This document shows positions 1-43,813 of a stretch of 43,813 bases of DNA, in pieces. The position numbers and the translations under genes are program-made. Below the pieces are notes generated by a model. The model saw only the letters and a list, made by a program, of their open reading frames with translations, was not told the DNA's origin and did no database searches. Position 1 is the stretch's first letter; every line of letters starts with the position of its first letter. The stretch is from Actinomycetota bacterium. GTDB lineage: Bacteria > Actinomycetota > Acidimicrobiia > Acidimicrobiales > Ilumatobacteraceae. Where the stretch lies: positions 1-43,813 of the forward strand of contig JAFMFM010000013.1 of assembly GCA_017856115.1 (NCBI GenBank), read 5' to 3'.

Positions 1-67
1 CGCCACGGCAGCTTCCGGCACGGCCGAATCGTTTCGCTCACTCCGGCTACGAACCGACGTGACCCGC

Positions 68-1249
68 TTAGCGGCGGAAGGTCGACACCACCTCTACGTG
101 GTGCGTGTGCGGAAACAGATCAAGCACCTCGACTTCATCGACTAGGTAGCCGGCGTCCACGAGGAGTCGGGCATCACGGGCGGCGGCTACGGCATCGCAC
201 GACACCAATACCACGCATGGCGTATCAGTTTCTACGATCACACCGACACCCGGCTTGCCCAGGCCACTGCGTGCAGGGTCCGCGATGACCAGTCCTGCGG
301 GCTGTGCCGCCCACTGTTCGAATCGCGCCTGAACGATGTCGGCGGTGTGTCCGCGCAAGTTGGCGAACGCGTCGTCACAGGCGGAAGCGCTCGACTCCAC
401 CACCACGGCGTGAACATCCTTGGGCACCAGTGTGGCGCTGAACAATCCGATACCTCCGTACGCGTCGATGATCGGCCCCTCGGATCCATCGAGCAATCCG
501 TGCGATGCGTGGCGCACCGTATCGACCAAGACTTCGGCCGCTTGACGCGAGGCCTGAAAGAACGAACTCATGGATGCACGGAGACGCACCCCTGCAACTT
601 CCTCGTGCACCACCGCGCTGGCGCCGGTTACAACATCGTCGGGTAGACCCAGCAATCGAGCGCGATCGTGCGCCCACACCCCGCGCTCGCCCGTTGCGTC
701 GCCGCAGCGCAAGGTAACCTCGCCTGCACCACGCACTCCGACGTCGGCGATCAACTGCGCGAGTAACGGATGCATCACGAGACACTCCTCAATCGCCACC
801 ACGTCGTGCGATGCACTGCGACGAAAGCCGAGTCGGCCGTCGGCCGCAGCCGCCATGCGCACGGTGGTGCGCAGTGCCCCATGACCAACGCTCGCGCCCC
901 GGACCATCCGCACGTCTGGTAATCGTCCGGTGCGCGCGAAGGCCTCACGAACGATCCCCACTTTTGCGTCGTGTTGGGCCGATGCTGCAAGATGCTGCCA
1001 GTTGCAGCCACCGCAGCCATCGGACACGTGTTGACACGGCGGTGTCACGCGATGCTCTGACGCCGTCGCAACACTGCTCAGCCGGGCTCGCGCAAAGTCG
1101 CGTTTCTCCTCGATGAATTCCACGTCCACCAATTCGTCCGGCAACGCTCCGTCCACGAACACCACGCGACCGTCGGAGTCGCGTGCCATCGCATCGCCGC
1201 CTGCCACCAAACGTTCGATGTGCAGCCGTCGTACATCGGGGTTCGTCAC
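68..1249 (-). CDS. Class I SAM-dependent RNA m5U methyltransferase, TrmA/RlmD family
   Basis: A 393-residue enzyme that should methylate C5 of a uridine in tRNA or 23S rRNA. Seen: an N-terminal half with three clustered cysteines (C72, C79, C82) and a fourth at C156, the family pattern for a [4Fe-4S] cluster; a SAM-binding stretch IDAYGGIGLF at about 261-270; SFFQAS at 229-234; IADPARSGLG at 322-331; the catalytic cysteine in LVSCDA (C351) followed by AAARD; and a C-terminal HHVEVV whose Glu fits the general base. The GTG start at 1249 is chosen because longer in-frame versions would run through the divergent rpe gene; TAGGGT lies 8 bases upstream. The sequence cannot decide between the rRNA (RlmC/RlmD) and tRNA (TrmA) roles. 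The iron-sulfur cysteines favour the RlmD-like branch. Family assignment is firm. Confidence 0.9.
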   Translation of the reverse strand: MTNPDVRRLHIERLVAGGDAMARDSDGRVVFVDGALPDELVDVEFIEEKRDFARARLSSVATASEHRVTPPCQHVSDGCGGCNWQHLAASAQHDAKVGIVREAFARTGRLPDVRMVRGASVGHGALRTTVRMAAAADGRLGFRRSASHDVVAIEECLVMHPLLAQLIADVGVRGAGEVTLRCGDATGERGVWAHDRARLLGLPDDVVTGASAVVHEEVAGVRLRASMSSFFQASRQAAEVLVDTVRHASHGLLDGSEGPIIDAYGGIGLFSATLVPKDVHAVVVESSASACDDAFANLRGHTADIVQARFEQWAAQPAGLVIADPARSGLGKPGVGVIVETDTPCVVLVSCDAVAAARDARLLVDAGYLVDEVEVLDLFPHTHHVEVVSTFRR

Positions 1250-1257
1250 GCCCAACG

Positions 1258-1267
1258 ACCCTAGGCT
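1258..1267. promoter_or_regulatory. Candidate overlapping bidirectional -10 region between the methyltransferase gene and rpe
   Basis: The 27-base gap between the divergent starts (GTG 1249 minus, ATG 1277 plus) contains CCTAGG. It gives TAGGCT on the plus strand (1262-1267) and TAGGGT on the minus strand (1263-1258), both fitting TANNNT. They lie 9 and 8 bases from the start codons, so transcripts would have almost no leader. No Shine-Dalgarno site is obvious on the rpe side. The promoter role is inferred from spacing only. Confidence 0.4.
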
Positions 1268-1276
1268 TGGTTGCGC

Positions 1277-1960
1277 ATGCGCCCTGTGCAAATCGCCCCG
1301 TCGGTGCTGCCCGTGGATTTCTCCAAGTTGGGTGAGGCCGTCGTTGCACTGGATGCCGCCGGCGTCGATCTCATCCAGTGGGACGTGATGGACGGCCAGT
1401 TCGTACCGAACCTCACCTTTGGCCCCGACGTCATCGCCTCCACTCGTCACCTCACCGAGAAGCCGTTCGAGGCACATCTCATGGTGCTGACACCGGACGT
1501 GATGGCCAAGCGGTACGTGGAAGCGGGTTGCCAGCGCCTCATCGTGCACGTCGAAGCTTGCGACCACTTGCACCGTACGCTCGGCAACATACGTGAACTC
1601 GGCGCCACCGCGGCAGTGGCCCTCAATCCGTCCACGCCACCCGACGGGATCGCCAACGTGCTCGACCTCGTGGACCTCGTATTGGTCATGACCGTGAACC
1701 CTGGCTTCGGTGGTCAGTCGTACATCAAGACGATGGAACCCAAGATTCGTGTCGTGCGCGACATGATCAACCGAGCCGGGCTCGGCGACAGCGTGGATCT
1801 CGAAGTGGACGGTGGCATCTCACCCACCACCATCGCGGGTGCGGCAAGCGCCGGCGCCAACGTGTTGATTGCGGGAAGCGCACTCTTCCGCGACACCGAG
1901 GGTCTCGGCCACGCGGTCAGCGAGTTGCGTGGGCTCGCTACTTCCGCATTCCGCGGATAG
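1277..1960 (+). CDS. rpe: Ribulose-phosphate 3-epimerase
   Basis: A 227-residue TIM-barrel enzyme that interconverts D-ribulose 5-phosphate and D-xylulose 5-phosphate in the pentose phosphate pathway, in the cytoplasm. Seen near the N-terminus: IAPSVLPVDF and IQWDVMDGQFVPNLTFGP, which carry the metal-binding and catalytic Asp. Further on are HLMV, VNPGFGGQSYI and LEVDGGIS with the second catalytic Asp, then the phosphate-binding AGSALF end. Length is normal for the family. ATG at 1277 is preferred; an in-frame TTG at 1271 would add two residues. The 3' end overlaps the convergent membrane-protein gene by 23 bases. Confidence 0.96.
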   Translation: MRPVQIAPSVLPVDFSKLGEAVVALDAAGVDLIQWDVMDGQFVPNLTFGPDVIASTRHLTEKPFEAHLMVLTPDVMAKRYVEAGCQRLIVHVEACDHLHRTLGNIRELGATAAVALNPSTPPDGIANVLDLVDLVLVMTVNPGFGGQSYIKTMEPKIRVVRDMINRAGLGDSVDLEVDGGISPTTIAGAASAGANVLIAGSALFRDTEGLGHAVSELRGLATSAFRG

Positions 1961-2579
1961 CACCCGATACCAACACCCGCGTGGCGGCCAGCAGGAAGAG
2001 CAGACCCAAGCCTCCACCAATCGAGAACACGACGGCACGCAACAGTCCCGTTCGATCCGCAAGAAATGGGCGCAGAAGTCCGGTGTCGATCGGGTCGCCG
2101 TTGGCGAGCAACGTGCGAACCGGGTCCTCGTAGTCGGGGCACGACACACGCTGTACGGCGGCCACCGCATCGCCACCGAACATGTCGGGTGGCACTCGCA
2201 CCTTGGATTCCAAGACCGGGATGTCGCCACGAATTCCAGATGGCGCAGCAACGGCGCCGACGAGGAAGCGTTCCCCCACCTCGAGGTACTTCACGTCGTC
2301 GATCGGATACCGCACGGTGAGCACGTCGTCACGCAACAAATCTGCGACCGTGCCGAAACGCTCCGACTCCACGCTGTAGAGGACGAAATTGGCGTCCACC
2401 CCCGACACTGTTCCGACGAACACACTGCGCAGCGGCTCGGGCGTCGTGCATGATGACGGCACCGTGGTGACCGCCGATTCGATGATGAGCGAATCGGTCA
2501 CCTCGGTACCACCCTCTTCGTCGGCGTCGTCATTCGCCCAGGGTGCGACCAATGACAACGCCGCGGCGACGGCGATCAA
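1938..2579 (-). CDS. Membrane protein of unknown function
   Basis: I do not recognise a family. The 213-residue product has a hydrophobic N-terminus (about 1-15, signal or anchor), then an acidic, Ser/Thr-rich stretch and a roughly 130-residue domain outside the membrane with two cysteines (SSCTT and VSCPD). One long hydrophobic helix near 178-200 (VVFSIGGGLGLLFLLAATRV) is followed by the basic tail RGMRK, which suggests a C-terminal anchor with the tail inside the cell. The TTG start at 2579 is chosen because it overlaps the TGA stop of the upstream crotonase gene (TTGA) and AAGGG sits just before it. The pair is therefore probably coupled in translation, which does not reveal function. Confidence 0.65.
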   Translation of the reverse strand: MIAVAAALSLVAPWANDDADEEGGTEVTDSLIIESAVTTVPSSCTTPEPLRSVFVGTVSGVDANFVLYSVESERFGTVADLLRDDVLTVRYPIDDVKYLEVGERFLVGAVAAPSGIRGDIPVLESKVRVPPDMFGGDAVAAVQRVSCPDYEDPVRTLLANGDPIDTGLLRPFLADRTGLLRAVVFSIGGGLGLLFLLAATRVLVSGAIRGMRK

Positions 2580-3352
2580 TAGCCCTTGAATTTGGGCTCC
2601 CGCTTCTGCATGAATGCTTCCATGGCTTCGAGCGTGTCCTTGGTTCCGAAGTTCACCGTCTGGGCGGCACCTTCGTCGTCGAGCGCTTCTTCCAGCGTTA
2701 CGTTCATTGCGTTGTTCAACATTCGTTTGGTGAGTGCGAGTGCAATCGGCGGACCAGCCGCGAGGCGCCGTGCCCAACCGTCGACGAATGAATCGAGCTC
2801 GGCATCGAGCAACACGCGGTTGACGAGCCCCATCTCGCGTGCTTCGGCAGCGGAGATGATGTCACCAAAGAGCGCCAGTTCCTTGGCGCGATGCAATCCG
2901 ATGCGACGCGGCAACAACCACGATCCACCAAAATCAACCGACAAACCGCGCTTGGCAAAAATTTCGCTGAATCGTGCGTTCTCACTGGCCACCACCAGAT
3001 CGCAACCCAGGGCCATGTTGCAGCCAGCACCGACCGCAACACCACGAACCTTGGCGATGGTGGGCTGCGGCATGCGATGCAACGACAACGCCGCGTCGTT
3101 CACGTGACGCATGGCCGCCAATTGATGCATTGGTCGAGCGGTGCTGTTGCGTGCCGACAGGTCGGCCCCCGAACAGAACTCACCACCTGCACCGGTGATG
3201 ATCACACAACGAACGTCGGGATCGACGGCGATGGCGCGAAAGATCTCCGCCAGTTGCGCCCACATGTCGCCGGTGACGGCGTTCTTGCGCTCCGGGCGGT
3301 TGATGGTGACGGTTGCGATGGCGTCGGCACGGGTGACATCGATTTCGGCCAT
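2576..3352 (-). CDS. Enoyl-CoA hydratase/isomerase (crotonase family)
   Basis: A 258-residue acyl-CoA enzyme of the crotonase fold. Seen: NRPERKNAV near the N-terminus; the first oxyanion-hole stretch GAGGEFCSGADLS; the second VGAGCNMALGCDLVVASENARF; and AKRGLSVDFGGSWLLPRRIG, where an Asp replaces one of the two Glu of classical hydratases. That last pattern is typical of PaaG-like isomerases and EchA paralogues, so the exact reaction (hydratase or isomerase) is open. ATG at 3352 matches the conserved family N-terminus (MAEIDVTRAD). TATCGT sits exactly 6 bases upstream on the minus strand with no Shine-Dalgarno site, suggesting a leaderless mRNA. It is coupled to the downstream membrane-protein gene. 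Confidence 0.88.
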   Translation of the reverse strand: MAEIDVTRADAIATVTINRPERKNAVTGDMWAQLAEIFRAIAVDPDVRCVIITGAGGEFCSGADLSARNSTARPMHQLAAMRHVNDAALSLHRMPQPTIAKVRGVAVGAGCNMALGCDLVVASENARFSEIFAKRGLSVDFGGSWLLPRRIGLHRAKELALFGDIISAAEAREMGLVNRVLLDAELDSFVDGWARRLAAGPPIALALTKRMLNNAMNVTLEEALDDEGAAQTVNFGTKDTLEAMEAFMQKREPKFKGY

Positions 3353-3358
3353 GCAACG

Positions 3359-3366
3359 ACGATACT
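3359..3366. promoter_or_regulatory. Candidate overlapping divergent -10 elements (crotonase gene and 37-residue gene)
   Basis: Only 17 bases separate the divergent ATG codons. On the minus strand TATCGT (3364-3359) lies 6 bases from ATG 3352. On the plus strand GATACT (3361-3366) lies 6 bases from the in-frame GTG at 3373 and 3 bases from ATG 3370. The shared ATA core would serve both directions. Inferred from sequence only. Confidence 0.4.
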
Positions 3367-3369
3367 TGC

Positions 3370-3483
3370 ATGGTGGGATTCGATCCGCACCGCAAGTACA
3401 AGGCATCGCCGCTCGATTACGTGGTGATTGCGAGCGCTTTCGTGATCATTGCATCACTCGTGGCGTGGGCTTTCTTGGCATGA
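3370..3483 (+). CDS. 37-residue single-pass membrane microprotein
   Basis: A very short gene: a basic, polar N-terminus (MVGFDPHRKYKASPLD) followed by one hydrophobic helix of about 20 residues ending WAFLA. Its TGA stop overlaps the ATG of the next gene as ATGA, which supports it being translated and coupled. The start may instead be GTG 3373, which sits 6 bases behind GATACT. I do not recognise a named family. A small inner-membrane protein is the reading from sequence; function is unknown. Confidence 0.6.
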   Translation: MVGFDPHRKYKASPLDYVVIASAFVIIASLVAWAFLA

Positions 3484-3761
3484 GCAAGCAACGAATTCCG
3501 CGGCGGACTAAGACGAAATCTCGCCACGCGTCGCACGGCACCACTCAACGCAAGCCGCCATCGATGTGGAACGGTCTCTATGGCACCGTGGAGGTTCGGC
3601 GGGTGCAGCCGTACGAAGCCAACAAGGTGTACGTATGCCCCGGCTGTCATCAACACATTCCGAAGGGAACGGGACATCTCGTGTGCGTGCCAAGCGATGC
3701 GCCCGACCTGCGGCGCCATTGGCACAAGGGCTGCTGGGAACGGCGAGACCGCCGCACCTGA
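3480..3761 (+). CDS. Small zinc-knuckle-like conserved actinobacterial protein
   Basis: A 93-residue basic protein. The first 30 residues are Lys/Arg/Thr-rich. The rest holds VYVCPGCHQHIPKGTGHLV, then a cysteine in LVCVP and RRHWHKGCWERR, so CxxC plus later His and Cys residues could bind one metal ion. From memory, actinobacteria carry a conserved short family with the CPGC...RRHWH..CW pattern, often mislabelled ATP/GTP-binding protein; its function is unknown. ATG 3480 overlaps the stop of the upstream microprotein gene (ATGA). A long inverted repeat just after the stop probably ends transcription. Confidence 0.75.
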   Translation: MSKQRIPRRTKTKSRHASHGTTQRKPPSMWNGLYGTVEVRRVQPYEANKVYVCPGCHQHIPKGTGHLVCVPSDAPDLRRHWHKGCWERRDRRT

Positions 3762-3788
3762 CGCCGAAATTGACGTCTGGTGCGGCGG
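3749..3788. terminator. Candidate bidirectional terminator hairpin
   Basis: A perfect 10-bp inverted repeat, CCGCCGCACC (3749-3758) and GGTGCGGCGG (3779-3788), with a 20-base loop. It starts at the last codons of the zinc-knuckle gene and lies before the end of the convergent nucleotidase gene. There is no T-tract, which is common in high-GC actinobacteria. Confidence 0.55.
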
Positions 3789-3814
3789 CCCGAACCGCAA
3801 CTACTCGTAATGCT

Positions 3815-5815
3815 CTAGGACTGCCAGGTGATTCGACCCTCGCCACCCGACGCGTATCGGGCGTCGGAGGCAGGAACCGTCGGCAAGCCATCGGCCCCCT
3901 TGGGGAAGCTCAGCAGATAGCGATACAGGGCTTCCTCGTAGGAGTACCCCAGCACCTTGGATGTTGCTGCACCGAACGTGGGGAAGTTGTCACCACCGGT
4001 TGCAGTGAACGAGTTGGTGATGACATCGACCAACGGTGCACCCGCTACCACCGCCCCAGCGTCCACCAGCTTGGTGCCGTCCGAAAGCGTCAGTGAGATC
4101 ACACGGGATCCCGGCGTGGTGACGCTGCCGTACTGCAGTCCCGTCGGTGGGTTACCCACCACCATTGCGGTATTGCTGCGCTTGCAGGTGACCTTCAGCC
4201 CCGAAATCTGCAGGAATTGCCCGCCACCGCTGGAACCGACCGCACACGAGCGCTCGAAGACTTCCTTCAGCTGTGTGGCGTTCATGTTGGTGAACAGCGC
4301 GAATCGGTTGTCGAACGGCAGCAAGTCGAACGTGTTGCCACGTGAGATCGTGCCGGGTGCCGAGCCGGACACCGGTAGGAGGTCGCCGGCGTTTTGCCGG
4401 ATGCCGCCGCCGTTCTGCACGGCAACCACCGGATTGCTCGCACTGCGTGCGGGCAGACCTTCCTTGCTCGCCACTTGGTCGTACAGGTATACGAACGAGT
4501 CTGCGACCAGGTTGCCGCCGTTGGTTTCCACCGTGCGAACGCCCGGCACCGATGCACTGCCGCGAGCAGTGTTGAACAGAATCTCCGACTTCGCAAATGG
4601 GGTACTGAAGCCCGCGAGACAACCACTCAATGGTGTGAGCACCTTGGCCTGCAATTTCGCGTTGGGTGTCACCGAATCGGTGACGCCGAGCGCGGTGGCT
4701 TCAGCCGATGTTGGGATGACGCGTCGCGGGTATGACGTTGCCTGTACCACCTCGACGACGTTGCCCTTCTTGTCGAAGCGCACGTCAACACGACCGAGGT
4801 ACTTGTAGTTGCCGCTCGTGGTCACGACGGGCACGACCTTGCCGGCTGCATCCGTCACGTTCGTGGGATACGTACCGGCTGGTGCGGACTCGCCCGGCAG
4901 CAACTCGGTACCGTTGGCGATGTAGTCGCTTTGGAGCAACTCGTCACCGCCACCACCTACCGCAATGTCGACTCCCTTCAACTTGGCAACCAGCGCCTTG
5001 TCGTTGTTGAGGTCCTGCAGGTGGCTCACGAGGACGATCTTGTTGATGCCCTGCTTCTGCAGTGCATTGATTTGCTTCTGCAGTCTCTTGGCAACGGCAT
5101 CAATCGTGGCGGTGAGTAGACGGCTCTTGCCGGGCGACGAGATTGTCGGCAGCAACGGTGTCATCGCGGTGACCACGCCAATCTTCGCGCCGGTCTCCGC
5201 GTCGGTGTAAACGAGCCACTGCGAAATGTTCTTGCCCGGGGCGGCTGTATTGCTGGTTTGTCCAGCCGGTCCGATCAGATCGCTGAGGCTGGACTCCTTG
5301 GAAAACTCCATGTTTCCACTCAGCACCGGAATGGTTGGCATGCCGTTCTTTGCGAACGCTTTGAGGTAACGCGACAGGAATGACGGGCTGTAGTCAAATT
5401 CATGATTACCGAGCACCAGCGCGTCGTAGCCAACCTCGCGAAGCGCACGCGCATCGTACGGCTTCACCTTGGAGGAGGCATCAGCAGGCTGGCTGCAGAT
5501 GAGCGACTTGCTCGCCAGGAACGAGTCGCCAGCGTAAACGCCGAACACGGCATTTCCAGATGCGCGTGCCGACGCCACTTCGCGGTCGTACACCGACTTG
5601 AACGCCGCAATTCCTCCGTAGCGATACGTGACGCTTCCGGATCTCAGCGTCGAGGTATCGAGCGACGATTCACCGTCGTTGTTGTGAAGCAGCGTGAGCG
5701 TGACTGCCTTGCCGTCGCTCTTGCTCGCCGATGCAGTTGGGGAAACGGCACTTGCAGCGAGTGCCACGACTGCCACGGCAGTTGCGACGACTCGTCGTTT
5801 ATGAATTGTAAACAT
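3815..5815 (-). CDS. Secreted 5'-nucleotidase-like metallophosphatase (UshA/NT5E type, altered metal site)
   Basis: A 666-residue exported protein with the two-domain plan of bacterial 5'-nucleotidases. Seen: a signal peptide (MFTIHKRRVV, hydrophobic run, ASA before KSDG); LLHNNDGES at 43-50; GDSF at 96-99; GNHEFD at 136-141; SHLQD at 264-268; GGGGDE at 287-292. A C-terminal nucleotide-binding half has VQNGGGIRQN and FDLLPFDNR. Normal members have a His in the first motif (NDxH) and GHTH in the fifth; here these are NDGE and GGGGDE, so the metal centre is altered or the protein belongs to a distinct subgroup. ATG 5815 is chosen for its GGAGG site about 10 bases upstream and for the signal peptide. 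Substrate unknown; nucleotide or other phosphoester scavenging outside the membrane is the inference. Confidence 0.85.
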   Translation of the reverse strand: MFTIHKRRVVATAVAVVALAASAVSPTASASKSDGKAVTLTLLHNNDGESSLDTSTLRSGSVTYRYGGIAAFKSVYDREVASARASGNAVFGVYAGDSFLASKSLICSQPADASSKVKPYDARALREVGYDALVLGNHEFDYSPSFLSRYLKAFAKNGMPTIPVLSGNMEFSKESSLSDLIGPAGQTSNTAAPGKNISQWLVYTDAETGAKIGVVTAMTPLLPTISSPGKSRLLTATIDAVAKRLQKQINALQKQGINKIVLVSHLQDLNNDKALVAKLKGVDIAVGGGGDELLQSDYIANGTELLPGESAPAGTYPTNVTDAAGKVVPVVTTSGNYKYLGRVDVRFDKKGNVVEVVQATSYPRRVIPTSAEATALGVTDSVTPNAKLQAKVLTPLSGCLAGFSTPFAKSEILFNTARGSASVPGVRTVETNGGNLVADSFVYLYDQVASKEGLPARSASNPVVAVQNGGGIRQNAGDLLPVSGSAPGTISRGNTFDLLPFDNRFALFTNMNATQLKEVFERSCAVGSSGGGQFLQISGLKVTCKRSNTAMVVGNPPTGLQYGSVTTPGSRVISLTLSDGTKLVDAGAVVAGAPLVDVITNSFTATGGDNFPTFGAATSKVLGYSYEEALYRYLLSFPKGADGLPTVPASDARYASGGEGRITWQS

Positions 5816-5880
5816 GATGAAGAACGCCTCCGAGTGTTGAAGTGACCTGACTGCCCGACAGTAGTGCATGCGAGCATGGC

Positions 5881-5894
5881 TGGCACGAGTGCCA
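5881..5894. promoter_or_regulatory. 14-bp palindrome upstream of the nucleotidase gene
   Basis: TGGCACGAGTGCCA: 6-bp arms and a 2-base centre, 66-79 bases before the nucleotidase ATG, in the 100-base gap after the YraN gene. It could be an operator or part of a leader hairpin. No regulator is known for it. Confidence 0.25.
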
Positions 5895-5915
5895 AGGCGA
5901 TGGCAGCCCCTGGCG

Positions 5916-6329
5916 TCACGCCACCCCCTCGCGAACCTCGATCCGTGCGCCGATGACTGCAGCGGCATCGAACCGAACCTGTCGTACGGGCGGCAAACTC
6001 GGGTCACGGGTGCCCAGTAACGCGGCGGTAGCACGGCGTAGACGCAGGATTTTCCTGGCGTCTACCGCCTCGAACGGATCGCCCATGGCCACGGTTCGTC
6101 TGGCCTTTACTTCACACACCGCCAGTACTCCACCCCGCCATGCGACGACGTCCAGTTCACCCCGCGGACACCTCCAGTTACGAGCAATGATCGCGTAACC
6201 CTCCCGCACGTACCAGCGGGCAACGAGATCCTCGGCGAAACGAGCCCGCGCCTGATTCGCCCGCGACCGACCCACCCGCGCCTGATTCGCCCGCGCATGG
6301 CCACTGCCGATGACCGGCGCCGCCGCCAC
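5916..6329 (-). CDS. YraN family protein (UPF0102, putative endonuclease fold)
   Basis: A 137-residue member of UPF0102, a Holliday-junction-resolvase-like nuclease fold of uncertain role. Seen: ARFAEDLVARWYVREGYAIIARNWRCPRGELDVVAW, with the Glu and Asp of the GExD motif, then VCEVKAR, the family ExK motif. The GTG at 6329 overlaps the TAG of the upstream DUF2469 gene by one base (TAGTG). An alternative GTG at 6275 would give about 119 residues, closer to the usual family length, and would drop most of an N-terminal segment that carries a 30-base tandem duplication. Pairing with DUF2469 is conserved in mycobacteria. Confidence 0.85.
   Translation of the reverse strand: MAAAPVIGSGHARANQARVGRSRANQARARFAEDLVARWYVREGYAIIARNWRCPRGELDVVAWRGGVLAVCEVKARRTVAMGDPFEAVDARKILRLRRATAALLGTRDPSLPPVRQVRFDAAAVIGARIEVREGVA
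6245..6295 (-). repeat. Two-copy tandem repeat, 30-base period, inside the YraN N-terminus
   Basis: A 21-base stretch (6245-6265) is repeated exactly at 6275-6295. It keeps the reading frame and gives RANQAR twice, ten residues apart. It looks like a recent in-frame slippage duplication in a non-conserved N-terminal region. Confidence 0.8.
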
Positions 6330-6622
6330 TACATGCTGTTGGTCGGTAGCTCTTCGATGTTGAGGTCTTTGAAACTCAGCACGCGCACCTTCGGCACGAG
6401 GCGAGTCTTGCGGTACATGTCCCATACCCATGCGTCGGTAAGTGTGATCTCCAGGAGTGGACGCGGACCCTCAGAGAGAACGCGTACGTCGACAGTGTTG
6501 GCCAGGTAGAACCGGCGATCGGTTTCGACAGCAAACTTGAACATGCCAACGACGTCTTGGTACTCGTTGGCTAGTTGCAGTTCGCGCTCGGCTTCGTATT
6601 GCTCGAGGTCGTCGGTGTTCAC
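6329..6622 (-). CDS. DUF2469 family protein
   Basis: A 97-residue soluble, acidic protein of the actinobacterial DUF2469 family (Rv2901c-like). The N-terminus DDLEQYEAERELQLANEYQDVV and the block FKFAVETDRRFYLANTV are the recognisable family parts. Function unknown. It starts with GTG at 6622, preceded by GGAGGA about 6 bases before. In mycobacteria it sits between yraN and rnhB-lepB-rplS; here it directly follows rplS, so rnhB and lepB are missing from between. The last base of its TAG stop is shared with the YraN GTG. Confidence 0.9.
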   Translation of the reverse strand: MNTDDLEQYEAERELQLANEYQDVVGMFKFAVETDRRFYLANTVDVRVLSEGPRPLLEITLTDAWVWDMYRKTRLVPKVRVLSFKDLNIEELPTNSM

Positions 6623-6688
6623 CTACGTCCTCCGAGGGACTGTGTGCAGGACCACGCGCAAATAGGCGATGCGTTCTGCAACGACAAT

Positions 6689-7036
6689 TTAAACTTCGCG
6701 CTTTTCGCGGATCTTCGCGGCTTTGCCGGCCCGATCGCGCAAGTAGCCGAGCTTGGCGCGTCGCACCTGACCGTGGCGCAGGACCTCGACCTTTTCCACC
6801 GACGGCGTGTGCATCGGGAACGTGCGCTCGACGCCGACGCCGTAGCTGTTCTTGCGCACGGTGTAGCTCTCGGAAATTCCGGAACCCTCGATGGCGATGA
6901 TGTCGCCCTGGAATACCTGGACGCGCTCCTTGTCACCTTCCTTGATGCGCACGTGCACCTTGACTTCGTCACCGGGGCGCAACTTCGGAAGATCGGTGCG
7001 GAGATGTTGCTGATCGACGATGTCTGTGGCTTTCAT
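6689..7036 (-). CDS. rplS: 50S ribosomal protein L19
   Basis: A 115-residue ribosomal protein at the interface of the two subunits. Seen: the basic middle [31 protein letters not shown] and the C-terminal [25 protein letters not shown], both typical of bL19; length is normal. Its ATG overlaps the TGA of trmD as ATGA, so translation is coupled. The trmD-rplS order is widely conserved in bacteria. Confidence 0.98.
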
Positions 7037-7776
7037 AAGGAACCTTCAGGATACGGCAGGCTGGGGAACTCTTCCAACAGACGCTTTTCGACGTCATTTA
7101 GCCCACCGCGCCGAGCAATGAGGTCGGGGCGCAGTGCCATGGTTCGATGCAGGGCTTGCGCGTGACGCCAGCGGGCAATTCGTGCATGATCGCCGCTTCG
7201 CAGCACCTCGGGTACTTCGTGACCTTCGTACTCCGCCGGCCTGGTGAAATGCGGGGCTTCAAGGAGTCCTCCTTCGAACGACTCGCTCACTGCCGATTCA
7301 TCGTTGCCCATCACGCCCGGGATCAGCCGAGCTACTGCCTCGATGATCACACAGGCGGCAACCTCGCCACCGCCCAACACGTAGTCACCGATCGACACTT
7401 CCCCGTCACACAGCCCCGTCACCACGCGATGGTCGACGCCTTCGTAGCGCCCGCACAACAACGAAAAGCCTCCGGAAGCAGCGAACGACTTTGCCATCGC
7501 CTGATCGAAGCGTCTCCCACCCGGCGACAACAACAGCAGCGGTCTCGGTGGCTGCGCTGAACGAACACTGGCGAAAATCGGTTCGGGTCGCATGACCATG
7601 CCGGCTCCACCTCCGAACGGCGCATCATCGACGGTGCGATGGGCATCGGAGGTGTGTTCACGAAGGTCGTGAACGCGCAGGTCGAGCAGCGACGCCGTGC
7701 GTGCACGGCCGAGCAGGCTCTCTGAGCAGAAGCCGTCGACAAGCGTCGGAAAAATGGTGAAGACGTCGATGCGCAT
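7033..7776 (-). CDS. trmD: tRNA (guanine37-N1)-methyltransferase
   Basis: A 247-residue SPOUT methyltransferase that places m1G at position 37 of tRNAs, preventing frameshifts. Seen: [10 protein letters not shown] at the start; [45 protein letters not shown]; and [20 protein letters not shown], which forms the knotted SAM site, then [15 protein letters not shown]. Length is normal. Only 72 bases separate it from the KH-protein gene upstream, so there is no room for rimM, its usual neighbour. It is coupled to rplS downstream. Confidence 0.97.
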
Positions 7777-7848
7777 GGGAGGCGTCGGTTCTTGCGACGA
7801 CGACTCGGTTACCAGTGCGTCGGATCAAGTGTCATGCTGTGCGACGAT

Positions 7849-8100
7849 TCAGTCGTCGAGAAAATCGACGTCGACCTCGACGCCGTCTTTTTCGGCAGCG
7901 GCCCGCACGAGTGCGCGGATGTTCTGCGCGGTACGACCACGACGTCCGATGACTCGACCGAGATCGCCATCGGCGACGCGAACCTCGAGGATGATGACGC
8001 CGTCATCGTCGACTGCTTCCACGCGAACGGAATCGGGGTTGTCGACGATGGAACGAACGATGTGATCCAGCACTTTCGTGGCAACGGTTGCCTCGGCCAC
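7849..8100 (-). CDS. khpA: KH-domain RNA-binding protein KhpA
   Basis: An 83-residue single KH-domain protein. In other bacteria KhpA pairs with KhpB/Jag and binds many RNAs, affecting cell division and ribosome-linked processes. Seen: VADGDLGRVIGRRGRTAQNIRAL, where IGRRGR is the GxxG nucleic-acid loop. It begins 6 bases after the rpsP stop, the usual neighbour, and should be in the same transcript. Confidence 0.93.
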   Translation of the reverse strand: MAEATVATKVLDHIVRSIVDNPDSVRVEAVDDDGVIILEVRVADGDLGRVIGRRGRTAQNIRALVRAAAEKDGVEVDVDFLDD

Positions 8101-8106
8101 GGCGGA

Positions 8107-8385
8107 CTACTTCTTCTTCGGAGACTTGGTGGCCATGAACTCGCTCCACAAGCCACTGACTTCCAGCAACTTGCGTACGCGCTCGGTGGGCAGAGCACCC
8201 TTGTTGAGCCACTGCATCACCTTGGAGTTGTCCACCGCGAAGCCCGATGGGTTCTCCAACGGACGGTACGTGCCGACGATCTCGAGGAACTCGCCGTTGC
8301 GGGCCTTCTTGGTATCAGCCGCGACGACGCGATAGTGCGGCTGCTTGGTCTTGCCGACGCGGGCCAGACGAAGTTTGACGGACAT
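8107..8385 (-). CDS. rpsP: 30S ribosomal protein S16
   Basis: A 92-residue ribosomal protein of the small subunit body. Seen: VKLRLARVGKTKQPHYRVVAADTKKARNG and EIVGTYRPLENP, both family signatures; the lysine-rich tail SPKKK is usual. GGAG about 6 bases before the ATG is a good ribosome-binding site. It heads the rpsP-khpA-trmD-rplS group downstream of ffh. Confidence 0.98.
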   Translation of the reverse strand: MSVKLRLARVGKTKQPHYRVVAADTKKARNGEFLEIVGTYRPLENPSGFAVDNSKVMQWLNKGALPTERVRKLLEVSGLWSEFMATKSPKKK

Positions 8386-8441
8386 GTTGCTCCTGACGTG
8401 AAATCGATATCCCGAGCGAACCGCCGCGGGCTCTGAGCAGG

Positions 8442-9737
8442 CTATCGGGAGGGCAGGCGACCGCCAAACTGCTTCATCATCTTTTGCATCTCGGCAAACT
8501 GCTTCACCAGACGGTTGACATCCTGCACCTGCGTACCGCTGCCCTTGGCGATTCGGGTGCGCCGGCTGCCGTTGATGATTTGAGGGTTCTCGCGCTCGGC
8601 CGGTGTCATCGATCGAATGATGGCCTCCGTGCGCTTCACCTGGTCGTCGCCGATTTCGGCTCCCTTCAATTGCGCCCCGACACCGGGCAACATACCGAGC
8701 ACGTTCTGCAGTGGGCCCATTTTCTTCAATTGTTGGAGCTGCTCGAGGAAGTCGTCCAACGTGAACTTCCCATCGACGAGTTTCTTGGCCGCCTTCTCGG
8801 CCTCCTCTTTCTCGAAGACCTGCTCGGCCTGCTCGATGAGCGAGAGCATGTCGCCCATGCCCAGGATTCGGCTGGCCATGCGGTCGGGGTGGAACTGCTC
8901 AAACGCGTCGAGCTTCTCCCCCGTGGCAGCGAATGCAATCGGCTTGCCGATGACTTCCTTCACCGACAACGCGGCACCACCACGGGCATCGCCGTCAAGC
9001 TTGGAGAGGATCACGCCATCGATGGCGAGCGTTTCATTGAATGCCTCGGCGACGCCGACCGCATCCTGACCGGTCATCGCGTCAACGACGAGGAACGTGT
9101 AGCGCGGCGTGACCGTCTCGCTGATGCGGCGAACCTGCTCCATCATCTCTTCGTCGATGGCCAACCGTCCTGCGGTATCGACGATCAAGACGTTGCGACC
9201 GAGACGTCGCGCTTCCTCCAAACCGAGGCGAGCGGTTTCCACCGGGTCGCCTGGTGCGCTGAAGACCGGCACGCCAACTTGCTGGCCGAGCACTCGCAAC
9301 TGCTCCACCGCTGCCGGGCGCTGCAGGTCGGCGCCGACCAACATCGGTTGTCGACCTTGTTTCTTGAACCACGCCGCCAACTTGGCAGCACTGGTGGTCT
9401 TTCCGGAACCCTGCAAACCAGCCATGAGCACCACGGTGGGTGGCTGGCTGGCGTAAGTGATCTTGAGGGTTTCGCCACCGAGTAGCCCTATCAGTTCGGC
9501 CTGCACCGTCTTGACCACCTGCTGTGCGGGGTCGAGCACCTTGGACATCGCCTCGCCAACGGACTTCTCACGGATGCGGGCCAACACGTTGCGCACCACG
9601 GCGACGTTGACGTCGGCTTCCAGGAGTGCCGTACGGATTTCCGCGAGAATCTCGTCGACATCGGCTTCGCTCAGACGGCCACGATTGCGAAGCTTGCCGA
9701 CCACCGCACCAAGGCGGTCGCTCAGCGAGTCAAACAT
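8442..9737 (-). CDS. ffh: Signal recognition particle GTPase
   Basis: A 431-residue SRP54 protein that binds signal sequences on ribosomes with SRP RNA and delivers them to FtsY. Seen: an N domain (MFDSLSDRLG on, about 1-85); G1 GLQGSGKTT near 107-115; VGADLQRPAA; VDTAGR; SKLDGDARGGAAL; and a methionine-rich M domain ending AEMQKMMKQFGG with TRIAKGSG, the SRP-RNA-binding loop. The ATG at 9737 has TAGATT 9 bases upstream (9752-9747), so a short-leader promoter is possible. The SRP RNA gene is not in this window. Confidence 0.98.
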   Translation of the reverse strand: MFDSLSDRLGAVVGKLRNRGRLSEADVDEILAEIRTALLEADVNVAVVRNVLARIREKSVGEAMSKVLDPAQQVVKTVQAELIGLLGGETLKITYASQPPTVVLMAGLQGSGKTTSAAKLAAWFKKQGRQPMLVGADLQRPAAVEQLRVLGQQVGVPVFSAPGDPVETARLGLEEARRLGRNVLIVDTAGRLAIDEEMMEQVRRISETVTPRYTFLVVDAMTGQDAVGVAEAFNETLAIDGVILSKLDGDARGGAALSVKEVIGKPIAFAATGEKLDAFEQFHPDRMASRILGMGDMLSLIEQAEQVFEKEEAEKAAKKLVDGKFTLDDFLEQLQQLKKMGPLQNVLGMLPGVGAQLKGAEIGDDQVKRTEAIIRSMTPAERENPQIINGSRRTRIAKGSGTQVQDVNRLVKQFAEMQKMMKQFGGRLPSR

Positions 9738-9801
9738 GAGAACGAAAATCTACCGCTGCACGTCGGTGCACCCGCCGTGCCAATCGCGCGGTATCACGCG
9801 C

Positions 9802-10875
9802 TTATTCGTCGAAGAGGGCGTCGACGAATTCGTGCGGCTCGAACGGTGCGAGGTCGGCGATGGTTTCGCCGAGACCAACCAATTTCACGGGGATGCCGAG
9901 CTCAGTTTCGATCGCGAACACGATGCCCCCCTTCGCCGAACCGTCCAACTTGGTGAGCACCACTCCCGTTACCTGCGTGGCGTCGGCGAATTGCCTCGCC
10001 TGCACCAAACCGTTCTGTCCCGTGGTTGCATCGATCACCAGCAACACCTCGGTGACGACTCCGGCGGCCTTCTCGGCCACTCGCCGCACCTTGCGGAGTT
10101 CGTCCATCAGGTTGGTGTTGGACTGCAATCGACCGGCCGTGTCGGCGAGAACCAGGTCCATCCCGCGGGCTGCCGCACTCTGTACGCCGTCGAACACCAC
10201 CGACGATGGGTCGGCTCCCTCCGCACCGCGCACGATCGATGCGCCGGTACGTGTTGCCCAGGTTTCCAGTTGCTCTCCGGCTGCGGCGCGAAACGTGTCG
10301 CCGGCAGCCATCAGCACGCTGCGCCCGAGCCCCATCTGTTGTGCAGCAATCTTGGCGAGGCTGGTGGTTTTTCCGGCACCGTTGACGCCGACCATCATCC
10401 AGATGTTCGGTGTGCCACGAGCAGGATCGAAGGTCAACGAGCGATCCGCGCCGTCGAGGCGTGACGCCATGTCGCTGCGCAGTGCGGCGACGAGCGCGAC
10501 GGGGTCGGTAATTTCGCGCTGCTTTACGCGTGCTCGTAGACCATCGAGCAGTGCCGTGGTTACCTTCACCCCGAGATCGGCGCGCAACATCGCCTCTTCG
10601 AGGTCGTCCCACGTTGCCTGGTCGATGGCGCTACGGCGAAGTACGCCGGTAGTGGCGTTGGCAAACACGCCTCGCGCCCGTGAGAGGCGATCGCGAAAGC
10701 TTGGCGGAGCGGCAGCCGGTGCTGGTGGCGTTTCAACGGCGGCCTGCGCCGGCGGCACCGTTGGCGCAGGCGCGATCGCTGGTGCCGAGCGGCGTGAGCG
10801 TCGGGCAACGACGACCCCACCACCCAAAACAACGACCGTCGCCACAATGGCGACGTAAAGCCAGAGGTCGTTCAC
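9802..10875 (-). CDS. ftsY: Signal recognition particle receptor, membrane-anchored form
   Basis: A 357-residue SRP receptor GTPase, partner of Ffh at the membrane. Seen: a strong N-terminal transmembrane helix (LWLYVAIVATVVVLGGGVVVA, about 4-24); RRSRR; a short Ala/Pro linker to residue 58; then the NG domain with G1 GVNGAGKT (163-170), AGDTFRAAA, DTAGR (245-249) and TKLDG (308-312). Many FtsY proteins have a long acidic A domain instead of this helix; the helix-anchored form is known in actinobacteria. The GTG start overlaps the smc stop as GTGA, so the two are coupled. Confidence 0.97.
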   Translation of the reverse strand: MNDLWLYVAIVATVVVLGGGVVVARRSRRSAPAIAPAPTVPPAQAAVETPPAPAAAPPSFRDRLSRARGVFANATTGVLRRSAIDQATWDDLEEAMLRADLGVKVTTALLDGLRARVKQREITDPVALVAALRSDMASRLDGADRSLTFDPARGTPNIWMMVGVNGAGKTTSLAKIAAQQMGLGRSVLMAAGDTFRAAAGEQLETWATRTGASIVRGAEGADPSSVVFDGVQSAAARGMDLVLADTAGRLQSNTNLMDELRKVRRVAEKAAGVVTEVLLVIDATTGQNGLVQARQFADATQVTGVVLTKLDGSAKGGIVFAIETELGIPVKLVGLGETIADLAPFEPHEFVDALFDE

Positions 10876-13823
10876 GCCGACTTGGCGGCGACGCGCTCCA
10901 CCACCACGCGCGACGAACCGCCGGGCTGCATGGTGACACCAAGCAGACTGTCGCCTGCTTCCATCGTTCGCTTCTGGTGACTGACGATGAGCAACTGTGC
11001 TTCTTGTCGGAACTCTTGAATGAGTCCGAGGAAGCGGTGCAGGTTTACGTCGTCGAGGGCCGCCTCGACTTCGTCCATCACGTAGAACGGAGAAGGTCGA
11101 CTACGGAACACTGCAAACAGGAACGCCAACGCAGTGAGTGCTCGCTCGCCGCCCGACAGCAACGACAACTTCTTTATGTTCTTGCCACCAGGCTTGGCTT
11201 CCACCTCGATACCCGTGTTGAGCAGGTCGTCGGGCATGGTGAGAACAAGTCGACCGGTGCCTCCCGGGAAGAGCGAAGCAAACAACTTCGCGAAATTGTC
11301 GCGCACGTCGGAGTAAGCAGCGGCGAACGTTTGCTGGATTTCCAGGTCCACCTGCTTGATGACCTTCACCAATTCGCGACGTGAGTTCTTCACGTCCTCG
11401 AGCTGTTCTTCCAGGAACGTGTTGCGTTGTTGTAGCGCCTCGAATTCTTCGAGAGCCAGCGGATTGATCGGGCCCATGATTCGTAGTTCGCGTTCCAGTT
11501 CGCGAACCTTGAGGATCGGGGTCATGCCATCGGGTAATTCCGGTGCCGGCGTATCGATGGCCACCTGCGGCTCCACTTCCAGATCGCGACGCAGCGTGTC
11601 GATCGATGCTTCGAGACGTACACGTACCTCGCCCTGCTCGAGCTCCACACGGCGACCCAGCTCGCGGCGCTCCTCGAGGGCCTTTTCGTTCGACTGGCGT
11701 TCCTTGCGCGCCTCGTCAAGCCGACGCGAAATCTCGCGCATTTCGTTGCTTTGGCGCGCACGCAACTCGTGCAGATCACGCTGGCGACCGTTGAGCGCGT
11801 TTACGATCCGCTCGACTTCCTTCATGGCATCGGCAAGTTGCTGCAACTGCTGGTCGATGCGCTGCGTGCGACGCACGGCGTCGCGGCGCGCCTCGGAGTC
11901 GCCACCCAAACGACCTTCGATGTCGGCCAGGCGTGTGCGCAAGAGACGCTCTCGTTGCTCCAGGCCTGCCACTTCCACGTCGTGGGCTTGGGCAACGTCG
12001 CGCTCGGCTTCGGCTGCGGTGGCCGCGCGGGCTTCGGCTCCGCGAGCGTCGGCCAACGCCGTGCGAGCAGTGCCAAGTGCCAACTCCGCCTCCACCAAGT
12101 GGGCTGCGGCGTCTCGTGCGGTGGCCTGTGCTTTTGCCAGCGCCTCGGCGCTGACCTGCGACAAACCGACCCGCAGCGCGGTAGCCGCCAGGCGATCTCC
12201 GTCACGGGTGACCACCACGGCATTGGGGTCGCCGAGTGCGGCATCCACCGCCGCGTCGAACGATGCAGCCAACGACACTCGCGACAGCAATACGTCCAGC
12301 AAATGATTGACGTCACCCTCGTGTGAACCAGAGCGGGCACGGACGTGTGCGCGAAGTTCGCGCGATGGATTGACGGTCGCGGACGCCAGCGAATCCAACG
12401 CCAATACCGCACCCGGGTTCTTGGTGGCGCGCAGGTGCCCGAGTGCCGCTCGTGCATTGGCGGTGTCGTCAACGACAACCGCCGCGATCGATTCGCCCAG
12501 TGCCGCTTGCACGGCAGAACGCCACTCGTCGTCGATGTCGATCAGATCGAGCAGGGTGCCAAGGCTTCCCGCGGCTTCGTGCAAGGTTCTAGTGCTGAGT
12601 GCCTGTGCGTCGATCGACGCCTGCAATGCCTCGACGCGTGCCGCCGAGGCCGCGGCACCACTCGAGGCAGTGGCATGCGCAACGATGGCTTCGTCCAGTG
12701 CACCTTGCGCATTCGATGTGAGCACCTGAGCCGCCGCCAGTTCGGCCGATGCCTGACCGCTCGAAGCGTTGGCGGAGAGGTCGCGCAACTCCTGGGCGAC
12801 CTCCTCGAGCTGGTGTCGCACCGAGGCCGCTTCGCCTTCGAGTTGTGCCTCCACCCCGGAGTCCATCACTTGACCACGTTCACGCTCGATGGAACGTCGA
12901 CGTTCGGCCAAAACCTGCACCAAGCCGCGGGCACGACCACGGAGGTTCTCCACTCTCACTAGTTCGTCGTTGATGGTGCTGTCACCACGAGCCGACAAAT
13001 CAGCTTCGTCCGACATGACGGCTGCGTCCAAGGCCGAGAGTCGGGCACGCAATTCGTTCTCGGCCGCGTCACCGGCAGCCTTTTGTTCTGCAAGTGCCTG
13101 CAGGCGCGCCTGCAAACCGCCGATCTCGCGACCCGCGACATGCAAACGCAGAACGCGCAGTTCGGCGACCAACGCCCCGTGACGTCGCGCGGCATCGGCT
13201 TGACGCTCGAGCGGCTTCAACTGACGACGCACCTCGCGCAACAAGTCCTGCGCGCGCATGAGGTTGCCTTCGGTGCTCTCCAACCGACGCTCGGCTTTCT
13301 CCTTGCGCTTGCGATGCTTCAAGACACCGGATGCTTCTTCGATGATCGAACGACGATCCTCCGGCCGCGCGTTCAACACGGCATCGATCTGCCCCTGACT
13401 CACAATGACGTGCTGCTGACGACCCACGCCCGCATCGGACAACAGTTCCTGCACGTCGAGCAAGCGACAATTCACGCCGTTGATGGCGTACTCGCTCTCA
13501 CCAGTGCGAAACAGGGTGCGTGTGACGGTGACTTCGGAGAACTCGATGGGCAACAGCCCGGCTGAGTTGTCGATGGTGAGTGACACCTCGGCGCGGCCGA
13601 GGGCGGGTCGCTTGGCGGTACCGGCAAAGATGACGTCGTCCATCTTCTGACTGCGCACCGAAGAAGGTGCCTGTGCGCCAAGCACCCAGGCGATTGCGTC
13701 GACCACATTGCTCTTGCCAGAACCGTTGGGGCCCACCACCACGGTGACACCGGGTTCGAGTTCCATGGTGGTCGAGTCGGCGAACGACTTGAACCCCTTC
13801 ATGGTCAAGGACTTGAGAAACAT
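10872..13823 (-). CDS. smc: Chromosome segregation protein SMC, short-armed
   Basis: The core ATPase of the SMC-ScpAB condensin, which compacts and separates chromosomes. At 983 residues it is shorter than the usual 1150-1200. Seen: MFLKSLTMKGFKSFAD; Walker A GPNGSGKSN at 31-39; QGQID at 143-147; an Arg/Glu/Ala-rich coiled coil from about 165 to 415; a hinge at about 420-550 (GSLGTLLDLI on); the return coil to about 830; signature LSGGE at 889-893; and Walker B FYVMDEVEAALDD at 913-925. All catalytic motifs are intact, so the loss is in both arms and the gene is not broken. ATG 13823 matches the family start; TACTGT lies 8 bases upstream. It is coupled to ftsY. Confidence 0.96.
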   Translation of the reverse strand: MFLKSLTMKGFKSFADSTTMELEPGVTVVVGPNGSGKSNVVDAIAWVLGAQAPSSVRSQKMDDVIFAGTAKRPALGRAEVSLTIDNSAGLLPIEFSEVTVTRTLFRTGESEYAINGVNCRLLDVQELLSDAGVGRQQHVIVSQGQIDAVLNARPEDRRSIIEEASGVLKHRKRKEKAERRLESTEGNLMRAQDLLREVRRQLKPLERQADAARRHGALVAELRVLRLHVAGREIGGLQARLQALAEQKAAGDAAENELRARLSALDAAVMSDEADLSARGDSTINDELVRVENLRGRARGLVQVLAERRRSIERERGQVMDSGVEAQLEGEAASVRHQLEEVAQELRDLSANASSGQASAELAAAQVLTSNAQGALDEAIVAHATASSGAAASAARVEALQASIDAQALSTRTLHEAAGSLGTLLDLIDIDDEWRSAVQAALGESIAAVVVDDTANARAALGHLRATKNPGAVLALDSLASATVNPSRELRAHVRARSGSHEGDVNHLLDVLLSRVSLAASFDAAVDAALGDPNAVVVTRDGDRLAATALRVGLSQVSAEALAKAQATARDAAAHLVEAELALGTARTALADARGAEARAATAAEAERDVAQAHDVEVAGLEQRERLLRTRLADIEGRLGGDSEARRDAVRRTQRIDQQLQQLADAMKEVERIVNALNGRQRDLHELRARQSNEMREISRRLDEARKERQSNEKALEERRELGRRVELEQGEVRVRLEASIDTLRRDLEVEPQVAIDTPAPELPDGMTPILKVRELERELRIMGPINPLALEEFEALQQRNTFLEEQLEDVKNSRRELVKVIKQVDLEIQQTFAAAYSDVRDNFAKLFASLFPGGTGRLVLTMPDDLLNTGIEVEAKPGGKNIKKLSLLSGGERALTALAFLFAVFRSRPSPFYVMDEVEAALDDVNLHRFLGLIQEFRQEAQLLIVSHQKRTMEAGDSLLGVTMQPGGSSRVVVERVAAKSA

Positions 13824-13860
13824 CTCCGAAAACAGTAGTTGGTTGGGTGTCGTCGACGGC

Positions 13861-14712
13861 TCAATGCTGACAGCGGGGACAAAAGCACGTCGAGCGCCCG
13901 GCCACGACACGTCGCAGGATGGTGCCCGTGCGACAGGTGAGGCAGCGCTCTCCGGCGCGGTCGTACACCCGATGCTCGGTTTGAAACCAGCCGGGCTCGC
14001 CATCGATTCCGACGTATTGCGTGTCGTCGAGCGTGCTTCCGCCCTTTTCGACCGCGTCGCTCAGGACGTAGTGAATCGCCTCCAGCAGTCGATTTCGGGT
14101 TGACGCGTTCAGACGCGACGGAAGACGGTCGTGTCGAAGCCGTGCGCGATGCAGGATTTCGTCGGCATAAATATTGCCGATGCCGGCGATACGGCGCTGA
14201 TCCAGTAGGAGGGCCTTCAAGTTGCCTCGGCGACCCCGAAGTATCGACGCAAGCGTTGCTTCGTCCAACCCGTCCACGATCGGATCGGGCCCGAGTCGCC
14301 CGAGTTCGGGGGCCACCCGCTGCTGGTCGTCGCGATCGAACACCACCACCTCGCCGAACGTTCTGGGGTCGACGAACCACATCTCGTGACGCGCTCCGTT
14401 CTTGTCCGGCGAGAGATGCATCACCACGTGGGTGTGCGGTGGTCTGGCGGAATCGGCGTCCGCCACCAACACTCGCCCGCTCATTCGTAGGTGCATCATG
14501 AGCACACCACCCGAATCGAGATCGCACAACAGGTATTTGCCGTGGCGACGGGCCGCGATCAATCGAGTGCCGGTGAGACCGTCGATAACTGCTTCACGTC
14601 CTTGGCGGCGCACGGTTCGCTCGCGGAATACCTCCACACGTTCGATGACGCGCCCGACGGCGCGGCGCTCGATACCGCGACGCACGGTTTCCACTTCTGG
14701 CAATTCAGGCAC
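13861..14712 (-). CDS. mutM: Formamidopyrimidine-DNA glycosylase
   Basis: A 283-residue base-excision-repair enzyme removing 8-oxoguanine and related lesions. Seen: PELPEVETV after the start (catalytic Pro2 and Glu3); RRHGKYLL with the conserved Lys; MHLRMSG; GIGNIYADEILHRA; and a C-terminal zinc finger, CLTC followed 16 residues later by CPRC. The start codon is GTG. The mutM-rnc neighbourhood next to smc is typical for actinobacteria. Confidence 0.97.
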   Translation of the reverse strand: MPELPEVETVRRGIERRAVGRVIERVEVFRERTVRRQGREAVIDGLTGTRLIAARRHGKYLLCDLDSGGVLMMHLRMSGRVLVADADSARPPHTHVVMHLSPDKNGARHEMWFVDPRTFGEVVVFDRDDQQRVAPELGRLGPDPIVDGLDEATLASILRGRRGNLKALLLDQRRIAGIGNIYADEILHRARLRHDRLPSRLNASTRNRLLEAIHYVLSDAVEKGGSTLDDTQYVGIDGEPGWFQTEHRVYDRAGERCLTCRTGTILRRVVAGRSTCFCPRCQH

Positions 14713-14737
14713 GATGAATTACTCGGCGCTCGTCGCG

Positions 14738-15433
14738 TCAGGCATCGCCGTTGCGCAGCGAGTCGATTGCCTCGGCCGCGGCCTCTTGCTCGGCGGCCTT
14801 CTTGGTGCGTCCGGTTCCAGATCCGCGACGGCGACCTGCAAGGAGAACGTCGGCAAAGAACACCTTGTCGTGGTCGGGGCCTTCATCGCGCAATTCGTAT
14901 ACGGGTGCCGGCAGTTCGTGTTCGGCGGCAAGCTCCTGCAACTGTGTCTTCGGGTCCAGGTACTTGAGCCCCGGCACCGCCCCCGCAATCTCGGGAGCCA
15001 ACAGTTTGAGCGACAACTGATGTGCCACCTGGGTGCCAGCATCAAGAAACACCGCGCCGATGACTGCTTCGAAGGCGTTTGCCAGGATCGAGGTTTTGTC
15101 CGCGCCACCGCCGGCGGCCTCGCCGCGACCCAACCGAATGAAACGCCCGAGCTCGAGCCGTCGCGCCGCCACGGCAAGTGCCTCGGCATTCACCACGCTC
15201 TTGCGTAGATCGGTGAGTACACCCTCGTCGAAGTCGGCGTGGCGGCGGTACATCTCGTCGGCAAGCACGAAACCCACCACTGCATCACCCAGGAACTCCA
15301 GCCGTTCGTTCGACGGCTCGCCTTCGTGTTCGGCGGCATACGACGAATGCGTCATTGCAAGTTTGAGCAACGAGAGGTCTCGAAATTCGTGCCCGATTGC
15401 AATCGCGCACTCGCGAAGCGTGGACTCGTTCAT
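14738..15433 (-). CDS. rnc: Ribonuclease III
   Basis: A 231-residue double-strand-specific RNase for rRNA precursors and other structured RNAs. Seen: HSSYAAEHEGEPSNERLEFLGDAVVGFVL, the catalytic signature; EAVIGAVFLDAG with the second acidic pair; and a C-terminal dsRNA-binding domain from about 155 (DPKTQLQELA) to GRTKKAAEQEAA. Its start lies 10 bases after the plsX stop, so the two should be co-transcribed. Confidence 0.98.
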   Translation of the reverse strand: MNESTLRECAIAIGHEFRDLSLLKLAMTHSSYAAEHEGEPSNERLEFLGDAVVGFVLADEMYRRHADFDEGVLTDLRKSVVNAEALAVAARRLELGRFIRLGRGEAAGGGADKTSILANAFEAVIGAVFLDAGTQVAHQLSLKLLAPEIAGAVPGLKYLDPKTQLQELAAEHELPAPVYELRDEGPDHDKVFFADVLLAGRRRGSGTGRTKKAAEQEAAAEAIDSLRNGDA

Positions 15434-15443
15434 GGTGAGACGC

Positions 15444-16418
15444 TCACGAAGTAGCGCTCACCGCCACCGCAGTACGAATCTTCTCGACGATGTCACCCTG
15501 CACCATGTCGCGCGCAACCTTGATGCCGTTCACCATCGCGCGCGCGCTGGATGACCCGTGCGAGATGATGCACACACCGTTGAGCCCCAGCAGCATTGCC
15601 CCACCCGTGGTGTCGGGGTCGAACTGCGAGTACAGGTCGAGGAACGCCGGCATCAATGCATCGGCGTGTTCCTTGTACTGGGGTTGACCAACCGCGGTGA
15701 ACAGGGCCTTCACCACGGTTTTGAGCGCACCCTCCAAACTCTTCAACGCCACGTTGCCGGTGAAACCGTCGGTGACCACCACGTCCACGTCCGTGGTCAT
15801 GATGTCGCGACCCTCCACGTTGCCGACGAAGTTGATGCCCTGGTGGGCCGACAACAACTCATAGGCCTGCTTGCGCAACGTGTCGCCCTTGCCCGGCTCT
15901 TCACCAATGGACAGCAGCCCCACCTTCGGCGACGCGATGCCGTAGCGCTCCTTGGAGAAGACGGAACCCATCGTCGCAAACTGCGTGAGCCACGCGGCCT
16001 CCACCTCCGCATTGGCGCCGGCATCGAGCAGGATCGTCGGAGTTGAACCCGGGACGGGAATTGGCGTGGCAATCGCAGGACGCTTCACCCCGTCGATGCG
16101 ACCCATTCGCAACAGGGCCGATGCCATCGTGGCACCGGTATTGCCCGCCGAGATCATGGCACTGGCAACGCCGTCGCGAACTGCTTCGGCGCTACGCACC
16201 AGTGTGGAGTCCTTCTTCTTCTTCACGGATCCGGCAGGGTCTTCGTCCATACCGATGACTTCCGTCGCCACCAGCAACTCCAGTTCTCCACGATCGGCGA
16301 GATCTGCGGGACCAACGAGCAAGACGGGAATACCCTCTGCTGCCGCCTGGCGAGCGCCCGCAACGATTTCGGCGGGAGCTTTGTCGCCTCCCATGGCGTC
16401 GACGGCAATCGGCTTCAT
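15444..16418 (-). CDS. plsX: Phosphate acyltransferase PlsX
   Basis: A 324-residue enzyme that makes acyl-phosphate from acyl-ACP for the PlsY route to phosphatidic acid. Seen: IAVDAMGGDKAP at the start; SAGNTGATMA; RPAIATPIP; LLDAGANAE; GEEPGKGD; TDGFTGNVALKSLEG; and GLNGVCIISHGSS. Length is normal. plsX next to rpmF and rnc is best known from Firmicutes and proteobacteria; most mycobacteria and streptomycetes lack plsX, so its presence supports an early-branching actinobacterium (inference). TAGTCT 12 bases upstream of the ATG may be a promoter. Confidence 0.97.
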   Translation of the reverse strand: MKPIAVDAMGGDKAPAEIVAGARQAAAEGIPVLLVGPADLADRGELELLVATEVIGMDEDPAGSVKKKKDSTLVRSAEAVRDGVASAMISAGNTGATMASALLRMGRIDGVKRPAIATPIPVPGSTPTILLDAGANAEVEAAWLTQFATMGSVFSKERYGIASPKVGLLSIGEEPGKGDTLRKQAYELLSAHQGINFVGNVEGRDIMTTDVDVVVTDGFTGNVALKSLEGALKTVVKALFTAVGQPQYKEHADALMPAFLDLYSQFDPDTTGGAMLLGLNGVCIISHGSSSARAMVNGIKVARDMVQGDIVEKIRTAVAVSATS

Positions 16419-16496
16419 GACCTGGAAATCAGACTAAACGTTGCACCTTCGGAACGTGGCGCCGTGCCTTCGGGCGTACACGTCCGAGCGCAGATG

Positions 16497-16511
16497 GCGC
16501 CCAAACGGCGC
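16497..16511. terminator. Small hairpin after rpmF
   Basis: GCGCC, loop CAAAC, GGCGC, immediately after the rpmF stop on the minus strand and in the 102-base gap before plsX. The stem is only 5 bp with no T-tract, so this could be an attenuating or RNA-end structure, or chance. Confidence 0.25.
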
Positions 16512-16520
16512 GAGCCGGAA

Positions 16521-16700
16521 CTACTTGACGGCGTAGGCGACGCGGCCCTTGTACCAACCGCAGTTGGCACACACGACGTGCGGCTTCTTCACGGTGCCAC
16601 AGCGTGGGCAGGTGCTCTTGGCTGGCGTGTGCAAACGCATGTTGATGGATCGGCTGGTGCGTCCGCGGGCCTTGGAGCGCTTTTTCTTTGGTACGGCCAT
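16521..16700 (-). CDS. rpmF: 50S ribosomal protein L32
   Basis: A 59-residue zinc-binding ribosomal protein. Seen: MAVPKKKRSKARGRTSRS at the start, the universal bL32 signature, then CPRCGTVKKPHVVCANCGWY with two CxxC pairs for one zinc ion, so this is the zinc-containing (C+) form. On the minus strand TAGAGT (16712-16707) lies exactly 6 bases before the ATG with no Shine-Dalgarno site, suggesting a leaderless promoter separate from the DUF177 gene. Confidence 0.97.
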   Translation of the reverse strand: MAVPKKKRSKARGRTSRSINMRLHTPAKSTCPRCGTVKKPHVVCANCGWYKGRVAYAVK

Positions 16701-16769
16701 TTCGTCACTCTACCGTGCGCTCGTACGGCTCAGGCAGGGTGGATGATGGCGCGCATCCGCCCGGACGCC

Positions 16770-17327
16770 TCACGCTTCGTCGAGTTTGCCTCGCAGGGCA
16801 TCCAACGCAGCCCAACGTTCATCACGTGTTTCATTCACGCATGAACAGGTGGTGGTTGCAAGGTCGGCACCACACTGTGGGCACAGCCCCGGGCAATCCG
16901 GGCGGCACAGTGGGGCGTCGGGCACCGCCAGTAGCACTGCCTCGCGTACCGGCAGGGTGAAGTCGATTTGATCGCCCACGAGTGGTTCGGCATCGCCGTC
17001 TACCGCGAGATTTTCCGCTGCGTCGGCACCGCGACGATGCGCCGACACCTCGCGCGAGAACGCCTCGTGCACCTCGGCATCGGCAACACCGGACACGGGC
17101 CGCAAACATCGACGACACACCGAGACCCAACCGACGGTGGCACTCCCCTGCGCAACGATGCCCGTGGACGAACTTTCCAGATCGATCTCCACCTTCACAT
17201 CGGAGTCGTTAGCGATACGTGAATCGGCGAAGTCGAACACTTCGGCTTTGGCCACCACGCTGACGGATTTTTCCGACCCCGGTCGTCGCAGGAGATCCAG
17301 AACGTTCACGACGAGCGCAGAACTCAT
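16770..17327 (-). CDS. DUF177/YceD family protein
   Basis: A 185-residue member of the YceD family, linked to large-subunit/23S rRNA accumulation in some bacteria and plants and almost always found just before rpmF. Seen: SVCRRCLRPVSG in the middle and a C-terminal Cys-rich block, LCRPDCPGLCPQCGADL followed by TCSC, which may bind zinc. Context (rpmF next) fits. The exact role is not established. Confidence 0.9.
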   Translation of the reverse strand: MSSALVVNVLDLLRRPGSEKSVSVVAKAEVFDFADSRIANDSDVKVEIDLESSSTGIVAQGSATVGWVSVCRRCLRPVSGVADAEVHEAFSREVSAHRRGADAAENLAVDGDAEPLVGDQIDFTLPVREAVLLAVPDAPLCRPDCPGLCPQCGADLATTTCSCVNETRDERWAALDALRGKLDEA

Positions 17328-17375
17328 TTCAGTGGGTCTCCCGAACCGAATTCCGTCGACGCATCGAGCGGTGCG

Positions 17376-17966
17376 TCAGTCGAATTCGCGGGTGCGATCG
17401 ACTTCTTGGTCGAAGAACTCACCCGACATGTCGGGGGCGTCCTGGGTCATCTGTTCGTTCGCTTCCTGCACCCCGGTGATGGAGAGTCGGTCGCGGCCGT
17501 GCTTGATGGTCTTCATCAAACGGTCGATGAGAATCTCCACGCTGCCGAGGCGACGGTCGAGGAAGTCCTCCGTTTCGCTCTTCAAGCGGCGGGCGGTGGA
17601 CTCGGCCTCGTCGATGATTTGGCGCGCCCGAGCCTCGGATGCACGCACCACCTCGGTGCGCTGCACCATTCGTTCGGCTTGCGTACGTGCAGCCTCGATG
17701 ATCTCGTCGGCTTCACGCTGCGAGCGGTTGAGGAAGTTCTCCTTTTCCTTCAGCATGAAGCGGGCCTCGCGAACCTCGTGCGGCAAACAGGCAATGGCAT
17801 CCTCCAACAGCGCCACCACCTCCTCCCGATCGATGCGTGGGGTGCTGGAGAGCGGCACGTTCGGTGCCTTGGAGATCAGGTCGATGAGGTCGAGGAGGAT
17901 CTCCTCGGCGTCGCCCATCTGTACGTCGGGGAGTTCCTCTGTGGGGAGATCGTCGTTGTCGGTCAT
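17376..17966 (-). CDS. DivIVA-like coiled-coil protein (Rv2927c type)
   Basis: A 196-residue acidic protein with an acidic N-terminus (TDNDDLPTEELPD) and a long heptad-rich helix from about 65 to 150, rich in Glu, Arg and Ala (NRSQREADEIIEAARTQAER and on). This resembles the DivIVA/SepIVA-like proteins found between DUF177 and coaD in actinobacteria. A role in cell envelope or division scaffolding is inferred from that family. GGAG before the ATG is a fair ribosome-binding site, 18 bases after the coaD stop. Confidence 0.72.
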   Translation of the reverse strand: MTDNDDLPTEELPDVQMGDAEEILLDLIDLISKAPNVPLSSTPRIDREEVVALLEDAIACLPHEVREARFMLKEKENFLNRSQREADEIIEAARTQAERMVQRTEVVRASEARARQIIDEAESTARRLKSETEDFLDRRLGSVEILIDRLMKTIKHGRDRLSITGVQEANEQMTQDAPDMSGEFFDQEVDRTREFD

Positions 17967-17984
17967 GTCGTTGCTCCGCTTGGG

Positions 17985-18473
17985 TTAGCGGCGAGTGCGG
18001 CTCGCCAATGCCTTGGCAACTGGTGCTGTAACCATCGCCGAAGCGTCTCCACCGTAGTGCGCAATCTCGCGCACGAAGCGACTACTTATATACGCGTGAT
18101 CCGGCAACGCAAAGAGCACCATCGTGCGCACGCCGGACACCGTGTAGTTGGTGTGGGCCATCTGCGATTCCACGTCGAAGTCAGTGGCACTGCGCAGGCT
18201 CTTCACGATGCATGTTGCACCCACCTTTTTTGCTGCATCCACGGCCAACCCGGCGTGCGGCTCCACCCGGATGCCCGCCAGATGGGCGGTGGATTCCTTG
18301 GCCAGCTGCACACGCTCGTCGACCGAGAACATTCCCGACGGCTTCTCGGGGTTGTGCATCACGGCGATGACCACCGAGCCAAAGATGCTCGCGGCCTGCG
18401 CTGCAACGTCGAGGTGCCCGAGATGGAAGGGGTCGAAACTGCCGGGATACAGCACCACGTGCGGGGTTGCCAT
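17985..18473 (-). CDS. coaD: Phosphopantetheine adenylyltransferase
   Basis: A 162-residue nucleotidyltransferase for the fourth step of CoA synthesis: 4'-phosphopantetheine plus ATP to dephospho-CoA. Seen: YPGSFDPFHLGHLDV with the HxGH ATP site; SVDERVQLAKE; IVKSLRSATDFDVESQMA; and YISSRFVREIAHYGGD. Length is normal. TACCGT lies 8 bases upstream of the ATG (18487-18482). rsmD is just upstream, a very common pair. Confidence 0.98.
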   Translation of the reverse strand: MATPHVVLYPGSFDPFHLGHLDVAAQAASIFGSVVIAVMHNPEKPSGMFSVDERVQLAKESTAHLAGIRVEPHAGLAVDAAKKVGATCIVKSLRSATDFDVESQMAHTNYTVSGVRTMVLFALPDHAYISSRFVREIAHYGGDASAMVTAPVAKALASRTRR

Positions 18474-18502
18474 CGTCTTCTACGGTACCCGTCGGCGTGT
18501 GG

Positions 18503-19021
18503 CTAAGTGACTCGCCGAAGGAACGTCACGTGGGTGCGTCCGTAACGCTTTTCACGCAATACTTCCCAACCCGCAGGGGCCGCAACGGGTGCCGCGGCTT
18601 CGGCCACCACCAAATTGCACGGTACGACGGCGAGAAACTCGGGCCACTCGGCGAAGTCGTACGGTGGGTCGGCAAGTGCCAGCGTTGCGTCGGTGCATTG
18701 GGCAACGTGCACCATCGCATCACCGCGCACCACGGTGCTGCGATCGGCAACTCCGAGCGTTTCGATGTTGCTGGTCAATGCCTCGAGAGCACGCTTGTCG
18801 CGCTCGATGAAGGTGACGTGGCCCGCGCCACGGCTGAGTGCCTCGATGCCGAGTGCGCCAGTGCCTGCATAGCAGTCGACAATGTGGGCACCGGTCAAGT
18901 CGTAATGACTGCCGAGGCTGTTGAAGATGGCCTCGCGAGCCATGTCGGTGGTGGGTCGGGTCGCTTTGCCCTCGGGCGATTCGATTCGGCGCCCGCGCAA
19001 CTCCCCTGCCACTACTCGCAC
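18503..19021 (-). CDS. rsmD: 16S rRNA (guanine966-N2)-methyltransferase
   Basis: A 172-residue SAM enzyme that methylates G966 of 16S rRNA. Seen: VRVVAGELRGRRIESPEG at the start, the exact family N-terminus; TRPTTDMAREAIFNSL; VDCYAGTGALGIEALSRGA as the SAM site; and LADPPYDF, the DPPY catalytic motif. The GTG at 19021 is chosen over the GTG at 19051 because the conserved protein begins there, and TAGCGT lies 7 bases before it on the minus strand with no Shine-Dalgarno site. Confidence 0.95.
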   Translation of the reverse strand: MRVVAGELRGRRIESPEGKATRPTTDMAREAIFNSLGSHYDLTGAHIVDCYAGTGALGIEALSRGAGHVTFIERDKRALEALTSNIETLGVADRSTVVRGDAMVHVAQCTDATLALADPPYDFAEWPEFLAVVPCNLVVAEAAAPVAAPAGWEVLREKRYGRTHVTFLRRVT

Positions 19022-19028
19022 GCGTTCA

Positions 19029-19034
19029 ACGCTA
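19029..19034 (-). promoter_or_regulatory. Candidate leaderless -10 for rsmD
   Basis: TAGCGT on the minus strand, 7 bases before GTG 19021. It matches TANNNT and the spacing of other starts in the window. The same hexamer precedes galK (29565) and the TetR gene (38432). Confidence 0.45.
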
Positions 19035-19069
19035 CGAGGATTGGTGTTCACATCTGCTTGACTGTTGCC

Positions 19070-19261
19070 GTGAGCGACGACTCGGTTGACGGCGAATTGC
19101 GGCGAACCGAACCCCCTGCCGACACGATCATCTGCGTGGATTGCGGGGGTACTGCGCATCTCATCACTCCTCCACCCGAGGATCGAGCGTGGTTTGTGGG
19201 GGAAGTCACTGCATACCGCTGCAGTGACTGCCGCGACCGTTGGGACTTGGTATTGGAATAG
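19070..19261 (+). CDS. Small zinc-ribbon protein
   Basis: A 63-residue protein with two CxxC pairs: ICVDCGG near 21-27 and RCSDCRDRWD near 50-59, about 26 residues apart, a zinc-ribbon layout. Between them is LITPPPEDRAWFVGEVTAYR. The start is the GTG at 19070, divergent from rsmD. I do not know a named family; a structural or RNA/protein-binding role is a guess from the zinc ribbon. The codon pattern and intact frame support a real gene. Confidence 0.6.
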   Translation: MSDDSVDGELRRTEPPADTIICVDCGGTAHLITPPPEDRAWFVGEVTAYRCSDCRDRWDLVLE

Positions 19262-19301
19262 CAAGCTCTACGACATCACCTAACGCACTGCGGGTGAACT
19301 A

Positions 19302-19600
19302 AGTTCGCCTGCGCCTATCGTCGGTCTGCGACTTGCCGATGTTGCCGCTGGCGCCGACGTACCGGTTCCACTGATCTACAAGTACTTCGGCGATCATGAC
19401 GGACTCATTGGCGACGTGCTCGATGATGTTCTGCCGCTGGTGCCCAAGCCCGACGACGCCTGGCGGCGCGAGCGAAGTTGGCTCGGATGATCATCGCCTT
19501 TTCGGATGGCTTCTCCAACAACGACTTGAGCGGCCAGCCACTCACCAACGCAGAATACGAACCGCCGATTCGCCAGGTGCTTGCAGCCCACATCTTCTGA
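19302..19600 (+). pseudogene. Broken TetR-family regulator remnant
   Basis: In one frame, 19326-19430 reads LRLADVAAGADVPVPLIYKY followed by FGDHDGLIGDVL, a clear TetR DNA-binding helix-turn-helix (IA..AGV....Y.YF..K/D.L). The first helix is missing, and no start codon follows the in-frame stop at 19281. This frame ends at TGA 19488. A second frame continues with ARAKLARMIIAFSDGFSNND and on to TGA 19598, looking like the ligand-domain remainder. So the gene has lost its 5' end and is frameshifted near 19465-19490. It is the only decayed gene in the window and fills the gap between the zinc-ribbon gene and recG. Confidence 0.7.
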
Positions 19601-19613
19601 GTCGCGGGCGCCG

Positions 19614-19681
19614 ACACTGGTTCGAGCGTCATCACTGGTCCGGGCAGTGTCACTGGTCCGGGCAGTGTCACTGGTCCGGGC
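19614..19681. repeat. 18-bp tandem repeat, four copies
   Basis: The 14-base core TCACTGGTCCGGGC occurs at 19632, 19650 and 19668 with an 18-base period (spacer AGTG), and a degenerate fourth copy starts at 19614 with three mismatches. The array ends 5 bases before the recG stop codon (19687-19689, minus strand). The period is a multiple of three, but no gene covers it. Confidence 0.9.
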
Positions 19682-19686
19682 GTCGC

Positions 19687-21843
19687 TCAATCCTTGGTGA
19701 GGAACTCCTTCTCCTCACGAGCGAGGAGCAGGTTCACCTCGCTTGCGAGTTCGCGGTTTCGCTTCAATGAAGGATCGGCGTCAATGATCTCGAATGCCGC
19801 TTCACGTGCAGCCGTGATGAGCTTCTCGTCGCGGCGCAATGAGGCGAGTTTCAAGTCGCTCGCACCTTTTTGTGCCGTGCTCATGAGCGTGCCTTCGCCG
19901 CGCAGTTCGAGATCGACTTCCGCCAGATAGAAACCGTCGGTGGACTTCACCAACGCATCCACTCGTTCCATACCCACGTGAGGGTTCTGGCGCACCAACC
20001 AACAGCGGCTTGCGATCGATCCGCGACCGACGCGACCGCGCAACTGATGCAACTGGGCGATACCGAATCGATCCGCGTCCAACACGATCATGCACGTGGC
20101 ATTCGGAACATCGACGCCGACTTCGATGACGGTGGTTGACACCAATACATCGAACTTGCGCGCACGGAACTTGGACATCACGTCGTCCTTTTCCTGCGAC
20201 GACATGCGACCGTGCAACAAACCCACCTTGTACTTGGCTAACTCGCCCCTGCGAAGCGACTCGTGGATCTTCTCGGCTGCCGCCACCTCCATTTTGTCGC
20301 TCTCTTCGATCATCGGACACACCACGAAGGCCTGCTGCCCGACGTTCAGTGCCGCACGAATGTCGTTCCACATCGATTCCACCTCGCCGCTCGACCCGCC
20401 GGAGCCGTCGCTGTCCACTACGGCCATGGTGGCGATCGGCGTTCGACCGGGCGGAAGTTCGTCGAGCACGCTCACCTCCAGATCGCCGTACACGGTCATG
20501 GCTGCAGTTCGCGGAATCGGCGTTGCCGTCATCACCAGCACGTCGGGTGTGGTGTGTTGCTCGCCCGCACCCTTACCTCGCAGTGCCGCTCGCTGTTCGA
20601 CACCGAACCGATGCTGCTCGTCGATCACCACCATTCCGAGGGATGCGAACTCCACGCCGTCCTGGATCAGCGCATGGGTGCCGATGACGATGTCCACGCC
20701 ACCACTGGCCAGATCCTTCAGTACGTCACGGCGACGCTCGCCCGTTACTCGACCCGTGAGCAGCTCCACCCGCAACTGGCGCTCACCGAACAAGTTGCCG
20801 TCGTCGGGCACCCTCAGATCGGCAAGGAGCCGTTGTATCCCCGCGAAGTGCTGTTCGGCCAGCACTTCGGTGGGAGCCATCAACGCGCCCTGATGTCCAC
20901 CTTGCACCGCCACCAACATCGCCGCAACCGCCACCACCGTCTTGCCGCTGCCCACGTCGCCTTGCAACAGGCGGTGCATCGGAACGGGCTTTGCGAGGTC
21001 TGCGTTCACCTCGTCGACCACTCGCCGCTGCGCAGCGGTGAGCGGAAACGGCAACGCGTCGACGAACCGCTTCTGCATCTCACCCGCCATGTCGTGACGG
21101 ATACCGGTGTTGTCGCGCTCGAATGCGCGCTTGCGACCCACCAACACCAGTTGCACGCGCAAGAGTTCGTCGAATGCCAGGCGCTCACGGGCGCGTTCCT
21201 TGTCGACGATGCTCTCGGGAAAATGGATGGTGTTGAGCGCGGAGTGGCGGTCGATGAGTGACAGTCGTTCGCGAATCCGCGTGGGTAGTGGGTCACCGAT
21301 GGTTCGGGGAGCCGCGCGATCGAGCGCGTTGCGAACCCAACTCGCGATCTCCCACGTGGAGAGGTTCGCCTTCTCGCTTTGTGGATAGATCGGCACGATG
21401 CGACCCGTCTTGTCGCCGATGATGTCCACCACCGGATTGACCATCTGCAACTTGCCGCGAAACCGTTCCGGCTTGCCGAACACCGCGATTTCGGCATCGG
21501 TTTTGAGTTGCCGCTCGCGCCACGGCTGGTTGAAGAACGTGAGCGATATGGATCCGGTGGTATCGCCGACGGTTGCCGTCACCATGCTTCGCCGCGTGCG
21601 CAACGGCACTCGGCGAACGTTGCGAACCTTCACCAGCACCAGCGTCTCGACACCTTCCACCAAGTCGCCCACGTGTGCTTCGTTTGTGCGGTCCACGTAG
21701 CGACGTGGATACGTGGTGAGCAGATCCAAGACGGACTCGATGCCAACTTCCACCAACGCCTCTCGACGTTTGTCGCCCACTCCTTTGATGGTGGAAATGT
21801 CCAGCCCCGCCAAGTCGCGGAGGGTGAGCGGTGCGTCGGCCAT
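19687..21843 (-). CDS. recG: ATP-dependent DNA helicase RecG
   Basis: A 718-residue branched-DNA translocase that remodels stalled forks and Holliday junctions. Seen: an N-terminal wedge/OB domain (to about 155, VGDTTGSISLTFFN); Walker A GDVGSGKT at 295-302; APTEVLAEQH; DEQHRFGVEQR; MTATPIPRT; LLHGRMSSQEKD; STTVIEVGVDVPNA; and QLRGRVGRG. Length is normal. It follows the fakA-like gene by 12 bases on the same strand, an order also seen in mycobacteria. Confidence 0.98.
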   Translation of the reverse strand: MADAPLTLRDLAGLDISTIKGVGDKRREALVEVGIESVLDLLTTYPRRYVDRTNEAHVGDLVEGVETLVLVKVRNVRRVPLRTRRSMVTATVGDTTGSISLTFFNQPWRERQLKTDAEIAVFGKPERFRGKLQMVNPVVDIIGDKTGRIVPIYPQSEKANLSTWEIASWVRNALDRAAPRTIGDPLPTRIRERLSLIDRHSALNTIHFPESIVDKERARERLAFDELLRVQLVLVGRKRAFERDNTGIRHDMAGEMQKRFVDALPFPLTAAQRRVVDEVNADLAKPVPMHRLLQGDVGSGKTVVAVAAMLVAVQGGHQGALMAPTEVLAEQHFAGIQRLLADLRVPDDGNLFGERQLRVELLTGRVTGERRRDVLKDLASGGVDIVIGTHALIQDGVEFASLGMVVIDEQHRFGVEQRAALRGKGAGEQHTTPDVLVMTATPIPRTAAMTVYGDLEVSVLDELPPGRTPIATMAVVDSDGSGGSSGEVESMWNDIRAALNVGQQAFVVCPMIEESDKMEVAAAEKIHESLRRGELAKYKVGLLHGRMSSQEKDDVMSKFRARKFDVLVSTTVIEVGVDVPNATCMIVLDADRFGIAQLHQLRGRVGRGSIASRCWLVRQNPHVGMERVDALVKSTDGFYLAEVDLELRGEGTLMSTAQKGASDLKLASLRRDEKLITAAREAAFEIIDADPSLKRNRELASEVNLLLAREEKEFLTKD

Positions 21844-21855
21844 GCCGCGCCGAAG

Positions 21856-23562
21856 TTACTCCACCCCGAACAAGTACGGGTACAACGGCTGGCCGCCGCG
21901 ATGCACTTCGCAGGAGATTTCCGGGAAGTGTTCGCCCATCCACCCGGTGATGCGGTCGGTGGTTTCCGCACTGGCATCCACTCCCGCAATGATGGTGAGC
22001 AATTCCCGATCATCGGCGACGATGTGCGTGAGCAAGGCGGTGGCGCAGTCGAACACGTTCGCTGCAACGGCCACCACGCCGTCGCCACGCACGAGACCGA
22101 TTACGTCACCCTCCTTCACGTTGCCGGCGTCGGTCTTGGTGTCGCGGACGGCGACGGTGATTTCGCCGGTCACCACCGCGGCCGCGGCCTTGGCCATTGC
22201 ACTTCCGTTGTGCTCCGCCGAAGCCTCCGGATCGTATGCCACCAACGCAGCGAGTGCTTCGGGCATCGAGCACGTGGGAACGACGCGGACGTCCTTCTTG
22301 GTAAGGCCATCCACCTGTTGGGCCACGGGAATGATGTTCTTGTTGTTCGGCAGGACCACCACGTGCTGGGCGTTCATGTGCTCGACGGCATCCAACAACT
22401 CCTGCGTCGACGGATTGAGGGTTTGTCCTCCCGTCACCACGCCATGCACACCGAGGTTGCCGAACAGTTCGGCGATGCCGTCGCCACTCGCCACCGCCAC
22501 CACGGCACACGTCACCGCCGGAAGTGCCGCGTGAACCTTGGCACCGGGCCTGCCGCCACCGGCCGCGCCGGCGCCAGGCGGCGGTGCCCCGAGTTGGGCC
22601 TCCCGCTTCTCGTGTTCTTCTGCAACCTCTTCGAACAAATCCGTGACGCGAATCTGGTGCGGCCTCCCGCCGAGCGCAATCGGCGCCTCGATCGCCGCCC
22701 CGATGTCGTTGGTGTGAACGTGACAGTTGTAGAGACCTTCACCGCCCACCACCACGATGGAGTCGCCGATCTCGCCCCACTTTTGTTTGAACGCCTTCGA
22801 CTTGGAGTCGTCGATCTCCAGAAGGAACATCACCTCGTAGCGCAGTTCGCTCACGTCCACCACGCCCTCGGCGTCGCCGCGCTTCATTACGGCGATGAGT
22901 TGCTCGGTGTTCGGACCGGCGATGTTCTCGGGTTCCGGAAGTGGCTCACCCTCGACCACGTGCAATGCCGAATCGAGGAACAACAAGAAGCCCGCACCGC
23001 CCGCATCCACGACTCCGGCGTCCTTCAACACGGGTAGCAGTTCCGGCGTGTTGGCCAACGACTCGCGACCCGCGGCGCGCGCAACGCGCAACATTGCCGC
23101 CAGTGTCGCTCCGTCGTTTGCGGCACGAACGGCAGCGTCCGCGGTCTCGCGAACCACCGTGAGGATGGTGCCCTCGATCGGCTTCAACACCGACTCATAC
23201 GCCGCGACCGATGCCGCCTTCAATGCCTCTGCAACCTTCGTCGCACCGTGTTCACGCGCGGATTTCATGGTGGCGGAGAGTCCACGCAGGATCTGGCTGA
23301 GAATGACGCCGCTGTTTCCCCGTGCACCCATGAGCGACCCGTGACTGATTGCGTTGCACGTTTCGTCCAATGCACCCGGACGCTTCTCCAGCTCGGCCAC
23401 CACGGCGTCCAGCGTTCGCATCATGTTGGTGCCGGTGTCGCCATCCGGAACCGGATACACGTTCAATTTGTTGATGTCGGCTTGATGGCGTTTCAGGGTG
23501 TCTCGATACGTCACGAGGGTGTGACGCAAGGCATCGGGACCCAACTGTTCCAGCACGGGCAC
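21856..23562 (-). CDS. fakA: DAK/DhaL-domain kinase, FakA (YloV) family
   Basis: A 568-residue protein of the fatty-acid-kinase type. In Gram-positive bacteria FakA phosphorylates exogenous fatty acids bound to FakB so they can enter phospholipid synthesis via PlsX/PlsY. Seen: an N-terminal DhaL domain with LNVYPVPDGDTGTNM (metal-binding Asp residues) and HGSLMGARGNSGVILSQIL; DAGGAGFLLFLD; then a middle domain with CHVHTNDIG and a C-terminal domain ending GGQPLYPYLFGVE. A Gly/Ala/Pro-rich linker lies near 335-350. The start is the GTG at 23562: TAGCCT sits 6 bases upstream on the minus strand. No fakB is in the window. plsX 5 kb away fits the same pathway. Confidence 0.85.
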   Translation of the reverse strand: MPVLEQLGPDALRHTLVTYRDTLKRHQADINKLNVYPVPDGDTGTNMMRTLDAVVAELEKRPGALDETCNAISHGSLMGARGNSGVILSQILRGLSATMKSAREHGATKVAEALKAASVAAYESVLKPIEGTILTVVRETADAAVRAANDGATLAAMLRVARAAGRESLANTPELLPVLKDAGVVDAGGAGFLLFLDSALHVVEGEPLPEPENIAGPNTEQLIAVMKRGDAEGVVDVSELRYEVMFLLEIDDSKSKAFKQKWGEIGDSIVVVGGEGLYNCHVHTNDIGAAIEAPIALGGRPHQIRVTDLFEEVAEEHEKREAQLGAPPPGAGAAGGGRPGAKVHAALPAVTCAVVAVASGDGIAELFGNLGVHGVVTGGQTLNPSTQELLDAVEHMNAQHVVVLPNNKNIIPVAQQVDGLTKKDVRVVPTCSMPEALAALVAYDPEASAEHNGSAMAKAAAAVVTGEITVAVRDTKTDAGNVKEGDVIGLVRGDGVVAVAANVFDCATALLTHIVADDRELLTIIAGVDASAETTDRITGWMGEHFPEISCEVHRGGQPLYPYLFGVE

Positions 23563-23568
23563 GCCGAA

Positions 23569-23574
23569 AGGCTA
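23569..23574 (-). promoter_or_regulatory. Candidate leaderless -10 for the fakA-like gene
   Basis: TAGCCT on the minus strand, exactly 6 bases before GTG 23562, with no Shine-Dalgarno site in between. The divergent cold-shock-like gene has TACCTT (23582-23587) 8 bases before its ATG. Confidence 0.45.
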
Positions 23575-23595
23575 CCTGTGATACCTTTTTGACGT

Positions 23596-23817
23596 ATGCA
23601 AGGCGTCGTCAAGGCGTTCAATCCGACGACCGGAGACGGTGTCGTATTGCGCGATACCGATCTCTCCGAATACGAACTTGCTCCCGACGCTCTAGCGGGT
23701 TCCATCTTTCGCATGTTGCGCCAAGGACAGCGAGTGAACTTCAGCCTCGATGGCGCAGGGCGCGCGACGCAACTGCGAATCGGCTCCGAAAGGGACATGG
23801 GCACGCCGGGCTACTAG
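23596..23817 (+). CDS. Cold-shock-domain-like small protein
   Basis: A 73-residue protein beginning [18 protein letters not shown], which resembles the first strands of a cold-shock (OB) domain, followed by a stretch containing [16 protein letters not shown] and ending [11 protein letters not shown]. The RNP motifs of true CspA proteins (GFGFI, VFVH) are replaced ([15 protein letters not shown]), so nucleic-acid binding is only likely, not shown. Actinobacteria commonly have this short variant. It precedes pckG on the same strand by 28 bases, with a small hairpin over its stop codon. Confidence 0.75.
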
Positions 23818-23821
23818 CCCG
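23807..23821 (+). terminator. Hairpin over the stop codon of the cold-shock-like gene
   Basis: CGGGCT-ACT-AGCCCG: a 6-bp perfect stem with a 3-base loop that includes the last codon and the TAG stop. It could end or slow transcription before pckG or protect an RNA 3' end. No T-tract follows. Confidence 0.3.
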
Positions 23822-23845
23822 AACGCTCCTTGCACAACAACGGCA

Positions 23846-25639
23846 ATGCTGATGCGTTCCGCCAACGACCGCCTCAACGCGTGGGTAGACGACTGGGCGG
23901 CCATTCTGCAACCCGACTCCATCCGCTGGTGCGACGGATCGCAAGCCGAGTACGACGAGTTGTGTGCCGAGTTGGTTGCGGCCGGCACCTTCACCAAGTT
24001 GAACGACGTCAAACGCCCCAACTCGTACTGGGCACACAGCGATCCGGGTGACGTGGCGCGCGTCGAGGATCGCACCTTCATCTGCTCGGAGCGCGAGATC
24101 GACGCCGGCCCGAACAACAATTGGCGCGCACCCGCCGAGATGCGTCGTGAGCTCACCGCGCTGTACACCGGTGCAATGCGTGGGCGCACCATGTACGTGG
24201 TGCCCTTCAGCATGGGGCCGCTCGGCTCCGACATCGCACACATCGGCGTGCAGCTCACCGACTCCGCCTACGTCGCGGTCAACATGCGCATCATGACACG
24301 AATGGGCAAGGGTGCCCTCGACGTGCTCGGTAACGACGATTGGGTGCCGTGCGTCCATTCCGTCGGCGCACCGCTCGCAGCGGGACAAGATGACGTGGCA
24401 TGGCCCTGCAATCCCGATAACAAGTACATCGTTCACTTTCCAGAAACTCGAGAAATCTGGTCGTACGGGTCTGGCTACGGCGGAAACGCACTGCTCGGCA
24501 AGAAGTGCTTCGCGCTACGCATCGCTTCGGTGATGGCGCGTGACGACGGCTGGCTGGCCGAACACATGCTGATCTTGAAACTCACCAACCCCGCGGGTGA
24601 GTACAAGTACATTGCCGCCGCATTCCCTTCGGCATGCGGAAAGACCAACCTGGCCATGCTGGAGCCGACCATTCCCGGATGGAAGGCGGAAACCGTGGGC
24701 GACGACATCTGCTGGATGAAATTCGGCGACGATGGTCGCTTGTATGCGATCAATCCCGAGGCGGGCTTCTTCGGAGTTGCGCCTGGAACCGGCTGGGTGA
24801 CCAACGCCAACGCAATGCACACGTTGCACGGCAACTGCATATTCACCAACACCGCGCTGACCGACGACGGCGACGTGTGGTGGGAAGGACTCGGCGAAAC
24901 ACCACCGGCACGGGCCACGGATTGGCGCAACAATGCGTGGACACCGGAGAGTTCCACTCCGGCCTCCCACCCCAACGCTCGATTCACGGCACCTGCTGCA
25001 CAGTGCCCGTCGATTGCGCCCGAATGGCAGGATCCCCGCGGCGTTCCGATCTCGGCGATTCTCTTCGGCGGTCGTCGCCGAACGACCGTACCGCTCGTCA
25101 CCGAGGCGTTCGATTGGAACCACGGCGTGTTCCTCGGATCGATCATGGCCAGCGAAACCACTGCAGCGGCGGGTGGCGAGGTCGGCAATCTGCGATTCGA
25201 CCCGATGGCCATGTTGCCGTTCTGTGGCTACAACATGGCCGACTACTTCGCACACTGGCTGGAGATCGGAAAACACTCCACAGCCGCAAAGCTGCCCAAG
25301 ATCTTCTTCGTCAACTGGTTCCGTCGCGATGAGGACGGTCGCTTCTTGTGGCCTGGATACGGGGAGAACTCGCGCGTGCTGAAGTGGGTGTTCGAACGAG
25401 TAGACGGAAAATCCACGGCACATCAGACCCCAATCGGCTTGTTACCGTCGCCCGATGCCATCGACACCACCTCGCTGAATGTGGCCGAGGATGACCTTGC
25501 TGCACTACTCAGCGTCGACAAGCCCGGCTGGGTCGCGGCCGTGCCGCAAATCAAGCAGCACTACGCGAGATTCGGGGATCACCTGCCGACGGAATTGTCC
25601 GCGGCACTCGGCACGCTCGAGCGTGCCCTTACCGCCTAG
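23846..25639 (+). CDS. pckG: Phosphoenolpyruvate carboxykinase, GTP-dependent
   Basis: A 597-residue enzyme of the GTP class, interconverting oxaloacetate plus GTP and PEP plus CO2, at the entry to gluconeogenesis. Seen: [34 protein letters not shown]; the kinase P-loop [24 protein letters not shown] with the metal-binding Asp pair; [20 protein letters not shown]; and [13 protein letters not shown]. Length is normal for the family. ATG 23846 is chosen; ATG 23852 two codons later is also possible, and neither has a clear Shine-Dalgarno site. GTP-type PEPCK is usual in actinobacteria. Confidence 0.97.
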
Positions 25640-25654
25640 CCGCGCCGGCGCGGC
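25639..25654. terminator. GC palindrome between convergent pckG and the small membrane-protein gene
   Basis: A perfect 16-base palindrome, GCCGCGCCGGCGCGGC, starts at the last base of the pckG stop. It can fold as a 6-bp stem with a CCGG loop. It sits in the 49-base gap between convergent genes, so it may stop transcription from both sides. Confidence 0.4.
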
Positions 25655-25688
25655 ACAACACCACACCGCGTGTTCACGTTCGCGTGGT

Positions 25689-26063
25689 CTAGCCCTGGCC
25701 AACCAGCATGGCGCGAATACCCAACCCCATGATGAAGAGGCCACCAAAGCCGTACAGCAGGTACACCCTCGACTTCAACTGCGCACGATACGAATAGATG
25801 ATTGCAATGGCGATGATTCCGACGAAACCATAGAACGCATGGAACTGCGGGAACATCAACTTCTCCTTGTTCACCATGGCCACCCCCAACGCCACCTGCA
25901 CGAACATGGTGAACTGCGCCAACGTCGTGAACCACCACAAGGCACGCGAGCGAAGCGAGACCATCTTGTGTGCACCGAGCGCCCACAGGCCAGCCATGGC
26001 GTTGCCGATGATCACCACCCACGCAAACCCGTTGTGCAGATCGGACAGGGTTGAGGCAAACAT
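25689..26063 (-). CDS. Small four-helix membrane protein, unknown function
   Basis: A 124-residue integral membrane protein with four hydrophobic segments (around AWVVIIGNAMAGLWAL, WWFTTLAQFTMFVQVALGV, FHAFYGFVGIIAIAIIY and VYLLYGFGGLFIMGLGI). It has conserved-looking FHAFYG and HN residues in the helices. No enzyme motif. ATG 26063 is chosen; TAGCGT lies 10 bases upstream, and its TAG is the stop of the upstream phosphatase gene. Similar proteins are common in actinobacteria without a known role (from memory). Confidence 0.65.
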   Translation of the reverse strand: MFASTLSDLHNGFAWVVIIGNAMAGLWALGAHKMVSLRSRALWWFTTLAQFTMFVQVALGVAMVNKEKLMFPQFHAFYGFVGIIAIAIIYSYRAQLKSRVYLLYGFGGLFIMGLGIRAMLVGQG

Positions 26064-26076
26064 CACCGAAACGACG

Positions 26077-26658
26077 CTACCGAACGAGGGTGTCGGCCTC
26101 GTCGCCACCCTCGATCAACGCGAGCCCACCGTCAGTACCGACCTGCAGCGTGGTAATCGATGCATTGTCGAGGCTGCGGATGAGTACGCGATCATCGTCG
26201 AGTGCCAAACCAATCAGTGCATTGATGGCGATGAAATGCGAGAAGACCACCGTGTCATGTGTGGTCGATCGCGCCCACTGTGCCAGTGCCGAATGGAACT
26301 CGCGATACGCCTGACCGTCGGTGGCGAAGACCTGCGACCAGGTTCCTTGCATCACGCGTCGCAACCAGTCGGTTCGCTCCGTCAGCGCCACACCGATTGG
26401 AGATGGAATCTCCGAAACTCGTGGCTCCACCGTCGCAGACTTTCCGACCAACGCCGCGAACGGCACTGCCGTTTCTTGGCATCGTCGCAATGGGCTGCTC
26501 ACGACGTGCACGTCACGCACGTTGCCGCTGACCCGTTCTGCGAGCCGTTCGGCCACATCCGCGGCTTGCTGCAACCCGACATCATCCAGCCCTGGATCCA
26601 CGTCGGTGTCCCAGCCTGCGGCGGCACGACCGTGTCGCACCAGGTAGAGGTGGGCCAT
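26077..26658 (-). CDS. Histidine phosphatase family protein (phosphoglycerate mutase-like)
   Basis: A 193-residue cytoplasmic phosphatase of the histidine-acid branch. Seen: LYLVRHGRA with the phospho-accepting His; SSPLRRCQETA with the phosphate-binding Arg; and VVFSHFIAINALIG, where the second catalytic His sits in FSHF. Too short for a glycolytic phosphoglycerate mutase, so a phosphatase of unknown substrate is likely. The ATG overlaps the PIG-L stop as ATGA. Confidence 0.88.
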   Translation of the reverse strand: MAHLYLVRHGRAAAGWDTDVDPGLDDVGLQQAADVAERLAERVSGNVRDVHVVSSPLRRCQETAVPFAALVGKSATVEPRVSEIPSPIGVALTERTDWLRRVMQGTWSQVFATDGQAYREFHSALAQWARSTTHDTVVFSHFIAINALIGLALDDDRVLIRSLDNASITTLQVGTDGGLALIEGGDEADTLVR

Positions 26659-27458
26659 CAGTCCAGTAGTGAGGAGCGCTTCGTTGGGGCGGGCTCGCCA
26701 ACCTTGATGAACCATTCGGTACCGAACGTGCGACGAAACGACTCCTCCGACATCTCCGTGGCGAAACCCGTGTCGTTCGCTTGGCTGGCATGCGCAGCAA
26801 TGGCCTCGCGCTTGGCGTTGCAATGGTCCCCGACATCGATGTGGTGGGTGATCTTCGACTCCGGCTCCCCCATTGGATTTCCGTCGTCGGCGGGTTGACG
26901 CGGATCGAAGTCGTTGTCGCCGCCGTTTGCCTTCGACCACTCGAATTGCTCCACGAAGAAATCGCGGTTCAGGGTGACCTCGAACAAGTCACGAACTCCG
27001 GCCAGTTGCGCGGCACGGTGACCCACCTTGTGCACGTGCAGGTGGTCGGGATGTCCGTAGTTGCCGTGCCAGTCATAGGTGACCAACGCCAAGCGGTCGG
27101 CGGCTGCCTGCTCCTCGGCGATGATTCGTACCAGGCGCGTCGCTGCTTCGTCGACGTCGGAGCGGATGAAGGCGCCCTCGAGATCGTTTTGCGGCCAACC
27201 GTTCATGCCACTGTCCACGTAGCCGAGCCATTCATGCCTCGCCACACCGAGTGCTTCGCAGGATCGGGCCAACTCGTCTCGACGACGTTCGAGCAGCGCT
27301 TCCGGGGTGGCCACGTCGGCGGGGCGCTCACCGTGCCGTCCGTCCGTGGCAGTTACCAACACCACTCGATGCCCTTCGGCGGAATACTTGGCGATGGTTC
27401 CACCGCTGATGAGACACTCGTCGTCGGGATGGGCATGCAGGAAGAGAATGGTCGCCAT
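26658..27458 (-). CDS. PIG-L family N-acetylglucosaminyl deacetylase (MshB/Mca-like)
   Basis: A 266-residue zinc hydrolase of the PIG-L/LmbE family. Seen: LFLHAHPDDECLISGGTIA (metal-binding His, Asp and Asp), TATDGRHGE and GHPDHLHVH with the third metal ligand. Mycothiol enzymes MshB (GlcNAc-Ins deacetylase) and Mca (conjugate amidase) share these motifs. The sequence does not decide between them, and other LmbE deacetylases are possible. It lies 7 bases after the CaiB-type gene and is coupled to the downstream phosphatase. Confidence 0.85.
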   Translation of the reverse strand: MATILFLHAHPDDECLISGGTIAKYSAEGHRVVLVTATDGRHGERPADVATPEALLERRRDELARSCEALGVARHEWLGYVDSGMNGWPQNDLEGAFIRSDVDEAATRLVRIIAEEQAAADRLALVTYDWHGNYGHPDHLHVHKVGHRAAQLAGVRDLFEVTLNRDFFVEQFEWSKANGGDNDFDPRQPADDGNPMGEPESKITHHIDVGDHCNAKREAIAAHASQANDTGFATEMSEESFRRTFGTEWFIKVGEPAPTKRSSLLD

Positions 27459-27465
27459 CGCCGCC

Positions 27466-28659
27466 CTATTTCACGTTGGTTCGAGGCGACAGCTGGCGAG
27501 CCGCCCCCGATGCAATCAGTGCGTCGATACGTTCGGCGCCGAAACCCCAGTCGGCGAGCACAGCACTCGTGTGCTGTCCCGCGTGGGCCGGCGGCGTGGG
27601 CACGTCTGCGGTGGAGCGAGAGTATCGCGGTGCCGGTGCAGGCTGCGTGACTCCACCAACATCGATGAACGTCTCGCGCGCCACGTTGTGCGGATGTCGG
27701 GCGGCTTCGCTCATGCGCAGAACCGGCGCGTAACACACGTCGGTACCTTCCATGATGTCGTTCCATTGCTCGCGCGTTTTGGTGCGGAACACCGCTGCGA
27801 GTCTCTCCTTGAGTTGAGGCCACTTGCTGCGATCCATCTGAGTGGCAAATTCGGCGGCGATCGACGAGTCGGCATCGGCGGTAATTCCGGTCTTCTCCAA
27901 CAGCAGCGCGTAGAACTGCGGTTCGATCGAACCGATCGACACCCACTCACCGTCGGCGCACTCGAACACGTCGTAGAAGTGGGCCCCGGTGTCGAGCAGA
28001 TTGGTGCCGCGGGCATGCTCGTCGAACATTCCCACGTTCTTGAACGCCCAGAACATGCTCATGAGTACCGCCGAGCCGTCCACCATCGCTGCATCCACCA
28101 CTTGGCCCTTGCCCGAGCGTTGCGCCTCGAGCAACGCACACACCACGCCAAACGCAAGCAGCATTCCACCCCCACCGAAGTCGCCGACCATGTTGAGTGG
28201 TGGTGTTGGCGGCTCACCGGCCCGACCGAAGTGCGCGAGTGCGCCGGCGAGTGCGATGTAGTTGATGTCGTGACCGGCCGCATTTGCATACGGACCCGCT
28301 TGTCCCCAGCCGGTCATCCGACCAAACACCAGCGTGGGGTTGCGCGACATGCACGCGTCGGGCCCCACTCCGAGTCGCTCCATTACTCCGGGTCGAAAAC
28401 CCTCGATGATCGCGTCGGCACCCTCCACCAGCGTGAGCAACGTTTCGACACCCTCGGGATGTTTCAGGTCGAGCGCAATGTTGCGTCGTCCGCGAAGCAT
28501 GACATCCCAATGGGCTCCGGTTGCGTCGTCGCGCACGGCTTGTGTGCGATCCACTCGGATCACTTCGGCTCCCATATCGGCGAGCATCATCGCCGCAAAC
28601 GGACCGGGTCCGATGCCGGCAATCTCGATGACCCTGACACCACCGAGCGGACCCGCCAT
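27466..28659 (-). CDS. CaiB/BaiF family CoA transferase, alpha-methylacyl-CoA racemase type
   Basis: A 397-residue class III enzyme. Seen: [33 protein letters not shown] at the N-terminus; [12 protein letters not shown]; and the racemase signature [13 protein letters not shown] followed by [16 protein letters not shown], whose His and Asp match the catalytic pair of the mycobacterial racemase Mcr, where CoA transferases use a different Asp. [14 protein letters not shown] follows. Such enzymes convert 2R- to 2S-methylacyl-CoA so branched fatty acids or sterol side chains can enter beta-oxidation. It sits between a hydrolase and a PIG-L gene in one operon. Confidence 0.87.
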
Positions 28660-28663
28660 TCGA

Positions 28664-29554
28664 CTACTTCTTCAGCGTGAACTGCGAGATGGTGTCCACG
28701 ATGTGACCCCACAACGGTTCGGGAACGTCGTGACCCATGTCGTCAACCATCACCAACGTGGCGCCCGGAATCAACGCCGCGGTTCGCTCACCCGCAACGG
28801 GTGAGAACAACGTGTCGTCCGTGCCGTGGATCACGAGGGTGGGCACGTTCAGCGCCTGAAGGGCTTCGGTGCGACGACCGCTCGCGTAGATGGCGGCCAT
28901 CTGACGCGGTGAGCCTTCGGGATAGAACGACCGGTCGAAGTCGCGTGCTGCGTTGGCTCGAGACTGGGCGTCGTTGCGGTACTTCTTCGACTGGAAGGCC
29001 TGGTATACCAGTGAGTGTTCGATGAATCCGGCCCGGTCCGAGGGTGGGATCGACATCAGTGCCGTCATTGCCTCGGGGGTGGACTGCATGGTTTCGGGCT
29101 CGCCGGGCATCGACATCACCGAAATAAGGGACGCGGCTCGCACTGGATGCTCGATGGCGAACACTTGCGCGATCATGCCGCCCATAGAGGCACCCATGAT
29201 GTGTGCCTTCGTGATGCCGAGGTGATCCATGAGTCCGGCTACGTCGGCAGCCATGTCGCTCAACGTGTAGGGCACGGGCGGCAACGGCTGTTCGAGCAAC
29301 GCCGCAGTTACCACCGCGTCGGAGTCGACCACCACGCCGTCCAATTTGGTGGACAACCCAACGTCACGATTGTCGAATCGCACCACGAAGTGCCCCTTGT
29401 CGGCGAGCAATTTCACGAATCGTTCGTCCCACGCAACCATCTGTGCGCCGAATCCCATGATGAGAATGAGTGCCGGGTTGCTCTTGTCACCGAACGTGTC
29501 GTACTCCAGCTCGATGGACAGGGTTTCGTACTTGTTGACAACGGCCCGTGGCAT
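28664..29554 (-). CDS. Alpha/beta hydrolase (esterase, RdmC/LipG-like)
   Basis: A 296-residue hydrolase. Seen: [30 protein letters not shown]; the nucleophile elbow GASMGGMIA; the acid [10 protein letters not shown]; and the base in [12 protein letters not shown], giving a complete Ser-Asp-His triad. It resembles methyl-esterase and LipG-type lipases of actinobacteria; substrate unknown. ATG 29554 is chosen because TACCGT lies exactly 6 bases before it. It heads the operon with the CaiB-type, PIG-L and phosphatase genes. Confidence 0.87.
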
Positions 29555-29576
29555 GACTTCACGGTAGCGTTTCGCC
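29555..29576. promoter_or_regulatory. Candidate symmetric bidirectional leaderless promoter (hydrolase / galK)
   Basis: The whole 22-base gap between two divergent starts reads as 6 bases, then ACGGTAGCGT (29561-29570), then 6 bases. The plus strand holds TAGCGT 6 bases before GTG 29577. The minus strand holds TACCGT 6 bases before ATG 29554. The two hexamers share the single TA at 29565-29566. This is the arrangement expected of a -10 pair making leaderless mRNAs in both directions. No Shine-Dalgarno site is possible in either gap. Confidence 0.6.
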
Positions 29577-30617
29577 GTGTCGTCAGTCGCACGCGCACCC
29601 GGTCGCGTGAATCTCATCGGTGATCACACCGATTACACGGGTGGCTTGGTGTTGCCGATGGCCATCGACCGCGAGACCACCATCACGTTCACGGCGTCTC
29701 CCCACGTCGAACTCACCAGTCGGGACTTCGACGGCCACGTTCGCTTCGACCTCCCGATAGCGAGTGCCTCCACGTTGCAGCCGTCATGGGGCAGATACGT
29801 CGCCGGGGTCGCAGCGGCCATGAGCGAGCGGAGCATGGCCCCCATTGGTTTCTCCGGCACGGTGGCCACCACGGTGCCCATCGGCGGAGGGCTCTCGTCG
29901 AGTGCCGCATTGGAGGTTGCAGCAGCATTGGCGTTCGGTATCGAAGCAGACCTTGCCACCATCGCTGCGGTGTGTCGTCGCGCCGAGCACCTCGCCACCA
30001 GCGTGCCGTGCGGCATCATGGACCAACTCACTTCCACTGCAGGCGTGAAGGACCACGCCCTGCTGATCGATTGTCATTCACTCGACATCACGCCGATTCG
30101 AATTCCCGACGGCGTTTCGGTGTGGGTGGTACCGGTGTCCGCACGCACGCTCGACGGAAGCGAGTACCCGATGCGCGTGGCACAGTGTGCGGCGGCCGAA
30201 CGCGAGATCGGCCCACTACGTTCGGCGGACCTCGCGGGCACGAACAACATCGTCGACCGCGTCATTCGTGCACGCGCGCGTCACGTCGTGAGTGAAAACC
30301 TCCGTGTTCGGGCTTTCGCTGCGGCACTCGCTGCAAACGACCTCCACGATGTCGGAAAGATCATGTACGAGGGACACCACAGCCTCAGCCGCGACTTCGA
30401 AACCTCCACTCCAGCCATGGATGCAGCAGTGGAACACTTCGCTCGAATTCCCGGAGTGCACGGTGCACGAATGACAGGCGGAGGATTCGGCGGTTGCCTG
30501 GTGATCCTGGCCGACGACGATGCCCCGATCGCCGCTGGCGCCGATTCGGACGGCCATTCCGACGCCATGCGAGTGCGAGCCGCTGACGGGGCATCACTCG
30601 ACACACCGCTGTCGTAG
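29577..30617 (+). CDS. galK: Galactokinase (GHMP kinase)
   Basis: A 346-residue sugar kinase, galactose plus ATP to galactose 1-phosphate. Seen: ARAPGRVNLIGDHTDYTGG at the very start (sugar-binding; the usual GEHTDY has Asp for Glu here); VPIGGGLSSSAALEVA, the ATP-binding GHMP loop; VPCGIMDQ with the catalytic Asp; and ARMTGGGFGGCLV. Other Leloir genes (galT, galE) are absent nearby, so a related sugar substrate cannot be ruled out. The GTG start at 29577 fits the leaderless promoter. Its TAG stop begins the TAGCCT in front of the helicase gene. Confidence 0.9.
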   Translation: MSSVARAPGRVNLIGDHTDYTGGLVLPMAIDRETTITFTASPHVELTSRDFDGHVRFDLPIASASTLQPSWGRYVAGVAAAMSERSMAPIGFSGTVATTVPIGGGLSSSAALEVAAALAFGIEADLATIAAVCRRAEHLATSVPCGIMDQLTSTAGVKDHALLIDCHSLDITPIRIPDGVSVWVVPVSARTLDGSEYPMRVAQCAAAEREIGPLRSADLAGTNNIVDRVIRARARHVVSENLRVRAFAAALAANDLHDVGKIMYEGHHSLSRDFETSTPAMDAAVEHFARIPGVHGARMTGGGFGGCLVILADDDAPIAAGADSDGHSDAMRVRAADGASLDTPLS

Positions 30618-30620
30618 CCT
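30615..30620 (+). promoter_or_regulatory. Candidate -10 for the helicase gene, overlapping the galK stop codon
   Basis: TAGCCT, 7 bases before GTG 30628. Its first three bases are the galK TAG stop. The helicase gene has no Shine-Dalgarno site in the 10-base gap, so a separate leaderless transcript is plausible. Confidence 0.45.
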
Positions 30621-30627
30621 GCCCAGC

Positions 30628-32541
30628 GTGAATGATGACGCGCTATTGGCTGATCTCGACGACGATCAGCGTCGCGCGGTTACCTGCGCCCCCACTGCCA
30701 CCGTCATCCACGCCGGTGCTGGCTCGGGGAAAACCCGCGTCCTCACTCATCGCATCGCGTGGCGCATCGCCCGTGGAACGGCCGATCCATCGAGGGTGTT
30801 GGCCATCACTTTCACGCGCGAAGCAGCAGCAGAGATGCGACGACGCTTGCGGTCGCTGGGCGTAACCCGACACGACCGCGCTGGCGATCTCGATCAACCC
30901 ACCATCGGCACCTTCCACTCGGTGGCCTTGGCGCTCCTGCGACGACGTGCCGCCGACACGTCGGCACAGCTACCCACGGTGGTGGGAAACCGTATTTCGC
31001 TCCTCGATCAGGCGCTCGGCGAAAACTCGCTCGGCCGCCAAAGTTCCGTGGTTCTCGCCGAAATCGACTGGGCCCACGCACGAATGGTGTCGCCCGAACG
31101 TTACGAGGCCGAAGTCGAACGACTGGGCCGAAAGGTGACGCTTGCACCATCGCGTGTTGCAGCTGCGTATCGCGCTTACGAACGCATCAAGACCAAGCGC
31201 GGTGTCGTCGACCTCGACGATCTGGTGAGTCAAGCGACACGCGTCATAAACGAGCGGTCCGACTTTGCCGCCGCCACTCGATTTCGATTTCGCCACATCT
31301 TCGTCGACGAAGCCCAGGACATGAACCCGCTGCAATACGCATTTTTCGAGGCCTTGCGCGGCGATCGCGACGACGTCTTCATCGTCGGGGATCCGTTGCA
31401 GGCGATCTACGGCTGGAACGGCGCCGACCCCGCGCTGTTCACCAGTTTGCCCGATGCGCTCAACATGCCCACCGTGCTTACGCTGCCCGGCAACTACCGC
31501 TGCACACCACAAGTGCTCGACGTGGCCACACACGTCGCCACCAATTCCGGGGTAACTCCGAACGTCCGGTCACGACGGTCGCCGGGTTTCCCGGTGGAGT
31601 ACCTCGAAGTGGAGGACGAATTCGACGAGGAGCATCTGCTGCGCCAGATCGTCGCACCGCACGTTCGACCCGGGCTCGACCCATCGATGGCAGTCTTGGC
31701 ACGAACCCACGCGGTACTCGAACCACTCGCCCGATCGCTGAGCAAGGCGGGAATTCCCGTCGCATCACGGCGAGCAAGCGCCGTGCGCACCAACGCCATC
31801 GACGAAGTTGCCGAGTGCCGCACTCGACACGATCTCACGGTGTGGGCGGCCGACATCATCGTCGAATCCACGGACGACGACGAACGAATCGTGGCCGAGC
31901 AGGTACAGGCGTACCTTCGCAGCAGCACGAAAGGCGAGGTCGATGGTCGAAGTGCAGCCGCATACCTGCGCGCCAGCCATGCCGCTCCTGAAAACTACGG
32001 AGTGGAACTCCTCACGTTCCATGCCGCGAAGGGTCGGGAGTTTTCGCGCGTGATAATCGTCGGGGCCGAGCGCGGCCTCATGCCGCACGCTTCGGCATCG
32101 ACCGACGAGCAACTACGAGAGGAGGCGCGCCTCGCCTACGTGGCGTGTACCCGAGCCGCCGACCATCTCACGGTGATTCGCGCCAAACGACGAAAAGGTC
32201 GTGTCACGGCGACGAGTCCGTACTTCGCCACGCTGCCCGACGGTGTCGAGCATCGGGGTCGGCATACAGCACCAGCCGAGCGCCCACGCCTCTCGCCCCC
32301 CACCGATCCCCGGGTTCTCGCCGATCGCGACCTGAAGCGGCGTCTCTGCGATGTTCGCGATGCGATTGCACGAACCAACTTCACCCTGCCCGAAGCCGTG
32401 TTGAGCGACGTTGAAATTTCCCGGATCGTGACCGAGCGTCCGCACGACGTGGAACAACTCTCGCGCATTCTCGGACCGCTGACGGCGAATCGCCTCGGGA
32501 CTGCGATACTTCGCGAAGTCGGACTGCCCATCAACCCATGA
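30628..32541 (+). CDS. UvrD-family DNA helicase with C-terminal HRDC-like domain (UvrD2-like)
   Basis: A 637-residue superfamily-1 3'-5' helicase. Seen: Q motif LDDDQRRAV; Walker A AGAGSGKT at 29-36; TFTREAAAEM; GTFHSVALALLRR; Walker B VDEAQD at 226-231; GDPLQAIYGWNGAD at 254-267; GNYR; LLTFHAAKGREF; and AYVACTRA. The last 70 residues (DRDLKRRLCDVRDAI on, to LGPLTANRLG) look like an HRDC domain as in mycobacterial UvrD2. Length is normal for that type. The GTG at 30628 is chosen for the TAGCCT 7 bases upstream. The stop overlaps the next gene as ATGA. Confidence 0.92.
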   Translation: MNDDALLADLDDDQRRAVTCAPTATVIHAGAGSGKTRVLTHRIAWRIARGTADPSRVLAITFTREAAAEMRRRLRSLGVTRHDRAGDLDQPTIGTFHSVALALLRRRAADTSAQLPTVVGNRISLLDQALGENSLGRQSSVVLAEIDWAHARMVSPERYEAEVERLGRKVTLAPSRVAAAYRAYERIKTKRGVVDLDDLVSQATRVINERSDFAAATRFRFRHIFVDEAQDMNPLQYAFFEALRGDRDDVFIVGDPLQAIYGWNGADPALFTSLPDALNMPTVLTLPGNYRCTPQVLDVATHVATNSGVTPNVRSRRSPGFPVEYLEVEDEFDEEHLLRQIVAPHVRPGLDPSMAVLARTHAVLEPLARSLSKAGIPVASRRASAVRTNAIDEVAECRTRHDLTVWAADIIVESTDDDERIVAEQVQAYLRSSTKGEVDGRSAAAYLRASHAAPENYGVELLTFHAAKGREFSRVIIVGAERGLMPHASASTDEQLREEARLAYVACTRAADHLTVIRAKRRKGRVTATSPYFATLPDGVEHRGRHTAPAERPRLSPPTDPRVLADRDLKRRLCDVRDAIARTNFTLPEAVLSDVEISRIVTERPHDVEQLSRILGPLTANRLGTAILREVGLPINP

Positions 32542-33140
32542 CCAGTCACCTGCAAACACCCGTCGCGCCGATGGCGCCAATCGACCGAGTGCGATTTGCA
32601 GTGGTTGATACCGAAACCACCGGACTTTCCACCGATAGCGATCGTGTCTTGCAGGTGGGAGTGGTGGTGGTGCGGGGCGACGGCGCGGTCGAGCAGGAGT
32701 TCGTCACCTATCTTCGACGCCTCACGTGGGGTATCGGGCATGTGGGTGCGTTCCACATCCACGGCATCACGCGACGTCAACTCCGCAAAGGAATGGCACC
32801 GCGGGCGGCACTTGAGGCGCTCAACGAACTGACCAACGGTTGTGTGTTCACCGCGCACAATGCCAAGTTCGACATCGGATTTCTGAGATCCGACTTCATG
32901 CGTCTGGAGATTCCGATGCAGTTGACGGGGCCGCTGTGCACGCTGAACTTGTCGCGCAAACTGGACCCCCAGCGGAGCATGTCGCACAAACTCAGGGATG
33001 TTGCCGCACGGTTCGGCAAGTCCACCGATCGACCGCACGATGCCCTTGCCGATGCCCAGCTCACCGCTGCGGTGCTCCCCGATTTACTGGCGGCACACGG
33101 CATCGCCACCTACGCCGAACTCGCTCCGCATTTTGGCTGA
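32538..33140 (+). CDS. DnaQ-like 3'-5' exonuclease (DEDDh)
   Basis: A 200-residue exonuclease of the DNA polymerase III epsilon superfamily. Seen: FAVVDTETTGL (D24, E26); HNAKFDIGFL with D112; and HDALADAQLT (H167, D172), the complete DEDDh set. No polymerase domain. ATG 32538 overlaps the helicase stop (ATGA), so the two proteins are probably made together and may act on the same DNA ends. It could also serve as a proofreading or RNA-degrading exonuclease. Confidence 0.9.
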   Translation: MTSHLQTPVAPMAPIDRVRFAVVDTETTGLSTDSDRVLQVGVVVVRGDGAVEQEFVTYLRRLTWGIGHVGAFHIHGITRRQLRKGMAPRAALEALNELTNGCVFTAHNAKFDIGFLRSDFMRLEIPMQLTGPLCTLNLSRKLDPQRSMSHKLRDVAARFGKSTDRPHDALADAQLTAAVLPDLLAAHGIATYAELAPHFG

Positions 33141-33147
33141 CTCCTCA

Positions 33148-33168
33148 CCCGCTGCTTCGGGCGGCGGG
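33148..33168. terminator. Hairpin between convergent exonuclease and pafC genes
   Basis: CCCGCTGC, loop TTCGG, GCGGCGGG: an 8-bp stem with one G-T wobble, 7 bases after the exonuclease stop and 20 before the end of pafC. A likely bidirectional terminator without a T-tract. Confidence 0.5.
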
Positions 33169-33188
33169 CCGAGAGTGGGTGCCGGGCG

Positions 33189-34196
33189 CTAGGCGTAGCG
33201 AGCTCGAACCAGTGCGGCGGTTCGCGCCGCCAAATCCGAGTACTTGGCGGGCTCGAGCACCTGCACATTGCGACCGCCACGCAACAAGAGCCTCGATAGC
33301 CAGTGTTCGCTGCTTACTCGCAGCGCAACGTCGATGGAACCGTCGCGGTTCTTCCGCCGCGACACGGTTGGATACGCCTCAGCGATCCACGTTGCGTCGC
33401 CGCGAACGCGCAACGTCACCAGTTCGAGGTCGCTACCGAACCAGCCACCATCGGCGTCGTCCTCGATGCGGCTGGCGACGTCGGCTTGGTTGTACAACTT
33501 GCCCGTTCGCACCACCGATTGGATGCGGTCCACACGGAAGTTCCGGATCGCACCGGACTTGTCGTCGTCGGCCAACACGTACCAATGTCCGCTCTCACTG
33601 AAGATCCGCACCACGCGAATGGTGCGTTGCGCGACCTCCGATCGAGCAGGGTTGAAATACTCGATTCGCAATTCAGCCGAGTCGGCCTGCGCGGACCGCA
33701 GATCCTCCAGGTTGGGCTCGTCGGGAAGGTCGATGTGCACCGGCCCATCGGTTGCCTCGGGCGCCAGTTTGGCCAGTTTCGACACCGCTCGCGCCAGGAC
33801 CGAGCGCTCCGGAGCGCCGGGCAGTTTCTGCGCGGCACGCACCATGGCGATGACCGCGTACATCTCTGCGCTCGTCAGCCGCAGGGGACGTGTGAAGAAA
33901 TTCGGAACCTCGGCCACCACCCAGCCGTCGTCGATGAATACGTCGATGAGGGTGTCGGGCGTGTATGGCGGTACGCCGCACACCGCGGCCATCTGGATGT
34001 CGGCCACCAGGTCTTCCTCGCTCATGCGGAATTGTTTGGCAACGTCGGCAAGACGAACCCGCTTGCGTTTCATGAGCCAGGGCAACAACACCAGCAATCC
34101 GGCCACGCGCTCTGATGCACTGCGCGGACCGCGACGTTTTGGTGTCGCACGCCTCGCGGGCGAACGACGCTTCGGTGTCGGGCGCTTCTTTGCCAT
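33189..34196 (-). CDS. pafC: WYL-domain transcriptional regulator PafC-like
   Basis: A 335-residue regulator. PafB and PafC form the PafBC activator of the RecA-independent DNA-damage response in mycobacteria. Seen: a basic, low-complexity N-terminus (about 1-28); a winged helix around 30-75 (VRLADVAKQFRMSEEDLVADIQ, then VCGVPPYTPDTLID); RLTSAEMYAVIAMVRA; and a WYL core with VVRIFSESGHWYVLADD and FRVDRIQSV. The ATG shares one base with the pafB stop (TAATG). No pafA or tatA follows, unlike the mycobacterial locus. Confidence 0.88.
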   Translation of the reverse strand: MAKKRPTPKRRSPARRATPKRRGPRSASERVAGLLVLLPWLMKRKRVRLADVAKQFRMSEEDLVADIQMAAVCGVPPYTPDTLIDVFIDDGWVVAEVPNFFTRPLRLTSAEMYAVIAMVRAAQKLPGAPERSVLARAVSKLAKLAPEATDGPVHIDLPDEPNLEDLRSAQADSAELRIEYFNPARSEVAQRTIRVVRIFSESGHWYVLADDDKSGAIRNFRVDRIQSVVRTGKLYNQADVASRIEDDADGGWFGSDLELVTLRVRGDATWIAEAYPTVSRRKNRDGSIDVALRVSSEHWLSRLLLRGGRNVQVLEPAKYSDLAARTAALVRARYA

Positions 34197-35194
34197 TACG
34201 CCTGCTCCGTGAGTTCGTCGAGCCATCGCACCACCATGTCGCGCACCTCGGGTGGTGACACCACCTCCGCCTTGTCCACCATGGCAAACAGCCACAGTCG
34301 GAATCCGTAGCCATTGCTGCACGGAATCTCGAACACCGCCGACCCGTCGGCTTCGTCGCGTACTTTGGCGGTGTCACCGAATTCGCGGGCAACGGTGCGA
34401 ACCAACGACGGGTCGATACGCACCTGTGCCGATGCGTGTTCGTAGTCGCCGGCGGCCATCATCTGGCGATCCGTCGGAACGGCGCTCGCGATGTTGAGAT
34501 TCTTGGGGATGGTGTACGACCCCGACTTTCCCTTCTTCACCGCGCTTTCGATGCGATCAACTCGAAATACGCGTTGGGCCTTGCGGAGATGATCGAAGCC
34601 GACGATGTACCAAAACCCGCGACGTGCCAACATGCCGTAGGTGTCCACGGTTCGGTGCTCGCCCTTGTACATGAACGTGAGTGGCGAGCGAACGCTGATG
34701 GCATCGAGGATCGTGTCGAGGTGCGGGTCGGTGAATCCGATCGATGCACGGGGGCCAATCTTGGGATTCACACGCTCGGCTCCCAGTTTCCAGAGGGCTT
34801 GCTCGCCCTCCTGGGCACCCAGGTGCACGATGGATGCTGCGAGCTGCAACGCCTGGAGTTCCTCCGCCGTGAACCCCATGTCGCTCAATTCGTAGCTGTT
34901 TCGATTCACGCTGTAGGCGGTTTCGCCGGCCTGTGCTCCTCCCAGGACCGTGCCTTCGATCGGGATACCCAGCGCTCGAAGATCGGATTTGTCCCGTTCG
35001 AACTGTGCCCGGGCAGCGTTGTTGTCGTCGCTGTACTGGTTGTGCAACTCGGCGCGAATCTGTTTGAGCGTGATCGGTTGGGTTCGCGCCGACAGCAACG
35101 CCAGCAAATTGAGCATCCGCTCGGCGGCGTTCACCCGTGGCTGCGTCTTCTGCGTCGCAGGTCGCGACGGTGTCTTCGGGGACTTTTTTGCCAC
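34196..35194 (-). CDS. pafB: WYL-domain transcriptional regulator PafB-like
   Basis: A 332-residue partner of PafC. Seen: winged helix about 15-75 (NAAERMLNLLALLSARTQPI on, then FERDKSDLRALGIPIE, the PafB-type helix and turn); AYSVNRNSYELSDMGFTAEEL; and the WYL core with FWYIVGFDHLRKAQRVFRVDRI. GTG 35194 fits the usual N-terminus. It lies 17 bases after pgi on the same strand, with TACACT about 10 bases upstream as a weak promoter candidate, so it could share the pgi transcript. Confidence 0.88.
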   Translation of the reverse strand: MAKKSPKTPSRPATQKTQPRVNAAERMLNLLALLSARTQPITLKQIRAELHNQYSDDNNAARAQFERDKSDLRALGIPIEGTVLGGAQAGETAYSVNRNSYELSDMGFTAEELQALQLAASIVHLGAQEGEQALWKLGAERVNPKIGPRASIGFTDPHLDTILDAISVRSPLTFMYKGEHRTVDTYGMLARRGFWYIVGFDHLRKAQRVFRVDRIESAVKKGKSGSYTIPKNLNIASAVPTDRQMMAAGDYEHASAQVRIDPSLVRTVAREFGDTAKVRDEADGSAVFEIPCSNGYGFRLWLFAMVDKAEVVSPPEVRDMVVRWLDELTEQA

Positions 35195-35211
35195 GGGCGT
35201 ACTGAGTGTAG

Positions 35212-36807
35212 TCAGGGCTCCGAGTGCCACCGGCGATGTTGCTGCATCAACCTTGCAGTGGAGCCGTCGAGCTGGTTAACGGGAGTGCCGTTCATGTCCG
35301 CGGGCTCTCGCGTGATGTCGGTCGACAACCGGTCGGCGAGTTTCTTGCCGAGTTCCACTCCCCACTGATCGAAACTGTTCACGTTCCACATCGCACCTTG
35401 GACGAACGTTGCGTGTTCGTACAGGGCTATCAACGCGCCGAGTGCGCACGGAGTGAACGTGGAGAACAACAGGGTCGTACTCGGTCGATTACCGGGCGTC
35501 GCTCGGTGAACCTGTAGATGGACGTCGCCACCAACTTCCCCTTCGGTTACTCCGATGGCCAAGGCTTGCGATTGGGCGAACATGTTTGCCATCAGCGTGT
35601 CGTGATCCGCCTGCGAGGAACCCAAGGACACACTGTGTCCGACGAAGTCGCACGGCACCACGTGCGTGCCTTGGTGGAGCAGTTGAAAGAACGCGTGCTG
35701 GGCGTTCGTTCCCAGCCCGCCCCACACCACGGGGGACGACGTAGGCACCGGTATACCGTCGCGATCCACCGACTTGCCGTTGCTCTCCATGATGAGTTGC
35801 TGCAGATAGCTCGGCAGCAATGCCAACACGCGCGAATACGGCACTACGGCGACACTCGAATACCCGAGGATCGTGGCGTTCCACCACCAGATGAGGCCCA
35901 ACAACATCGCAACGTTGTCGCCTTCGGGGGCCTTCACGAAATGTTCGTCCATCAATCGCATGCCTGCACGAACCTCGTCAAAAACGTCGCAACCGAACGC
36001 AAGTGCCGCGGCCACCGAAACGGCCGACGACACCGAATAACGACCGCCGACGCTCTCGGGCATGGTGAGCACCCGCCCAACCGTCAAACCGCTGGATGTC
36101 ACACGCTCCGGTTGCGCCGTAACCGCGATGACGTGTTTTGCGGGTTGGGACACTCCCCCCGACACGAGCCAATCGATCGCCCGACGCGCGTTTGCGAGCG
36201 TCTCGATGGTTCCGAACGATTTGGAACACACCACGAAAACGGTGTGCTCCGGCCGCAGGCCGTCCAGTGCACGTTCCAAATCAACGGGGTCGATGTTCGA
36301 GACGAAACGCACCTCACGAACCTTGCTGCGCATCGAGGCGAGCGCATCGCACAGCAGTGCCGGCCCGAGATCGCTGCCACCGATGCCGATGTTCACCACG
36401 TGGGTGAAGTCGGACGACACCGCGTCAACGGCGGATCGCATCAGAAGGTCGTGCGTCGCTGCTTCGGTGCGAAGTTCGTCGGTTGCAGTCGATTCGTTGG
36501 CGGCACGCATCGCCATGTGCGTAACTGCACGACCCTCGGTTCCGTTAATCGCACGTCCGGCCACCATGTCGGCTCGAAGCGCTGACACCCCGGCGGCTCG
36601 CGCCTCGGCGAGCAGTGCGTCGACCACCTCGGCAGTGAGGTGCTGTTTGGAAAAATCGATGAGTAGTTCCGCATCACCGAGGTGCAACGTTCGCGACAAC
36701 GCAGTTGCCCGCTGGGGATCGTCGGCGAAGAGGTGGCGAAGATTCGTGGCACGCAACGAGTCTGCAAGCGACGCGAGGTGGGCTGGCACGCTACGAGCGG
36801 TGCTCAT
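35212..36807 (-). CDS. pgi: Glucose-6-phosphate isomerase
   Basis: A 531-residue enzyme, glucose 6-phosphate to fructose 6-phosphate. Seen: VNIGIGGSDLGP; VVCSKSFGTIETLANAR; LLGLIWWWNATILG; ESNGKSVDRDG; WGGLGTNAQHAFFQLLHQGTH; and QGAMWNVNSFDQWGVELGKKLA with the catalytic Lys. Length is normal. ATG 36807 is chosen; a GAATTC palindrome lies just before it, and TAGGCT is 10 bases upstream. Divergent from rarD. Confidence 0.97.
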   Translation of the reverse strand: MSTARSVPAHLASLADSLRATNLRHLFADDPQRATALSRTLHLGDAELLIDFSKQHLTAEVVDALLAEARAAGVSALRADMVAGRAINGTEGRAVTHMAMRAANESTATDELRTEAATHDLLMRSAVDAVSSDFTHVVNIGIGGSDLGPALLCDALASMRSKVREVRFVSNIDPVDLERALDGLRPEHTVFVVCSKSFGTIETLANARRAIDWLVSGGVSQPAKHVIAVTAQPERVTSSGLTVGRVLTMPESVGGRYSVSSAVSVAAALAFGCDVFDEVRAGMRLMDEHFVKAPEGDNVAMLLGLIWWWNATILGYSSVAVVPYSRVLALLPSYLQQLIMESNGKSVDRDGIPVPTSSPVVWGGLGTNAQHAFFQLLHQGTHVVPCDFVGHSVSLGSSQADHDTLMANMFAQSQALAIGVTEGEVGGDVHLQVHRATPGNRPSTTLLFSTFTPCALGALIALYEHATFVQGAMWNVNSFDQWGVELGKKLADRLSTDITREPADMNGTPVNQLDGSTARLMQQHRRWHSEP

Positions 36808-36850
36808 CACTGAATTCAGCCTACCGAGTTGATTAGCGTCAATCCCTGCC

Positions 36851-37747
36851 ATGAACGACGACACAACGCAACGCGCTCGCGCGGGCGTCGTCAGTGGATT
36901 GTCCGCCTACTTGATGTGGGGCTTCATCACGATCTATTGGAAGTTGCTCGACGACTTCAACGCATTCGAACTGATCGGCTGGCGAATCGTCACCGCGGTG
37001 ATCCTTCTCGTCGTGCTCGTGGTGGTTCAGCGCAGCGTCGCTCCGGTGGCAGCGGCGCTCTCGCAGCCGCGAATGTTGGTTCGCATAACCCTTGCCGCCG
37101 TCATGCTCGTGGCCAACTGGACGTTGTACGTATGGGCCGTGGTGAACGAACACATCATGGAGACGGCTCTCGGCTACTTCATCGCTCCACTCTTCACTTC
37201 GATACTCGGGGTGGTGGTGCTCGGGGAAAAACTTCGCACCGCCCAGAAAGTCGCGCTCATTTTCGCGGTTGCGTCGGTGGTGGTGCTCACCTTTTCTTAC
37301 GGACGGCCTCCATTCATCGCACTGGCAATCGCCGCGTCGTGGGCGATCTACGGCCTACTGAAGAAACAGGTTCCCCTGCGGCCAGTGGAGAGTCTCACCG
37401 CAGAAACACTCGTCCTGGTGCCTCTGGCCGTGGTGCTCATGGTGTGGAGTTTTTCGCGCGACGCGGGCATTCCCAACTCCGCCAGCACGCTGGACTTCAT
37501 CCTCGTCTTGCTGACAGGACTCATCACCGCCGTTCCACTCCTCGCGTTCGCCCACGCCGCGCTGCGATTACCGCTCACCATCATCGGACCCCTGCAGTAT
37601 CTGGTACCCGTCATCAACTTTCTGCTCGGGTGGTTGGTGTACGACGAACCACTCGACGCCGCAAGGTTCGCCGGGTTCACGCTGGTGTGGGTCGGCCTGG
37701 TGTTCACGCTGGTCGACACCATGCGAGTGCGGGTCCCGGCGCGCTGA
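36851..37747 (+). CDS. rarD: EamA-family transporter RarD
   Basis: A 298-residue membrane protein with about ten helices in two EamA repeats, typical of the drug/metabolite transporter family. Seen: GLSAYLMWGFITIYWKLL at the start; WRIVTAVILLVVLVVV; VNEHIMETALGYFIAPLF; LPLTIIGPLQYLVPVINFLLGWLVYDEPL near the end. The last motif is the RarD signature. Substrate is not known. TAGCGT (36834-36839) lies 11 bases before the ATG. A hairpin over the stop may end transcription. Confidence 0.9.
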   Translation: MNDDTTQRARAGVVSGLSAYLMWGFITIYWKLLDDFNAFELIGWRIVTAVILLVVLVVVQRSVAPVAAALSQPRMLVRITLAAVMLVANWTLYVWAVVNEHIMETALGYFIAPLFTSILGVVVLGEKLRTAQKVALIFAVASVVVLTFSYGRPPFIALAIAASWAIYGLLKKQVPLRPVESLTAETLVLVPLAVVLMVWSFSRDAGIPNSASTLDFILVLLTGLITAVPLLAFAHAALRLPLTIIGPLQYLVPVINFLLGWLVYDEPLDAARFAGFTLVWVGLVFTLVDTMRVRVPAR

Positions 37748-37772
37748 AGGGTGCGCTCGTTGCTTCAGGCGC
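37741..37772. terminator. Hairpin over the rarD stop
   Basis: GCGCTGAAG (37741-37749) pairs with CTTCAGGCGC (37763-37772) around a 13-base loop, with one bulged G. Close to the convergent TetR gene end. A 13-base near-copy of the right arm (CTTCAGGCGCTGG) follows at 37794, over the TetR stop. Confidence 0.4.
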
Positions 37773-37795
37773 CGGAAAACGTACGTCGCGATTCT

Positions 37796-38419
37796 TCAGG
37801 CGCTGGCGGGTGAGAGCGCGCTGCGTGCCATGTTCTTGTACACCTTGGCCACCGAGCGCAACCGCTGGCGATCGCGTACCGTCACCGACAAGCGCGCGAA
37901 TCCGCCCAGCACTCCGGCGAGCACGTCGACCGCCGTTTGTACGGGCAATGCTTCGGGCAGTTCCCCGCGAGACTTGGCGTCCGCGCACAGCCCGGACAGG
38001 AACAACTGGTTCCGCGGCGAAACCGAACGTAACGCCGTGCGTAAGTCGGGGTGGTGCTCGGCCTCGGTGACCACACCGACCACGAAGCTGGCCAACATCG
38101 GATCCTCGTCCCCGAGGTCCATCATGGTGTCGAACAGGGCGTCGAACTTTTCAAGGAACGTGTCGTGTCTCGTTACGGCCGCGTCGAATGCGTCGTACAC
38201 CTTGGTTTGCACGTCGTCGAACACCGCAACGAATAGATCGACCTTGGATGGGAAGTAGTGGTAGATCGCCGCTGAAGTGATTCCGGCGCCGGCCGAGATT
38301 TCGCGATTGGTGGTGTTGTCGTAACCGCGCGTTGTGAACGCAAGTCGTGCCTCGCGAAGAATGCGAACGCGCGTATCTTGGGCGTCGCTCTGGCATGGCC
38401 GACCCAAGCGACGCGTCAT
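37796..38419 (-). CDS. TetR-family transcriptional regulator
   Basis: A 207-residue repressor. Seen: ILREARLAFTTRGYDNTTNREISAGAGITSAAIYHYFPSKVDLFVAVF, which is helix 1 plus the helix-turn-helix, at about 22-70; the C-terminal ligand domain is helical with MMDLGDEDPMLASFVVGVV. Ligand unknown. ATG 38419 is chosen because TAGCGT lies 7 bases upstream (38432-38427) and the helix-turn-helix falls at the normal place. It follows a hydrolase gene on the same strand by 46 bases and may regulate it. Confidence 0.9.
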   Translation of the reverse strand: MTRRLGRPCQSDAQDTRVRILREARLAFTTRGYDNTTNREISAGAGITSAAIYHYFPSKVDLFVAVFDDVQTKVYDAFDAAVTRHDTFLEKFDALFDTMMDLGDEDPMLASFVVGVVTEAEHHPDLRTALRSVSPRNQLFLSGLCADAKSRGELPEALPVQTAVDVLAGVLGGFARLSVTVRDRQRLRSVAKVYKNMARSALSPASA

Positions 38420-38426
38420 GGCGGCA

Positions 38427-38432
38427 ACGCTA
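38427..38432 (-). promoter_or_regulatory. Candidate leaderless -10 for the TetR gene
   Basis: TAGCGT on the minus strand, 7 bases before the ATG. Suggests the regulator has its own start besides read-through from the hydrolase gene. Confidence 0.4.
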
Positions 38433-38465
38433 CGTGAGTACCGGTTTGCCCACCGAGTCGGAGAT

Positions 38466-39380
38466 TCAACTGGCTCGCGTGACCAGCTCTCGTTGCACAA
38501 GAGCCGCCAGTTCCAATGGGCGGTCGCCCTGCACGCTGTGTCCCGCGCCATCCACCACGTGCACCACGGAATCCGGACGACGGCGCTGCAACTCGGCAAC
38601 GTCGGCGTCGTCAACCACGGGCGACGTACCACCGCGCACCAGCGTGACCGGACAGTGAAGGCGCTCGATCATCTCCCACATGCCGGACGCAACACTGGTG
38701 CCGGGATTGCGGCGAGGGTGACTACGTCGGTCGTAACGCCACTCCCAACTGAGATCTTCGAGTTGTCGCGCATTGTGCAGGATTCCTCGACGAAGCGACG
38801 ACCTGCTCCTGGCGGGATTGTGTTCGATGGTGCGTGCCAGTAGTTCGTCGAAACTGGCGAAACTCTGCGGGCCATTCACGAAGTCGGTGATGGATTTCGA
38901 TTTCTCCGGTGTAACCCCGGGGGTGATGTCCACCATCATGAGTCTCGATACCAGATCCGGGCGTTGGTGGGCGAGGGCCAAGGTGGTGAGCCCGCCCAGC
39001 GACATTCCGCACACCACATCGGCCCGCGGGGCGAGTGCTTCGATGACGGTTGCGATGTCGAACGCCAGCGATCGTGGGGAGTAGTCGCCGTCGTCGCGCC
39101 ACGACGAGTGCCCGTGTCCCGGCAGATCGAGGGCGAGTATCGGTTCGCCCAGGGCCAAGCACACGGTGTCCCACGTGTGTGCGTTCTGCGCGCTGCCGTG
39201 CACGAAGACGATCCTTGGTGCCGCGCTACCCCATCGCAACGCACTGACGCTGCGCCCGTCCTCCACCTGTATCTGCACCCGCGATACCTGCGGTTTCGCC
39301 GACGCTTGCAACCCGTACTCGGCGATGTTCTCATGGAAGAGTCCGAACTCGTCGTACGGCACTTTCTCGGTGGATGTCAT
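38466..39380 (-). CDS. Alpha/beta hydrolase
   Basis: A 304-residue hydrolase. Seen: VFVHGSAQNAHTWDTVCLALG (oxyanion HG); LDLPGHGHSSW; nucleophile elbow VVCGMSLGGLTTLALA; and a C-terminal GAGHSVQGDRP with the catalytic His. The family covers haloalkane dehalogenases, epoxide hydrolases and esterases; the substrate is not clear. CACGAT lies 6 bases before the ATG. Paired with the TetR gene downstream. Confidence 0.87.
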   Translation of the reverse strand: MTSTEKVPYDEFGLFHENIAEYGLQASAKPQVSRVQIQVEDGRSVSALRWGSAAPRIVFVHGSAQNAHTWDTVCLALGEPILALDLPGHGHSSWRDDGDYSPRSLAFDIATVIEALAPRADVVCGMSLGGLTTLALAHQRPDLVSRLMMVDITPGVTPEKSKSITDFVNGPQSFASFDELLARTIEHNPARSRSSLRRGILHNARQLEDLSWEWRYDRRSHPRRNPGTSVASGMWEMIERLHCPVTLVRGGTSPVVDDADVAELQRRRPDSVVHVVDGAGHSVQGDRPLELAALVQRELVTRAS

Positions 39381-39468
39381 GTCACCATCGTGTCACGCGA
39401 GTGCAAGCCGCCACGTCTCGCGTTGTACGGGGCCGAGCGGACTCACGTGGGTTGCCGCAGCGTGGTGG

Positions 39469-40524
39469 TTACGGCAGCGTGGTGGCGGTTGGAACACTGG
39501 TGGTCGGCTGAGCGGTTGTGGGTGTCGGAAGCGATGTAGCAACGGGCAGCGTCGTCGTGGGCGGCACCGTGGTGGTTGGCACGGTGGTGTAGTTGGGGTC
39601 GGGGCGATCTGCCGGCGGCAGCGGCGAGCCGTACTCCTCGGGTTCCTTGATGCCGTCGAACACGTAGATGCGATCCCGGAACTGCACCATCGAGGGAAAC
39701 AGCGTTGCCACCGACATGGGTATACGTATGCATCCGTGCGACGCTGGCTTCAAGGGCACGAGAATCGCGCCGTGCACCGCGATGCCTGCGTTGAAGTACA
39801 CGGGGTTGTACAACGTGCCAAGTTTCGTTTCGCGGGTACCAGTGGAGCGTCGGTAGAAGGTGAAGATTCCGGCCGGAGTGATCGACTCACCGCACACACC
39901 TACCTTGAGTTGCTCCCCCTTCTCGATCTGTTCGGGGCTGTCGTTGCCGGCTTCGCCTGGATCGATCACCACTTCCTCGCACCACGGCTTTCCGTCACCG
40001 CTCGACATGTGCGATATCAGCGTGGGTCGACCGGCCAGGAACGTAACGATCACCTGTTCGGGGAGGTACACCTCGGCGTGTCGCGGCGTGTCAGCTTGTC
40101 GTCGAGGCAGAATCTGCACGTCGCCGCGCAACACGTCCCACATTTCGGGAGTTACGACACCGGTCGCATCATCTCGTGGCACCTGCAGAACGAGTTTTTC
40201 GAACGCCCACACGGCCTGAACCGTTGCCCGACCATATATTCCGTCGATCGGCCCGGGGGCGAACTTCAACTCGGCGAGGCGCACCTGCAGGTTGCGAACA
40301 TCCTCGCCCTCCACACCCTCGGCAAGGTTGCGGGTGATTCGGGGCAGGAGCACCTTTGGGGCAGTGGTGCTGGTGCTGGTGGTTGCAACCACCTGTCGAG
40401 CGGGCTCATCGTCGGCTCGCTGCTCCACCACCACCGCCACCACCACCATTACCGCCATGACCAGGGCGGCCGAGACGCCGAGCGTTCGAGTGTTGCTGCG
40501 TGGGGTGTAGTTCGGTGACGACAC
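39469..40524 (-). CDS. L,D-transpeptidase with peptidoglycan-binding domain and Thr/Pro tail
   Basis: A 351-residue exported cell-wall enzyme. Seen: an N-terminal membrane helix (about 15-34, LGVSAALVMAVMVVVAVVVE); a Ser/Thr linker; a PG_binding_1 repeat (EGVEGEDVRNLQVRLAELKF with IDGIYGRATVQAV); and a YkuD catalytic domain ending NAGIAVHGAILVPLKPASHGCIRIP, with the active Cys in SHGCIR. It would make 3-3 cross-links in peptidoglycan or attach proteins to it. The last 45 residues are almost only Thr, Pro, Val, Ala, Ser and Leu, an unusual C-terminal low-complexity tail. It starts with GTG, 4 bases after the GT2 stop. Confidence 0.92.
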   Translation of the reverse strand: MSSPNYTPRSNTRTLGVSAALVMAVMVVVAVVVEQRADDEPARQVVATTSTSTTAPKVLLPRITRNLAEGVEGEDVRNLQVRLAELKFAPGPIDGIYGRATVQAVWAFEKLVLQVPRDDATGVVTPEMWDVLRGDVQILPRRQADTPRHAEVYLPEQVIVTFLAGRPTLISHMSSGDGKPWCEEVVIDPGEAGNDSPEQIEKGEQLKVGVCGESITPAGIFTFYRRSTGTRETKLGTLYNPVYFNAGIAVHGAILVPLKPASHGCIRIPMSVATLFPSMVQFRDRIYVFDGIKEPEEYGSPLPPADRPDPNYTTVPTTTVPPTTTLPVATSLPTPTTAQPTTSVPTATTLP

Positions 40525-40528
40525 GGGG

Positions 40529-41272
40529 CTAACTGGTGACGATTGGTGTGATGGCGTTCAGTTCCCGCCGCAGCGCGAACGCCTCACGGATGATCTTCAC
40601 GATCACCGATGGTGACGACAACGTGGAAACGCCGCGAGTACGAGGAAAGTAGTCCACCCCGAATTGCACGATGGGGTTGCCGAGTTTCTTGGCACGAACG
40701 ATCAACTCCGCGTCGATGAACGAGCCCTCGCTCTTCAAGGAAATGTGATGGAAGATCGATGCGCGACATACCTTGAATGCAAAGTTCACGTCACGCACGC
40801 GAACACCAAAGAGCACTCGCACGAGAGCGTTGTAAAGCGCGGAGTACACCACGCGAACGAGCCCTTCGTCGGTGCGATCGAATCGATAGGCGCTCACCAC
40901 GTCCGCCTCATAGGTGCGCAGCAGGCGGAGCGCCTTGTGCAACTCCAGCATGTCGAAGGGAAGGTCGGCGTCGGTGTACACGATGACATCGCCGGTGGCC
41001 GCGGCAAAACCCGACTTCATCGAGCCGCCCAACTTGCGATTGGTGGGGTGATGCACCACGCGGACGTGTGCATCGGCTTGGGCGGCTTCGTCGGCGAGAC
41101 GTCCGGTTGCATCGGTGGAAGCGTCGTTTACGACGATGAGCTCGTAGTCGCCAATCTCCCCCGACGACATCAGCTCACGCGCGACGTCGTGGCCGGCGGC
41201 CAGCGCACGCCCGATGTACTGCTCTTCGTTCCACATGGGGAAAAAGATGGACAACTTGGCGAAGTGCGGCAC
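40529..41272 (-). CDS. Glycosyltransferase family 2 (dolichyl-phosphate sugar synthase-like)
   Basis: A 247-residue GT-A enzyme. Seen: LSIFFPMWNEEQYIGRAL at the start; ELIVVNDASTDATGRLADEA; GGSMKSGFAAATGDVIVYTDADLPFD with the DxD metal site; and RDVNFAFKVCRASIF. Without C-terminal membrane helices it resembles polyprenyl-phosphate mannose or glucose synthases, which supply lipid-linked sugars for envelope polymers. GTG 41272 is chosen for TAGCCT 7 bases upstream (41285-41280). Coupled to the L,D-transpeptidase gene. Confidence 0.87.
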   Translation of the reverse strand: MPHFAKLSIFFPMWNEEQYIGRALAAGHDVARELMSSGEIGDYELIVVNDASTDATGRLADEAAQADAHVRVVHHPTNRKLGGSMKSGFAAATGDVIVYTDADLPFDMLELHKALRLLRTYEADVVSAYRFDRTDEGLVRVVYSALYNALVRVLFGVRVRDVNFAFKVCRASIFHHISLKSEGSFIDAELIVRAKKLGNPIVQFGVDYFPRTRGVSTLSSPSVIVKIIREAFALRRELNAITPIVTS

Positions 41273-41279
41273 TGAAATC

Positions 41280-41285
41280 AGGCTA
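41280..41285 (-). promoter_or_regulatory. Candidate leaderless -10 for the GT2 gene
   Basis: TAGCCT on the minus strand, 7 bases before GTG 41272, with no Shine-Dalgarno site. It supports the short start over a longer open frame. Confidence 0.4.
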
Positions 41286-41336
41286 CGAGCGACACGAATC
41301 GACCGCGCCTGCAGTAATGGAACTCGTACCGCTCGG

Positions 41337-41342
41337 TACCCT
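41337..41342 (+). promoter_or_regulatory. Candidate leaderless -10 for the gene at 41350
   Basis: TACCCT, 7 bases before GTG 41350. It argues for that start rather than the upstream in-frame ATG at 41317. Confidence 0.4.
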
Positions 41343-41349
41343 TGATTCG

Positions 41350-43060
<1,711 letters not shown>

Positions 43061-43224
43061 ACCCCCGCGCCATGCGGGCAACCGCATCGATGCCACCCGA
43101 GGGCGACTCGCGAAGTTCCACCACGATGGCACGCCACGGCAAAGCCCGGTGCTCGACCGACCTCGGCTTGCCGAATGTCACATTATGAACGACTCGTGCA
43201 ATGCCGACCCGCTCGGGTTGCATG

Positions 43225-43242
43225 TAGTTGCGCACGCAACTA
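43225..43242. promoter_or_regulatory. 18-bp perfect palindrome, candidate MarR-type operator of the pirin gene
   Basis: TAGTTGCG-CA-CGCAACTA, 8-bp perfect arms with a CA centre, 37-54 bases before the pirin ATG in the 218-base gap after argG. The half-site TAGTTGC resembles operators of MarR/HxlR-type regulators. Its place near the expected promoter fits repression. No regulator gene is in the window. Confidence 0.5.
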
Positions 43243-43278
43243 TCGTTTGGGTTCCCCATACGAAGAGGAACGTCCACC

Positions 43279-43813
43279 ATGCCTGCAGTCACCGCCGACA
43301 CCCTCACCCTCCCTCGCATCGAAATTCCCCACTCGGCTGCTCCGCTACGCGATAGGTCGGTGCGTTCGGTCACCACTGCACCGAGCGGATTCGAAGGCGA
43401 AGGGTTCCCGGTGCGTCGCGCCTTCGCCGGCATCTCGAAGCGTGATCTCGACCCGTTCATCATGATGGACCAGATGGGCGAGGTCGACTACGGCCCCTAC
43501 GAGCCGCGCGGCACCGATTGGCACCCGCACCGTGGCTTCGAGACCGTCACGTACATCATGGACGGAGCATTCATCCACCAGGACTCCCACGGCGGCGGCG
43601 GAGTCATTCGCGACGGCGACACACAGTGGATGACGGCGGGACGCGGCATTCTGCATATCGAAACTCCACCAGAAAGTCTGGTGATCTCCGGCGGTCTCTT
43701 CCACGGACTGCAACTGTGGGTGAACCTACCGTCCCGCGAAAAGATGATCCCACCCGCCTACCAGAACCTCGAGGCGTCACTCATCACGTTGTTGACCACA
43801 CCTGATGCGGGAA
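43279..43813 (+). CDS. Pirin family protein (partial, runs off the end)
   Basis: The first 178 residues of a bicupin pirin; the 3' end is outside the window. Seen: GFPVRRAFAGISKRDLDPFIMMDQMG; DWHPHRGFETVTYIMDGAF, with metal ligands H82 and H84; and AGRGILHIETP, with H126 and E128, where most pirins have a similar His-x-Glu, so the iron site is complete. Some pirins act as quercetinases or regulatory cofactors; the role here is not known. GAGGAA lies 8 bases before the ATG (43265-43270), one of the clearest ribosome-binding sites in the window. The palindrome upstream suggests tight control. Confidence 0.92.
   Translation, partial: MPAVTADTLTLPRIEIPHSAAPLRDRSVRSVTTAPSGFEGEGFPVRRAFAGISKRDLDPFIMMDQMGEVDYGPYEPRGTDWHPHRGFETVTYIMDGAFIHQDSHGGGGVIRDGDTQWMTAGRGILHIETPPESLVISGGLFHGLQLWVNLPSREKMIPPAYQNLEASLITLLTTPDAG

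Follow-up and report, generated by a model that had tools for sequence, protein, structure and literature searches.

A 22-base gap between divergent galK and hydrolase genes as a probable bidirectional promoter for two leaderless genes

The analyzed window is a stretch of 43,813 nucleotides, contig C29 of genome G000 (1.67 Mb, 77 contigs), in which a galactokinase gene, galK, and an alpha/beta-hydrolase gene are transcribed divergently from a short intergenic gap. The features considered below are listed here, with d standing for the number of bases between a TANNNT hexamer and the start codon.

28664–29554, minus strand: alpha/beta-hydrolase, 296 aa (PF00561, E 9.7e-29)
29577–30617, plus strand: galactokinase galK, 346 aa (PF10509, PF00288, PF08544)
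29555–29576, no strand: whole intergenic gap, read from the sequence as one bidirectional promoter; the 11 genus loci agree in 19 of 22 columns
29558–29574, no strand: 17-bp block TTCACGGTAGCGTTTCG, unchanged across the 11 genus loci with a complete gap
29565–29570, plus strand: predicted galK -10 element TAGCGT, a TANNNT hexamer 6 bases before GTG, in agreement with the genome spacing profile
29561–29566, minus strand: predicted hydrolase -10 element TACCGT, a TANNNT hexamer 6 bases before ATG; d = 6 also in 10 of 30 loci outside the genus
29565–29566, no strand: TA base pairs common to both -10 elements, -12/-11 of one being -11/-12 of the other
29577, plus strand: predicted galK transcript start, first base of GTG, 6 bases past the -10 element
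29554, minus strand: predicted hydrolase transcript start, first base of ATG, placed by the geometry

The 22 bases of the gap read GACTTC ACGGTAGCGT TTCGCC, i.e. 6 + 10 + 6, and the core ACGGTAGCGT is an imperfect palindrome. The order on the plus strand is TAGCGT (29565–29570), TTCGCC and the GTG at 29577; on the minus strand it is TACCGT (29566–29561), GAAGTC and the ATG at 29554. The first T of TANNNT is located 12 bases before the start codon of both genes, and the two hexamers, being on opposite strands, overlap in the TA at 29565–29566. If both transcripts begin at the codons, the predicted starts are 23 bp apart. Inspection reveals no Shine-Dalgarno sequence before either start (TTCGCC-GTG and GAAGTC-ATG), as in leaderless genes, and no consensus -35 element conserved among the genus loci in either direction. 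A TTGACA at 29535–29540 was considered as the galK -35 element and rejected, as it lies 24 bp before the -10 element and is seen in only two of the 11 complete genus loci.

This geometry had been described in an earlier note on the same DNA, and the sequence confirms it. The note had also regarded the fit on both strands as hard to explain by chance. The window has a single match to CAY-N6-ANNNTANNNT-N6-RTG and shuffled sequences average 0.04; at least one match was present in four of 100 shuffles, and the fit taken by itself is thus only moderately improbable. Stronger evidence for the arrangement is provided by the conservation and recurrence described below.

Both start codons appear to be assigned correctly. 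The hydrolase is the first gene of a minus-strand run, followed by genes for CoA-transferase III, PIG-L and histidine phosphatase; its best three named matches, in a search that may have omitted entries from this genome and those very close to it, are 66–71% identical and come from metagenome bins labelled Acidimicrobiaceae, Acidimicrobium and Actinobacteria. The N-terminus MPR(A/T) at 29554 is kept in 10 of 11 genus hydrolases (the exception, L011, has MPSA), and MPRA is also found in several hydrolase loci of other genera, so the ATG at 29554 is the likely start. An alternative reading frame begins 63 nt further upstream, within galK, and is an unlikely start given the conserved N-terminus. 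For galK, the GTG at 29577 is the most upstream start possible, with no in-frame start codon before it, and GTG is the galK start codon in all 12 genus loci.

The gap is far better conserved than the genes around it. A galK gene is found in 12 of 13 genus genomes (not in G008), and 57 of 61 genomes searched have a match. One locus (L006) begins inside the gap and was excluded from the gap count; all 11 remaining complete genus loci have a divergent hydrolase gene and a gap of exactly 22 bases. Its invariant columns (19 of 22) include an unbroken run of 17, while in either flanking gene, over its full length in these 11 loci, no such run exceeds 8 (galK on the codon alignment). The mean pairwise identity is 0.960 in the gap vs. 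0.784 in the hydrolase gene, and invariant four-fold sites number five of 96 in the hydrolase gene and six of 107 in galK (12 loci, start codon counted). Therefore, the gap is under strong selection. The alignment of related genomes, proposed in the earlier note as a check, thus supports the arrangement.

By this comparison, the selection is stronger than two TANNNT elements alone would require: the invariant block also fixes the N positions and spacer bases. The extra bases may contribute to promoter strength (e.g. TT at -19/-18 of galK) or be contacted by a bound protein. Conservation may extend into galK as well: in codons 4–6, GTC GCA CGC (29586–29594), the third bases are kept in 11, 11 and 12 of 12 genus loci, and this segment might be a weak -35 or upstream promoter element of the hydrolase gene.

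The spacing of the two hexamers agrees with a signal seen in a large part of the genome. Scoring of hexamers by a simple scheme over 559,259 bases (40 stretches plus the window, about one third of the genome) predicted 501 genes, and TANNNT was counted d bases before candidate ATG or GTG codons within 60 nt of the predicted start. At d = 0 to 5 the numbers of genes were 0, 2, 0, 0, 2 and 3; they rose to 43 at d = 6 and 41 at d = 7, then fell to 24 at d = 8 and 20 at d = 9, with one to nine genes at each d from 13 to 30. Despite the G+C content of 62%, TA...T is the commonest three-letter word in this geometry at d = 6 (43 genes; the next word has 35, and the median is 16). TANNNT at this spacing was interpreted as leaderless by Zheng et al. 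(PMC3160421), and in Mycobacterium tuberculosis this motif and numerous leaderless genes have been reported from transcript maps (PMC3898074). The rise at d = 6 is the mark expected of leaderless promoters.

No clear -35 signal is seen in the 84 cases at d = 6 or 7. The fraction of G or C is 0.86 at -13 and 0.83 at the base after TA, and C occupies -1 in 0.57 of the cases. Both -10 elements of the gap fit this composition, as does the C at -1 of galK. The preference for G or C is symmetrical on both sides of TA, and therefore the sharing of TA by two elements is permitted. The CGN pre-motif reported for M. tuberculosis (PMC3898074) was not accepted as evidence: it fits both -10 elements of the gap, yet only 10 of the 84 leaderless-type promoters have it here.

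Among the 68 divergent pairs of the 559-kb sample, 15 have TANNNT at d = 6–8 on both sides by some choice of starts. The 6/6 spacing is found in six of these 15, with gaps of 75, 27, 37, 49, 22 and 22 bases. One divergent pair (L174:7758–7777) has candidate -10 elements overlapping as TACCCTA, with spacings 6 and 8, and belongs to the class with starts 18 bp apart. A different overlap occurs at the other end of galK (window 30615–30628), where the stop codon TAG is the TAG of TAGCCT, a -10-like hexamer 7 bases before the GTG of a UvrD-type helicase gene. A -10 hexamer beginning on the TAG stop of the upstream same-strand gene is seen in six of the 84 leaderless-type cases, the second one in the window being near 26070 on the minus strand.

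The 6 + 10 + 6 architecture recurs at other places. The pattern CAY-N6-ANNNTANNNT-N6-RTG was searched in the 13 genus genomes, with the same pattern read backwards as a control. The earlier note had proposed such a genome-wide count, and the excess is present: 53 sites vs. 12 in the control (six vs. none in G000; four vs. four in G007). No comparable excess was observed in the same genomes for the 5/5 spacing (six vs. 24), the 6/7 spacing (48 vs. 36) or the leaderless 18-bp class (five vs. 13). Sorted by sequence, the 53 sites comprise 11 between galK and the hydrolase gene, eight between genes of the metallo-beta-lactamase fold and DinB_2 (six of them assigned by the site sequence alone), nine between a luciferase-like (LLM) gene and an ABC transporter gene or purH, two between TatA-type and GDPD genes, six beside a DsbA-like gene (named from its sequence without a domain scan) with an uncertain partner, 12 copies of one conserved site, and five singles. 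The four gene-pair families account for 30 sites, and 23 of the 53 are outside them. Much of the 6/6 excess is orthology.

The conserved site with 12 copies, CACTGGGGAAAGATACACTTTCAAAGTG or a close variant of it, occurs in 12 of 13 genus genomes (in G000 at C14:62001–62028, L061), and in G000 neither strand has a long reading frame beginning at its copy.

Flanking frames were assessed for 17 pattern sites, of which one is that of the window, two are in the stretches and 14 are in 16 extracted loci (the remaining two loci match the 17-mer only with one mismatch). At nine of these sites, frames of at least 69 residues have positive coding scores in both directions; at the other eight, a convincing gene is absent on one or both sides. 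Three of the six sites in G000 are two-gene sites (C29, C38 and C66), two are one-sided (C1 and C2), and one (C14) has a gene on neither side. The pair at C66 is an ABC transporter and a luciferase-like gene; the one at C38 is a metallo-beta-lactamase-fold gene and DinB_2, where both frames could be longer (120 and 30 nt) and DinB_2 scores exactly at the cut-off. In relatives, two-gene sites include the luciferase-like/PurH and TatA-type/GDPD pairs. The shared promoter arrangement is conserved in the genus and recurs at about four gene pairs, whose sites have the same geometry and differ in sequence.

Elsewhere in the phylum, 79 further genomes gave 143 sites vs. 108 in the control (36 genomes above it, 18 below and 25 equal), an excess too weak to be emphasized. 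Within the 559-kb sample, the TA core is found four times in the 6/6 frame and alternative palindromic cores 0 to 15 times; therefore, raw counts do not single out the TA core there.

Together, the observed geometry, its conservation, the spacing profile obtained from a third of the genome and the recurrence at other pairs make it likely that the 22-bp gap acts as a single bidirectional promoter, with a common TA, from which two leaderless genes are transcribed. The earlier claim of two leaderless promoters sharing the TA is thus well supported. In the proposed mechanism, the housekeeping sigma factor would read TAGCGT toward galK or TACCGT toward the hydrolase gene, presumably using both elements, with no need for a consensus -35 element. 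Transcription would begin on each start codon or 1–2 bases from it, so that neither mRNA would have a leader or a Shine-Dalgarno site, with the starts 23 bp apart. One bound polymerase would block the other direction; at low ordinary activity the directions would be largely independent, with interference expected only upon strong activation of one of them.

The fixed N positions and spacer bases, which the -10 elements do not need, and the imperfect palindrome ACGGTAGCGT would also suit an operator, the 17 bp then being mainly the site of a DNA-binding regulator between divergent genes and the TANNNT matches partly incidental. We consider this improbable. The block gives no sign of a multi-copy regulon: perfect copies were found in eight of 121 family genomes drawn, all eight from this genus (10 genus genomes drawn), with a single perfect copy in each and an additional one-mismatch copy in one genome. 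Neither repeated copies in these eight genomes nor an adjacent regulator gene among the 12 window proteins scanned was found, the only regulator-like proteins being two with WYL domains at least 3.6 kb away. At other gene pairs the spacing is retained although the sequence differs. The two WYL-domain proteins are encoded by adjacent genes (window 33189–35134), the first one having a PafC-type helix-turn-helix.

The one-sided sites, two of the six in G000, bring up another possibility, that only one promoter is real and the other -10 element is a by-product of symmetry and conservation. It seems improbable at this locus, since protein conservation supports both start codons, both are exactly at the leaderless spacing, and a gap of 22 bp leaves no room for another promoter except within the opposite gene.

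The partners of the recurrent sites are not constant, and the bidirectional promoter may have been retained when they changed. The LLM gene (PF00296) has a close match (88–100%) in 11 of 13 genus genomes. In five of them (G000, G004, G005, G007 and G009) an ABC transporter gene is divergent from it at 22 bp, with purH beyond, and in four (G002, G003, G006 and G008) purH itself is at 22 bp; the loci compared are G000:C66 (L063), L076 and L187–L197. The four purH genomes, which are 78–94% complete, have only distant relatives of the ABC gene (41% or less, at E 1e-40). In G012 the ABC gene is present with a 23-base 6/7 gap, and in G010 the contig ends within the LLM gap. The core AACCTAG(C/T)CTG is kept in the nine loci with a 22-bp gap, in contrast to the variable bases beside the start codon of purH or of the ABC gene. 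The simpler reading of the difference would be that the ABC gene was lost. In G006 (C16:14750–14947; L071, L186) the purH match is limited to the first 66 residues, and the frame ends after 69, due to a frameshift, a rearrangement or an assembly fault.

Outside the genus, the hydrolase gene is found near galK in seven of 18 galK loci, leaving some room for a functional link, and in four of these seven its immediate divergent partner is another gene. It is directly divergent from galK in three of the 18 loci; in six, an LLM-type oxidoreductase gene directly precedes galK, and the hydrolase gene is divergent from that gene in four of the six. The neighbourhood is thus partly kept, and the immediate partner is not fixed. 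The hydrolase loci outside the genus number 30, namely 23 of the 24 examined by script out of 80 (L092, without a start, was excluded) and the seven galK-linked ones. TANNNT is located at d = 6 before the hydrolase start in 10 of them, and in two (L019 and L081) it has the shared form AGACTACCGT (in galK orientation), with d = 6 for the hydrolase gene and d = 8 or 7 for the other start, the other gene being LLM-type by eye. In the genus, galK may have taken over the place of this partner, though the cores are not the same.

As a broader, tentative suggestion, to which we give clearly less credence than to the bidirectional promoter itself, the doubly leaderless overlapping -10 site could be a selected 22-bp two-gene module that outlives its genes. 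The place of a lost gene would be filled by the gene behind it at the same six-base spacing (PurH after the ABC transporter; perhaps galK after the oxidoreductase), and, since neither mRNA has a leader, the direction of polymerase binding would be the main control step left.

The earlier note went further, proposing that the choice of direction by the polymerase makes galK and the hydrolase gene mutually exclusive and couples galactose use to lipid/ester metabolism. This would be an addition to the shared promoter, not an alternative for it. Steric exclusion at a single -10 site is plausible and even expected, as opposing polymerases are reported to be unable to bind a shared -10 element at once, and in E. 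coli activation of one direction can repress the other (PMC12825309); the proximity of the hydrolase gene to galK outside the genus is also in line with coupling. Still, in the five E. coli bidirectional promoters described as tested, basal transcription was too low for competition, and interference appeared once one direction was activated (PMC12825309). For this reason we accept the shared promoter and for now reject the metabolic switch, which has little probability, is unsupported, and is further opposed by the four of seven outside loci with another immediate divergent partner.

The proposed gap promoter is an unusually compact form of a known type of two-way promoter. If confirmed, it would illustrate to what size a working divergent control region can shrink, serving two mRNAs without leaders from one common TA. 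It would also offer a well-defined and conserved locus at which to test whether selection for promoter overlap acts through coupling or simply through economy of space in small genomes. Replacement of partners at constant spacing is a natural experiment on the same question. The general kind is known, and the distinctive feature would be the combination of the E. coli-type 23-bp bidirectional geometry with actinobacterial leaderless starts; no two-sided leaderless shared -10 element was named in the literature searched (titles and abstract openings, with most subscription journals outside the scope).

The closest known systems are of three kinds. The shared -10 bidirectional promoters described by Grainger and co-workers (PMC12825309, PMC10268837) likewise combine divergent transcription with one overlapping -10 site, as predicted here. 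Their common start distances in E. coli are reported as 18, 10 and 23 bp (PMC12825309), and 23 bp, if the starts are at the codons, is among these three. The 18-bp class, whose geometry is given in PMC10268837, is the commonest in E. coli (PMC12825309, PMC10268837), while its leaderless counterpart shows no excess here. Unlike in E. coli, both mRNAs are predicted to be leaderless, and the promoter is the whole intergenic region. With the leaderless TANNNT promoters reported for Actinobacteria and mycobacteria (PMC3160421, PMC3898074), the gap shares the first T 12 bases before the start and the lack of a Shine-Dalgarno site and of a consensus -35 element; the difference is that here two such promoters overlap head to head in a common TA. 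Finally, closely juxtaposed divergent promoters have been called common in M. tuberculosis (PMC3898074), and the pair Rv1129c/prpD of that species resembles galK and the hydrolase gene in being adjacent and divergent, with both mRNAs leaderless, as reported there (PMC3898074) and predicted here.
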